Assembly (NCBI GenBank): GCA_037783545.1 | Contig: JBBELK010000634.1 | Location: forward strand, 1-64,000 | Length of the DNA stretch: 64,000 bases | Direction: 5' to 3' | DNA from: Henricia sp. BOLD:AAB3569 | Taxonomy: Eukaryota > Echinodermata > Asteroidea > Spinulosida > Echinasteridae | Part shown: positions 1 to 64,000 of the stretch, one piece after another | Layout of the letters: every line of letters begins with the position of its first letter | Numbering within the stretch: position 1 is the stretch's first letter | Translations under genes and position numbers: made by a program | Notes under the pieces: model-generated | Seen by the model: only the letters and a program-made list of their open reading frames with translations | Database searches by the model: none | What the model was told of the DNA's origin: nothing

Positions 1-961
1 CATTACGAAACTTAATATTTCTGCTATCTTTATTATGATGTTAAATCATACTGTGACAAGAATGTTCACTTCTCATTAGTCACTCAAAACAAACTCAAAA
101 ACCGAGGAACTTTTGTCCTATGGCTTGTGTACTTAGGAAAATGAAATTCCGTTTTTAAACACTTGCATTAATTTGAGCCGTTTGATCATAACTCTTATCC
201 TGAAAAAAGGAGGCTGCTTCTCTCCATATGATAATCATACACTAAAAACTTAACTGTTTTAGCATCTCTTTTTTGATTGTTTTAGACGTGTTATTTTCTT
301 TACACGTTCTTCCTTTTTCGTTTCAATACGAAAATTGTATCATGATAACATAATACATGATTAACTTGAGTTTTCTACTCAGTTCTGCACTCGACTTAGT
401 GGTCAGATTTTGTACCAAGCTTATGAACTCAGCTTATAACTTAAATTTCAAACATTATACTCGGCTAACTTAGCCTATCTCAATAAGTGTATAGATGGAA
501 AACCATTCAATAACTCAACTTTCCGCTGTTTGGCTAATCTTGCCTTATTTCGTAACTTAAGTTTAAAACTGTGCCAGACTTAGCATTAAGGACAATATTC
601 AATAACTTAACTTTCTCTGGCTTTAAGTATCTGGCCTTATTCCAGAACTTAAGTTTGCACTCTAGCATCTTAATATTTTTTATCAAATGAAAAAATATCA
701 TATCTCGGGTCATTTTGACCTGAACTGACTGTTCACTATTTTGGCCCGCTTAAATTCAGTACATTCGAGCAGTGAACCTTTTGACTGTCATTCATTCGTG
801 TCGTTATTTCAAATTACTAGTCGTTGTGAACGATAATATTCACATTTACATTAGCTTACTTGCTATATCATAGCATAGTTTTACTCTTTCTTAAACAAAT
901 TTGATTTGAAAACTTCTTGAGGTTATTTGCCATTAGCAACCACACTTCTCAAGTTGTAATT
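1..961. other. AT-rich 3' flank of the DIRS element, no gene
   Basis: No convincing coding region is seen. Around 504-670 two imperfect copies of a ~92-bp unit follow each other, each with a TTCAATAACT start and a later AACTTAAGTTT block; a looser relative lies at 361-480. In transcript sense this stretch lies downstream of the recombinase gene, so it may be the 3' untranslated and terminal region of the DIRS element. Its outer terminal repeat could not be identified. Confidence 0.4.
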
Positions 962-2008
962 TTATCTGGGTGCACTGTTACCCGGCATCGCCTTATCAAG
1001 TAAGGTTCTTGCAAATTCTGTATCATCTGGTGGCTTAACCACAGGTTTGTTGTAGTATGTTGCAAATGTCCGAGCATTTGCCCAACCAACAGTTTTATTT
1101 ATAGTGTCAATAGAAACTCCACTTTTTCGAGCTGCTGTTGTAGCTGATGCACGCACGCTGTGCGGTTTAAAGCAATCGTCATCTATACCTGCATTCTTCA
1201 GTGTAGCTTTAATCCATCTGCTGATAGTGTCCTTTGATGCAGCTCGATGAGGTTTTGACACAGTCAAAAACAGTTTGGATTCTCCGGTTCTAACTGTACT
1301 TGTAAGGTGTAGATATTTCCGGAGCATTGTGACAACACAAAGTCTCTTGTCTCTTGTCTCAGCAGGAAAAACAATTCTGTTTAAATGAAAACCTGGCTTG
1401 GACTGTTTCAAAAGTCCCTGGATTTGAAACACACATTTGGATGCAGTTAATTGCATAAAGTTTGTGTCTATTAGATGAAGCGTTTGGACTCTCTGTCCTG
1501 CTAACAGTGCCATCAATGTGGCCAGTTGTGGAGTTAGCTGCTTGAGGTTGACGGTACCTTCATTAAAAGTTGCTATGTATTGCAACACAATATTAGCATC
1601 CCAAATTACTTTATATCGCGGTAAACTAGGTCGTAATTGAAACACTCCTTTAAGAAATCTACAAATCAAGGGATGTTTGCCAATACCAAGTCCGTTTGGC
1701 TGTGTGATAAATGCCGATAAGGCAGAGCGAGCTGTATTAATTGAGGTGTATCCAGCTCCTTGTTCAAACAGATCAGTAAAGAAATCCAAAATGTTTTTAA
1801 TTCTTGGAAACAGAGGATCAATATCCCGATTGGAACAAAACAATCTCCTTCTTTCCAGATCTGTTTTGTATTGTTTAATGGTACCGTCTCTCCATGAAGC
1901 TACCCCAATGGAGGCTGCTCTTGGCGATATCCCCTTGTTGTGGGTAAAAATACAGGGGTTGTAACACATAACTGCATTAATAGCGGGTACCACGCTTGAG
2001 TAGGCCAA
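962..2008 (-). CDS. DIRS-type tyrosine recombinase
   Basis: Intact 348-residue reading frame resembling the tyrosine recombinase (phage-integrase fold) of DIRS-like retrotransposons, which integrates the circular cDNA without a DDE integrase. Visible catalytic landmarks are the first arginine in the AGQRVQ segment (about residue 170), the HSVR box (about 283-286, the H-x-x-R of the family), and a terminal WANARTFATYY segment supplying the nucleophilic tyrosine. It overlaps the end of the RT frame by about 109 bp in a different frame, the usual compact DIRS arrangement. It has no internal stop, unlike the upstream gag and pol of the same element. It sits in the cytoplasm/nucleus of the host cell as part of the retroelement. 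Assignment rests on motif order and context; a Crypton is unlikely because RT and RNase H are directly upstream. Confidence 0.88.
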   Translation of the reverse strand: MAYSSVVPAINAVMCYNPCIFTHNKGISPRAASIGVASWRDGTIKQYKTDLERRRLFCSNRDIDPLFPRIKNILDFFTDLFEQGAGYTSINTARSALSAFITQPNGLGIGKHPLICRFLKGVFQLRPSLPRYKVIWDANIVLQYIATFNEGTVNLKQLTPQLATLMALLAGQRVQTLHLIDTNFMQLTASKCVFQIQGLLKQSKPGFHLNRIVFPAETRDKRLCVVTMLRKYLHLTSTVRTGESKLFLTVSKPHRAASKDTISRWIKATLKNAGIDDDCFKPHSVRASATTAARKSGVSIDTINKTVGWANARTFATYYNKPVVKPPDDTEFARTLLDKAMPGNSAPR

Positions 2009-3804
2009 TCTGGGGCTATTACTACTAACGTTGCTTTGTCCTCCTCAACCTTTTGGAGGACTCTGCTCATAAGTGAAAACGGAGGAAAGGCATAAGCCAT
2101 ATATCTTGACCAATTGATAGTAAATGCATCTGTGGCAAAAGAAAAAGGGTCAGGTCGCCAGGACACATAACGCTTCAGTTGCGCATTATGTCGAGTAGCA
2201 AATAAATCAATGTCGGGTTGTACTGTTAATTGCTCTAATGCATATTTGAGCATGTTTTCATTCAATTTCCACTCCATGTTATCTGAGAAATGTCTTGATT
2301 CCCAATCAGCTTTTATGTTATCTTTTCCTGGGATAAACATTGCTGTTAACCAGATACTGCGTGTTTCACACCATTCAAGCATTTCTCTTGTAAAAGAGTT
2401 GCATACATTGGAATGGGTACCTCCCATTTGATTGATGTGAGCGACAGCCGTACTGTTGTCCACTTTAAGCAAGATATGCTGATTATTTGTGGACGAGAAA
2501 AATGACTGTAGGCCATAAAAGGCTGCTTTAATCTCAAGTGAATTTATATGCAGTTGACTTTCACTGCTTGACCAGCGTCCACCTGTAGAGCCTTTATAAC
2601 AAATGGCTCCCCAGCCGAGCAAAGAAGCATCGGAATACATCTCACAATCTGGACTTTTGCGCATAATAACGTTACTTGTTTTTTCGATATTAATAATCCA
2701 CCATTGCAAATGTTGTTTTGCTTTATCTGATAATTGCATTTTTGCTTCATAGTCGCCTTCATTTTCTTTTAAGGCCTTAATCTTCTCAAGTTCTATTTGA
2801 CGATAGCGCAACTGACCATACGGTACAGCTGGAAAAACATAAACCATGCATCCTGTAACATGTGCCACATCTCTGATTGTTGGCTTATTGGTTCCATATA
2901 ATGTCTGATACGTAATCTTTAATGTGGTACTCTTCTCATTCGTCAATGAGACTCTCATACTTTGGGAGTTAATAACAAATCCCAAGAAAACAAATTTTTG
3001 AGTAGGCTTCAAAACTGATTTCTCAAGGTGGACTGTAAACCCAAGTCGGGTGAACAATGCCATTGTGTCCATCACATTCCTTTCACATTCCTGGTATGAA
3101 TTTCCCTGAAGGTAAGTATCGTCAATATATGCTACAGAAACTTGGCCCATTTTCCTCAGTGTCGCGTACACTGGCTTAAGCAACTTGGTAAAAATTCTGG
3201 GTGCTGACGCCAACCCGTTAGGCAAACAAGTATATTGATAGAGTTTGCCTCTCCACTCAAATCTGAGTAAATGTTGAAATTCCATGGCAATGGGCACTGT
3301 GTAATATGCATGACGTAAATCTAAAGACGCCATGAAACAGTTGGGCCGTAACACTTTGAGAACAGTTTGAAACGTGTCCATTTTAAAATGATGATATTCT
3401 ACGTAAGAATTCAACTTTTTTAAATTCAAAATTACTCAGAATGTTCCATCCTTTTTTGGGCGCACGAAAATCGTGGAAATAAATTCGCCTCTGGAGTGCT
3501 GGGCTTCCACAACCACCCGAGTTTCCAATAATTTAGAAATTTATAAATCTATAGCACTCTTTCCAAGTTCATTGAACTGGATTTCCCGTGGCTTTATGTT
3601 CTGTACGGGGGTTTTTGTAAGTTCGATTTTGTATCCTTTCACCAATTGAAGTATCCATTTATCAGATGTGATGGTTTTCCATACGTGGGAAAACTCTTTC
3701 AATTTACCTGCTTTAAATATATCAGGTTTTAACTCATTTGTTAAGCTTACCCCTTGCTTTGGGGGCATAATTAGGGCTTGGTGTTCCACCTCTTTGGTGC
3801 CCAT
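1900..3804 (-). pseudogene. DIRS-type reverse transcriptase-RNase H (two in-frame stops)
   Basis: Reverse transcriptase followed by RNase H. The downstream open part (3429 to 1900, 509 codons) shows the RT motif A aspartate in ASLDLRHAY, the YIDD catalytic box, an LGF motif, and RNase H acidic residues in YSDAS, SLEIKA, KVDNST and DNIKAD. A DIRS-typical C-terminal extension ending near PDWPTQAWYP follows. The frame continues upstream: IFVRPKKDGT and, further back, the frame from 3804 to 3541 belong to the same protein. Two stops interrupt it, TGA at 3438-3436 (in a TTC-TGA-GTA context where family members have Arg, so a CGA to TGA change is likely) and TAA at 3543-3541. The rest has no frameshift. 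The element is therefore probably unable to make its own RT. Confidence 0.85.
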
Positions 3805-5003
3805 CTGCGACTGCCGTCTTGATAGTTTTTTGCCGTTTGCCCGTATATTGCGCCTCGTTGATAACCAGTTTGTCGGTATGCCCGATTACTGCGTTGGTAT
3901 GTACTGACGCCTTGTGTTCGATACCCGAACGTGTCAGGAGCAATTTTTTTGCCCATTCTCTTTGTTGCGTTAATGTCGCTCACTCGCTTCGACAAATCAT
4001 CACCAAACAAGAGTTTAGATACTGGTGTCTGCTCTGAACATATTTGGCGGTACTGAGCACTCAAATCCGGTTTAATGAATTCCTTTCGTTTCTGACTTAT
4101 TTCACAATATGCATGGGCTGTTAAAGCCATTGCATCTACACATTTTCGGATTTCTGATGTTGGATCCCAGGACTGTATGTCAATTCCCCCCCCCCCCCCC
4201 CCGCCCCCTTTAAGTCTACAAGGGTTTCCACTACATGGATTATTCATTTGGCACTACGGCCTTCAGCTGAATGGCTTGTAATTTTTGGTATTTCAAGTCC
4301 TGTCGCTTTGTTTGTGTTCTCATTTTCCTCCAAATCTCGGGAATCACCCGGATTCCTGTCATAGCGTCACATTTCTCAGGACGAGGATAAAGTTCCTCCT
4401 TTTCCTTATACTTGGTATCGGTCATCTTGGACAGTAAAACAGTATTCACCATTTTTGCAAGCTCTAGCTTTACTTTCGGCCCAAGGTTACCTGCGGACGT
4501 AAAATCCTGCACAATGTCCTCTAAGAGCCCGCCTTTTTCCCTATCAGTTTTTTGGGATTCAGGTTCAGAGGTTTTCTCCTCCGGGCTAGTGCTCACGGCC
4601 ATAAGCTGTTCCAAATTTGGCATGCCTTTGTTTGCATCGGGTGTGCCCGCTTCACAAAGAAGTCGTGGCTTTTTGGCAGGCATACTATTACTAGTACTCC
4701 GCCTCTTTGTACAAATTCCCTGGCCCGTAGCCAGTGGTACAACATTAGTTTTACGGCTTTTCAAACATGGCGCCTCTTTATATACTTTGCGTTTTTTACT
4801 TCCCCATGTGGCGCTCAATTCAGCCAATTGTTTATCGTATCTATTTCATCTAAGAACGGCACATTTTCTAACTCTTGCCTGTCATTACTGTCATCTTCAT
4901 TCGCCAACGTGTCTGCCAATTCAAGCAATAGGCGTTCATTCTCGTCTGCTGTAGACATCTTTCCAGTGTAGAATAACGTACGTTGTGCTTTAGTGCCTAG
5001 CAC
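3771..5003 (-). pseudogene. DIRS-type Gag-like protein, frameshifted
   Basis: Three overlapping minus-strand pieces in different frames (5003-4815, 4827-4240, 4247-3771) read as one broken Gag-like protein upstream of the RT. The middle piece is basic and serine-rich at its start, then has a PRPEKCDAMTGIRV segment. The last piece has an ISQKRKEF...LLFGDDLSKRV stretch, then a Tyr/Arg/Gln-rich tail. Both are in the style of DIRS ORF1 proteins, which have no zinc knuckle. The second junction lies beside a 17-base C run at 4186-4202 followed by G and five more C, read as a glycine tract on the minus strand; slippage there is a plausible cause of the frame change. The first junction is at about 4820. 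Function as nucleocapsid is inferred from position. Confidence 0.6.
4186..4208. repeat. Homopolymer C tract (C17-G-C5)
   Basis: A run of 17 C, one G and five C inside the DIRS Gag-like region. It may be a real microsatellite or partly an assembly artefact; it coincides with the loss of the gag frame. Confidence 0.9.
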
Positions 5004-6336
5004 TGAAAAACACGTCCGAAGGCTTTGAGGTCTTGATACGCACTGAGGGCTTGTGGTCAGCGCAATCTCACGTAATCACGTAGTGACGTAATAGGGTGAG
5101 GTAGAATTACTTTTAGGTTACTAAACATTTAACAGATTTCCAAAAATATTTTGGCTGAAGAAAAAAAAGACCAAGCGGTTAGGGTTAAGCTGTGTTATAT
5201 TAGAATCTTACGACATTGGATGGAAAAATGTTAAAATTGTTTGACCATTGATCAATTTAAAAGACCAAAGACCCAATCAATTGTAGCATTTGCGCGTTTC
5301 ACTCGTCTTGGGACAAAATTTAAGTTATCCGGATATGAATTTTAAGGACATTTTTTTTTAATGTGCGGGAAAACCTGTATTAACAATGCCGTCATTTATT
5401 TTGAGTGTGAAAATAAAGTAAATTAAATTGAAATTGAATTGATACATAAGTTTGTATTTTTCACGGTTTAAGCATTCCACAATTAGGAATATCAAATTAT
5501 GAGGCTATTTGTGGCAAAAGGTCCCGGAAAGGTTCACCGAGACTTGTGACTTTTTTACCCATTAAAATTGGCAGTAACGATTACTTTAAAAAAAATATAA
5601 TTCTGTATCCGTTCTGAGTCTTGGTAAAACCATTTAATACATAATAACAAAATCTGAACTTTAATTATAATCACTAAATTTATAATCTGAGACAACATGT
5701 AGACACTAGCATGTATTAACTAGTGTTGCATTGGTTTATACTATGGGTATTTGTGAAACAATCTAAGTTTGAATGGACTTCACCGGTTTTTACTTCGGGA
5801 AAGGTACACCCCAAAGAGAATTATTAAAGCTTAAAGTGGCGGATCATAAAACGCGCAAAATAACTTATCCTGATAATATCCTGCCCGCATTTGTGTACTA
5901 AGAAAATATTTGTTATTTTTTGAATCACTTCCGCATTTTTGACACTCGGCGGCTGTTTTGGTATTCTTTTTACAAAAGTGCAAGTTTCTATAAACGGAGT
6001 TCCTGTGGGTCCTTTTGTACAATGAAAAAATGTCTCAACAATTAAAAGTAAATTCCAAATTTCCCGGCTGCCAGTGTGATACGACAATAAAAAGTTACTT
6101 AACCGTGTCATCGTACTTTGAACCAGCTAGTCAATGTTTTGATCCGTTGCTATGGATCCAGGCAATGTCATTGAAATTACAAGAATTCAAAGCCCAGCTT
6201 TTTGCGGTTATGAACCGGGGTTTGGCGTTTTTAAACGACATTTCAATTACCATGCAGAATATATTGCCAGCCTATTAGACCTAAATATCGAATAGTGGCC
6301 TTGAAAAAATATTTCCATAAAATATATACATTTATA
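5004..6336. other. AT-rich spacer, no gene
   Basis: Region between the DIRS gag start and the left Tc1 terminus. Short frames on both strands show no recognisable domain and look random. The first 100 bp (5004-5100) may be the DIRS 5' leader or terminus. No terminal repeat was recognised. Confidence 0.4.
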
Positions 6337-6600
6337 CAGTCCTGCCCAAAAGTTTACATACACTTGAGCAGAAAGCAGTTGACTTTTATTTAGACATCTT
6401 TGTTTTTCATTTCTTTAAGAATTTCAACCATTCCCTTTTTTATCTACCACAGACATGATGTTACAAAAGTAGTAGGTCAAAAGTTTACATACAGCACACT
6501 CTAAGATTGTCTATAATACTTTGTTGCATTGCTTTTACCTTTTATAACCTCAGTCAATCTTGTGAAATGACCATCAATCAGCTTCTTGCAATACTCTTAA
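6337..6600 (-). mobile_element. Tc1-like element A, 3' terminal region with IR/DR
   Basis: Begins CAGTCCTGCCC after a TA at 6335-6336 and contains an outer AAGTTTACATACACTTGAG block (about 6350) and an inner AAGTTTACATACAGC block (about 6480). This double direct repeat within one inverted terminus is the IR/DR layout known from Sleeping Beauty-like Tc1 elements. It is the inverted counterpart of 12619-12880. The rest of copy A resumes at 11030 after a foldback-like insertion. Confidence 0.8.
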
Positions 6601-7239
6601 GGGATCTTAAGAGTAAGGGACTGTAAATATAAATAATTTTTTGAAAATGTTGGCCATGGCCAAAAAATGGATTTCCTTTATACTTTTATATTTGATGGAC
6701 CTTTGCCCCAAACTAACAGATGTGGTAAAAGTTTTGAAAAAATACCTTTGTTGCTATGGCAACAGCCAAATTTAGATTTTTGCCATTTTGTCACTTTTTT
6801 AAGAGTGAAATTTGCATATTTTCAAAACTGCGTCACCATTAAACAAGATATAGAAAATAATTTTCTTTAAAAGTTATTGATAGGTGGGTCCTTGGAGACT
6901 GCGCTGTAGGTATAAAAATAGTCACCAGGTATTTGGGTGGGTTATACCATTTATTTAAAATAGGGGTGTTTTTTACTTTTTCAAAGTATGAAAATATACC
7001 ATTTTTTGACAGCTCATAACCCATATGGTAGTGCTCCAATTTGAATATCGGCCACACATTTTTGAGATGAGACATTGGTCTTGTGGAATATTAAAAGAAT
7101 AGCTGGGGGAAACTATTTTATTTTTCGCAGTGTTGCCAGACATTTCCCCATTTTTTCAAATGTTGGTGGAAGGCTAAGTAGAATAGGCGACATTTCAAAA
7201 AGGTGGCAGAAAGGGGAATTATTTTTTAGTAGAATGTTG

Positions 7240-7660
7240 TAACATGTTGAATTGACCTAATTTTGCGGTGGTGAATCCAAAAATGATGGTTAAGAAGCTG
7301 TATTTTACGTTAAAGGGGTATTTTTTGGCAAAAAGTATAAAAATTTGTTGCAAAACAAGGCTTTTTTGTACAGCAAAACCCTTTTCCTCAAATAGAACAT
7401 GGTAACATGCCACTCTTACTTAATTTGGGGTGGTGAATCCAAAAATGACTGTTACGAAGCTGTATGTTAAGGGGCAATTTCGGCAAAAAAAGTCAAACAA
7501 TTGGGAGAAAAACAATTAAGTGTTTTTAGTACAGGCGACATTTCAAAAAGGTGGCAGAAAGAGGAATTTTTTAGTAGAAGGTTGTAACATGTTGATTTAA
7601 TCTAATTTTGGGGTGCTGACTCCAAAAATTACAGTTATGAAGTTGTATTTTAGGTTAAAG
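7240..7660. repeat. Tandem ~180-bp subrepeats in left foldback arm
   Basis: The block GGTGGTGAATCCAAAAATGA recurs (about 7266, 7428 and, diverged, 7612), each time followed by an aagctgtat...ttaa segment. Intervening segments contain TTTTTTAGTAGAA and GTAACATG motifs. The right arm carries the inverted equivalents at about 9890-10430. Confidence 0.7.
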
Positions 7661-7718
7661 GGGTATTTGTGGCCCAAAAATGCATTGCTATTGTCAAAAA
7701 GTGCATTGACACAATCCA

Positions 7719-7966
7719 ATCCTCCAAGCAAAAGGGGAATGCACTGCATGACAATAGCAGTGAATTTTGTGACATTTCACTTTTCGTCCACTCCTGTATT
7801 CCGCTATACTGCACATCCCCCAATTGATTAATCATAACACATGACACATCACTGTAAAGAGGAATAACATGGCTTTCCAATGATACCAAATTAAAGGGAA
7901 AGAATTAAGTAACAAGAGAGAAATCGTCAGTCAAACTTGACTTTCTGAACTTTTTTGAGGAGTTTA
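7719..7966. repeat. Dispersed palindromic-MITE half, copy 1
   Basis: Nearly the same sequence lies at 8197-8443, and the full palindromic form lies at 59193-59682. It ends in the family terminus (gaactttttt gaggagttta). It is part of a local duplication whose other marker is TTTTCTTGGAAACAATATAA at 7967 and 8160. Confidence 0.7.
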
Positions 7967-8196
7967 TTTTCTTGGAAACAATATAATGATCTCGAGTTTT
8001 ACTTTTAAGTGCTCAAAGAGATTTTTTAAAATGATGGCAAAATCATCCAATTAAACAAAGAATTTATACCACTTGTCAGCAAAAACTGAAATGTGAAATA
8101 CCTTCTGTCGTGGTTGCTTCCGTGGTTGAAATTGGTGTCTCACATCTATCTCCAGTTTATTTTCTTGGAAACAATATAATGATCTCGAGTTTTACT

Positions 8197-8443
8197 TCCT
8201 CCAAGCAAAAGGGGAATGCACTGCATGACAATAGCAGTGAATTTTGTGACATTTCACTTTTCGTCCACTCCTGTATTCCGCTATACTGCACATCCCCCAA
8301 TTGATTAATCATAACACATGACACATCACTGTAAAGAGGAATAACATGGCTTTCCAATGATACCAAATTCAAGGGAAATGATTTAGTAACAAGAGAAAAA
8401 TCGTCAGTCAAACTTGACTTTCCGAACTTCTTTTGAGGAGTTT
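8197..8443. repeat. Dispersed palindromic-MITE half, copy 2
   Basis: Second half copy, very close to 7719-7966 and same orientation, ending TCTTTTGAGGAGTTTA. The reverse-strand frames seen in both copies are shared by descent and are not genes. Confidence 0.7.
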
Positions 8444-8937
8444 AGTACAAAGCAGGTATTTCCATAATGAAAATTAACCAGTGCATTTAAGGAAAATAAT
8501 CTTATCATATCAGTTATACAGTGGAATATGAATATATTGAACTTGAAGTGTGCAACATACACATTACTAGAAGTGTTAAAATCTCTTTTGCTTCAGGTAA
8601 TATGAGACAACGGCATATAATTTGAAAGTGGTAATAAGAGAAGGATGGGGGATGGGGAATTTATAATTAAAAGGTGAGAACATTTCTTAGAATAGAGACG
8701 TTGTTTTAGTACAAAACAAATATTTTAAAGATAAATCGGGAACATGCCAATCCTACCTTTTCATCCATTTCGTCCTAAAACAAAGTGGTCGAAAATTATG
8801 TCTTTGCTTGCAACTTTTTTTATGTTTTTGGTTTGTTTGCTGTTTGTTTCTCGGATACACTTCTCATTAAAACAAATACAAACATTTGGTTGGATTCAGC
8901 TTCGACAAGACATTTGTCTGGTCACCAACACCACAAT

Positions 8938-9212
8938 AATGAACCTATCAATTGTTTTCCCCGCCCCTCACCCCCGGACTGCCCCACATAAGAGGCGGAG
9001 ATTGTCACTTTTCTTGCGAGACAAATTCCCCAACCTTGGGCCAAAATTTAGGTGACAAAAACCCCCACCGTCGGGTGCAAAATGTACATCTTGCTATCGG
9101 ATGCATAGAAATTTATATTTCAATGCGACAAAACCTCACCCTGGGGCATGAACAATTTGGGGGCAGCCCGGGAGAGGGGGGCACCCGGGGGAGGGAGGGA
9201 GTGGAACGAATG
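8938..9212. repeat. CACCCC/CAATTGTT dispersed repeat, copy 1
   Basis: Starts at CCTATCAATTGTTTTCCCC, then a CCCC-rich stretch, a 'gattgtcacttttc...gcgagacaaattcccc' core and a GGGG-rich end. Related copies lie at 37203-37482 and 47891-48117; the last has clear inverted termini. Confidence 0.65.
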
Positions 9213-9219
9213 ATATGTG

Positions 9220-9480
9220 CATAATGGAAACCACCGGTCTCGAAGATATCCGTGCAACCATCTTACAAAGACGTCACCCTCTCTTTGGCCACATTGACTG
9301 CTACCAGATGACATGCCAGCTCATGGCACCCTTAACTAAGCTGCGCATCAACATTGAAGGGGGACCGGGACTCCATATTCTGACGTTGCCTGAATGAGAC
9401 CCAGGTGCCGCCCAAGCACCACCTGGGTGTGCTACCTGGAAGCTGATCACCGGACACGAGTACAACAGCTGTGACAGTCT
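9220..9480 (+). pseudogene. LINE reverse-transcriptase C-terminal fragment
   Basis: Forward translation contains GLEDIRATILQRRHPLFGHI and, in a shifted frame, a DDMPAH-like segment. This resembles the C-terminal region of some LINE RT proteins, where a ...RRRH.LFGH... and PAH.AL order is typical. The fragment is short, frameshifted and lies in the centre of the foldback-like element. No catalytic motif is present. A chance match is possible. Confidence 0.4.
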
Positions 9481-9509
9481 GCATCTCGTTTGATCTGGGC
9501 GGCTCTATA

Positions 9510-9732
9510 CACTGCAAAAACTGTGGTGTTAAATAACACAAGCTAAGATACCAAGCCTGGTGTTAAATGTTAACACCACTAGTATTAGTTTTAACACTGA
9601 GGGTGTTAAAAATAATGCATTTATTCTAAGTGTGGTATTAAAATTAACACCTATGTACATGTAGATACCAGGCTTGGTAAATATACAATACAACACTACT
9701 GGTGTTAATTTAACACCACAGTTTTTGCAGTG
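9510..9732. mobile_element. Palindromic MITE with TA target duplication
   Basis: Inverted termini CACTGCAAAAACTGTGGTGT and the exact complement at the other end, flanked by TA at 9508-9509 and 9733-9734. Internal GGTGTTAA/TTAACACC repeats extend the palindrome. TA duplication and size (223 bp) suggest a Tc1/mariner-mobilised MITE. Confidence 0.85.
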
Positions 9733-9879
9733 TAAGTCCGCCATGATGGATTAAGAGAACAACGATGACCACTGTACATTCGTTGTTGTTTTTACTGCAG
9801 GATTTTAAAATGTGTTTAATTATAACATCATTTCGATTTTGTTTCCCCATAAGAACCTTTGCCCTCGAAATACATCTTG

Positions 9880-10440
9880 GACACCGCTATTTTTGGATTC
9901 AGTACCCCAAATTAAGTAAGAGTGGCTTGTTATTACCATGTTCTGTTTCAGAAAACGGGGTTTTTCTGGACTAAAAACACTTAATTGTTTTTTCAAAAAA
10001 TTCCCTTTAACTTAAAACACAGCTTCGTAACAGTCATTTTTGGATTCAACACCCCCAAATTAAGTAAGAGTGGCATGTTACCATGTTCTATTTGAGGAAA
10101 AGGTTTTTTTTCTGTACAAAAAAACCTTGTTTTTCTACAAATTTATAGACTTTTTTGCCGAAATTGCCCCTTTAACTTAACATACAGCTTCGTAACAGTC
10201 ATTTTTGGATTCACCACCCCAAATTAAGTAAGAGTGGCATGTTACCATGTTCTATTTGAGGAAAAGGGTTTTTCTGTACAAAAAAGCCTTGTTTTGCAAC
10301 AAATTTTTATACTTTTTTGCAAAAAAATACCCCTTTAACGTAAAATACAGCTTCTTAACCATAATTTTTGGATTCACCACCGCAAAATTAGGTCAAATCA
10401 ACATGTTACAACCTTCTACTAAAAAATTCCTCTTTCTGCC
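9880..10440. repeat. Tandem ~180-bp subrepeats in right foldback arm
   Basis: About four degenerate units, each with a block like TTTTTGGATTCACCACCCCA (about 9890, 10030, 10204, 10366) followed by AAATTAAGTAAGAGTGGCAT in most units. They are inverse to the left-arm units. Confidence 0.7.
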
Positions 10441-11029
10441 ACTTTTTTGAAATGTCGCCTTCCACCAACATTTGAAAAAATGGGGAAATGTCTGGCAACA
10501 CTGCGAAAAATAAAATAGTTTCCCCCAGCTGTTCTTTTTATATTCCACAAGACCAATGTCTCATCTCAACAATATGTGGCCGATATTCAAATTGGAGCAC
10601 TACCATATGGGTTATGAGCTGTTAAAAAATGGTATATTTTCATACTTTGAAAAAGTTAAAAAACACACCTATTTGAAATAAATGGTATAACCCACCGACA
10701 TATCTGGTGATTATTTTTATACATCCAGTGCAGCCTCCAAGGACCCACCTATCCAAAACTGTTAAAGAAATTTTTTTTCTATATCTTGTTTAATGGTGAA
10801 GCAGTTTTGAAAATATGCAAATTTCACTCTTAAAAAAGTGACAAAAAATTGCAAAACTAGCCTAAAATCGTAATTTGGCTGTTGCCATGGCAACAAAGTA
10901 ATTTATTTTCAAAAATTTTACAAAATGTGTTAGTTTGGGGCAAAGGTCCGTCAAATATGAAAGTATGAAAAAAATCTATTTTTTACCGTGGCCACCCGAT
11001 TCTCGATATTTACAGTCCCTCACTCTTAA

Positions 11030-11392
11030 CACATTCTTCTTGACAGTTTTGGTAGAGTTCGGTCAAATTAGTGGCTTTTCTCTTGCGGACTCTATTTTTT
11101 AGAATTCCGTCCACAAATTATCTATTGGTTTAAGTCCAAGCTTTGAGCTAGCCATTCTAACCCATCTTCTTTGTTCTTCTGAACCCATCCAGCAACCAAC
11201 TTGGAAGTATGCTTCGGGTCGATGTCATGTTGTAAGGTCCAGTGATGCCCGAGGTTCAACTTTCGAGCGGACTGCTTCAGGATCCCTTGGAGAATTTCCA
11301 GGTATTCTTCTTTCTTCATGGTGCCATCTAACTTTAAGTGTTCCGGCATTGGTCAGAAAGGTGCGCTTCAACCCCAAGACTACCAAAAAACA
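11030..11392 (-). pseudogene. Tc1-like transposase C-terminal part (copy A)
   Basis: Minus-strand translation gives the C-terminal half of a Tc1 transposase: a TMKKEEYLEIL segment, QSARKLNLGHHW, the HDIDPKHTSK block holding the second catalytic aspartate, and LEWLAQSLDLN, the usual site of the third acidic residue region. The upstream (N-terminal) end is in a shifted frame and stops abruptly at about 11392, where plus-strand Tc1 sequence starts. The C-terminal side runs out at 11030 into the foldback-like insertion and continues in the 3' terminal region at 6600-6337. Copy A is 5' truncated and inactive. Confidence 0.85.
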
Positions 11393-12412
11393 CCTGTGCC
11401 AAGAAAGCTTCAGGAACGAATATGTCACTGTCCACCGTCTAGAGGGTCCTGCACCGAAATGGCCAAAGAGGCTGCAGAGCACGAAGGAAGCCTCTCCTCC
11501 AAAAATGCTACTGCGAAGCTAGGCTAAAAAATGCAAGAAAGCACAAGGACAAAGACAGGGTCTTCTGGCGGAACGTCCTCTGGTCTGATTAAACCAAGAT
11601 GGAACTTTTCGGCCAGCACTACGTTTGGCGAGAGCATGAAGAGGCCTTCAACTTAAAGAACACACTATACCCACAGTTAAGCATGGTGACAGTATCCAGG
11701 GGCGGATCCATGATTTTCCAGGAGAGTTTCCGACAAAGTCGTGAGTCTCGCGCGATACTGAACGGCTGGTAAAACGTATAACTATAATTGACCGTTTTTA
11801 TTAATTTTAAGCTTTTGTAGTTAATTACGGGATATGTTGATAATCTTTTTTCACAAGGACCATCAACAAAATATTGTCAAGGATGCTACATCACTAAATT
11901 ATGTAAACAGTAGGCCGGTGTGTACCTTTAAGGGCAGGCAAAAGTGTAATGTCATATGAGGCATGCAGATACCCAAACGGTTCCGAAAATGATCGGTAGT
12001 TTTAAAAACCTGATAGGTTTGTTTGTTTTGGGTTTTTTTTAAGGAAAGGGGTGGGGGCGTTTTGTTGCAATTGATACCGGAGCACTGTATAGGATATGTG
12101 GCATCATGAAGAGAGAAGAATACCTGGACATTCTCCAAGGGATCCTGAAGCAGTCCGCGCGCTCGAAAGCTGAACCTCTGGCGTCACTGGACCCTCCAAC
12201 ATGACAACGACCCGACGCATACTTCTAAGTTGGTTGCCGGATGGCTTCAGCAGAACAAAGTAGCTGTGTTGGAATGGCTAGCTCAAAGCTTGGACTTAAA
12301 TCCAATAGATAATTTGTGGACGGAATTTAATAAAAGAGAGCCCGCAAGAGGAAAACCATCAATTTGACTTTACTCTACCAAAACTGTAAAGAATAATGTG
12401 TTAAGTTCCCAG
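11393..12412 (+). pseudogene. Tc1-like transposase (copy B), interrupted and with stops
   Basis: Plus-strand Tc1 transposase remains. At 11517-11715 one frame reads ARLKNARKHKDKDRVFWRNV, then LWSD followed by a TAA where the family has DETK, then KMELFG and a GGS segment. The first catalytic aspartate is the D just before the stop. About 0.36 kb of foreign sequence (11716-12070) follows. The protein then resumes with TGALYRICGIMKREEYLDIL, a frameshift, DNDPTHTSK and VLEWLAQSLDLNPIDNLW, at 12070-12330. The N-terminal DNA-binding domain is absent. Opposite orientation to copy A, sharing the junction at about 11392. Confidence 0.85.
11716..12070. mobile_element. Unclassified insert in Tc1 copy B, with a dispersed ~200-bp repeat
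   Basis: Splits the transposase between GGSMIF and TGALYR, which lie about nine residues apart in the family. Positions 11735-11932 are the reverse complement of 21332-21535 (shared blocks include CCGGTGTGTACCTTTAA and CGACAAAGTCGTGAG). No coding sequence; exact termini not determined. Confidence 0.6.
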
Positions 12413-12420
12413 TATTGCAA

Positions 12421-12610
12421 CAGCGGCGTAGCTACGGGGGGCCTTGGTGGCCCTGATTATACATGCATGTATGTATATGTATATTATTTCGTGGTAGAAC
12501 GGGAGAGGTCAACCCCCCCCCCCCCCTCCCCCTCCCCCTCCCCTCCCCCCTTCTCTCCCCCCCCCCACCCCCCCCCTTCCCCCAACGAATAAATCCTGGC
12601 TACGCCGCTG
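12421..12610. mobile_element. hAT-type MITE with exact 8-bp target duplication
   Basis: Inverted termini CAGCGGCGTAGC at both ends (left 12421-12432, right complement 12599-12610). The 8-bp sequence TATTGCAA is found directly outside on both sides (12413-12420 and 12611-12618). Terminal CA..TG and 8-bp duplication are hAT hallmarks. Interior is mostly a C-rich microsatellite (about 12511-12583). It sits in the 3' region of Tc1 copy B. Confidence 0.92.
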
Positions 12611-12618
12611 TATTGCAA

Positions 12619-12880
12619 GAAGCTTGTGGATATTCCACAATATCTACTAAAGTTGTACAAGTGAAAGGCAATGCAACAAAGTATTAGACAATATTACACC
12701 TACTACTTTTGTAACATGAGTTGAATCGTACATAAACTATCCAAAGGGAAAGGTTGCAGACATCTGTGTTATATTTTTTTTTAAAGGGAATGGTTATTTT
12801 TAAAAATGGAAACAAATTATTCGGAAGAAAAGATGTCTAAATAAAAGTCAACTGTTTTTTTGCACAAGTGTGTGTATACT
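12619..12880 (+). mobile_element. Tc1-like element B, right terminal region
   Basis: Inverted counterpart of 6337-6590: shares AGATGTCTAAATAAAAGTCA, CTTTTGTAACATGAG-like and ATTGCAAGAAGCTT blocks. The outer end degenerates after CAAGTGTGTGTATACTTTAT, where the expected final ~15 bp are replaced by a TTTCGCCC-type repeat, so the terminal CAGT is missing. Confidence 0.75.
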
Positions 12881-12881
12881 T

Positions 12882-12950
12882 TATTTCGCCCGTGCGGGTT
12901 ACCATTTCGCCTGGGCGGATAACCGTTTCGCCCGGGAGGATTAGCACTTT
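12882..12950. repeat. Short TTTCGCCC tandem repeat
   Basis: About three ~21-24-bp units built on ATTTCGCC(C/T)G followed by a g(c/g)ggattacc-like part. Motif is shared with the longer array at 49965-50150. Confidence 0.7.
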
Positions 12951-13376
12951 TTTTTACCCATGTCCTCAAAGCACTTCCGTACTACGCACTTCCGTAAATT
13001 CAAACTAAGAACTTTGTCATTACTGTAGCAGTAGCTACTTGAGACTGTCGCTTGAGACTTGTGATCGATTTCCGATCCCGTAGCTTTCATGTCAATAAAG
13101 AAGCATGTATATATTTGCCTGTTTGATTCTCTAAATAAGAATTGTGTATGTTGCACGACAGTGACATAAGATTAAATGTAAAGAAAAAAATACTCGAAAA
13201 TGTATCATTGAGTTTTGTGCCTCTCCTGTTTTAAATAGCTTGCCACGATTCTTTGTTCAATTGAGAAGTGCATCCGCAAATTTGGCCAAAGTGTGTGCTT
13301 TTGAACCGTGTGTCTTGAATTTTGAATCCAATGTTATATTTAGACATCAATGTTTTTAGTTTAGGTGTTCGTATAC
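12951..13376. other. Spacer, no recognisable feature
   Basis: No conserved frame, RNA or clear repeat seen. The only long frame here (minus, 13156-12941) has no recognisable domain. Confidence 0.4.
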
Positions 13377-13442
13377 GCCTTTCTTAATATTTATGCTGAC
13401 GTCATCACTTACGGACCAAAGCGAGGCTATAGTTCCTCTCAT
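13365..13442. repeat. Inverted flank repeat, left copy
   Basis: TATTTATGCTGACGTCATCA and neighbouring CGGACCAAA and TATAGTTCCTC are repeated in inverse orientation at 17494-17570. A shorter related TATACGCC...AGGTGTTC end lies at 20790-20825 in inverse orientation. Confidence 0.6.
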
Positions 13443-13513
13443 TTCAGGGCCGGATTGTATGCGTGTGATAGGCCTACGAACGTACCGAGGTGCTCCAAAT
13501 TGACAGCGTAAAA

Positions 13514-13731
13514 GGGTCTTTCAATAAATTAGGGGTCCAATTTTAGTGTCCCCCGTTACATTTTACATCTTGTTTTTGTAAATTCAGGACAGAGTGAGTA
13601 AATAAAGTACAATTCATACAAAATGGTTGAAAAGCCACTTTAATGATTTTTGTACGAAAAATAACACATATCAGGTGTAACGGGGGACACTAAATGTCAC
13701 ACTTTTGGACCCCTAGTTTATAGAAAGACCC
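13514..13731. mobile_element. Palindromic MITE, GGGTCTTTC family
   Basis: Termini GGGTCTTTC and GAAAGACCC, with inner AGGGGTCC, GTGTCCCCCGTTACA and their complements. About 55 bp of inverted similarity on each side of a short AT-rich centre. Flanks AAAA on both sides could be the target duplication. Confidence 0.8.
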
Positions 13732-13923
13732 AAAACGTTCGTCGTTGGACCTTTTTAGGTTTGCTTCTATAGATTTCTGAGTGATAATGACCGACAGAAG
13801 CAGGGGTTCATCAAAATTAAGTGAACCGAAGGACAGATCTTCGAAGGGCATTTCGAACCGTGTCTGGAAACTGGGCCATGCAGCGACGATTAATCTGTTT
13901 TCCTTCCTCTGTTGATTTAACGA

Positions 13924-14129
13924 GTAAGAATTTACAAGTCGGACATCACTATTCCTTGAAAACTGGCCAATTAACCAATGTTAGCCGTCAGTAAGTGCAA
14001 ATCTGATAGAGAAAAACAATTAGGCAGGAAGAAATGACGATTATATTTGGAAAAAAACTTGGACATTGTTCAGCCGATCTCGTATTCGTATTTTGGCAGT
14101 AGAAGAAGTCTGACTTGTAAATTCTTTCC
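13924..14129. mobile_element. MITE, AAGAATTTACAAGTCGGACA family, copy 1
   Basis: Inverted termini AGAATTTACAAGTCGGACAT (left) and GTCTGACTTGTAAATTCTTT (right). A second copy with the same termini and the internal AAGTGCAAATCT block is at 37598-37800. Confidence 0.7.
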
Positions 14130-14862
14130 TTTTTCATATAAAATGGTACCATTGATTAGGGTTGAGAAGTTGATTAGAATTTATTTTTTTGAAATGACTT
14201 ATCTAGCATTGAGATGTGCAGATTTGATATCAAATGGGAAAACATTTAAGATTTTGGTTAAAAACACTTAACATTTTGTTCAGCCTGCTGTCTCATATCT
14301 GAAGCTATGATCAACTTCTCAATTCTTTCCGGTACCTTTGTGCGAAAAATTGCCATCTACATTTTTTTTGGACAATTTGCAAATAATTATTTACCATTCA
14401 TTCAACACAAAAACCATACATGGATTTTAAAGATTTTTGGATTATGGTTGAGTGAAAGGCATCCTTTAGTTATGTAATGCTGTTGGAACCATTAATAAAA
14501 GTTTACCAATCATGTCTTTAAAACCTAAGGAATGATTGAAAGATAGGGCCTAAACATTTTCTTGTGATAAGTATATTGTTTTACTATAGTACTAATCTTA
14601 TAATTGACATTATTACAGCTTGCTGTGTTGCTACATCAATGCAGGCACGTCCATGAATTTACTTGTCTTTCCACAAATCTAATTTTTCAACAGAAAAATA
14701 ATTGTTCCAAGCACTGATGACTATACATGTAAAGAATAAACAAAAACTTGGAGGTCAGAGTTATTGTAATGTAGCATTTAGTTTGTGTAGTCGGAGGCAT
14801 GCTTCCCAGTGGACTCAAACTGTCAAATGTTGTTCACATGTACGCTTTTCTATACAGGAGCA

Positions 14863-14993
14863 GGGGTCGATTTTACAAAGAATTGTGACGCGTCGCAAAA
14901 GTAGCCAAATCTATCGCAACTCGCGGAACCCGTTGCGAGATGCGATGGATTTGGTACTTGGGACGCGTCGCAAGTCTTTGTGAAATCGACCCC
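14863..14993. mobile_element. Small palindromic MITE, GGGGTCGATTT family
   Basis: Inverted termini GGGGTCGATTTTACAAAGA and TCTTTGTGAAATCGACCCC, with GACGCGTCGCAA in both arms. 131 bp, no coding capacity. Confidence 0.85.
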
Positions 14994-15385
14994 ATGGCTC
15001 GAATTCATTCTGCTGTTTAAGCTTAAGCAGGAATATAAATGTACCTTCATAGGTCAGAAAAATGAACTTTCAAAATCCATTAGCTAATCTCATGACATCA
15101 GTAAGCCAAACAACACCATGAAATTGGGAACTTCTACAGTGGAGCTTTCATAAGGGCACACAGTGTTTCTATTCCCTCCTTGGACAGTTTGCTCAATATT
15201 TCAACAAAGATGTTTAGGTTCATCATGATTATCAAAGAACTGTTATAGTTACATGTACATCTGCATGGAAGTTGTACCTTCCAAGTAGACCTACATGTGA
15301 ATACATCAGGGAGTGTAATTACATGTAGCTGATCACATTGAACACCCAGCAGGGTGGATATGTGCACATTTCAAAAACTATGGAT

Positions 15386-15650
15386 GCTAGGATAGGGCGA
15401 CAATTTGTGTGTAAAAAAGGTATATTAGGGCGACACGCTCAATAGGGCGACATTTTGGTGTCGCCCTAATACAATTTGTTAAATCGAGAACCATTTTTAT
15501 TAGGTCTAGAACTGTCTCTCTTAGGTCTGTAACCATTTTTGAAAGCTTTGGGTACAAAAATAAGGTGTCAATTTGAGTGACTCTTCCCGAAATTTCAGTG
15601 GTCCCCGGGGAGAGTCTTCTCGAAATGTCGCCCTATTGCCGCATCCAGAG
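15386..15650. repeat. ATTAGGGCGAC dispersed repeat, copy A
   Basis: Contains TAGGGCGAC near both ends and TTTTTATTAGGTC-type blocks inside. Related copies are at 17686-17958 and 35388-35662. Copy A is the most diverged. Confidence 0.65.
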
Positions 15651-15891
15651 TTCTTACAAGTCTTATTATTATTATTATTATGCTAAAAAAGACTACGAAA
15701 GAGAAAGAAATTGTTAAGATTTAGTTTGTAGATTGTGTACATGTAGGCTACAAAGAAACGTGGCTATTATACAAAGCTTCCAAAGTGGGGATTTTGTCAC
15801 AAGAAAAGTGACAATCCCCACCTGGAGTAACTCGGGGAGTTGGGGTGCAATTGATATATGTACATGTAGTTGGCATGGAATTGGGTCTAAA

Positions 15892-16061
15892 CATTTAATG
15901 GCAATTTGAAACGTCCATTGCTAAAGTGCAGAGAAAATGTTTACTGGTTTTAGTGTAACGTAACTGTCGGCATAGTCACCAGGTCCATTAAGTCACCACC
16001 CTGCAGCAATTGTTCACAATGCCTGGCAATCTCACTGACCTGGCGACTGTCAACATTTACA
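15892..16061. repeat. 170-bp direct repeat, copy 1
   Basis: Runs from ATTTAATGGCAATTTGAAAC to GCGACTGTCAACATTTA; the same order recurs at 18275-18443 with about 90% identity by eye. Nothing coding is recognised. Confidence 0.75.
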
Positions 16062-16165
16062 AAATGACAACAATCCACTTTATGAAAGGAAAGCTCACTG
16101 ACTATGTAGACCTTAGACAGAATGATTCTGTCCCTACGGGATTTCCCGTAGGGACAGAAGGTACC

Positions 16166-16807
16166 CCTTTCATAAAGTGGATTGTTGTCATTTTGCCTCG
16201 AAATTAGAATCACACCCACAAATTTCCTCTTAGTTGTGTCCTGCAGTGGTTTGAGATGTCCATGATTGGAAAATGATTGGAAAGAAATACTTACAACACC
16301 GTTTTTGAAGCCAAAATGTTTGTCCACGTGCAATCTCAACGATAGTTTTTGTTGTCGCAGTTTAAATAATTCTGGACGTGAGAAGCGCTCTCCGGAGTGT
16401 AAATAAGGCCAAGTTCGATCAAGCGACTATAGTTCCTAGAGTCCCTCGAACAACGGACATTATCTGTCGTTCGAGAGAACGACTGAATTCAGTCTAGTCA
16501 AAAGATTTATGGTCCGGGTACCAGACTAAGATATAGTGAACTATAGTCGCTTAATCGAACTTGGCCTTATTTACACTGCGGAGAGCGCTTCTCACGTCCA
16601 GAATTATTTAAACTGCGACAACAAAAACTATCGTTGAGATTGCACGTGGACAAACATTTTGGCTTCAAAAACGGTGTTGTAAGTATTTATTTCCAATCAT
16701 TTTCCAATCATGGACATCTCAAACCACTGCAGGACACAACTAGGAGTAAATTTTTGAGTGTGATTCTAATTTCGAGGCAAAATGACAACAATCCACTTTA
16801 TGAAAGG
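16166..16807. mobile_element. 642-bp long palindrome (MITE or foldback)
   Basis: Arms of about 270 bp are near-perfect reverse complements: CCTTTCATAAAGTGGATTGT at 16166 pairs with the end at 16807, and AAGGCCAAGTTCGATCAAGC near 16406 pairs with 16548-16567. The spacer is about 100 bp (16437-16536). The minus frame at 16339 and the plus frame at 16634 encode the same peptide because of this symmetry and are not two genes. A smaller perfect palindrome with CTACGGGA/TCCCGTAG lies just outside at 16125-16160. Confidence 0.85.
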
Positions 16808-16981
16808 AAAGCTCACTGACTATGTAGGCCTATGCAAACATGCATCGTTCGTTTCAATGTTCCTGCAGGTTATGCGAATGTAATAAACACCATAATTTTA
16901 CAGCATTCCTACCTTTCAAATCTTGCACCTACGCCGCTGATGAGAAGTACCTGCATCCTTTGCCAAACTGTCTATCTTTTG

Positions 16982-17378
16982 ATATAAGGTATGTTTTTAG
17001 TTTATGTCACAACTGGAATTTAAGGAAAATAATAATTGGAACCGATAGCTTGGATGATTTTGAAATACCTTTTCCATTGACATTTCCGTCGCAAATGTTG
17101 CATTTCCATGAAAATTCTGTGTTTTTGTCACGCCCGCCTCCATACAAAAGTGTGTGAAACTGCTGCCGGCCGAGGCAGTGTGTGAACCGCGCGAAGAAAG
17201 AGGGCGTTTTGCGTGCAATCATATGCAATATTCTTTCCGTGATTTTTCTCTAAAACTAAGCCTTTGCGACGGAAATGTATGTAAGTAATCATATTCTAAA
17301 ATCATCCAAGCTATCGATTCCAATAATTACTTTCGTCAGATTCCAGTTGTGACATAAACTTTAAAAATACCTGATATA
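16982..17378. mobile_element. 397-bp element with ~110-bp inverted arms
   Basis: Left arm 16982-17096 and right arm 17262-17378 are complementary (blocks TTTATGTCACAACTGGAAT, ATAGCTTGGATGATTTT and ATTTCCGTCGCAAA). The centre is unique. Typical MITE shape; target duplication not resolved. Confidence 0.8.
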
Positions 17379-17493
17379 ATCGTGGAGTCGACCATGAGTC
17401 GACAAAACCTGAGGCTAAGTTAAGGTCCCTTGCGTTGACATCGATAGCTGCCATGCATCGTGCGTGCGTTGAATGGTTTGTTTACGTTTCTGA

Positions 17494-17570
17494 GGAACTA
17501 TATCCTAAGTTTGGTCCGCAAGTGATGACGTCAGCATAAATATTTAAAAAGGCGTATAAATCAATTTCTC
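17494..17570. repeat. Inverted flank repeat, right copy
   Basis: Reverse-complement partner of 13365-13442 with about 85% identity by eye, including the CRE-like TGACGTCA. The pair encloses 4.2 kb of nested MITEs. Confidence 0.6.
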
Positions 17571-17685
17571 GACGCGTGTTAGGATTTTAGTACATCGAAA
17601 TATTGCTGCGCACGCTGCGTATAATTATAAGCGATAGCAAAAACAAAATGTAATTTCATGGCATCTTTGGCAACTAAGACTTTGG

Positions 17686-17958
17686 CAACCGACCGCATTA
17701 GGGCGACCGATAGCCGGTCGTCCTAACGCCAAGTGCTTCAAAAACCATCTTTATTAGGTCAAAAAACATTTTTATTAGGTTCTTAACCATTTTTATTAGG
17801 TCACAAACCATTTTCGTCTGGGTCGCAAAACATTTTTTTAGAGAATTAGGTCGAGAAAATGGGTGTCAATTCATGAGTTTCTTTCGGACAATTTTGTGGT
17901 TTTAGTGGTCTTTGTAAGCACTCTACCCAAAACGGTCGTCCTAATACGGGAAAAATAG
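17686..17958. mobile_element. ATTAGGGCGAC dispersed repeat, copy B
   Basis: Close to 35388-35662 (shared ACCGCATTAGGGCGACCGAT and GGTCGTCCTAATACGGGAAA). It separates ...TTTGGCAACTAAGAC from AACTTTAATTTTACATTA, which are almost adjacent in the array units near 39310, 40775 and 42565. It is therefore a discrete insertion. Confidence 0.8.
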
Positions 17959-17971
17959 TTATCAAACTTTA

Positions 17972-18185
17972 ATTTTACATTATTATCATTCAAGATGACG
18001 AACAAGATGTACTTATACAAGTTGGAGGAAACCAAGAGAAATCTCCTCGGGAAAAACCCACGCGGATAAGTAGGAAATGCAAACCCAATTTACATAGGTG
18101 CACTTCCCGGAATCGAACCCGTGACGCCAGATACTAGAGGTAAAAGGCGGGAAAAGAACCACTACGCCAACCCATAAGCGCCCAA
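17972..18185 (-). mobile_element. tRNA-derived SINE, copy 1
   Basis: On the minus strand a pol III A box (GGCGTAGTGGTTC) and B box (GGTTCGATTCC) lie 30-50 bp apart, followed by a non-tRNA body with CGCGTGGGTTTTTCCC and a TAATAATGTAAAA-type 3' end. Four more copies lie at 34930, 39337, 40805 and 42595. Not a functional tRNA: no cloverleaf can be closed. Confidence 0.85.
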
Positions 18186-18274
18186 GAAAACATGATGATT
18201 CTGCTATTCCTTAACTACAGGCAAGTATATTTAGGGCACTTTTTGTTCTGCACATCGGAATGAGAGAATATCGA

Positions 18275-18443
18275 CATTTAATGGCAATTTGAAACGTCCA
18301 TTGCTAAAGTGCAGGGAAAAGGTTTACTGGTTTTAGTGTAACAAAACTGTCGGCATAGTCGCCAGGCCCATTAAGTCACCATCCTACAGCCATTGTTCAC
18401 AATGCCTGGCAAACTCACTGACAGGGCGACTGTCAACATTTAC
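18275..18443. repeat. 170-bp direct repeat, copy 2
   Basis: Second copy of 15892-16061, same orientation. Confidence 0.75.
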
Positions 18444-18648
18444 GTTAGACCCAATTATTATGGCAACACACAAAAGGTGATGTTTTCAATTTGGAAAAGC
18501 TACCACATACATTCGCCAGTTGAGACTCGAGTCAATGCAATTGAGCATGACTTAATGTGTTTTTAAGGAAACACTTGATATTTGTTCATTGCTAAAATCA
18601 TCTCCAGGATGTCAGACCTCTAAATCCACAAAGCAGGGGTAAAATGTA

Positions 18649-20255
18649 AGCCTAAAAGATGGTACATGTATTATACATAGTCATAGCGACGGAGACTTTC
18701 CTTATGCTCACCTTAACGTAAGAAGTGTCATCAACAGGTTTGACCAATTTAAGATACTGTTCTCAAGAAAACAATTTGATGTTATATGTCTAAATAAAAC
18801 TTTCTGTGACGGCACGATTTCTGACGGCGAGATCGCACTGCCTGGGTATTATATTGTTAGAAAAGACAGAAATCGCCATGGAAGCGGGGTAGCCATGTAT
18901 ATTAGAGACACGCTAAATTTTACTCGCCGATGTGATCTTGAAAATGATGTCGAATGTATTTCGGTCGAAATTAGGTGTAAGCAAAGACAGCCAGTACTTA
19001 TGAGTTCTGTTTATATACCACCATCGAGCACTCTCGAGATTTTAGATAACCTAACCGATATTATTGAAAAGGCGTCCTGTGAATTTAAAAAAATGATTGT
19101 ACTCGGTGACTTTAACAGTGATGTAGCGGATGTTAATGCACCCAATCCTATACTCTCTTGCGTGAATCTTTTCCAAATCGAGCAGTTAATACAAGAACCA
19201 ACTCGTGTCACGCAGATCACCAAAACAACTATTGATCTGATTTTTAGTACGCATCCCGATCTTGTTAGCGCATGCGGAGTGTTGCAAACCCTTAATGACA
19301 ATTTTCTTATTTACGGCATACATAATTAGAAAACGCCTCGCAACGGATGTCGTTTAATTAATTTTCGACGCCTGAAGGACATTGATATCGAAACGTTTCA
19401 TAATGACCTCCGCAATGCTCCATGTGAGTATGTTATTAACTGTCAACATGCTGACGAAGCGTGGTTTATCTGGCACTCGATTTTTATGGTTGTTATTAAC
19501 CACCATGCTCCAATCAAGTCCATGCGTGCTCGAAGCGGCACTATACCATGGCTTGATGGAGAATTGCTCCAACTAATGCGCCAGCGAGATCATGCACATA
19601 ATGTAGCTAAAATGTCGCGCTCATCGAATAATTGGGATATGTACAACAAGTTAAGAAATGCTGTCACTAACAAAGTCAGAAAAAAAGAAAAGCAAATATT
19701 TCACTTCAGCAATTGAGGAAAATAAGGATAACTCATCACTCTTGTAGAAGAAACTTAAAGAAGTCCTTCCCAATAAACAAACATGTGTCCCGAGTTCAAT
19801 CATCTCCTCAAACGGAGAATGTGTTGATGACCCTGCCGACATCGCAAATAATTTAAATGAATATTTTTCAACAATTGGTGTACGTATGGCCGCTGAGGAT
19901 CACACAAGTTCAAATGAGGCAAATTATTCTCACGACCATTCTCTTGCTTCTTCACCAGATTACAAACACTGTTCTCTCCCTAGTATCCCAGAAGAGTTTG
20001 TTCAAAAGCAAATTGCGTCTTTGTCGGTTGGGAAAGCAACAGGCCCAGATGGTATTAGCGTTAATATGATGAAAATGGCTGCACCTTCTATTACTAAGTC
20101 TTTAATGCATATATTTAACCTCTCGATAAGAAATTAACAGTATCCCAAGGCATGGAAACATGCTTCAGTTACACCTTCTACCATAAAGGAGGCGATAAGT
20201 GCAACGCATGTAATTACCGACCTATATCAATCTTGCCAATTATCTCTAAAATCCT
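18649..20255 (+). pseudogene. CR1-like LINE: endonuclease and RT start
   Basis: An APE-type endonuclease is read from 18649 to 19329: AHLNVRSVINRFDQFKIL, FDVICLNKTF (a Glu to Lys change in the family's NE(T/S) site), RKDRNRHGSGVAMYIRD, VLGDFNSD and TTIDLIFSTHPDLV. The final SDH motif appears as NDN. A stop at 19327 is followed, in other frames, by the linker (19486-19716) and the RT N-terminal part (19800-20255) with SVGKATGPDGIS and, after a frameshift, RPISILPIISKIL. The sequence ends there; RT motifs A-C are missing. The matching RT C-terminal part is at 28627, so one LINE may have been split by insertion plus deletion. Retrotransposition enzyme, nuclear target-primed reverse transcription; inactive here. 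Confidence 0.85.
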
Positions 20256-21867
20256 ATAAGGTACTAGTACTTTATAGTCAGTCTGCAGCGCACGCGATAA
20301 TGAGGTGAAATGCCGAATTTTATCTGCACAGCTTATTGGCCGAAACGCACCGCGAGAAAGAACGGGATGTTCGCGAGATTTCGTTGGCGTTATTTCGTTG
20401 CTCTTTTGCATTTTTGTTGATTAGTTGGTGGCCAAGATGGCGTGGTCAGTTTGTAGAATCGTTCTTCATCTTTCGAATGATGTATATTTTGTTGTAATTT
20501 CGGTCATTTGTTTGCTGGTAATTGTGTAAATCTTAAGTGATGGGTTGTAGCGCAGATTTTGAGAGGGTCAATTTGTTTGTGTATCCTGACTGGACTAGAA
20601 AAACTTTGGAAAACAATAGCATTTCTCCGATAGATGAAGACACGTGCTTTCGTTTAACGTGCCTTATGGCTTGTTGGAAGAGTCTTTCAATGGTTTTGCG
20701 GTCAGTTTGAACAGCGAGATTTCACCCTTTTGGCAGCGCAATGTTGCTGCGGCTGCGGCACAACCCGTGTGTACACGCAGCATGTGTAGGCCAAGGCGTA
20801 TAAATAAGATGAACACCTAAACACAGTCAACTCGACCGTTTACTAACTAGACGGTTGTACCAACTCGACCGTTGTTCCAACACATTATGCACTTTAACAC
20901 AATATGCAAATATGAAGTTTTTCCCGTCCTCGAAAGTGCAGTGTACATGTATTATGGTATTTTAAACTTGTTTATAAATTATTTATAAGCCATTTGAGTC
21001 AAGTATTCTACCAAAGACCATCCAAATATACATGTAGGCCTACATGTACCGGTAATTAAGTTTTAGTACATAGGCCTTATATTCTGTAAGACATTTGGCA
21101 GTGTGTGTATTCATACTATACTTTTATTTGCAGGGTTTGTTGGTAACCAGTGTGCTATTTTAGTTATGTCAACTGATATTTATTTCATTTCCCATTACAT
21201 TTTGTATAGTTTTCTTTTGTATAGTTTTCTTTTCTTGTAGCTGTCTTGGTTACAGTTAATTTTAAATCCCCAAACCTGCAAATTGAGACAGTGTGTTGCA
21301 TTACATCATGCTTGTACTGATTTACTTTAAAGGTACACACCGGCCTATACTGTTTACATGATTTAGTGATGTAGCAGCATTGACAATACTTTTTGGATGG
21401 TCGTTGTGAAAAAAAATCATCAAAATATCCCGTAATTTACTAAAGAAGTGCAAAATTAACAAAAACGGTCAAAAGACGGGTTATACGCTTTACCAGCCGT
21501 TGCAACTACGCGTGAGCCTCACGACTTTGTCACAGACGATTCGCTCTTCTCCTGCTCAGGATATCTCCAATTCTCTGCTCACGATTTCACTGGACAGCCC
21601 GGACGACCGAATAGGAATTTCCGTTTTCTTTTGAGGAGTTGGCATCATGTTTTTTCTTCACGAACGTACACCGGAGCAACACGTGGTGTGCACGGCAAAT
21701 AGCCTGAGTGCACACAAAGTATAGGTGTGAACTCACTGACAATCGCGGACGTCCCTTTGTTCCTCTTTTGTTTGGACATAGTCAATTTTTCCTTACTCTC
21801 GTTTGTTTTGTACAGGAGCGAATCGCGGACGTTCGCTTGCCAATCGCGGACGATATTGTTATCTTTG
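20256..21867. other. Repeat-rich left flank of the Harbinger insertion, no gene
   Basis: Holds a CTGACTGGACTAGAAAAA block at about 20587 that recurs at 28491, three GACGGTT/CGACCGTT segments at 20836-20875 and CGCGGACG repeats near 21750-21855. The last ~60 bp match, with the right flank, the empty site at 46441-46505. No protein recognised. Confidence 0.5.
21332..21535. repeat. Dispersed ~200-bp repeat, copy 2
   Basis: Reverse complement of 11735-11932; begins TTAAAGGTACACACCGGCCT and ends in GTGAGCCTCACGACTTTGTC. Confidence 0.75.
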
Positions 21868-21976
21868 TTATGCTAGGTTTACACTATGTTCCCGGTGGCA
21901 ACGGCAATCACGTTTTCCCAAACGTAGTGCGCCGTGGGATTTTGGCCATTTTTTTCTTCGTATTCAAGTTTTGTAA

Positions 21977-23121
21977 TGCTACGTTTACACCATGTCCCCG
22001 GCAGTCCCGGCGCCCCGGTAGAGGAGCACCGTGGAGGCACCGGGATGGACGTCGGGGAGGGTAGGGGACAGGGGTGGCGAAACGTGAATGACCGTAGCTC
22101 ACCCTTGCCACCGGCCGGTGAGCAGCTCTGTCAAAAAATTTGCCCCGGCAGTCCCGGCACTATTGAGAATCGTCCTGGGCCGCAGTGGGACGGGGCTTCC
22201 GTCACAGGGCGTGACGGACCGCAGTGTGCCTTGACTCACCGGGGTGTGGCACCGTGGGGTGCCGGGGACCTCTGATCGCGGCCGGTGCCTCGCGCTCCGC
22301 CACGTTTGGAAGCCCGGCACCCCACGGTCTGCCAGGGCCCGTCACGGTAGTGGCCACAGCATGGTGTGAATGCGGCCTGGTGAACTGCGGTGCGCCAAGG
22401 TGTGTGACGGTTGTTGCTCACGGCCAGTTACGCCTCACTGCGTCGCGCTCCAGGACGAAGTGAAAATGAAGGTGTGGAGCGCACTATAGACAGCCGGAGT
22501 GTGACGTACGTTGCCATGGCAATTGGATCTAAACTATCATGGCCGTCGGGAAAAGTACCATTGGAAAAGCACTGGGACACGGTTGAGTGATTTTTAGTTT
22601 AGATCCAATTGCCTAGGCAACCAACAAAAGGTGACGTATTCACTTCGGCAGTCTATTTATACCCACCGGGCTCACCGGGAGACCACCGGGTGACCACCGG
22701 GGCGTGAAACGTGACAGCTGCCACGTTCAGTCGCAGGGCGCCGCAGCAGACCCTCGCACACCGTCGGGAACGTATTGGGCCGGGACAACAAACGTGACAC
22801 GAACGGGACGGACGTGAGGCACCGCATCAGAACTTAGCAGGCCGGCCTGGGACGTGGACCCATCCGTAGTGGAACGGCGCTTGAAACGTAGCGCGCCGTC
22901 CCGGTTCCGGGGCGCGCCGTCCGCCTCGCGGCCCGGAACCGGCACGGCGCGCCACGCTTTCCGTACTGGGACGTAACGCACCGTGGTAGAACGCAACACA
23001 CCGGCCCAACTAGGGCCGAGTCGAGCCAAAGTAATAAAAAGACAATAAAAGTTCCACGGCACGCCACGTTTTGGCCAAACCGGGGCGCCGGGACTGCCGT
23101 GGACATGGTGTAAACGTAGCA
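21977..23121. mobile_element. Nested non-autonomous Harbinger-like element
   Basis: Termini TGCTACGTTTACACCATGTC and complement, 17 of 20 positions as in the host element. It has a GC-rich interior with no transposase. Flanks are TAA on the left and TTA on the right, so the 3-bp duplication is imperfect. It lies 100 bp inside the left end of the 21871-27868 element. Long frames in this part are by-products of high GC. Confidence 0.8.
22486..22656. mobile_element. Palindromic MITE, ATAGACTGCCG family
   Basis: Inverted ends ATAGACAGCCGGAGTG and CACTTCGGCAGTCTAT, with inner TGCC(A/T)(T/A)GGCAATTGGATC blocks. A half copy (AATAGACTGCCGAAGTGAAT) is at 44682. Inserted inside the nested Harbinger-like element. 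Confidence 0.75.
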
Positions 23122-23476
23122 TTAGGTCTTGCTAAGTTTTCTCACGGTCTATCACGGTATCCGTGACGGGCCGTCGGGGGAGCGGGTGGGAAGGGGCTGC
23201 TGAGTCCCGGAGGCTCAAAGGCGCACTACGGTTCGGCCCGCGATCTACCACGAATGCCAGTACGTTCTCTCCCGGCCCGTCACGTTCTGATGGGGTCCCT
23301 CACGTTTCTCAAGTTCTGATCAAGGTCTGACACGTTTTTCACGTTCTGTCATGGCTTTCTACGGATGAAACGTGGACGCCGGGCAACTTTGGAGCACGTT
23401 TGTGCCCACGGTATCAAAAGCAGGCCTCCCAAGCAATAGCAATCATTGTATCCTGAGACTTCGACGAGACAACATC

Positions 23477-24957
23477 ATGAATGCCCAAGATGAAGAAGAT
23501 TTTGTGTTTGCATGTTTGCTGGGTGCATACATCCAGTATTTGCGTCAGCAAGAAGAAGGCCAGCAGCAGTTGCAGAGAGGGAAGGCCAGAGTGCAGCAGG
23601 CAGGAAGAAGGCAAAGAAGGCGGATGAGAAGGCCAAGATCCATGTGGGTGCGCGAATGGTTATCGGAAGACAGAAGGCAGCAGCTGGGCCACTACCCAAC
23701 ATTTCTCACCAGAGAGCTCCGCATCGAAGATGTCAACGCCTTCCAGAACTATCTGAGGATGCCTCCAGAGCTCTTCGACGAGATCCTGGAAAGAGTAACA
23801 CCAGCCATCGAGAGACAAGACACGAAGTTCCGCTCTGCCCTACCACCTGGACTGAAGCTGTCATTGACTCTTAGACATCTGGCCACTGGTGACAATTACT
23901 CGTCACTCTCCTATGCGTTCCGGTGCAGTAAAGCAGCCATCTGCCATATGGTGCCAGAAGTGTGCAAGACCATCGTAGAAGCCTAAAAGGATGAAGTGTT
24001 CGCCGTTCCTGTGACGCCCGATGAGTGGAGAGCCCTTGCCCAGGAGTTTGAAGACAAGTGGAATGTGCCTCATGCGGTGGGAGTGAAGCATATTGCCATC
24101 AGCAAGCCACCCAACACAGGCTCCTTGTACCACAACTACAAGGGGTTTTTCAGTATCCCTCTCCTCGCCTTGGTGGATGCCCAGTATCGTTTCATATGGA
24201 TTGAAGTTAAGGGAGTGGGACACATGTCTGATGCCCAAATCTATAATGACTCAGAGCTCAGTGAACTCCTCGAAGAAGGCCGGATAGGGTTGTCACTACC
24301 ATGCCCTCTGCCCAACGATGACCAGCACCAGGACATCCCTTACTTCATCCTGGGAGACGATGCATTTGCCTTAAGAAGCTACCTGATGAAGCCGTATGGG
24401 AGAAGAGCGATGCCAAGAGAAAAACCCATCTTCAATTACCGGATCTCCCGTGGAAGACGTGTGGTGGAGAATGCGTTCGGGATCCTGGCCAAGCGATTCA
24501 GATGCTTCCTTGGAACTTTGGAACAGGGACCAGACACAGGTTAGTCTCATTATGTTTTCATTGAGACTTGTAATAATATTTGTAGTACATTTTCATGATA
24601 TATGTAAATAAATAGTTTAATGATGGTTATTTGTAATATTTTCTGCATGTATGATAAATAAATTTCAATTTCATTACAGTGCGAGACATTATTGAGGCTG
24701 CTGTCGTGCTCCACAACCTCCTGAGGAGAAGGGTTCCAGTCATCCCAGTGAACGAGGTGGACCATGAGGATGAGGAACACAATCTAGTCCCTGGCAACTG
24801 GAGAGATCAGGCCCAATGGCAGGACGTGAACGCACCACAAAAAGGAGGAAACAGATACACTCTGGACGCGAAGCAAGAACGGGAGTACCTTAAAAGGTAC
24901 TTCAACTCCCATGCTGGTGCTGTAGAGTGGCAGGACAGAATGTTCACTCCCCAGTGA
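23477..24957 (+). pseudogene. PIF/Harbinger transposase (HARBI1-like), one intron, broken
   Basis: DDE transposase of the Harbinger superfamily, cutting and joining the element with its MADF/Myb partner. Exon 1 is read from ATG 23477 (FACLLGAYIQYLR start, RMPPELFDEIL helix region) to 24539; exon 2 runs 24680-24957. A 140-bp intron has a GTTAGT donor at 24540 and a CATTACAG acceptor ending at 24679, phase-consistent (GPDT/VRDI). Family motifs: [24 protein letters not shown] (second catalytic Asp), SDAQI(Y)[20 protein letters not shown] (catalytic Glu) and LHNLLRRR. Two defects: TAA at 23984-23986 just before KDEVF, where a Tyr codon is expected, and HAVGVKHI where the family has a DGKH-type box, so the first catalytic Asp is gone. 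Confidence 0.9.
24540..24679 (+). other. Intron of Harbinger transposase
   Basis: 140 bp, AT-rich, GT at 24540-24541 and AG at 24678-24679. Joining restores a continuous reading frame across a conserved segment, which supports a real spliceosomal intron. Confidence 0.85.
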
Positions 24958-25594
24958 AAGACACTTCCCACCCAAAAACACAGGTCCTAACGGGACCACC
25001 ACTTCCTCCCAAAGTTTAAATTGTTGTGCATATGCAATTGTGATGTATCATGCACGCAGCAAATTCTTCATCCACTTCAATCATGCGTAATGAGTTCAAA
25101 GACCAGAGTCTGAGAAAGCTTTTGTTAAGATACCGCTTTATTGACAAAACGATGATAAAAACAAACCCAGATAAAACAAAAGGAACAATAATAAATCTCT
25201 TTTCTGTTATGTAAATCATGTAAAAGTACTGGTTAATTAATGCTGTTCTTTGTTATCAATAAATGAACCTTTGATTTTCTGCTCTAAATAATTATTTGTC
25301 TTCCTATACATTCTTTTATAATACATACATGATTGTCATCTATCATAAATCAGTGCTGAATGCATAAATTAAACCTGCTTTACTCATAGTAAAGTCCTAA
25401 TAACTCTCACTGAAACCTAAAATATCTTTCATATAAGAATGTCCATTTTGTAGCTTAAATCTGCCCTTAATTTTCTTAAACTGATTTTTCTACATAAATC
25501 ATCAATATTGTACGGGATTCTGGCCTATCATAAAAAAAACAACATAAGTTGGCATTTATTTTCTAAGAGATGAAAACAAAACTTAGGAAAAACT
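24958..25594. other. Convergent 3' spacer of the Harbinger genes
   Basis: AT-rich, between the stop of the transposase and the stop of the MADF/Myb-like gene. It probably holds both 3' ends; an AATAAATGAACC on the plus strand at 25258 is a possible polyadenylation signal. No gene seen. Confidence 0.5.
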
Positions 25595-27258
25595 TTAATG
25601 GTCTTGTCTGGTATGGTCGTCGTCCTGTGGCTTCTCCTTGGCTGAAGTGCTAGTGCTGCTGGTCCTTCTCTCTTGGTTGGGGCTTGTAAGGTTGCTGGGG
25701 ATCTGACCCAGCAAGGAGGAGAAGGAGTCGGAGGCGAGCATCTGGCTGTACGAGATGTCTTGCGCTTCGGCAGCTGACGTCGATGGCGGCTGAGTTGACG
25801 ACGATGGCTGTGGCTTTGGCTGGTTTCCAATGACGGGCGGTGGACAGGTGTTCATCTCAGGAAACTGCTCCGGCACCCACGGTCGATCCATCGAGTGCCA
25901 AAGATCGGGTGGGTTGGTCACCTCAGCAGGCCACTGGGAAGGGGGTGGCTGCCAGTGCCAGACCGGAGGCTCCCTTGAACGACGGGCTGGACGCTGGGCT
26001 GGAGGCTCTCCGTACCAAGTCCGGGGTCGCTGTCGATCAACTGGGGCTGGCTGCTGTGGTTGTACCGGCCGGAACTGCTGTTGGTCCGCTTCGTTCTGGC
26101 ACTCGTACAACACCTCCATTATTCTGCCTTCTGCTGTACGTCGGATGGCTGGCGGGAGGCTGCGCAGACTTCCGTCGACGTAGGAACCAAAGGCAGTGGC
26201 TGGGTGCGCCTGATTCTGCCGCTCGGCCAGGAAGGTCTCCAAGAGGCCCATCAGGAGATCTGGGTTGGCGCCGGCTGTAGACGACGTGTGTGTAGACGAC
26301 GTTCTGGAGTCTCAGGAGCAGGTGCAACAGGGGGAGCGTCTTTTGGAGCCTCAGGAGCATGTGCAGCATGGGGAGCTCCATCAGCAGCAGCAGGTTGGAG
26401 TCGGGCAGTGAAGCTCGCCACGGTCCTTCTGGGCGTCTGAGTGATGTGCTCCGACAGGAACTGGAAGCGTTGCTAAATCCACCTGATGAAATAGAAATTG
26501 ACATTTATAAGCATGCGTGCAAATATCTGTATTTAGTACATTACATATACAGGGTGTCTCAAAAAAAAGGTAATCCAATTTTGAAAGGATATTTTGACAC
26601 GACTATACGTCTGCCAGTAAATGGCATGGTACCATCGTAAAGCTGAGGTTATGGGCTTTCCAATGATACCTTGGTTACCTTGCCAGCTAAGGCTGTCACT
26701 ACAAATATTATTATATGTATTGATACAAGTCCTGGTACAGTAGTAAAGTGAGACTTACCGTTCGGTTGGGGTGAAGCGGTTTGCAGCTTGCCCGGACTTG
26801 GTGACAGCTTTCTTTAGTTTGCCGAGCTTGGTGTGCATGCTGTCGTACCACGTCTTGAGTTCGTTGGGCGTACGCTTCATCTGCCTGGGCGTACGCTTCA
26901 TCTGCCTGGCCTGCTCCGTCCACAATCTGTCTTTCGCCGCCGCGTCTTTGTAACCAGCCAGCCTCTTGGAGTACAGCGTGGGATTCTGCTGGAGGAAGTC
27001 AATGATGAGCTCCTTCTCATCCTCCGAAAAGTTTGTGACGACCCTGGGGGCTGCCCTCCTCCTAGCAGGTGCGTCGTCTGCAGCCTCGTCAGCCTCGGGT
27101 TCAGGTTCCAGTTCGGGGACCGGGTCAGCAGCAGCAGCACGTTCCTCTTCATCTGGCGGCGGTGAACGGCGAGGATCATCAGGCTGCTCCTGCTCCTCTA
27201 CTGGTGGTGGGGGTGCAGGACGGGGGGCCTTCGTACGTCTTTGCTTCTTCGGTGGCAT
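25595..27258 (-). pseudogene. Harbinger MADF/Myb-like accessory protein, broken
   Basis: DNA-binding partner of Harbinger transposases, thought to bring transposase to the nucleus and to the ends. Exon 1 starts at MPPKKQRR (27258) with a Pro/Glu-rich acidic region. It then has the trihelix-type domain FSEDEKELIIDFLQQNPTLY ... KLGKLKKAVTKSG and ends at 26759 before a GTAAGT donor. Exon 2 begins at 26482 after TTTCATCAG. The joined frame reads TERWI, then TAG, then QRFQFL; a sister protein at 62560 has WIWNRF, so a Trp codon became TAG. A later frameshift near 26250 leads into the C-terminal part (LLETFLAERQNQ...), which may be a BESS-like interaction helix, then a Pro/Gln/Ser-rich tail to 25595. 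A duplicated RQMKRTP unit lies at about 26870-26905. Confidence 0.8.
26483..26758 (-). other. Intron of MADF/Myb-like gene with a mariner-end-like insert
   Basis: 276 bp with GTAAGT donor and TTTCATCAG acceptor on the minus strand. It contains ACAGGGTGTCTCAAAAAAAA at 26549, a sequence like the end of mariner-type elements, and a small reversed hairpin-poor remainder. A similar ACAGGGTGGATTTTAAAAAA is at 30890. Confidence 0.65.
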
Positions 27259-27365
27259 AGCTTGGCCTTCTTTCTTCACAGCTTGGTCTTCTATCTTCGT
27301 ATTGTAGATGCAGTAATGTGTCGTCGATTGCTCAGACTCGAATAAAGCTCCCCTGCCGGACCCGG

Positions 27366-27376
27366 CTTTTATATAC
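27366..27376 (-). promoter_or_regulatory. TATA box of the MADF/Myb-like gene
   Basis: GTATATAAAAG on the minus strand, about 108 bp upstream of the ATG at 27258 and inside the GC-rich subterminal region of the Harbinger. Good match to a pol II TATA box. Confidence 0.65.
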
Positions 27377-27871
27377 TCCCTCCCAGACCGCGCGCGCCGT
27401 GTCAGACCGTAGTAGAACGCAACGCCGGGCCCGCGCCGGGACGCGCCGTTATTGAACGCGACGAAACGGCTACCATACACCCTAGCTTGCCGTGAAAACC
27501 GTGACAAAACGCGCACTAAACGCGGCAGAACGTGACAAAACTTGAAAGGACCGTGAGATGCCGGGGAATACACATGCTTCCCGTCCCACTACGGACCGCC
27601 TCCAAGTGTTGTTACGGCATATTACGTACTGTCACGTTTTGTTGCGTTCACCCCGTTTTAATACGGCCTACTAGGTTTCACATCCGCACCGTGACTGCCG
27701 TGGCAAATTTTTGGACAGTTTACAAATCTGGCCCGGCATCTACGGCAATCACGACCTGTCACGTTTGCCCATCCGTCCCCCCGCGTTGTCTCACATCCAC
27801 CCCGTTTTGTCCACGGTGGCCTGAAACGTGATTGCCGTGGCCACCGGGAACATAGTGTAAACCTAGCATTA

Positions 27872-28626
27872 GACCTCCCTAAAACGTCCACGATTGTTTG
27901 GGAGAACAAGCGCTGCACGGGGCAAATATCCTACACTCCACGGTAGCCTACCGTAGCACGCGCTCGCTCCCGTTCTCCGGACTCTCGAAACAAACAATAT
28001 GTTTAACTTTGTTTCATACCTGTATAAATAGTCTTTCTTTTGTCAATTACTTATAAATATTGGGGGGAAATCCGAGTTGAATTTAGTGCAGTTCTGCAGT
28101 AACAAACTTTTATACGGCTGAAAATACAACTAACTCACAAGACCACAAGAAACGGGAGATAAAAACTTGAGGATTGAATACATGCTTGGTTATCCTTTAA
28201 GACAGTTTTTACAGCTAATCGGTTTTTATTTAACTTGATTTAAAGGGCTTCAAACTATACTGTTCATTGAAGAGAAATATAAAAATAAACTTAAGGTAGG
28301 CCAACGCATTCGGGGCGATTCAATAAAGCACCGTGTGTACATGCACAACCCACGCGAAATGGGTAAACCAGTCTAACCTGGAACGGGCAAGACGACATCG
28401 TTAGCCAATCAGACTACAAAAAACCATGCGGTGCCACGGCGGTAATTTTGAGTTTCTGTTTTTTCGGAATGCAGTTGGATTTCGTTGTAACCTGACTGGA
28501 CTAGAAAAATGTACGTACAATTGTCATTGTTTGTGGGTAGAATATTACATATTCTTTGTATAGAAGGTAAACATGGACTGTTGCGAGTATTGACAAGGGG
28601 AGATATTTGCCGATTTTTTGGGTGTC
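27872..28626. other. Right flank of the Harbinger insertion, no gene
   Basis: First ~45 bp match the empty site at 46441-46485 in inverse orientation. The remainder has no recognised feature except the CTGACTGGACTAGAAAAA block also seen near 20587. Confidence 0.5.
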
Positions 28627-29400
28627 TTTTGAAACTAGCCTAAACAAGTCATTAGACATGATTCATCGGTGGTCCGTTAAAAATAAACTCAAAGTTAATG
28701 CCAGTAAAACCAAATGCATGCTCATTGGCTCAAAGAAAAAGATAAGCGCGCATTAGCTCATGTATACATCAATAATAATCAAGTGCATAACGTTAAATCG
28801 TTTAAATGCTTGGGTGTTATTATTAACGAAACTTTAAGTTGGAACCAACATGTCGAAAATGTAAAGAAGACAGTTTTCTCGAAATTAGCTATGTTAAAAA
28901 GAATTCGGGACTGTGTAACTCAAAAACACATGCACACCCTTATGTTTAAGTTTAGTCATGCCTTGACTAGATTATTGTTGCACAGTATGGGGTGACCGTT
29001 ACGCATCTCATAACACTGTCTTGAACAAATGCCTCAAACGTGCAGCCAGAATAATACTAAAATACGATTTTCTAACTCCATCAGCTGACATGTTTAAAAA
29101 GCTTGCCTGGCTTGCCTATCCAGAGAGAGTTAAATACAAGAAAGCTATATTTGTCTTTAAAAGCATAAATTCCTTGGCCCCGCAGTATATGGCAAGTCTA
29201 TTTCCACCATAGGTACAAACTCTAGAAACTCGTCAATCTGCCGAAAAGACCTTGAAAATTCCGTTTGCACGAAAGGAGTCTTACGCCTCGAGTTTTGCTG
29301 TAACTGGCGCCGCAATTTTGAACAGCCTTAGTGCACACCTTAGAACTATATGTCTTCTCTGAGCTCATTCAAATCGGTACTTCGCCAAACATATACATAA
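28627..29400 (+). pseudogene. CR1-like LINE: RT C-terminal part
   Basis: Forward frames give SLDMIHRWSVKNKLKVNASK, KTKCMLIGSKKK, a frameshift, then SFKCLGVIINETLSWNQHVE, KLAMLKRI and the C-terminal region with KCLKRAARIIL and LAWLAYPERVKYKKA. These are the post-catalytic RT segments of CR1-type LINEs. At least three frameshifts or stops are present (near 28712, 28990 and 29020). The catalytic YADD region is not present; the preceding sequence is unrelated. It may be the other end of the LINE that stops at 20255. Confidence 0.8.
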
Positions 29401-29668
29401 TATTTACATGATCAACTTCAAGGGAGAAATGCTAATTTACGGAGTCGTATTACTTGGTTGCCATAAAATTAAACTTTTGATTTTTGGAGCTGGAAGTGAA
29501 TTTTCCCATTTGTTGTTCTCTTAAAAAGGGTTTTTGCGGGTTTTTCGCCCTTCCCGTAATTAGCGTAAATTTTAGTGTCACGTGCATGTATAATATTTCT
29601 TGTGATGTTGTTCTTCTGCAACCATTAGCTTTGTCAAATTGTGCGAGTGTCGATGTTTTGTGAATTTT

Positions 29669-29698
29669 TAGGTGATCGGAACTTTTTCCGATCACCTA
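29669..29698. repeat. Perfect short hairpin
   Basis: TAGGTGATCGGAA, four-base loop CTTT, TTCCGATCACCTA. Sits in a T-rich stretch with no gene. Confidence 0.8.
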
Positions 29699-29929
29699 TT
29701 ACTATTGTACGATTTCTTTGTCTTTTTTTGGCTTTTTCGTTTAGGACGAAAAAGCCTTTGTTTTCGTTTTGAATTTTATTTTTTCCGTTTTTTTTTCTTC
29801 TGATTTTTTTCCAATAGACAAAGCGCATGGGCGTTGTCGGCGCTTTTTCAGGTTGTTCCCAAACATTAATCTTAACCAAACTTGGTGACATCAAAGACAT
29901 AGTATAAGAGGTGTGCACCCAAGAATGGC

Positions 29930-30890
29930 TTCATTGTGACGTCATCAGTTACGTCATTATAACACTTTAAAAATGCCTAAAAAGCGGAAAATTGCCGAAA
30001 TATGCAAATGGTTCCCTTTCCCAAACCACATGACCCAGGGTTTTCATATTTGGCAAACATTTAGATCAGATCATGAGCTTCAATGTTCTTAGTGTAGGCA
30101 TTTTCATCTGACCCTTCCTTCCTGGGTCAATCGAAGGTCAAAGTTCAGCCAATTCAAAAATCACATTTTTTGTATTTGTTTGTACTTATGAAGCAATATT
30201 AGCTATTCAACCATGCTTGATTTTCATAAAACTAGGTACAGGCATGGGCCCCATCACAAACGTCCACCACCATGTAGAACGTCACCATGACGTCAATGAT
30301 TACGTAATTATAATAATTTTAAAATGGCACAAAAGTGGATTTTTATCATGAAAATTACCAAAATATGCATTTCGTAAAACGCTTCCCTATATGAACCCAC
30401 ATGACCCAGGGTCTTCATATTTTGCATACATATATATCAGGTCATGGGCTACAATGTTCTTTGTGTAGGCATTTTCATCTGACTCTTCCTTCCTGGGTCA
30501 ATCGAAGGTCAAAGTTCAGCCATTTCAAAATTCACATTTGTTGTGTTTTTGTGTACTTATGAAGCAATTTTAGCTATTAAAGTACGCTTGATCTTCATAA
30601 AACTAGGTACAGGCATGGGCCCCATCACAAACTTCCACCACCATGTAGAACATCACCATGACGTCAATGATTACGTAATTATGGATTTTCGTCATGAACA
30701 TTAGCCAAAAATGCATTTCGAAAAATGTTTCCCTCTATAAAACCACATGACCCAGGGTCTTCATTATTAGCAGACATTATAGATCAGATCCTGCGCTACA
30801 ATTTGCTTTTTGTAGTCATTTTCATCTGACCCTTCCTTCCAGGGTCAATTGAAGGCCAAAGTTCAGCCAAGTCAATATTTCCGTATATAC
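29930..30890. repeat. Tandem ~350-370-bp satellite-like array, three units
   Basis: ACATGACCCAGGGT...TTCAT recurs at about 30028, 30400 and 30748 (periods ~372 and ~348). Each is followed by GGCATTTTCATCTGACCCTT-type and GGTCAAAGTTCAGCCA blocks, and each is preceded by TGACGTCA near TTACGTAATTAT. No coding frame is conserved. Confidence 0.85.
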
Positions 30891-31312
30891 AGGGTGGATT
30901 TTAAAAAAACGAAACCGAGATATTATTGCTAATTGTAACTAAAGTAGGGCGCGTATGAATGAACAGAAGATATCATCTGTTAGGGTTGAATCTCCTCTTA
31001 AAAATGACACCATGATCATGTCATTACGTTTTCGGTTGACTGAGCAGTGACCAGTGTTATGCCAGGAGCCTAGTTTTAGATTTGACCGTTCTCAATGCGA
31101 GCAAACTTCGCAGAAATGAATTTTTACCGTAGCTGTCTATTACGTGTGCCCTGTGTGACACGGCGCCGACCGAGACAGTGACACGCTATTTTTTTGCGTG
31201 GAAGCAGTCTTTTAACTGTGTCTACCACGGACGTGTAATTCAACAGAAGATGGTTTAACAAAAGGACATGTGAGTAGGATACAATCTGTTATGTTATTTC
31301 AGTCTTATTTAA

Positions 31313-31924
31313 TACCTAAGTCACAATTAAAGCGGAGGCCGGGCGGCGTGTGCGATTTATAGGCATCGGTCGGCGTGTAGAGGTCGGCGAAAGATCGCGC
31401 GATTGGGCGGTCACAGTCACAATTAAAAGTGCCCCGCACGCTGCCATGACGGAATGGGGTCGATTTCTTGGCTCGTTTATCGGCCCGTGTCCGGCAGGCA
31501 CTCGTCCGATGTCCTGCCTATGTCACTGCGATACCCCGGCCGATGTCTGGCCGATTTCCGGCCGGGCGCCGCCAAGTCGGCCGGAAGCCGAGCGGGGCCC
31601 GGCCGTCGTCCTAGCAGCGTCTGGGCGGCGCCTGGGCGGCGCCTGGCCGATATATGGATTGTCTGGGTTGTCAAAAATTTGGCCCGGAGCCCGCCCGATG
31701 TGTGCGATGCCCTGTCGGACATCGGCCAATGTATTGGCGATCAGTTTGCGATGCGAAACGCCGCACCAAGTTTTAAGTCCGAGTTAAAAGTAACTCGATG
31801 CCCGCCCGATGCCCAAAAATGACCCGGCAGCCGCAAGGAGTCCCGTGGGGCCCCGGCCGAAAATGCCTAGAAATCCGTCGCAAACTACTCGCAAACCCAT
31901 CGCAAGCTAATTGTGACTAGGGTA
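31313..31924. mobile_element. GC-rich MITE with TAA target duplication
   Basis: Inverted ends TACC(T/C)(A/T)AGTCACAATTA, flanked by TAA at 31310-31312 and 31925-31927. It has a GC-rich interior with many CGGGC and GGCCGG blocks and no transposase. The 3-bp duplication and GC-rich body match the non-autonomous Harbinger style seen at 21977. The overlapping long frames on both strands are composition artefacts. Confidence 0.8.
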
Positions 31925-33289
31925 TAAGAGAGTCCACTCTCTACACGAAAGTAGTTGTATGTTATTGAGGGAATGTCGTAGTTTTGACGTGAAGCATTCA
32001 TTCCAATGTTTGTTTTCTTCCTTTTAGGTTTAGTAAGGTACAAAGCTTAATATAGGCCTGATATCATTAAGTCATTGTCAGGATTTTATTGAACCATCTT
32101 CAACAAATCTAATTACGAAATTGTTCCTTCTTGGCTAAACTCTTTTCAATCTTAACAAATTATGTGCTCTGATTTCTGCCTTTGATGACTAATATATGTA
32201 TATCAGTTTTTCGAGTAAACATCGGATTTCCATCCCAAATGTGAACAAAACAAACTAACAATGAACAGTTTAGAATTCGCAAAGGGAAATAAAACTTGCC
32301 TCTCAACTTAGTTTTCAGGATAAACTTTTTAAATATTTAATTTATAACTGCATGTGACATTATGACAAATAGTACTAATTTTACAGTAACGTAGGCCTAA
32401 TCGATGTTTTTAAATGTGCAAAAACTGAAAATTGCCATATTTTCAAATCTAAACATATTTTCTGAATCGATGAAGGCTTCTGTACTATTTCCATTAAATG
32501 TACATGTTATTTTGTTTAATATATGAAATTTGGCTCAATACTCTCTTAGTATAAATCCTGAACCTACATGTTATGATACTCCTCAAGGAGCTAATTAAGT
32601 AATCAAAAGTTTGTACCTGCACCATAACTTGGTATCTCACAGTTCATCAAACACCTCGAAGTGGTAGATCTGTATAGCAGTACTCCCCCACCCAGGCAAA
32701 CTGACACAACTCAAAAACTGTTCATCATCAGGTATCAGATTAAAGGAGCATACAATTTAATGTTTTCCATATTCAAACATTCATAACAAATCAGCCGATT
32801 GACCTATGATCGTGATTCCTGCGCCACATACGATCACTAGCAAATGTCGTTAATTGATGACGTCATGATGACGTCATCACGTGACAGATTAAAGGTGATA
32901 AAATACAAGTATATGCAGACGCGCACATTGCTTAACCTTTGACCTCGTTTCCTAGTGGTCAAATCTTCGTTGGCTTATAATTTTAAAGTGATAACAAACA
33001 ACACGGGACTCATAGCATTATGGTTAGGTATAGCCAAGCTTTAAACAAAATGAAAAGGGTGACCTTTGACCTCGATAACCATTAGTCAAACAGTTTTTGG
33101 CTTATAATTTAAAATTGTTCAAAAATAGATAATTTAGTTAATCATGTATTCTGGTTAGGCGTTTTTCAAGTTTTGAAGTTAAAAAATGTGAAAAAGCCCT
33201 ACGCTCTGTTCATAGAACAGACGTAGCTCTATTTTATTTTTTTTTTATTTTTCCACTCAAACGTTTCCAGAGCTTTTCTTCAAAACGGT
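31925..33289. other. AT-rich spacer, no gene
   Basis: Only short frames. The part from 32750 to 33230 has TGACGTCATGATGACGTCA at about 32858 and 'gacctttgacctcg' blocks related to the neighbouring satellite. Confidence 0.5.
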
Positions 33290-34100
33290 TCAAGCTATCA
33301 ACTTGAAACTTGGTAGGAACATCAATCCCAATGTGAAGGTGTGCATTGAAGTGTGACGTCATTGTGACGTCATCGGGTATTAAATTACAACCCAAAAATG
33401 ACTAAAATATGCATGTTTTAAAATGCTTACGTCTGGAAAACCACGTGACCCATGATTTTCGTATTTAGCAGGCTCATAGATAAGATCATGGCCTACAATT
33501 TTCTTTGTGTGGGCATTTTCATCTGACCCTTCCTTCTGGGGTCAATCTGAGGTCAAAGTTCAACGAAAACGAAAATCTCAATTTTTGCACTTATTGAGCA
33601 ACAATGCCCATCAAACCAAGCTGAATCTTTAAGTAACTAGGTACAGGCATAGGTCCTATGGCAGACTTTCACCAGCGTGTATAATATTATGATGGCATCA
33701 AGCGTGACGTCATCGTGACGTCATCAAGTATCAAATTACACCCCCCAAAAAACCAAAATATGCATATTTTAAAATGCTTCCGTCTTGAAAACCACGTGAC
33801 CCAGGATCTTCGTATTTGGCAGGTTTATAGATGACATTCCGTGCTACAATTTTCTTTGTGTGGGCATTTTCATCTGACCCTTCCTTCTGGGGTCAATTGG
33901 AGGTCAAAGTTCAACGAAACTGAGAATCTCAGTTTTTACACTTACCAGCAACAATGCCTATCAAACCAAGCTGAATCGTCAGTAAATTAGATACAGACAT
34001 AGGCCCTACGGCAGAATTTCACCAGAATGCATAGTATCATGATGGCATCAAGTGTGACGTAATCATGACGTCATCAGGTGTCAAATTACAAAAATTCAAA
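33290..34100. repeat. Tandem ~350-bp satellite-like array, two units
   Basis: CCACGTGACCCA at about 33443 and 33793 with the same following blocks as the 29.9 kb array (GGCATTTTCATCTGACCCTT, GGTCAAAGTTCAACGAAA). Each unit has TGACGTCATCGTGACGTCAT or similar. A decayed third unit extends to about 34600. Confidence 0.85.
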
Positions 34101-34696
34101 GGTTATTATTTCCAAAATTCATATCTCAAGAACCGTAATAGATACTTGAACAATTCTTTCACAACATGATAAGTCTAAATGAACTGAACAAATCATACGA
34201 TGTCATCACCCCTGTGTGACGCCTACTTCCGGTCCAAACCGGAAGTTGTTCGAAAATGTGCAATTTTTTAGCATTTTGAATGCAAATATATTCAAAGTGG
34301 TAGTGAATTTGACCATATTTCTACGGAACGAAATGTTTCCACACATGTGGACCTTTTGACTATACCATTGGTGACGTCATCACATGGACGGTGGTTACGT
34401 AATGTGGTGTCAAATTACGCAAATTTGGAGCTGAATTGTTTTAAAATGCTGTATCTTGAAAACTACAACAGATATTGGTATGATTCCTTCGCCACATTTA
34501 AGAACTTGATGTTCAACATATTGTTCAACAATTTGTGCACAAAATTGTGACGTCATGATGTCGACACAGGTGTCACATTACAAGATTTCAAAGGTTATTA
34601 TTTCAACAATTCATATCTCAAAACGGTGCAAGCTATCAACCCCCCAGCTATGGCGGATATACAGGGAGGAGATATTAGTTACCGGATTAGTGTATA
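34101..34696. other. Decayed satellite continuation, no gene
   Basis: Scattered TGACGTCA and CATATCTCAA(A/G)A(A/C) blocks related to the array; no gene recognised. Confidence 0.5.
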
Positions 34697-34819
34697 CAGC
34701 AGCCGATTTCACGAAACTTTACGCAATTGCGCAAGTCCACTTACGCCATAAGTTATTGCGCAAGTAATGGCGTAAGTGGACTTGCGCAATTGCGTAAAGT
34801 TTCGTGAAATCGGCTGCTG
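34697..34819. mobile_element. Perfect 123-bp hairpin (MITE)
   Basis: Two 53-base arms starting CAGCAGCCGATTTCACGAAA are exact reverse complements around an ~17-base loop. GATTTCACGAAA recalls the termini of the 14863 element. The arms contain repeated TTGCGCAA and TTACGCCAT. Confidence 0.9.
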
Positions 34820-34929
34820 AACTTCCATTTTTGCCATTCCACAGGTTATAACAACGTCTGAAATTCATCACAAAATGTTCATTGAGCCCGATCACCTGGC
34901 GTTTGTAACAACAAACGTCATATCTCTAG

Positions 34930-35135
34930 TTTTACATTATTATCATTCAAGATGACGAACAAGATGTACTTCTAAAAGTTGGAGGAAACCAAGAGAAATC
35001 TCCTTGGGAAAAACCCACGCGGATAAGTAGGAAATGCAAACCCAATTTACACAGGTGCACTTCCCAGAATCGAACCCGGGACGCCAGAGGTAAAAGGCGG
35101 GAAAAGAACCACTACGCCAACCCATAAGCGCCCAA
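34930..35135 (-). mobile_element. tRNA-derived SINE, copy 2 (array unit 1)
   Basis: Same A box, B box (GGTTCGATTCTGGG) and body as copy 1 at 17972. It opens the first unit of the array. Confidence 0.85.
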
Positions 35136-35387
35136 GAAAACATGATGATTCTGCTATTCCAGTTAACTACAGGCAAGTTTATTTGGGGCAATTTTTGTAT
35201 ACTGCACACTAGAATGAGAGAATATCGACGTAATTGTGTCCTTTGATTGTTATGTTCTAGCTTTTATTATATTAATAACTTTTGAAAACTTTCTTCAGAC
35301 TTCAACTTATCATTGGATGATAGTACCCTTTACCACATATCGTGCACAAATTGCTTTCGTAATCAACAACCTGCTTTTTCGCGTTTA

Positions 35388-35662
35388 GGTCGACCGGTTA
35401 TGGGTATAAAAAGGCGTATTAGGACGACCGACCGCATTAGGGCGACCGATAGCCGGTCGTCCTAACGCCAAGTGCTTCAAAAACCATCTTTATTAGGTCA
35501 AAAACCATTTTCGTCTAGGTCGCAAAACATTTTTTTCAGAGATTTAGGTCGAGAAAATGGGTGTTAATTCATGAGTTTCTTTCCGACAATTGTGTGGTTT
35601 TAGTGGTCTCTGTAAGCACTCTACCCAAAACGGTCGTCCTAATACGGGAAAAATAGTTATTT
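35388..35662. mobile_element. ATTAGGGCGAC dispersed repeat, copy C
   Basis: Nearly identical to 17686-17958. Units 2-4 lack it: around 39770, 41245 and 43030 the flanking GAAATCAA... and ...TTATTCATT sequences are continuous. Confidence 0.85.
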
Positions 35663-37202
35663 AACTTTTTATTCATTTATAGGGTATAGTGTGGAGTTAT
35701 CATGATGACGAAGGAAAATAGACGGGTAAATGCAACTGAGTAAAGGGGTTGACACGGGCAAGTTACAGAACAGCGGTGGCTGTTACAATTATTGTCCCTA
35801 TTTCGGTGACTAATTAACTCAATTTTGTACCACATATAAAACGAGTCTCACCTTTTGAGGTAACTGTACTGTTTTCCGCTGTCGTCTCCCCTTTCCCACA
35901 TATCGTGCACAAATTGCTTGCAAAATCAACTTTGTTTCCATTAATTTAGGGCGTGGTGTGAAGTTATCATGATGACAAAGGATAAATGTCGGGTGAAGGG
36001 GTTGACACGGGCAATTTACCTTATGTTTTACCGTCCATTTGGTGTGGACTGTTCGTGCAAGTTACAGAACAGCAGTGGCTTATACAATTATCCCAATTTC
36101 GGTGGCTAATTAACTCATTTTCTACCATTATATGATAAGATTCTCACCTTTCGAGGTAACTGTACTGTTTTCGGCTGTCGTCTCTTCCAGGAATGCTTCA
36201 GTGGTATAGAAATCCGATTGCGGTGACGCTGCACAAATCAAACATGCAGACGGTGTTATATCGCATACATGCATGGATCAGTACAGGCCACGATTCGATT
36301 CGATTTTCAAAAACGTATTGCTTTTTTATTAGCTTCTCGCTTTTAAAAACACTTGAATAAAACACATTTTTATTTTTGTTTCTATTTAAATGTGACGGGA
36401 TATAAACAACTGTGCCGGTCATTATAAAAGCCCAATAAAACAATGATGTATTCATTTTCAGAATGTAAAGTATTTTCTTTTTCAAATTCAGGTCAATAAG
36501 TACTCGACACTCTCAGAACGCTGGTTAAAATATCACTGGTTAAAAATCAGTTGGTTAAAAACGTCCCAATGTTAGTTAAATTCTATGAGTTGGGTACATT
36601 TTTCTTTAACCAGGGGTTGGTTAAGAAATATTCTGCTTTCTGGTTGGGTAAACTGCGGGTTGTGTAAAATATAAGATCAGAGGGCTGTATTTTAACCAAC
36701 TATGGTTATAATGTCGACCCCCCGAAAAAGCGAAGTTGGTTGAAACAAATCGCCCAACCATGTCACGTGGTGTCCAGCGAAAGCTGCCATTGGTGAATGG
36801 CAGTTCGCTAGTGCAGCATTTTTTTCACGCGTCGCGTCGTTGTCGATGTAAAAACGTTATGTGTGCATACACTCTGGCATATACGCACACAGTAAAACAC
36901 ACACAAAATGGCGAAAGTTCACGGACAGATTAGCGGTGTTTCTGAGCCGAAATGACGGTTATTTGAAGGTAAGCCTGTCTCGTTTAATCGTCTGGTATTT
37001 CGGTAGACTGTGTGGATACATTAGTAGTTGCTAGCAGAAAGATTTGGCAGACCTTTTCGAAGGTTACTTTAAGCCGACATGAACGTGCTATTTTTGTTAA
37101 CCATACACGCGCGGCATGCACGGCTACACGGCTAGGCTTTGTACACGTGGGCCGTGGTATCTAGTGATAGTGGAGTACATACATGTACGTACTCGCTATA
37201 CG

Positions 37203-37482
37203 CACGGTCTTCGTTTCTTCCACCCCTCCCTAGTCCCCCACCCCCGGGCTGTCCCACCTATAAGACTAAGAAATGGGGGTTGTCACTTTTCGTGTGATAA
37301 ATTCCCCGCCACTGGGGAAAATTTGGATGACAAAATCCTCGCCCATATGGGGACAAAACGTGCACGTTTTTTCCCCAGGTGCGCTGTAAATTTTATTTCT
37401 ATATGCGTCGTGGACAAAATCGCCACCTGAGAGGTGGGGCACCGCAGGGGGAGGGGGAGCAACAATTGATAGGGACATGATT
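37203..37482. repeat. CACCCC/CAATTGTT dispersed repeat, copy 2
   Basis: Contains CCCACCCCCGGGCTGTCCCA, the GTTGTCACTTTTCGTGTGA core and the GCAACAATTGATAGGGACA end; relative of 47891-48117. The open frames on both strands here follow from the repeat. Confidence 0.7.
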
Positions 37483-37597
37483 TTGAAAGAATTCCGATTA
37501 CCACTAGTCGCCACTGATTCTCCTTATAGTGATTTAATAACCACTAAAATGTGTTAAAAGTTTGAAGGGAAGTAATTTTTTTAGCTATTAAAAACAG

Positions 37598-37800
37598 GTA
37601 AGAATTTAGTACTCGGACATCACTAATTTTGCCTTAAAATTATTTTTTAAACAGCAATAAGTGCAAATCTAATAAGAAAACAAAAATTTGGATGGGAAAA
37701 ATATAAAGAATTTACTAGGAAAAATTTAAAAATTTTCTGAATTGTTCCATAGGCTTAGTGCATGAGGGCTTATGTGATGTCCGACTTGTAAATTCTTTCC
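37598..37800. mobile_element. MITE, AAGAATTTACAAGTCGGACA family, copy 2
   Basis: Right end GATGTCCGACTTGTAAATTC, left end AAGAATTTAGTACTCGGACA; counterpart of 13924-14129. Confidence 0.7.
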
Positions 37801-39336
37801 GATAGATGTCATGCATACTACGTTTAGTCTTTGTTTCATTTTGTTTATCCATACAGCAATTTAATAACAACACGGTAATGAGAAGCCAAGGCGACAACCA
37901 CTCATCACAGTTAATCTGACAACTGCTACTCCCTGATCTTCATGGTGACGCTGGTGAGGGCCGATCGAGGTGGATCATTCTGATGGAAACACTAACATTC
38001 AAGAAGACATAGTGTGCTGGACATAATAACTGATCTGCCGTTTGACATTTTGTTTGTGAGCTACAGCTGCCTTAGAGTAATCTGGTGTGAGAAGCCTGAA
38101 TACGGGAAACCTTTCATTTAGTGGACAGTTAAGATTGTATGCAAACTGCATTTTTGTCACTTTTTGATCTAGAACAAACTTTCCATACTTTGCAAGCTAA
38201 TCGCAACTAAATATAAATTGTGTTAGTGTTATTTCGCAACCCGAAGTTAACTTTTCTTTGTCTGTGTAAACCACAAAAGCACTAAAGCATTATCAAACTC
38301 ATTGTTAACATAGTGTAATGTGTTTGAAAGAATCCAAATACTTTCATTCAGAAAATTTCAGGATATTTGACCTACTGCTGCTGGTTATGTACACCAAAAT
38401 ACGGTACATGATACATGTATATTCAAAATAATAAAATGTAAAATTATCAAGGTCATTGTGTAGTATTTGCCTTTATTTAGTGTCTTAAAGAACTGATAAC
38501 ATAATAAATTAACCAACATGTTGGTAAAATATTTCCCAATTTCTGTGAACAGCATTTAAGTAAATTGCCCAACCATTCTGGTATAACCAACTGCATGGTT
38601 AAAATTTGCCCAACTCACCATTAACCAACAGGTTGGTTAAAATTTAATTAACCAATCATTGGTTAAAAATTTTAACCAACCACGTATTAAAATTTAACCA
38701 ACCTGGGTTGGTCAAGGTTTTAACCAACTGTTGGGATGTTCACCTGGTAATACATGGTTGGTTAAAATTTTAACCAAGTTGATTAAAATTTGTAACCAAC
38801 GTTCTGAGAGTGTAGGTGTGTTTACAAACATGGAACAGCATCAAGCAGAAAAACGCCAAATTCAACCGAGTTAGTAATGCAGAAACGGACAGATAGAACA
38901 GGTAGGCCTAACAAAAACAAAATCAATTTCTTTCAAGAATTATCATCCAACTGTGGGTTACAGGAAGAGTTGTTTGCAGCCACACACCTGATCTCACTGC
39001 AATACAACAGGGCGTTACAGTATACCAAAAATGTAACCCGACTCATTGAAATACAGGAATACGATAAATTCAGGGCCAATTCCTGCCTGAATCTATTGTA
39101 ATCCCGCACTTCTGTACATTTACAATTCCAAATAACAGTAGAGTCTACTGTATGCAAACAGAAAAAAGGTAGAATGTACTGTTAAAAAACAGTACGCTAT
39201 GTAATACCAATTGGCATATGAACGTACTGTAAATAAACATATATTTTTGTAACAGTGTAAGGCCTAAGCGATTTTTAAAACAAATATAATTTCATGGCAT
39301 CTTTGGCAACTAAGACATTTTTATGCCAACAACTTT

Positions 39337-39545
39337 AATTTTACATTATTATCACTCAAAATTGCGAAGAAGGAGATGTACTTCTACTTCTAGAAGTTGG
39401 AGCAAACGAAGATAAATTTCCTGGGGGGAAACCCATGCGGATAAGTAGGAACTGCAAACCCAATTTACATAGGTGCACTTCCTGGAATCGAACACGGGAC
39501 GCCAGGCGGGAAAAGAACCACTATACGCCAACCCATATGCGCACA
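39337..39545 (-). mobile_element. tRNA-derived SINE, copy 3 (array unit 2)
   Basis: Shorter head than copy 1, because the stretch between the boxes is missing a few bases. B box region is TGTTCGATTCC. Confidence 0.8.
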
Positions 39546-40804
39546 AGAAAACATGATGATTATACTATTCCTTAACTACAGGCAAGTTTATTTTGGGCAA
39601 TTTTTGTACTGTACATCAGAATGAGAGAATATCGACGTAATTGTGTCCTTTGATTTTTATGTTCTAGCTTCTTAATTCAATAGCTTTTTAAAACATTCTT
39701 ACAGACTTCTACAGCTTATCATTCAATGATAGACCCCTTTACCACATATCGTGCACAAATTGCTTTTGAAATCAACTTTTTATTCATTGATAAGGTGTAG
39801 TGTTGAGTTATCATGATGACAAAGGAAAAGAGACGGGTAAATGCAACTGAGTAAAGGGGTTGACACGGGCAAGTTACAGAACAGCGGTGGCTGTTACAAT
39901 TATTGTCCCTATTTCGGTGACTAATTAACTCAATTTTGTACCACATATAAAACGAGTCTCACCTTTTGAGGTAACTGTACTGTTTTCCGCTGTCGTCTCC
40001 CCTTTCCGACATATCGTGCACAAATTGCTTGCAAAATCAACTTTGTTTCCATTAATTTAGGGCGTGGTGTGAAGTTATGATGACAAAGGATCAATGTCGG
40101 TGAAGGGGTTGACACGGGCAATTTACCTTATGTCTTACCGTCCATTTGGTGTGGACTGTTCGTGCAAGTTACAGAACAGCAGTGGCTTATACAATTATCC
40201 CAATTTCGGTGGCTAATTAACTCATTTTCTACCATTAGGCCTATATGAAAAGATTCTCACCTTTCGAGGTAACTGTACTGTTTTCGGTTGTCGTCTCTTT
40301 CAGGAATGCTTCAGTGGTATAGAAATCCGATTGCGGTGACGCTGCACAAATCAAACATGCGGACGGTGTTATATCGCATACATGCATGGATCAAAACAAA
40401 TCATTTTACTTCAAGAATTATCATCCAACTGTGGGTTACAGGAAGAGTTGTTTGCAGCCACACACCTGATCTCACTGCAATACAACAGGGAGTTACAGTA
40501 TACCAAAAATGTAACCCGACTCATTGAAATACAGGAATACGATAAATTCAGGGGCAATTCTCGCCTGAATCTATTGTAATCCCGCACTTCTGTAAATTTA
40601 CAATTCCAAATAACAGTAGAGTCTACTGTATGCAAACAGAAAAAAGGTAGAATGTACTGTTAAAAAACAGTACGCTATGTAATACCAATTGGCATATGAA
40701 CGTACTGTAAATAAACAGATATTTGTTTAACAATGTAAGCGATTTAAAAAAAATGTAATTTCATGACATCTTTGGCAACTAAGACATTTTTATGCCAACA
40801 ACTT

Positions 40805-41027
40805 TAATTTTACATTATTATCACTCAAGATTGCGAAGAAGGAGATGTACTTCTACTTCTAGAAGTTGGAGCAAACGAAGAGAAATTTCCTGGGGGAAAA
40901 CCCACGCGGATAAATAAGTAGGAACTGCAAACCCAATTTACATAGGTGCACTTCCCGGAATCGAACACGGGACGCCAGAGGTGAAAGGCGGGAAAAGAAC
41001 CACTATACGCCAACCCATACGCGCACA
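40805..41027 (-). mobile_element. tRNA-derived SINE, copy 4 (array unit 3)
   Basis: Same order of A box, B box and body; retains the CCTCTGGCGTCCCG region lost in copies 3 and 5. Confidence 0.8.
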
Positions 41028-42594
41028 AGAAAACATGATGATTCTACTATTCCTTAACTACAGGCAAGTTTATTTTGGGAAATTTTTGTACTGTACATCA
41101 GTATGAGAGAATATAGACGTAATTGTGTCCTTTGATTTTTATGTTCTAGCTTCTTAATTCAATAACTTTTTAAAATATTCTAATAGACCTCAACTTATCA
41201 TTGGATGATAGTCCCCTTTACCACATATCGTGCACAAATTGCTTGCGAAATCAACTTTTTATTCATTTATAGGAAGTAGTGTGGAGTTATCATGATGACG
41301 AAGGAAAAGAGACGGGTAAATGCAACTGAGTGAAGGGGTTGACACGGGCAAGTTACAGAACAGCGGTGGCTGTTACAATTATTGTCCCTATTTCGGTGAC
41401 TAATTAACTCATTTGTTTACCACATATAAAACGAGTCTCACCTTTCGAGGAAACTGTACTATTTTTGGCTGTCGTCTCCCCTTCCCCACATATTGTGCAC
41501 AAATTGCTTGCAAAATCAACTTTTTTTCCCCATTAATTTAGAGCGTGGTGTAAAGTTATCATAATGACAAAGAATAAATGTCGGGTGAAGGAGTTGACAC
41601 AGGCAATTTACCTTATGTCTTACAGTCCATTTGGTGTGGACTGTTCGTGCAAGTTACAGAACAGCAGTGGCTGTTACAATTATCCCAATTTCGGTGGCTA
41701 ATTAACTCATTTTTTACCATTATATGAAAAGATTCTCACCTTTCGAGGTAACTGTACTGTTTTCGGCTGTCGTCTCTTCCAGGAATGCTTCAGTGGTATA
41801 GAAATCCGATTGCGGTGACGCTGCACAAATCAAACATGCAGACGGTGTTATCTCGCATAGTACAGGCCACGATTCGATTCGATTTTCAAAAACGTATTGC
41901 TTTTTTATTAGCTTCTCGCTTTTGAAACACTTGAGTAAAACACATTTTTATATATTTTTTTCTATTTAAACGTGACGGGGTATAAACAACTGTGCCGGTC
42001 ATTATGAAAGCCCATTAAAACAATGATGTATCCATTTTCAGAATGTAAAGTATTTTCTTTTTCAAATTCAGGTCAATAAGTACATGTAGGTGTGTTTACA
42101 AACATGGAACAGCATCAAGCAGAAAACGCCAAATTCAACCGAGTTAGTAATGCAGAAACGGACAGAACAGGTAACAAACAAAAATCATTTTCCTTCAAGA
42201 ATTATCATCCAACTGTGGGTTACAGGAAGAGTTGTTTGCAATCACACACCTGATCTCACTGCAATACAACAGGGCGTTACAGTATACCAAAAATGTAACC
42301 CGACTCATTGAAATACAGGAATACGATAAATTCAGGGGCAATTTCCGACTGAATCTATTGTAATCCCGCACTTCTGTAAATTTACAATTCCAAATAGCAG
42401 TAGAGTCTACTGTATGCAAACAGAAAAAAGGTAGAATGTACTGTTAAAAAACAGTACGCTATGTAATACCAATTGGCATATGAACGTACTGTAAATAAAC
42501 ATATATTTTTGTAACAGTGTATAAGCGATTTTAAAAAATATATATAATTTCATGGCATCTTTGGCAACTAAGACATTTTTATGCCAACAACTTT

Positions 42595-42803
42595 AATTTT
42601 ACATTATTATCACTCAAAATTGCGAAGAAGGAGATGTACTTCTACTTCTAGAAGTTGGAGCAAACGAAGATAAATTTCCTGGGGGGAAACCCATGCGGAT
42701 AAGTAGGAACTGCAAACCCAATTTACATAGGTGCACTTCCTGGAATCGAACACGGGACGCCAGGCGGGAAAAGAACCACTATACGCCAACCCATACGCGC
42801 ACA
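42595..42803 (-). mobile_element. tRNA-derived SINE, copy 5 (array unit 4)
   Basis: Almost identical to copy 3, including the same short deletion, so units 2 and 4 share a more recent origin here. Confidence 0.8.
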
Positions 42804-43745
42804 AGAAAACATGATGATTCTACTATTCCTTAACTACAGGCAAGTTTATTTTGGGCAATTTTTGTACTGTACATCAGAATAAGAGAATATCGACGTAATT
42901 GTGTCCTTTGATTTTTATGTTCTAGCTTCTTAATTCAATAGCTTTTTAAAACATTCTTATAGACTTCTACAGCTTATCATTCAATGATAGACCCCTTTAC
43001 CGCATATCGTGCACAAATTGCTTTCGAAATCAAGTTGTTATTCATTTATAAGGTGTAGTGTTGAGTTATTATGATGACAAAGGAAAAGAGACGGGTAAAT
43101 GCAACTGAGTAAAGGGGTTGACACGGGCAAGTTACAGAACAGCGGTGGCTGTTACAATTATTGTCCCTATTTCGGTGACTAATTAACTCATTTGTTTAAC
43201 ACATATAAAACGAGTCTCACCTTTCGAGGTAACTGTACTGTTTTCGGCTGTCGTCTCCCCTTTCCCACATATCGTGCACAAATTGCTTGCAAAATCAACT
43301 GTTATTTCAATAATTTAGGGCGTGGTGTGAAGTTATCATGATGACAAAGGATAAATGTCGGGTGAAGGGGTTGACACGGGCAATTTACCTCATGTCTTAC
43401 CGTACATTTGGTGTGGACTGTTCGTGCAAGTTACAGAACAGCAGTGGCTTATACAATTATTATCCCAACTTCGGTGGCTAATTAACTCATTTTATACCAT
43501 TATATGAAAAGATTCTCACCTTTCGAGGTAACTGTACCGGTACTGTTTTCGGCTGTCGTCTCTTCCAGGAATGCTTCAGTGGTATTGAAATCCGATTGCG
43601 GTGACGCTGCACAAATCAAACATGCAGAGGGTGTAATCTCGTATATGCCTACATGAAGTACAGGCCACGATTCGATTCGATTTTCAAAAACGTATTGCTA
43701 TTTTTATTAGCTTCTCGCTATTGGAACGCTCGAGTAAAACACATA

Positions 43746-43768
43746 TATATATATATATATATATATTA
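43746..43768. repeat. AT dinucleotide microsatellite
   Basis: About eleven TA/AT repeats; it replaces about 100 bp present in units 1 and 3 of the array. Confidence 0.85.
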
Positions 43769-43896
43769 ATGTAAAGTATTTTCTCTTTCAAATTCAGGTC
43801 AATACGTACATGTAGGTGTGTTTACAACATGGAACAGCATCAAGCAGAAAAACACGAAATTCAACTGAGTTAGTAATGCAGAAGCGGACAAAACAG

Positions 43897-44138
43897 GGGC
43901 CAATTTCATAGAGCTGCTTAAGCATGAAAAATTGCTTAAGCATGAAAAACTTAGCTTGATAAAATTAGGTTACCAGCAAAAATTCCATGAGATTGTCATG
44001 GTAATGAAACAGTCCTTTAACACTGGTCATACAATACTTCTATCACATGAGGATTACACTGGTAACGTTCCCTACTAAGCAAGAGTTTTTTGTGCTTAAG
44101 CAAATATTTGTGCTTAAACAACTCTAAGAAATTGGCCC
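43897..44138. mobile_element. MITE, GGGCCAATTTCATAGAG family
   Basis: Inverted ends GGGCCAATTTCATAGAG(C/T)TG and complement, with TGCTTAAGCA words in both arms. The unoccupied target is visible in unit 3 at about 42171 (ACAGGTAAC). AGG on both sides may be the duplication. Confidence 0.85.
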
Positions 44139-44290
44139 AAGGTAACCGAAACAATTATTTTTCCTTCAAGAATTATCATCTTAAAAGAGGATAACTGTGG
44201 GTTACAGGAAGAGTCGTTTCCAGCCACACACGTGATCTCACTGCAATACAGCCAAATTTACAAAATGTTGAATATTTTACAAAAAGAGAT

Positions 44291-45689
44291 GTCCTAAAAT
44301 GCCGTGTGGTACAATATTATAGGTTACTCACCTTTTCTAAGTACAGCGTAGTACATTACAACGGTGGCTAGCAGGAAAGCCCGGGAAAAACCGTGGCAAC
44401 GCATCACGATTTCTTTTGCCTAGCATCCAGTAGGCATACTGCTTGACTTTTCAGCTTGCCCAGGTTTTTTCTTCCTGGAAAGTACAATTTTCTTCAAAGT
44501 CGTCTACCTGCCGATATCGTGGACGAAATTATGAACTGCCGATTTCCTTTGCAATATGTCTATTTTTAATGTTGTTTAGCCTACATTGGTCCTTTTAAAT
44601 CCACAACGAAAACTCAGGGGTGGCGTTTATTTGCAGGAACAGTTCAACATTACACGTGAGCTTTAGAAACATGGACAATAGACTGCCGAAGTGAATACGT
44701 CACCTTTGACGGTTGCCTAGGGAATGACTATACACTAAAAGTCGCTGAACCGTGTTTTTGCGATGGAAGCCTTAGCAAACGGATTGATGGCAACGCGTCA
44801 CATAGTCCGGCAGCCACCAGGCTCAACCTTGTTTTGGGGTCTATAGTTTTTTTAAAAATGGATTATGGTTCCTGAGTTAATTAAATTGACCAAACATAAA
44901 ACTGTTACTCTGTTGGTATTGAGCAATTTTAGATATAGGCAAAAAACAAAATGGCCGCCAAAAACCTGGTTTTTGAAAGAAAATAATCATTTTAAGAGTA
45001 CATTTGCGTATGATAGCCAAATAATTTGCATTTATTTCTCAAAGGCAAATGTCTAAAACAAACCTGATGTTATACACAATCTCAGATAACTTAATTTGCA
45101 TATTCAATATGGCGCCAGCATTGTCTATTTGAGCTTAATTTGCATAACGTATACGGCGGCCACATGTAAATTTATGAACTGAAGGCATTAATAGTCATTT
45201 ACCAGAGGGATCTGAAGTGCCATAAATATAATTTTCTAACCATTGTAGTGCAATACTCTCTTATCTTCTCTATAAAGAATAATACAAAATAAAATCTCTG
45301 AGTCCCACAGGCAAGGATGAAAGTTTTTCAGTAAAGTAGGTTATATTGCGAGTGCCTTGGTTCTTAAATAATAAATACAATCTTATTATTGTTATGTTGT
45401 TATTAATGGTAAATTAGTCTCTTCACTGGTTTTCTTTTAATATTACAACTCATTTCGTTATTATTTCCCTCAATGTGTTAGTTTCCAGTATTTTTTCTAA
45501 TGTATATATTTTCATAGAACAAATAGGTTATTATTCACTTGATAATGATGCTTAACAACAACGCACTTTGGCTTTACAACATGAAATGTTAACGATATTA
45601 CTTGAAAACTTAAATGGATGAAACTAAAAAAAATATCTGCTGATACCATTTGTAATTGACACTGCGATAGTTCTTTATGTTTGCTGATA
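44291..45689. other. Spacer with long inverted repeat, left arm
   Basis: TAGTCCGGCAGCCA at 44802, CAACCTTGTTTTGGGGTCTA, CTGTTACTCTGT and CAAAATGGCCGCCAAAA (about 44804-44965) are repeated in inverse orientation at 46975-47150. A half copy of the ATAGACTGCCG MITE is at 44682-44720. No gene is seen. Confidence 0.6.
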
Positions 45690-46152
45690 TGTGACCCGCT
45701 CTGCGAAAAAGGGTATTAAGTCGCGCTGGCTAGTATTCTTTTTGCGACCATAAGAAGAAATCTGTGGCATTTCTACGCTCATTAAAATACCAAAACACAA
45801 AAGAAATTCCAGGCGTAACGCAGACATTCCAGGGGGAACACAGACATTCCAGGCGTAACGCAGACATTCCAGGGGGAACACTGCCATTCCAGGAGGAACG
45901 CTGCCATTCCAGGAGGAACACAGCCATTCCAGGGGGAACACAGACATTCAAGGGGGAACACAGACATTCCAGGGGGAACACAGACATTCCAGGGGAACAC
46001 AGACATTCCAGGCGGTATCTGGGCAACGCCAGGAATTTCCATTGTGTTTTGGTATTTTATTGAGCGTGGATTTGCCGCGGATTTCTTTTTGTGGTCGTAA
46101 AAAGAATACTAGCCAGCGTCACTTAATACCCCTTTTCGCAGAGCGGGTCACA
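45690..46152. mobile_element. Mariner-type MITE with internal minisatellite
   Basis: Long inverted arms (about 110 bp) from TGTGACCCGCTCTGCGAAAA to the complement, flanked by TA at 45688-45689 and 46153-46154. Inside lies a 20-bp minisatellite. Arms contain AATACTAGCCAGCG/CGCTGGCTAGTATT. Confidence 0.92.
45808..46014. repeat. 20-bp minisatellite, ~10 units
   Basis: Units of ACATTCCAGGGGGAACACAG with variants (GGCGTAACGCAG, GGAGGAACGCTGCC). Because no unit contains a stop in several frames, long frames open on both strands here; they are not genes. Confidence 0.92.
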
Positions 46153-46440
46153 TATTATGGGATCACGCATCCACGTCTTCCTGAGACTGATTTACATTGT
46201 TTGCTTCTTTAGTTTGGTCGTTCAGGCATTTCATAGATGCATTACAGGCACAAAACATTGTGCATGAGAGTTTGGCCTTGTTGCACTCACAATACTAACT
46301 CGGGCAAAACACAGGAACATAATTTATTGAACTCATCTAGGATAGGCTATTGTATTACATCTACTGTTACCGACACACACTCCATGTGCTAGTGTTCACA
46401 ATACACCACAATACATCTGTGCGTGAGAGTTGGTGTGCGC

Positions 46441-46505
46441 TTGTTCTCCCAAACAATCGTGGACGTTTTAGGGAGGTCTAACAAAGAGAACAATATCGTC
46501 CAATA
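46441..46505. other. Paralogous empty site of the 6-kb Harbinger
   Basis: Reverse complement reads GACGATATTGTTCTCTTTG, TTA, GACCTCCCTAAAACGTCCAC. These are the left and right flanks of the 21871-27868 element with a single TTA (46479-46481 on the plus strand). Confidence 0.9.
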
Positions 46506-46974
46506 TCGTCTTGACATTTATAACATTGAAAAGAAAACTTACAACCTTACAATATTGAAGGGTTAGCATATGGCCTAGATGTACATTGTGTCTCAACACT
46601 GAATAATGTTATACTTTTTTTTTTTTTTTATATGTAGGATTAACGTAAACCATGGAAAAGGCAGCCATTCTGAAAATAACAGAGTGGATGTTCCTCTAGA
46701 ATTTGAAGTAGATGACTCTACAACTATTCTTATACCTATCTTGTAAATTTGATCTCAATACAGGCCACTTTGATATCTTTTCAATGGGATGGGTGGCCAT
46801 TTTGACAAATGGTTGCCATGGCAACTGTATTAAAATTTGATATTGGTATAATCCATATTTCTTGTGAGGCTATTGGATACCTCTGTATGAAATGTTGTCA
46901 TTCTGTGACCTTTTGAACAATTCTAAAGCATTACAGCCACACTATAACAGAGCAATTGGTGCTTTTATTAGCAC

Positions 46975-47150
46975 AAAAACACAATTTGGCGGCCAATTTG
47001 TTTTTGGCCGATATAAAAATTGCTCAATGCTGACAGAGTAACAGTTTTCAGATTTTTCAAACAGAGGGTCTAGACTATCATAATCCGTTGAAAAAAAAAC
47101 TATAGACCCCCAAAACAAGGTTAGGCCCAAAATCTGGGTTTGGCTGCCGG
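46975..47150. repeat. Long inverted repeat, right arm
   Basis: Reverse complement of 44804-44965, enclosing 2 kb that includes the mariner-type MITE. May be the ends of an unidentified element. Confidence 0.65.
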
Positions 47151-47890
47151 ACTATATAGGCTAATCTCATAACACGCCGGTCTGGGTACTGTAGAGATAA
47201 CGGGCATAGAACTAATATGGTCCACTGACAAAAAGGGTCTGACTGTTTGCAAACGGCAGTCCGTTTGTCGCTACCAGACGACGCTAGCGGTTCCAAACTG
47301 AAACTGGACTAGGAATTCAAATTAAATTTTGGGTCCTAGATGAGGCTTTTTTGGGTGCAAATCCCGTTTGGGGAACATGTATGAGACATGGTTGGACATT
47401 TGAGGGCCTTATTGGCGAACAATTTTCACACATTTTGGACTAAACTGCAATTTTAGGTCATCTTGTAGATTTGCAAAACGCACACAATATTTGTTTGTCC
47501 ATCAAAATGTTCAGAGAAATTTCTCCAAACCATCATTTTCCCAGACATACCGATATAGGCCTATTATAGCGAATAAAGCCAGATTCTTGAACAAAATAGT
47601 CATTACAAACTTATTCGGGCAATAAACATATTTTGACTATAATTTGAATTTAAAGACACACATCGCAACGTAAGTCAACACGAGCGAACGGAGCAAATAT
47701 GGCGGCGCGTGATTTGCATTAGTATCGATTACTGACGCTGAATTATTGTTACGAGTAGTCGATACCACACGTACGCGAACGCCTAGCATGTCCACTGTAC
47801 GGCACGCTGTATACACAACACAGCGCGTAGTACAGGTACTAGACAAATTTCAAAATTGTTAGAACACATATAACAAAAAATCCGCCTTTA
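47151..47890. other. Spacer, no recognisable feature
   Basis: No conserved frame or repeat was recognised. Confidence 0.4.
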
Positions 47891-48117
47891 TGCACCTATC
47901 AATTGTTTCCCCCACCCCTCCCCCCGGGCTACCCCACCTAAGAGGTAGGGATTGTCACTTTTTGCGTGACAAAATCCCCACTCCTGGGGCAACATTTAGG
48001 TGACAAAAATCCCCACCCTCGGGTGCAAAACATGCGCAAAAATGCACAAAACTGCACAGAAAATGGGCCAAATGCCCCACCCTGGGGCATGGGATGGGGG
48101 AAACAATTGTAGGTGCA
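47891..48117. mobile_element. CACCCC/CAATTGTT MITE, copy 3 (complete)
   Basis: Inverted ends TGCACCTATCAATTGTTTCC and GGAAACAATTGTAGGTGCA, with inner CCCCACC / GGTGGGG-type symmetry. Best copy of the family. Confidence 0.85.
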
Positions 48118-49043
48118 TTATTGCCACGTTCAAATCAAATTCAGACACTAAAATAGTTCATCAACTGTACCAGCAAATATGTTTCAATGTTGGGAAAATG
48201 ATATTTTCCGAGCAATAAGGCAAATTGTAAAGTATGTTTTCAAAAAAATATTTAAACAAATTCGAAGTAAGCTTTTTTTTGCCGTAATTCCGTGTTATAT
48301 CTCAATTTTTAAAGACTTGTTTGCCTTGGAATTATTTAAAGTAGGTCTTCAAAAGTCATTCTGCATATTTTTAATGGTTGTTTATTGCTTTTTTTTTCCA
48401 AACATTGCGTAGGATAACACCCATACGATTTCGACATCAAAAAGCGCGCCAAATATAAAACACACCAACATGCGCAGTACTTTGTGTCACCCTCAGACAG
48501 CTGTGATAACCAGGGACTCCTTCATTTACATCCACCATCAACCCACATCACGAGAGGCCAGCATGCCACTTTTTGCACCGTTGTGGTCGTAGAGGGCGTT
48601 ATGCTCTTGGTCAGTCCCGATCCAGTCTTGCCCGCGGTTGGACGCGTTTGTGGATGTCTCTGCATCCGGGGGAAACAACTCTTAGCGAGGCCTCAAGAAT
48701 AATTTGAAGGAGAAAATGCATGTTTCAATAAAGGGCTTAGTTTGTAGGGGATCTGTCCCAACAGGTAAAATACTTTCTTTTACCGCGAGCAGTACAGTCG
48801 TGAAACGGGCCAGCCAAACAATTGCCGAGGCATTTTCAACCGGTTAGGCTGTAACACAGGGTGGTTTGAATTGCAGTCACGCTCCGGCGTACAGGTTCCT
48901 TTGGCACCTTTGTATCAAAGCGAATTCCGCATGCATTGTTGCACAACGCAATACATGTGCGCGTGAGTGTGAGCTCTTGTTTGGGTGTGGCAGCTCAGAT
49001 TCCCGTTGGTTGGCATACGCACTGGATTGTAAGAACGAGCGAC

Positions 49044-49969
49044 ATGTTTGAAGCACTAGAGGTGAGTTTGGTGCTCCGTATTTTCGTTTAGGAGGGTTTT
49101 ACTTCAATTTTACAAGAACGTTATAGTGGGGCCTTTTTATATTTCATGCTTTAATCGTATAAGCTCTTATTATAGGCATGAATTTCGTTGACGGGTCCGC
49201 CACTGAGATTCCGCGTGGGAGGTCTTTGAAAAAAAGAATAAATAAAATTCAAATGAAATTGTTCAAAATGTGTCACTCCCTGCAAACCCGCGGACCCCGC
49301 CCCCTTCCTTGTTCGATTCTTCACCTGAATTTGGTAATAAACGCCCAAGTCAGTTAATCATGCAGTCTCGGGTGAAGGGGTGGACTGCATAAGGCAGGAT
49401 AGCTCAAAGTTGTTGACTTGGTACATCGTGTATCCCTGGTGGGGTTTGCCTTGATGTTGGGCAAACAGTTTGCAGAATTTGCAATGCTAGTTTTAGAGAA
49501 ATAGTATTTTATTTCTGGAAATTTCATCCCTTCTTTAAATTACCTCAGTCACTGTACAAGTTATCCTACGTTTCCAGATCTTTGAAATCTTTTCTGGGCA
49601 AACCCAAGGGTCACATCATATGGAGGAGAGAGGGCAGAAAAGTAAGGCATTTTGCGTTTTTCCTGCATCTCGCATTATCGGACCGTGAATGTTTCAACCA
49701 ATCACATGGTTTCGCGCACCTTCCCTAGTGCTTAAACCTTATTTTCTGTCTGTTTTTCCCATATTGTTTGCCGCAGACATCAGCCATAAAACGGCACAAA
49801 GCCAGCAGGGCGGAGCTTCTGAAAGTCTGCCCCGAGACTGGCTACGACAGCATTGTGGCATACATAATGGCACTCCTTCGCAAGTATATCGTGGATATCA
49901 AAGAAAAACAGTTATATGCCAACTTAACGAAAAAACAGTCAAAAAAAGGTTTGCAGTCATTTCGCCCTA
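49044..49969 (+). CDS. Possible two-exon host gene (very tentative)
   Basis: A reading MFEALE at 49044-49061 is followed directly by a strong donor (GTGAGT at 49062). A good acceptor (TTGTTTGCCGCAG) ends at 49776. Joining in phase 0 continues as TSAIKRHKASRAELLKVCPE, TGYDSIVAYIMALLRKYIVD, IKEKQLYANLTKKQ before the sequence runs into the GGGCGAA minisatellite. The peptide is helical and basic, and not like a transposon protein that I recognise. The surrounding 48.5-49.9 kb has no obvious repeat. A downstream exon, if any, was not found, and the two-exon model could be chance. No function is proposed. Confidence 0.3.
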
Positions 49970-50150
49970 AAACCACTTCTCCCTGAACCATTTCGCCCTG
50001 AACCACGGCCTGTGCACGAAGTGGTTTTGGGGCGAAGTAGCATTTGGGCGATGTAGTGTTTGGACGAAGTGATTTGGGGCGAAATGGCACTCGGGCGAAG
50101 TGGTTTGGGGGCGAAATGTCACTTGGGCGAAATGGTTTTGGGGCGAATGG
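49965..50150. repeat. TTTCGCCC/GGGCGAA minisatellite
   Basis: Irregular ~16-30-bp units, first as TTTCGCCCT on the plus strand and then as GGGGCGAA(A/G)TGG, so the array is also a loose inverted repeat about 50010. Motif shared with 12882-12950. Confidence 0.8.
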
Positions 50151-50590
50151 AATTTTCGTCTCATGAGACGAAAACTAATTGTTTTACTCGTTTCTCAAAG
50201 ACTATAGCACTTTAGACAAAACCATTTCAGGGGAAGTTTTCTAAGGTCATCATGTTTATATTGTGTAAGTTAGGCGTAAATCTGTGAACATTTCTTATTT
50301 TCGAGATACCAATCATGTATACTGCCTTTAAGCACGGTGTGTTATTTTTAAAGTTTCAGTCTTCTTTTAATCATCTTGCTTCTCATGTAGGAATATGGTC
50401 GCTAATTGGAGATCTTAGAGTCTCTCTTGGGAATCGTCTTCGAAAGACGATTTTGACCCCTTCGCAGCGCAGGCTACCAGGAGACAGAGAGATGTATTTT
50501 CATGGGTGAATATAGCGTGGCTCCCAGCGTCCGATCCTGACGGCTCCGCCCCTGTCCCAGAAGATGTTCTGCTTGGAAATCGATCTCCAG
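50151..50590. other. Presumed 5' flank of the gypsy element, no LTR found
   Basis: Should hold the 5' LTR and primer-binding site if the element were complete, but no copy of the TGTTGTGTTGTTATAGCGCC start of the 3' LTR was found, so the 5' end is probably lost. Confidence 0.4.
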
Positions 50591-50594
50591 ATTT

Positions 50595-51203
50595 CAAAGC
50601 GCTTCGTTTTCGGAGCTTCCGCCTCCTCCACCGTTCCTAGCTACACCAGGAAATCCTCCGATTCCATGGAGACGGTGGAGAAGCCTTTTTGAGACATTTA
50701 TCGTTGCTTCTGGGGCCGCTACGTACGCCGATGACCGCCGTCGCGCGATACTGCTACATTGCTTAGGACCGGAGGGGCAGCGCATTTTCGCTACACTGCC
50801 ACCTTTAAACGCGCTGGAGTTCGCCGACGCCGATCCAACATCGTCCGACAGTTCTGCTATTCCCTCTTTTGGTGAGACTTTGCGGAGATTGCAGGCACAA
50901 TTTCTGCCTGCGTTAAACATCGTCGCCGAACGGTATAGATTTCGCCAGAGAGGTCAAATTAAAGGTGAATCGGTGGACGAATACGTCCCTACATGCGACT
51001 TTGGTTCCATGGCGGATGAAATGATTCGAGATCAGCTCGTGGAGAAGACTTCGACTGATCGCATACGTGAAAGACTTCTCCTGGAACCAAAGCTCACTCT
51101 CATGTCAGCATTGACTCTAAGTCGTCAAATGGAGGCAGCTACTGTATTCGCGAGTCTCGGTCAATTGCTCAGGGAGTTGGATTTGCACAATCCAGTTCCA
51201 TAA
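50595..51203 (+). pseudogene. Ty3/gypsy Gag capsid region
   Basis: One frame, read from a PPPPFLATPGNPPIPW segment, continues through RRRAILLHCLGPEGQRIF, FRQRGQIKGESVDEY, CDFGSMADEMIRDQLV and IRERLLLEPKLTL to the stop at 51201. This order is the capsid region of Ty3/gypsy Gag proteins of metazoans, which assemble the particle in the cytoplasm. Between VDEYV and CDFG the family usually has about ten more residues, suggesting a small deletion. The N-terminus is not defined; no start codon is proposed. The zinc knuckles lie in the next frame, after 51203. Confidence 0.75.
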
Positions 51204-54200
51204 TGGTGAATGCCACATACACTCGTAAGTCCAAGCCATTTTCCAAGTCCAGTGCACATAAGTCAAAGCCTAAACCTTTCACCACACTGGCTCGTCCGCA
51301 AACCGTGTCCCGCTCCATACAGTGCTATCGCTGTGGCTCTCCTAGTCACAAAGCCAACTCTCCTGCATGCCCAGCAATCGATGCTGTTTGTACGGCATGT
51401 TCCAAAAAGGGACATTATGCTCGTGTGTGCAAGTCAACGGCTAAAGTTAAGAGTGTTTCTGTTGAACAATTCGACTCCGACTCGAAGGATGAAGTGCAAA
51501 TCCTCACGATTGGAGCTCCCAAAGCACGAAACCTTATTTGCAGCGTCATTCTAGGCCAAGATGCACCAGTTTTCGATACGGGTTCCCCTGTTTCGATTTT
51601 GCCTGTGTCGGTTTTTGACAAGTTCTTCGTTCGTGATGCACTACAACCATCACTCGCAAAACTGACTACATACCTGCACGAACCAATCAAGGTGCGCGGT
51701 TATTTCAGTACCATGGTTCGTCATGCCGATAATACTAATCACGCAGTCAGGGGCGATTTCTACGTTGTTGAAAAAGGTGACCCGATTCTTGGCCTGGACC
51801 TCATCCAGTCACTTAAGCTTACACTGGATGGTGACAAAGTCATTCCAATACGTCATGTTTCTCCGGAATTTACACCGACGCCTTCAGCAGAGCCGATGTC
51901 TTCGTCTACAAACAAGACTACTCCAACATTGCCTACAAATGCCACAAAGTATGCGGAATCAATTCACGCCAAGTTTCCCAAGCTATTTCAGGATGGAATT
52001 GGCACAGCTCGCGGTTTTGCTCACTGCGTCAAGGTTCGACCTGATATTCCGCCAGTACAACAACGTTTGCGCAGACTTCCTTTCGCGGTTCGCGATAAAG
52101 TTACGGCTGAACTGAAACGTCTGGAGGATGCTGCCATCATTGAGCGTATTGATGCTAGCGAGTGGGTTTCGCCCATAATCGTCTCCTACAAGAAATCTGG
52201 AGATATTCGTCTCTGTGTGGACCTTAGACAAGTTAACCGCGCAGTTGTCATAGATAGTTTTCCCATCCCAGATGTTCAAGAATTATTCGCGGAACTCAGA
52301 CATGCCACTATTTTCAGTACGTTGGACCTAAACTCCGCTTACCACCAGCTGGAGCTGGCTGAACAGTCGCGTGATTACACTGCGTTCATCACGCATGAGG
52401 GATTGTTTCGTTTCAAACGTGTTTGTTTCGGTCTGGCTTCGGCGCCAGCTGCGTTCCAGAAACTAATGTCGTCAGTACTAAGTGGGTTTCCAGGTGTTCA
52501 AGCCTACTTAGATGATGTAGTCGTATACGGCCGAGATCAGGCTGAGCACGACACGCGTCTTCACGCAGTCCTTCAACGTATACACTAGGGTCGGATTGAC
52601 CCTCAATACTGCTAAGTGTCAGTTTAATTTGTCCTCAATCTGCTTTCTGGGTCACACTGTTTCTGCGCAAGGCCTACAACCAGATCCAGCCCATGTGGAC
52701 GCTATCAAACATGCACCACGTCCCATGGATGCTGCTACGATGCGATCTTTTCTTGGGCTCGCATCATATTACGCTCGATTCGTGCCTGACTTTTCTACTG
52801 TAGTGGAGCCACTACGTGTCATGATTCGTAAAGGAGCCGAGTTCACATGGTCTCCTGCAGCCTTGCAGAGTTTCGAGACGATCAGAGAACTTATTGCTCG
52901 GAGTGTTACCCTTCGACTTTTTGACCCGCAATTGCCTGTGATTGTGTCTACTGATGCATCTGCTTACGGACTTGGTGCCGTTCTATTGCAAGTAGACAAT
53001 CGCGAATATCCAGTTGCGTTCGCATCCCGCACACTTTCCTCCGCGGAACGCAATTACTCCGTCGGGGAAAAATAAGCCTTAGCTTGCGTATGGGTGTGCG
53101 AAAAGTGGTTTCAGTACTTGTGGGGACGTCACTTCACCCTTCGAACTGATCACAGGCTCTTGTGACACTGCTGTCATCTCGTGGGTCAGGACGCCAGTCT
53201 ACGAGGATTGCTCGATGGTCCACACGGCTCATGCGTTTCAACTACACTGTCGAGTATTGCGCGGGTGTCAACAATTCAGCTGCGGACGCTATGTCGCGAC
53301 TTCCTATTCCTACGACGACAACGATGATGAAGTAATCATCCAATCTTTAAACGTGCTGCTGATCGAATCCACAGTCAGCAAAAGTGACTTACAACATGAG
53401 ACACGCGCGGATTCCACCCTTCAACAGGTGATTTCGCATGTGGTCAAGGGCTGGCCACATAAGTCACGAATTGATACAGCGCTTCGATCATATCATATGA
53501 TCAGGGATGAACTTTCGATCATCGCCGACTGCTTGATGCGCGGTGATCGATTCGTCATTCCAGCCAATTTACAGCGTCACTTGATCACCCTAGCGCATGA
53601 GGGCACACCAAGGAATCGTGCGATGCAAACAACGCTTACGAGATTGTTACTGGTGGCCGACAATGGATCGCATGGTTGAAGAGACAATTCGCAACTGCTT
53701 ACCATGCCAAAGCAGTGACAAAACAGCTCGTACGAACACGCCTCTACAGCCCGTTCCTTTGCCTGCAGGTCCATGGCAGAAGGTCGCGATTGACATAACA
53801 GGCCCTTTTGCTGATGCACCTCGCGAATGCCGCCACGCCATCGTCCTAATAGACTATTACAGCAAATGGCCAGAGGTCGCGTTCGCTTCGCAAGTTACTT
53901 CGCGCACAGTTTTTAACATGCTATCTTCGATTTTCGCCCGTGAAGGCTTGCCCCAAGAACTCGTTTCTGACAACGGTTTAAAAACTTTCTCCACAATCTG
54001 GGGATTAAGCACAGCAAGTCTTCTCTGTATTACCCCAGAGCTAATGGGGAAGTTGAACGATGGAACAGAGTTCTGAAGCAGACACTCCAGATTGCTGGAT
54101 TATTTGTTATTATTTATTTACCACATCCAACAGCGGAGAGACCGCCAATTACAGGAATGGGAGCAAGTGTGGTTGAGTGCCTTGCTCAAGGGCACAGGTG

Positions 54201-54825
54201 CCACAACCCGTCGCGGCCCGGAATTGAACCTACATTCTAGTACTAGCACAGAACTTAAGTTCGACGCACTAGACCGCTCGGCCATAACACCCCTATGAAA
54301 ACGGCCACTTTAGACTTACTGACCGCGTACCGATCTACACCTCACCAGACTACAGGGAAATCCCCATCTGAACTGCTTCACGGTCGCAAAATGGCAACTC
54401 GCTTGAACATCAGTCATGACACCCCTTTGAGCGCCAATGATCCATCTGTTCGCGATCGCGTCGCTCACAAACAGGAACTGTCTCGCAAAACTACGGACCG
54501 TAAACGTGGTGCAACTCTGCCCAAGTTTCGTATTGGTGACTATGTCCGAGTTAAAAAGCCAACTCTTATGTCTAAGAGTTCACAGAAATTCTCTGCGCCA
54601 CAGTTGATCGTGAAGTCTAAAGGACCGTTCACGTACATGCTCAAAGACGGACGCGTTTGGAACGCATCCAAGCTCAGTGTGTGTCCAGCTACTCTCATGA
54701 CCCCCACTAACCAGCCAAAAACTGCTACACAACCTGGTCCACAGGTTCCAACGCCACCCGCAGTTTTGCGCCGCTCTACTAGGATGCGCACACCTCCAAT
54801 CTGGACAAAAGACTATTGCATGTGA
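51203..54825 (+). pseudogene. Ty3/gypsy polyprotein, frameshifted
   Basis: The first intact block (51203-52588) carries two zinc knuckles (CYRCGSPSHKANSPAC, with six rather than four residues before the last Cys, and CTACSKKGHYARVC), a protease site FDTGSPVSIL, and the RT with VSPIIVSYKKSGDIRLCVDL, LDLNSAYHQL and the catalytic AYLDDVVVY. A frameshift at about 52585 leads to RT thumb and RNase H (VSTDASAYGLGAVLL) to a stop at 53073 after GEK. Further frameshifts lie near 53165, 53325 and 53600. Integrase follows, with a CLPCQSSDK zinc-finger part, IDITGPF (first Asp), VSDNG (second Asp), then after a frameshift YYPRANGEVERWNR (Glu). A SINE splits it at 54099. The C-terminal part with GDYVRVKKP and KGPFTYML ends at 54825. 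Not functional. Confidence 0.9.
54099..54295 (-). mobile_element. V-core SINE with tRNA-Leu-like head
   Basis: Minus-strand head GTGTTATGGCCGAGCGGTCT (A box) and GGTTCAATTCC (B box, 54220-54230) resemble a tRNA-Leu gene. CCTTGAGCAAGGCACTCAAC at 54171-54191 matches the V-SINE core known from fish and other animals. A short ATT/TAA-rich tail ends at 54099. Inserted in the integrase after LKQTLQIAG. Confidence 0.85.
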
Positions 54826-55173
54826 ACTTTTAATCACAACTCCACCGTGAACTTCATTGCATTTATTTGACTTTTTTTCTAAATCACTTTATTCAATGCA
54901 TAATTCAACACTTTTACAGGTTCCTCTCGTCTGAACTTTTGATAAATTCTGCATAATTACATTGTACCATTGTTGAAATCGTCTCCCCGGTTAAAAAAAT
55001 TCAGGAAATCCTTAATCTTGTTGCACAATACCTTTGGACATACAAGTTGCAATAAGGCAAAATACTTTTTTTTTAGTGTCAAAGCATGGACACATTTAAG
55101 AGAGGGGGAGATGTTGTGTTGTTATAGCGCCCTCGGGAGGGCTTTGGCGGAGAGCTTTCTTGTGGCGGTCTCC
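54826..55173 (+). mobile_element. Ty3/gypsy 3' region: polypurine tract and truncated LTR
   Basis: After the pol stop, an AT-rich 3' UTR ends in a polypurine tract AGAGAGGGGGAGA (55099-55111), followed directly by TGTTGTGTTGTTATAGCGCC at 55112, the expected TG start of an LTR. The LTR is cut at about 55173, where the RTE-like LINE begins. No terminal CA is seen. Confidence 0.65.
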
Positions 55174-57033
55174 TCAATCGTTTGAGTGGCCGGCTTCAGG
55201 TATACGGGTCCTCAAAGACGCCAACTTCCTCCACTGCTTTCTGTCACTCGCTGCAACAGCCATTTCTTCGAGACTCGTCGACTCTCCGGATACTGCTAGA
55301 TAATCTTCCTGCACGCAATTTGTCCATGTTTTACGTGGCCTGCCCTTCGAACGCTTCCCGCGTGGTGGTTTCCACTGTAACAGTCTCTTTGGCAGCCGCT
55401 CAGGTGGCATTCTCGACACGTGCCCAAACCAGCGCAATCTGCTCCTGGAGATGAAGCTAGTTACCGCATCGATTCCCGCTCGCTGTAAGACCTCAGCATT
55501 GCTCTTCATATGCTGCCACTTGATCCGTAGGATCCGTCTCAGACATCGCCGATGGAAGACCTCCACACGATGTACGTGACGCTTGGTAGTTGACCAGGTC
55601 TCGCTACCATACAGGAGCACCGTCAGTACAGCCGCCCGGTAGATTCTGATCTTAGTATTAGTGGCGATGTTCCTGTTGTGCCATACCTTAGCTTACCGAG
55701 CGAGTTGTAGGCTCCAGCTGCCTTGCCGATCCTTGAATCAAGATCTTTGTCAATGGTCCCATCAGCAGAAATCACCGATCCCAGGTACGTGAAGTTACTG
55801 ACCTGCTGAACAGTAATCCCATTCACAGTGACGTCAACAGTACCGTCCTCTGTGTACGGACGCTGACCTGACTGCTTGGAAACAGCCATGGTCTCCGTCT
55901 TGCTGCTGTTGATTCGCAAGCCGGCGTATTCCGCGTACTTGGAGATAAAATCAGTTGATTCCTGGAGACCCTCCTTGGTGCTATCCAGCACCGCCATATC
56001 GTCGGCGTAATCAGTGTCCATGACCACCTCCTCCTCTGTGTCGGTCGAACTCTACTTCAGCATCAACCCGCGAGAGATGGTCTTATTACTCTCGGCGAGC
56101 TGAGCCACCCAGTTCAGGCACACATTGAAAACCGGTGGACCCTGGATATCACCCTGTCCCGTACCACTGATTACCTTAAACCACCTTTCTTTGAGGGCAC
56201 TGTTAGTGCTGTCAGGCACAGTGTCGACCCCACCGTGCCTGACAGCACTAACGGTGCCCTCAAAGAAAGCCTTTATGATGTTGATGTACTTTCCAGGAAC
56301 ACTCTACTTCTCCCAGACCTCAGCAAACAGAGAAGTCAGCGGACCAATAAGACCCTCAGATCCAAACCGGAGTTGTTCGTTCGAGATCCCATCAACTCCA
56401 GGGGCTCTTGTGAGTCTTCAGTCGAGCGAGAGAAGTGCCTATCTCCTCACTAGTCGGTGCTGGGTCATTATCAGAGAGGTACCTGAAGCAGTCCTCTGCA
56501 GGGAGATTTTCCGAGTCCAGATCCATCAGATTAACTGTGGTCGCAGTTGGTTTCAGGAGCTCAGAGAAGTAATCTGCCCACCGCTCTCTTTGCTGCTCAG
56601 GATCTGAGATAGGGTTTCCGTCTGTGTCGCGGACAGCAGCAGTCCTTCGATTGCGGTTGCCAGACATTTGCTTTATCCGCTGCCAGATCTCTCTTTGCTT
56701 GCCGTAAGAGGCCGCCTCCTCCAGATCAGTGGCCAGACGGTCCGCCAACCGCTGGTCGTCTTTACGAGCTGATTTCTTTACCAGTTTGTTCAGTCGCGAG
56801 TACTCAGCACCACCCTCGGGTGCCTTCCTCTTCACTGCTGCTCGTTGTACTATTAGGTCCTTGGTCGGCATGGATAAGTGCTGCTCTCGCGCCTTCCTAG
56901 ACCGAGTTCCGAGAACCTCCAGTGACACAGAATCCACGACATCCCTGATCTGAGTCCACTTGCCCTCAAGATTCTCCTCCGGTGATAACGACGCGAACCT
57001 GTTTGTAAGAGTAACGTTGTACTTTCCAACCAT
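55174..57033 (-). pseudogene. RTE-like LINE, RT and C-terminal region
   Basis: Minus-strand pieces in order: linker with EIWQRIKQMSGNRN and RERWADYFSELL (57033-56392), an RT middle with VISGTGQGDIQGPPVFNV in a short broken part (56300-56050), the catalytic TDYADDMAVL with LRINSSKTETM and NFTYLGSVIS (56027-55623), and the C-terminal LLYGSETWSTTK, HRRCLRRILRIKWQ, RLRWFGHVSRMP and GRPRKTW (55620-55174). The order is that of RTE/BovB-like or related LINEs. Frame breaks occur near 55622, 56040 and 56390, and a palindromic duplication lies at 56185-56269. The endonuclease is absent, so it is 5' truncated at about 57083, which is typical for target-primed integration. Confidence 0.8.
56185..56269. 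repeat. 35-base hairpin inside the LINE RT
   Basis: CTTTCTTTGAGGGCACTGTT...(35 bases) and its reverse complement at 56235-56269 with one mismatch and a 15-base loop. It adds sequence in a place where related RTs have a short loop between the finger and the SGxxQG motif. Confidence 0.85.
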
Positions 57034-57083
57034 CGTCCGGTCACGCAGGTTCTCAAGAGCTGGTAGGACCCTTGTGTGTTCAC

Positions 57084-58970
57084 TACACCCCTTTACTAAA
57101 CCAGGAAATCACTAAAAGACTCGAAGAGGGTTCGGTGGAGCTTTTAGGAGCTGTTGATGCCGTGGCTCCCCTTAGGTGCGTGAATGCTTTGTCAATCTAG
57201 CCAAAAAAGGGTACATGAAGGGTCCGAACCTTTGGTGCAGGGACTCGCCATTCAAACTAGTCTCGTTGAGCGACATTGTAAAATCAGTTCAGAAAGGGGG
57301 ATGTTTTCAAGCACGAATGATGCCCAAGGATAAAAACAAATTTTGCTCAGTAACGAATCCAAAACCTTTTGCGGTTTCGAGTGGGGAGGCTACTTTTTTT
57401 TCAAGATACAGCACCTTTAAAAACAGTGCATATGTTTACTCAATTGGGTTTTGACAATAATGACAATATACTCAATATGTTTTGACAATTGGGTTTTGTC
57501 TCTCTACCTGGTTAAAAACCAGGGGCATCCATACTGAAATTTGGATTGATGATCGTTTCGTGGGCGAAGCTTGCCCATCACGCATCCCTTAAAACAAAAT
57601 TTAAAGCTGACGAACGTCTTATTTTGTTTCCCCCAGGGCACACTTGAAATGCAAGACGACACCGCATATTCAAGGGCAGGAAGGGCCTTGAATTTTGTTT
57701 GCTATATGCAAACGAAGTTGGGTTTCTTTATCAACTTTGATAAGGGGATGGGTATATGCTTTCGTTCTGGATTCCGGAAAAGAAAAAACGATAATTTGCG
57801 GAGATCAGAGAGGAAACCCTATTGACAGGGGATGTGTCTCTCAAGATGATGCAGTGGTTCATAGGAAAGTGCCACAGCCTAATGCTAGTTTTTCCGGCTG
57901 CAGCTTTCTTTGTCAGGTAATGTTGCCTCCTTCTGACGCATCTCGACGACATCTACCCCGTATGTTTGACGGACGCCGTTCGAGATGAAGTGCTTTTTTG
58001 GCGTTTCGTCGACTCCTGACCCGAGCCAATTCCTTGGAGAAAGCAGAGACACATGGAGCTTCGTTTAAGTTCAGACGCCTCTGGATACAAATGGGCAGAC
58101 GTTCTCGAGCTTGGCCAAGAATCTATATCATTTGGTGACTACTGGCCAGAAGACGTCAGAACCGCGACAGACGTCTGCTTCAAAGAGGCGCTTGCCCTTT
58201 ATTTTTTGCTTATATCCACCATCGATTTGCTTTGGGATAAACGTGTTGACGTTTGGGTGGAATCCATGGGTCTTTTTAACGTTTGGAACGGTTACAAAGC
58301 AAGATCTCACAATTTACTGAAGGTGATGAAGCTCGTCGTTATGCTGGCTGTTGAGGCAAATTTCGAAGTGGACTCCAACGGACGCTAACCCCGCCGACAC
58401 TCCATCCAGACGGCTTTCTAGAGCAGATGCGCGTCTGGCCGCCCACTCGTGGCAGCTTTTTCAGAGAGAATTCGGTGGATCGGCCGGTTTTAAGTGGGAT
58501 TTAATGGCACTTCCGTCCAATGTGCAGAAGGGGAAGGATGGTCGCCCTCTTAAATTATTCTCGAGGTTTCCGGTCCATGGCTCTGCCGGGGTAAATATCT
58601 TTGCTCAAGCATGCCCTCGGCAGGAGAATTTGTACGCGTTTCCGCCGTTCGTCCTTATCCCAGAACTGGTCAAATTGTTTCTTAAATAGGGCGAGCTGGA
58701 GGTTACTATTGTAGTCCCCAGGCATCAGCATCCGAGACCTTGGTGGCCTCATCTCAGCTCGTTTGCAACGCAGGCGCTTCGTATAGCATCGAAGGGCCAG
58801 AAAGGTGTCTTTGAATTCCTGTCTCGGCATGGCTTTCGGCTCGACGCAGTAGGTCTCCCCTTTGAAGTATGGGCTTTGAGATGCTTCTTCCCAGGTGATA
58901 GCCACATTGCGATGGAACCCCAGCTTCCGAAGAGGCGGTCGGTAATGCTCGTTTCAGACTCGATGTATAT
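57084..58970 (+). pseudogene. Ngaro-type RT-RNase H and C-terminal region, decayed
   Basis: Plus-strand fragments of a DIRS-superfamily pol: EITKRLEEGSVELLGAVDAV (57100), NLWCRDSPFKLVSLSDIVK (57219-57284), GFEWGGY in another frame (57373), QLGF/YSIGF, then LDSGKEKTIICGDQ (57768), RLSSDASGYKWADVLELGQE (58056, RNase H), FKEALALYFLL, NPADTPSRRLSRADARLAA (58390), FKWDLMALPSNVQKGKDG and VNIFAQACPRQENLYAFPPF (58590). The last blocks are hallmarks of Ngaro elements. Many frameshifts; the (Y/F)xDD box was not found, and about 150 bp of RT core around 57455-57620 look deleted. Upstream end is truncated by the LINE at 57083. Confidence 0.75.
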
Positions 58971-59918
58971 ATAAGGACTTGGTGGCTTTCAGTTGGCCTG
59001 CTTCGCTAAAGATGGAACATATAGCGTTAATGGAGGCGCAAATGTTTTGGTGTTGTGCGAGATTCTCGCTTCGGCGTGCGAGTATAGTCAGAGGGATGTC
59101 GCGGTTCTTCATTGTGGGATAAACGACATTAGTTGAGGCAGCACAGCAGTTGCAGTGCGGAGTCTGATTAAGGCGATGGTGCCACGCATCTAAACTCCTC
59201 AAAAAAAGTTCGGAAAGTCAACTTAAGTTTGACTGACGATTTCTCTCTTGTTACTAAATCATTTCCCTTGAATTTGGTATCATTGGAAAGCCCTGTTATT
59301 CTTCTTTACAGTGATGTGTCATTTGTTATGATTAATCAATTGGGGGATGTGCAGTATAGCGGAATACAGGGGTGAGTGGAAAGTGAAATGTCACAAAATT
59401 CACCGCTAATGTCATGCAGTGCATTCCCATTTGCTTGGAGGATGGGAGTGTGTCAATGCACTTTTTGACAATAGCAATGCATTTTGTGACATTTCACTTT
59501 ACATCCACCCCCGTATTCAGCTGTGCTGCACATCCCCTAATTGCTTAATCATAACAAATGACACATCATCGTAAAGAGGAATAACGGGGCTTTCCAATTA
59601 TATACAATTCAAGGAAAATTAATTTGCAACAAGAGAGAAATCGTCAGTCAAACGTGACTTTCCGAACTTTTTTTGAGAAGTTTATGTCATCGGTTCAAAG
59701 AAGTGAAATTTTTCCTTTCCTTAATGTGCCGAACGAAGAACACCCGTATGAATAGGGTTGTCGCCTCAGCGAACGCGGCGTTGAAGGAAGTTTGTGCTGA
59801 GCTAGGGTGGAGCTACCTAGGGAACGATCACATCACGCAGCTTGACCTTAGGGACGAAGTGCATCTCGCGTTTTGGGGCAGCGTCAAACTGCACAGAAAG
59901 CTCCAGTTGTTTCTTTAG
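58930..59918 (+). pseudogene. Ngaro-associated SGNH hydrolase domain, split by a MITE
   Basis: Following the RNase H region, one frame reads MLVSDSMY (Ser in place of Gly in the GDS motif; catalytic Ser codon 58960), then GGFQLACF and NGGANVLVLCEILASACEY, DVAVLHCGINDIS (Asn of block III at 59122), VRSLIKAMVPRI, and after the MITE NAALKEVCAELGWSYLGND and LDLRDEVHLAFWGS (Asp 59853 and His 59862). The order Ser, Gly, Asn, Asp-x-x-His is that of SGNH/GDSL esterases. Two in-frame stops (58972 and 59134) interrupt it. SGNH-type hydrolase frames are known from some animal Ngaro elements; the role is not established. Exon or frame boundaries with the RNase H were not determined. Confidence 0.75.
59193..59682. 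mobile_element. 490-bp palindromic MITE inside the SGNH domain
   Basis: Ends AACTCCTCAAAAAAAGTTCG and its complement, TA on both sides (59191-59192 and 59683-59684). About 230-bp arms meet at 59430-59450. Half copies are at 7719-7966 and 8197-8443. Confidence 0.92.
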
Positions 59919-59942
59919 TTAGATCTCTTCTCCAGGCACGTT

Positions 59943-61170
59943 TTGGCGTCACCCCGAGTCAGCGAACCATGTAATCTTCGGGATTTACAGATAGAGTTGG
60001 CTAACAGGTTAAAGCAGCTGGACAATTTGGTGGACAGTCGGCCCTACAACAGGCAGAAGACCAGCCTTAAAACCAGCTTAGGCACGTTCCTTAAGCCCCC
60101 GTCACACTTATTCGGAATTAGCAGGAATCAAGCAGAACCAGCCGGAATGACAAATTTTCAAAATTCGTGCCACGTTCGGGCGGGAATTTCAAACTGACCA
60201 ACATTCTTACAGCTTTGTAAGAATGCCGTTCGAATACTTATAATGCGCTTCGAGCCGTGCTGAAAAATGTGTTTATAATGTAACACGAATGTCCCGAGTG
60301 TACCAAGAATCCCACCGGAATGGTCCCCGATAGGGTATAAAACGCTGCCGAATCTGGCATTTTCATCAGTCTCAGCCCAGACCATGTTGCTTTGCGGCAG
60401 CTAGCTGCGTTTTCATGCGATTCGGTGGTGTTCTGAATTACGTCCGGACTCATTCAAGGGCCAATCGGGACGTTCCGACTGCATTCGAGATGTATTCGAG
60501 CGGCAATAGAAATATTCAGAAGGCATTCGAAGTGCATTCCAGCTGAACTATTTTAGTATCAAAATAGATTCCGGCAGCAATCGAGATACACTCGAGGTGC
60601 ATTCCGGCTCATTCGAGGCACATTCGGAACATTCTGGCAGGATTGCCATGGCTTGCCATTTCGATTTTTCCCTCGAACGGGATCAGAATGTTTCGAATTC
60701 TGTTTGAATGCCGTAAGAATAGTTAGAATGCAGTCAAAATGCAGTTAGAATATACTTCGAATGCCGTTCGATATTTCTCCTCTTCGATCGAATGCACCTC
60801 GAATGTTTTGAGCATGAGCAAAACATTCGGGCCGGCCACAGGAATGGGCCCAAATGTTTGGAATGCACTCAGAATGCAGTCAGAATTTTTAGAATGCACT
60901 TCGAATATCCCGGAATACACGAGGAAGTTTTATCCCGACGGCATTCCGGCTCAATCCGCCTCTAGTGTGACTGGGGTATTAGGGAGAACCATCGTTCAGG
61001 TTACCACATCACGGATAGTGCTATTCTTGAAGCAGCCACTCTGGAGGACATTGTCAAGTTTTTGATTGATCGCGATTCGAGGGGTAGAACGCAGGTACAT
61101 GCACTCGGTTACAGGAATTTGGGGAAGCACGGCTCTTTTCCTTGTAGGTGTAATCAACAGTTTTGGCGAT
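59943..61170 (+). pseudogene. Ngaro-type tyrosine recombinase, N-terminal part, split
   Basis: The frame begins in the region ASPRVSEPCNLRDLQIELAN (59943) and continues through LKQLDNLVDSRPYNRQKTSL before a Harbinger-type MITE (60094-60978). After it, in another frame, come ATLEDIVKFLIDRDSRGRTQ and KHGSFPCRC (61036-61150). An (A/T)PEDV.(R/K)FL..KD..G.T.VH segment with a Cys pair is typical of the N-terminal SAM-like region of Ngaro recombinases. The catalytic R...HxxR...Y part is not visible, so the gene is truncated at about 61170. It lies 25 bp downstream of the hydrolase stop. Confidence 0.6.
60094..60978. mobile_element. Harbinger-type MITE with TTA duplication
   Basis: Ends AGCCCCCGTCACACT and (complement) TACCCCAGTCACACT; TTA at 60091-60093 and 60979-60981. 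Interior has many CATTCGA and GCATTC words, and a TATA-like GTATAAAACGCTGCC (60335-60349), suggesting it is an internal-deletion derivative that keeps a promoter. Open frames here arise from the repeats. Confidence 0.85.
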
Positions 61171-61798
61171 GATGTGAGATAACCTGAGAGATGTGATTCA
61201 CAGTTTTTCTCAGGGGACTTTGGGCTACAAGACCCATCGGCATGCAGACGTTTGATGAAAACAACACACAAATTCAAGCTTTACTCGTTAAAAAGCAAAA
61301 TGCCTATAAAAGCAACGCCGACATCCCGTGCTACAAGAGGAGCAACACAACGATTAAAGTCTGCTTGGGCAATTCCGTCATATGTGGGACCAGTGGTCGT
61401 ACGACAAAGCTAGTAATGCCCCGCTTTCACTTACGCTACGAATATCCCGAATCGGTAATTTGTCCGGTTCGTAGATAATTCTCAAATGTTTATTGCAGTT
61501 CTTAAATGATTCTTAGTTGATTCCTTATCATTCGTACAGTTCGCGTGAGTTCGTCGAGCCGCCACGAAAGTTTTTGTTTGGCAAAAACTTTCGTGGGAGG
61601 GTTTACGAATTTCAATTTCATAGATGTATCGTAAACACTTCGTAACCCTTTCTTATCCTCCTCAACAGCTTCGAAATCGATTCTTTTGCATTCTGGGCTA
61701 TTCTTGGCCATTCGTGTCTCCCTCAAATTCGTGGACCCACGCCGAAAACATCCCGAAACAGCCACGAATGTCCCGAATGTAGTACGAATTTTCGTGGC
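61171..61798. other. Spacer and 5' region of the second MADF/Myb-like gene
   Basis: Contains a perfect 15-bp hairpin at 61562-61596 and several CACGAA(T/A)/TTCG words like those in the neighbouring MITE. The left end of the parent element is not resolved. Confidence 0.4.
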
Positions 61799-61805
61799 TA
61801 TAAGA
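61799..61805 (+). promoter_or_regulatory. TATA-like box of second MADF/Myb-like gene
   Basis: TATAAGA in a GCTATAAGAAGCGGCG context, 90 bp before ATG 61895; similar layout to 27366 and 60335 in the other Harbinger-type elements. Confidence 0.55.
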
Positions 61806-61894
61806 AGCGGCGCCGAACTGATCAGGTCATAACAGTTCCCGGAGTGCTGCAGTACACATCTCGACGAAATTCAAGAACTATCAAGAACTCTACG

Positions 61895-62983
61895 ATGCCA
61901 CGAAAACCCAGGGCTTCCAGCAAGGGCAAGGGACGCCGCAAAGGCCGAGAAAATGGAGAGGACAGCCCGAGGGGACCAACACCTCCACCAGACGACCTCC
62001 CTCCAGCAGATGGGGCCGACCAAGATCTTCACAGAGGAAGGGCGCCCGCAGGAGGAGGAAGACCAGCCGCAAGAGGTCGTGGAGGAGGCCGACGACGCTG
62101 CTGACGGGGAAGCTACTCCATCCCCGGGGTCCCAGGGGTCCAAGGCAAAGAAGGCGATGATCCTGTCAAACCTTAATAAAGAAGAACAAGAGGAGGTAAC
62201 TGTTCTACCGTATTTATACGTGATATTCCTTTATTAATAATTACTCTAATATATCGTCATTTTACAATTATTTGGTATGGTGTTCAAGGTTTTGATTTTG
62301 TATACATTACAACTATATTATTATTATTCTAGGTGGCCCTCTTTCTAGAACAACACGACTTCATCTACAATAAGAGGCGGAGGGACCACATGTTTGCCGC
62401 CAAGAAGAACAGGGAGTGGGAGGACCTGGACAAGAAGATGGGCAAGGAGGTCAAGGCCCTAACCACCTTCTTCGAAAGCATCAGGACTCAGATTGGCAAG
62501 CTGATGCGGACCAAGAGTGGCCAGGCAAGCAAGGAGTTCACTGAGAGGCAGCATTGGATCTGGAACCGCTTCTAGTTCCTGATTCCGCACATCAGCCAGG
62601 TCACGAAGAGGAACATGCAGAGCCTCAAGGCTGCTACCACCCTGCCGGACCTGGGAGATCCTGAGGACAATGACCAGGACGTGGACCAGCAGGAACCGAC
62701 TGTGACCACGCCACCGTTCACCACCACCCCAAGTTCCACCATCACCAAGACCAGCACCTCCAGAGGTGGCAAAGGAAAGGGGAGAGGGCCAGCCATGGAG
62801 CAAGAAGATGACTTTGTCGCGGAGATGGCCAGCTCGAAGGAGAGACAGGAGAAGCTGCTCCAGATCCTCCAACCCCCTGTCTATGCCTCCTCCTCGTCAC
62901 TGGCAGCAGACCTACCCACAGCAAGGCCAGTGGCAGCAAGATCCGTTTCAGTGGCCCCCAAAGCCTGTGGGTCCTCCTGCTAG
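61895..62983 (+). pseudogene. Second Harbinger-type MADF/Myb-like protein, broken
   Basis: Start MPRKPRASSKGKGRRKGR at 61895, basic. The acidic part is in another frame (EEEDQPQEVVEEADDAAD from about 62020), so a frameshift lies between. It continues as SNLNKEEQEE to a GTAACT donor at 62196; exon 2 starts at 62333 after TTATTATTCTAG with VALFLEQHDFIYNKRRRD, ...KIGKLM-like LMRTKSGQASKEFTERQHW, WIWNRF, then TAG at 62573, then FLIPHISQVTKRN and a Thr/Ser-rich tail to 62983. The sister gene at 25595-27258 has FQFL in place of F-stop-FL, so a CAG to TAG change is likely. Expected to be a nuclear DNA-binding partner of a Harbinger transposase; no transposase is present nearby in this window. Confidence 0.75.
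62196..62332 (+). other. Intron of second MADF/Myb-like gene
   Basis: 137 bp with GTAACT donor and TTATTCTAG acceptor; phase 0 (EE/VALF). The position differs from the intron of the sister gene. Confidence 0.75.
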
Positions 62984-63002
62984 TGTTTGACAGTCCCAAA
63001 AT

Positions 63003-63023
63003 CCATCATCATCATCATCATTC
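63003..63023. repeat. (ATC)n microsatellite tail of LINE
   Basis: Six ATC repeats; on the minus strand a GAT-repeat 3' tail, placed directly after the LINE 3' UTR. Confidence 0.7.
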
Positions 63024-64000
63024 ATTTATTTGCTACACATATGCGTACACATACAGTAGAATGTTTGTGGTCATCGTGCTTTTAAAAAAAGTAAACATAC
63101 AAACAGTACAAAATATTACACATTAAATTACACAATAAGAACATTGAATATTTCATATAATTCATACAAAACAGTTACAAGTTACGACTACAAAGGATTT
63201 GCACGCTCACTGGGCCAGGTCGCTAGAGATTGCTCGCACAGCTGCAGGAAAAAACTATTTCCTATGACGTTCAGAATGCACAGCTGGGGATCTATAGCGC
63301 CTACCAGACGGTAACAGTTAAAATAGGTGGTACCCAGGGTGAGACTTGTCTGAAATAATACTCTGAGCTCGCTTAAGAACCCTTGTCTCATAAATGGACT
63401 GAATAGCCGGCAAATCGAGACCAATAATTTTAGATGCTGTCTTAACAACCCGATTCATAAGGCGACCATTGTCAACTGTAGTGTTACCAAACCAGACTGT
63501 GGTCGACAGCACTAATGTACTCTCAATCACTGCCAGGTAAAACTTAGTCAGCAATGCTGTACTCAATCCGAAGCTTCTCAGGCGACGGAGAAAAAACATC
63601 CGCTGCTGGGCCTTCTTGACACAGGAATGCACATGTGCTTCCCAAGACAGGTCACTGGAAATATGGATGCCAAGAAACTTGAAGGTGTCAACCATTTGTA
63701 CTTCACTGCCGTCAATAAACAAGGGCATAATGACAGTCTTATTTCTTCGAAAATCAACAATCATCTCCCTTGTTTTGGCGACATTCAACTTCAAGTTATT
63801 CTCGGCACACCATGCAACCAGATCATCTACCTGGTGACATACATTTACACCAAGTCCCAAAGCATTTAGTTTAACATACAGTTTTGAGGGCAGAATGGTA
63901 TTAAATGCCGAACTGAAATCAAGAAACAGTAACCTAGCATAGGAAGACTTCCTCTTATCTAGATGTGGATACAAATACTGCAGTACTAATGACACGGCGT
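63024..64000 (-). pseudogene. CR1/L2-like LINE RT with core deletion (runs off the window)
   Basis: Minus-strand frame 63995-63318 begins within RT motif A (LLFLDFSSAFNTILPSKLY) and goes to KLNALGLGVNVC. It then jumps directly to QVDDLVAWCAENNLKLNVAK, DGSEVQMVDTFKFLGIHIS, KKAQQRMFFLRRLRSFG, STTVWFGNTT and YETRVLKRAQSII. The part in between normally holds the priming loop and the FADD catalytic box (about 60-90 residues); it is missing without loss of frame. After a stop at 63318 the tail continues in part (LLPSGRRYRS, then FFPAAV). The 3' UTR reaches the (ATC)n at 63003. The 5' part lies beyond 64000. Confidence 0.85.

What the first reader, a model, noticed from the sequence alone, without database searches (positions are those of the whole stretch)
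57084..61170. Ngaro-type element carrying an SGNH-hydrolase domain between RNase H and recombinase
Seen: Ngaro-like RT/RNase H blocks, then an open region with Ser-Asp-Ser, GG, GIND and RDEVH in the SGNH order, then the start of a Ngaro recombinase. Known: SGNH/GDSL esterases use these blocks, and some animal Ngaro elements carry a hydrolase frame. Inference: the hydrolase is an element gene under past selection and not a host passenger. The role of a lipid or acetyl esterase in a circular-cDNA retroelement is still open.
Basis: partly seen in the sequence, partly recalled or inferred. Interest (0 to 1): 0.75.

Follow-up and report, generated by a model that had tools for sequence, protein, structure and literature searches.

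The report
Retrotransposon polymerase fused to an esterase
The window holds a dead, much-interrupted copy of a family of jumping elements whose DNA-copying enzyme carries an esterase-like domain at its end; better-kept relatives in the same genome show that selection kept this domain, so it is a working part of the element although its job is unknown.

Summary
Confirmed, with wider borders. The window copy is a decayed Ngaro-type tyrosine-recombinase (YR) retrotransposon spanning about 49.8-61.2 kb: gag and RT N-parts lie at 49777-50652, cut off by nested transposons. An SGNH hydrolase domain follows RNase H at 58927-59166 and 59673-59915 (41 and 88 bits; shuffles at most 1.1). A 494-bp insert splits it; another copy has the empty site. 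All five catalytic residues survive.

A hydrolase ORF after the YR is in print for amphibian Ngaro elements. Here it is fused to the polymerase, before an ALOG-type YR: a new variant of a known kind. Substrate and role are inferred.

The parts
49777..49944 (+). gag-like remnant (5' part of the same element copy)
   Evidence: same-genome gag profile 50.6 bits, iE 4.1e-17
50419..50652 (+). N-terminal part of the RT ORF, cut off by nested transposons
   Evidence: profile positions 21-98 of 323, 70.3 bits; RT resumes at 57066 with positions 155-317
50541..57065 (.). nested foreign sequence inside the RT gene (approximate borders): LTR-type gag/pol ORFs at 50541-54825 (+) and non-LTR-like ORFs on the minus strand (55623-57108); family labels recalled, Pfam did not name the minus-strand ORF
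   Evidence: ORF lists; Pfam; split of the RT profile
57066..57574 (+). RT palm remnant with WIDDRF (57542-57559)
   Evidence: profile hits 47.6 and 95.9 bits; motif
57756..58370 (+). RT thumb and RNase H
   Evidence: 268 bits
58366..58911 (+). end of RNase H and post-RNase H domain (FPPFVLIP 58639-58662)
   Evidence: 247 bits
58927..59166 (+). SGNH hydrolase, N-terminal half: catalytic Ser codon 58960-58962, Gly 59035-59037, Asn 59122-59124
   Evidence: 41.2 bits, iE 6.7e-13; residues aligned, positions from motif coordinates
59191..59684 (.). 494-bp insert with long inverted repeats (MITE-like) and TA at both ends, splitting the SGNH frame
   Evidence: inverted repeats; absent from L004, present in L003
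59673..59915 (+). SGNH hydrolase, C-terminal half: catalytic Asp 59853-59855, His 59862-59864 (the hit overlaps the insert's last bases)
   Evidence: 87.7 bits, iE 3.6e-27
59991..60098 (+). YR ORF, first part
   Evidence: 17.4 bits, iE 8e-07
60092..60980 (.). second insert, splitting the YR (approximate borders)
   Evidence: absent from L003 and L004
60978..61160 (+). YR N-terminal (ALOG-type) DNA-binding domain; similarity to sister copy L003 runs on to 61430
   Evidence: 68.7 bits; Pfam ALOG 20.3 bits, below its cut-off of 26.6; L003

Best explanation
A dead copy of a Ngaro-type YR retrotransposon in which an SGNH hydrolase is the C-terminal domain of the RT/RNase H polyprotein, upstream of the recombinase. 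SHOWN: homology, domain order, conserved catalytic residues, purifying selection, split direct repeats in sister copies; a predicted SGNH fold for a relative. INFERRED: in working copies the enzyme cleaves an acyl or acetyl ester inside the cell. Its nearest sequence relative of known structure is the esterase of the zebrafish LINE ZfL2-1, which binds acidic phospholipids; the domain here is also basic. So the likeliest role is to dock the Pol-bearing RNP or cDNA complex on a membrane and let go by hydrolysis, before the recombinase inserts the circular cDNA. My odds: element-encoded SGNH domain under selection 0.97; catalytically active 0.85; lipid/membrane role 0.4. The number below is for identity plus 'active esterase serving the element'.
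Against: No activity data. P0006 has Phe for the catalytic Ser and L020 Gly for the Asp, so some copies may be inactive. SGNH diverges faster than RT/RH (mean pair identity 0.36 against 0.49, 91 pairs of 14 rows). Pfam PF13472 scores shown (16.8-31.2 bits) are under the curated 32.9, though two relatives carry it as a precomputed domain. Synonymous sites are saturated (mean pS 0.83), so omega is rough, and the +1-frame control also has pN < pS in 24 of 36 pairs for SGNH (2 of 36 for RT/RH). Charge says little: basic proteins also bind nucleic acid.
Confidence: 0.75

Rival explanations
1. The enzyme removes O-acetyl or other small acyl groups from a host protein, RNA or glycan (modification editing or anti-silencing) and does not act on membrane lipids.
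Against: Best sequence match of known structure is the lipid-binding ZfL2-1 esterase. For ZfL2-1 the authors saw no histone deacetylation (PMC3905857).
Confidence: 0.3
2. The SGNH domain is a non-catalytic scaffold, for example for RNA/DNA binding or dimerisation of Pol.
For: Basic domain; single copies with a lost catalytic residue (P0006, L020).
Against: G, N, D and H are invariant and S is 16 of 17 among the public relatives, and all five are kept even in the dead window copy.
Confidence: 0.15
3. The hydrolase is a passenger: a host gene caught once by this copy, or a chance pattern.
For: None beyond the decayed state of the window copy.
Against: At least 55 of 71 same-genome RT/RH places carry it; public relatives too; selection; trees with the same main groups; control scores.
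Confidence: 0.01
4. The element is better called DIRS- or PAT-like than Ngaro: it has an ALOG-type YR and a post-RNase H domain alignable with the Dam-like region of a DIRS element in the same window.
For: ALOG 56-65 bits in three of three YR ORFs scanned; ALOG ties to DIRS1-type recombinases (PMC3537659, passages); hhalign probability 98.2 to the ORF at 1900-3432(-) through the post-RNase H region.
Against: Split direct repeats A1...B1-A2...B2 and an SGNH domain, both given for Ngaro in PMC9210276. PAT elements also have split direct repeats, so this does not exclude PAT.
Confidence: 0.3

Closest known systems
Ngaro-like elements of Xenopus (DIRS-53_XT, DIRS-54_XT; PMC9210276, passages seen)
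   Same: YR retrotransposon; split direct repeats A1/B1-A2-B2; gag, RT/RH, YR plus an SGNH hydrolase domain
   Different: There the hydrolase is a separate ORF, said to lie after the YR; here it is fused to the end of the RT/RH ORF, before the YR. A repeats are 60-69 bp here with 117-173 bp between A2 and B2, against A 236 bp and B 152 bp in DIRS-53_XT.
ALOG-bearing DIRS1-type retroposons (Iyer and Aravind 2012, PMC3537659, passages seen)
   Same: YR with an ALOG-type zinc-ribbon DNA-binding domain; RT/RH upstream; marine animals among hosts
   Different: They carry a degenerate adenine methylase, which is uncertain here; the text has no mention of SGNH or Ngaro (term counts 0).
SGNH esterase in ORF1 of CR1/L2/RTEX LINEs (ZfL2-1, PMC3905857, passages seen)
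   Same: SGNH domain in a retrotransposon; nearest PDB sequence match (E 2.1e-6 and 5.5e-5)
   Different: In LINEs it sits in ORF1, upstream of RT, with a coiled coil; here C-terminal to RT/RNase H in a YR element
GDSL ORF3 of bdelloid LTR retrotransposons and Athena (PMC5408684, passages seen)
   Same: Captured SGNH/GDSL enzyme in a retroelement
   Different: Separate ORF3; other classes of element; that paper does not mention DIRS or Ngaro (term counts 0)
SymbioDIRS-Dnmt3 (PMC5890265, passages seen)
   Same: An enzyme fused into the Pol ORF of a DIRS-order element, with a separate YR ORF
   Different: Cytosine methyltransferase, not a hydrolase; dinoflagellates

Membership tests
Ngaro retrotransposon | Split direct repeats A1-[ORFs]-B1 A2 B2 | tested here: met
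   B1/B2 pair (76-97 bp, 95.9-100%) downstream of YR in 9 of 18 copies; A1 matching A2 in 4 of 4 copies with upstream DNA; similarity of 4 of 6 near-identical copy pairs ends at B2. All in sister copies; not seen in the window copy, which is broken up.
Ngaro retrotransposon | YR with R, HxxR and Tyr downstream of RT/RNase H | tested here: met
   Alignment of 8 same-genome YR ORFs; R and HxxR in 8, Tyr in the 7 that reach it (L012 stops short); RT, SGNH, YR order in 19 of 22 loci. The window copy keeps only the N-terminal part.
Ngaro retrotransposon | No DIRS-type methyltransferase domain | tested here: inconclusive
   Pfam Dam matches 1 of 30 aligned members at E <= 1 (0.0025), but hhalign aligns the post-RNase H region with that of the DIRS element at 1900-3432(-), which scores Dam 0.0023.
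Ngaro retrotransposon | RT groups with named Ngaro RTs | not tested
   No named Ngaro reference sequence was fetched.
DIRS-like retrotransposon | Inverted terminal repeats and internal complementary region | tested here: inconclusive
   Self-comparison of 18 copies (repeats of 40 bp or more, 85% or more) showed direct B1/B2 repeats in 9 and inverted ones only in L025, outside the coding part; the 5' ends lay outside these stretches.
SGNH/GDSL hydrolase | Blocks with catalytic Ser, Gly, Asn and Asp-x-x-His in order | tested here: met
   all five in the window
SGNH/GDSL hydrolase | SGNH alpha/beta fold | tested here: met
SGNH/GDSL hydrolase | Pfam PF13472 above curated cut-off (32.9 bits) | tested here: inconclusive
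   8 of 8 own-genome domains match at E <= 0.1, best 2.4e-7; the one with bits shown has 31.2. Precomputed on P0005 and P0006. No hit for the window pieces.
SGNH/GDSL hydrolase | Esterase activity | not testable with these tools
   Needs biochemistry
CR1/L2-type LINE ORF1 esterase | Esterase in ORF1 upstream of EN-RT | tested here: not met
   Here it follows RT/RNase H in a YR element

The most novel reading that the evidence does not exclude
A lineage of YR retrotransposons found in an echinoderm and a mollusc gained, perhaps once, an active SGNH esterase as the C-terminal domain of its polymerase and has kept it. Replication through circular cDNA would then need an ester-cleaving, membrane-linked step, reached independently of the LINE ORF1 esterases and of the separate hydrolase ORF of amphibian Ngaro elements.
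Probability: 0.3. Interest if true: 0.7.

Novelty: new variant of a known kind. Interest (0 to 1): 0.48.

Why it matters
SGNH esterases recur in unrelated retroelements without a known reason. Here the enzyme is tied to the polymerase itself, evolves under clear purifying selection, and copies with open frames exist, so its role becomes directly testable: a catalytic-serine change separates 'enzyme needed' from 'scaffold'. More distant YR-type loci without a detectable SGNH domain in the same genome (7 of 7 sampled) give natural controls.

Tried and rejected
Led nowhere: megablast of 56-64 kb against phages (none); viral contigs and genome-contig scans with A2 (none confirmed); protein search with the YR piece (6 candidates, none at E <= 0.01); Rfam at gathering threshold (none); Pfam on window pieces. 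Literature searches for Ngaro with SGNH hydrolase, hydrolase, SGNH, esterase or echinoderm, and for DIRS with GDSL: in the listings and the passages I opened I saw no SGNH fused to RT/RH in a Ngaro element; subscription papers are not held. Goodwin and Poulter 2004 and Poulter and Butler 2015 were not seen, only as cited in PMC9210276, so prior description there or in Repbase is possible.

Rejected: host passenger and chance. A first tree (36 rows; SGNH label needing 2 changes, one in 25% of bootstrap trees) held a wrongly framed window row and long-branch rows. I rebuilt it with the right frame (26 rows) without P0019, P0023, P0025, P0029, P0031, P0032, the 1966-3057 row, P0030, P0033 and P0034; the label then needed 1 change (80/86). 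P0035 was in neither tree. 'No SGNH' for P0016, P0026, P0027 and P0028 rests on where the protein ends; a separate ORF is not excluded. In the SGNH tree group B is weak (43/20). A shorter SGNH alignment (168 codons) gave omega 0.092 then 0.041 in the log.

I gave it 71 of the 150 rows (matches reaching residue 214 or beyond of 227, identity 49-100%) and 63 of the 150 rows, itself capped at 150 of 667 candidates, so 55 is a lower bound. Of the 16 misses, the window, its duplicate C727 (L002), L003 and C1051:399339 (L024) do have SGNH; five are C624 array copies; seven were not examined.
Full report
WHAT IS THERE. The finding asked for SGNH profile support and for other copies. Pfam alone finds no SGNH domain in the window pieces. 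A protein search with 58330-59187 (X at stops) found 15 relatives. In 12 of them RT/RNase H runs on into an SGNH domain; P0015 (partial) and P0016 end before it, and P0008 diverges at that point. P0005 is from the bat star Patiria miniata. A second search added 19 proteins, among them one from the limpet Patella caerulea with the first SGNH blocks (P0022). A profile of the relatives' SGNH domain hits the window at 58927-59166 (41.2 bits) and 59673-59915 (87.7 bits); 20 shuffles gave at most 1.1 bits and the reversed window 1.9. Catalytic Ser, Gly, Asn, Asp and His are all present.

INSERTS AND TRUE EXTENT. The gap between the two SGNH halves is a 494-bp insert with long inverted repeats. The same-genome copy L004 has neither this nor the second insert in the YR (about 60092-60980); L003 has only the first, so I take the first to be older. 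Profiles made from same-genome copies then found the missing 5' part of this element at 49777-50652, on the same strand and with profile ranges that complement those at 57066-57574. Hence the element spans about 49.8-61.2 kb (similarity to L003 up to 61430) and was split by LTR-type and other insertions. The finding's start at 57084 is where the nested sequence ends, not where the element begins.

SISTER COPIES. With a 94-aa query 150 of 285 candidate places were scored and all 150 matched at E <= 0.001. Twenty stretches of 9.5 kb were read. One search scanned 26 loci (L003-L028) on one strand; L004 and L006-L008, not turned to the proper strand, gave no row. In the other 22, several of them near-identical to one another, RT/RH is followed by SGNH in 22 and by a YR in 19. 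These were chosen by a query that held about 15 residues of SGNH, so I repeated the search with RT/RH and post-RNase H sequence alone and with SGNH alone. Of 71 RT/RH places that reach the post-RNase H end, 55 have a listed SGNH hit within 400 bp, median gap 28 bp. By contrast, 7 of 7 distant YR-type loci sampled (28-37% identity) show no SGNH hit in the 3.5 kb fetched.

WHAT KIND OF ELEMENT. Three of three YR ORFs scanned score 56-65 bits to Pfam ALOG (cut-off 26.6), a domain traced to DIRS1-type recombinases (PMC3537659, passages). Eight aligned YR ORFs share R and HxxR, and the seven that reach it have the Tyr (HxxR and Tyr are given for Ngaro YRs in PMC8547959). Downstream of the YR a direct repeat B1/B2 occurs in 9 of 18 copies. 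In 4 of 4 copies with upstream DNA fetched, a 60-69 bp A1 (94-100% identical) matches A2 right after B1. Similarity of near-identical copies stops at the end of B2 in 4 of 6 pairs. This A1-ORFs-B1-A2-B2 layout is that given for Ngaro (PMC8547959, PMC9210276, passages), but A2 and B2 are 117-173 bp apart here. PAT elements also have split direct repeats (PMC9210276), no named RT references were fetched, and the post-RNase H region aligns with the Dam-like region of a DIRS element. I therefore say 'Ngaro-type' and leave the finer placement open.

SELECTION AND HISTORY. On nine non-redundant copies with open frames, omega as last logged is 0.083 for SGNH (182 codons; first logged 0.114) and 0.085 for RT/RH/post-RH (430 codons; first logged 0.094). 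For SGNH the free model has lnL -5068.6 against -5372.2 for the best of five tried values of kappa with omega 1. pN < pS in 36 of 36 pairs for both. In the +1 frame this holds for 2 of 36 pairs (RT/RH) and 24 of 36 (SGNH), the latter with nearly equal means, pN 0.467 and pS 0.489. Synonymous sites are saturated, so the size of omega is rough but its direction is not. Recent duplicates (dS 0.00-0.06) have too few changes to tell. On the RT/RH tree the 17 SGNH-bearing and 4 SGNH-less rows need one change (80/86; two in the earlier, faulty tree); the SGNH tree gives the same three groups, one weakly. I read this as one old gain followed by descent together; horizontal transfer is not excluded.

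COMPARED WITH WHAT IS KNOWN. PMC9210276 states that amphibian Ngaro elements have a hydrolase ORF after the YR, of no proven function, citing works I could not read. The fused position before the YR and the ALOG-type YR differ from, or are not mentioned in, the passages I saw. The searches listed no paper that I saw to describe this order. It is a new variant of a known kind, not a new kind.

Noticed in passing
window 962-3435, minus strand: A DIRS1-type element with long open frames: RT/RNase H (511 aa) with a weak Dam methylase match, and a 360-aa YR ORF; the SGNH profile has no hit there.
   Followed up: partly
L009-L013, L016 and L020, just after the RT DDRF motif: In 7 of 10 loci looked at, the RT frame is broken by a short stretch ending in ..cag (mostly ttgcag), as a spliceosomal intron would be; it is open in L017, L018 and L023.
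   Followed up: partly
G000:C624:204980-233058: Six matches, the last five at 5,109-5,110 bp spacing: a tandem array of element pieces, cause unknown.
   Followed up: no
L027, L028 and dozens of similar places (rows near E 4.8e-5): A numerous lineage lacking most of the post-RNase H region and with a broken RT, yet keeping SGNH parts and, in L028, a B1/B2-like repeat.
   Followed up: partly
P0015: A Myxococcota MAG protein that is an RT/RNase H of this eukaryotic type; probably contamination.
   Followed up: no
window 62333-62572 (+) and 23369-24544 (+): MADF DNA-binding ORF (Pfam 1.3e-6) and ORFs that look like a Harbinger transposase (recalled, not tested).
   Followed up: no
G000:C727:225844 region (L002): 99.94% identical duplicate of window 57190-60471: haplotype or recent duplication.
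   Followed up: no
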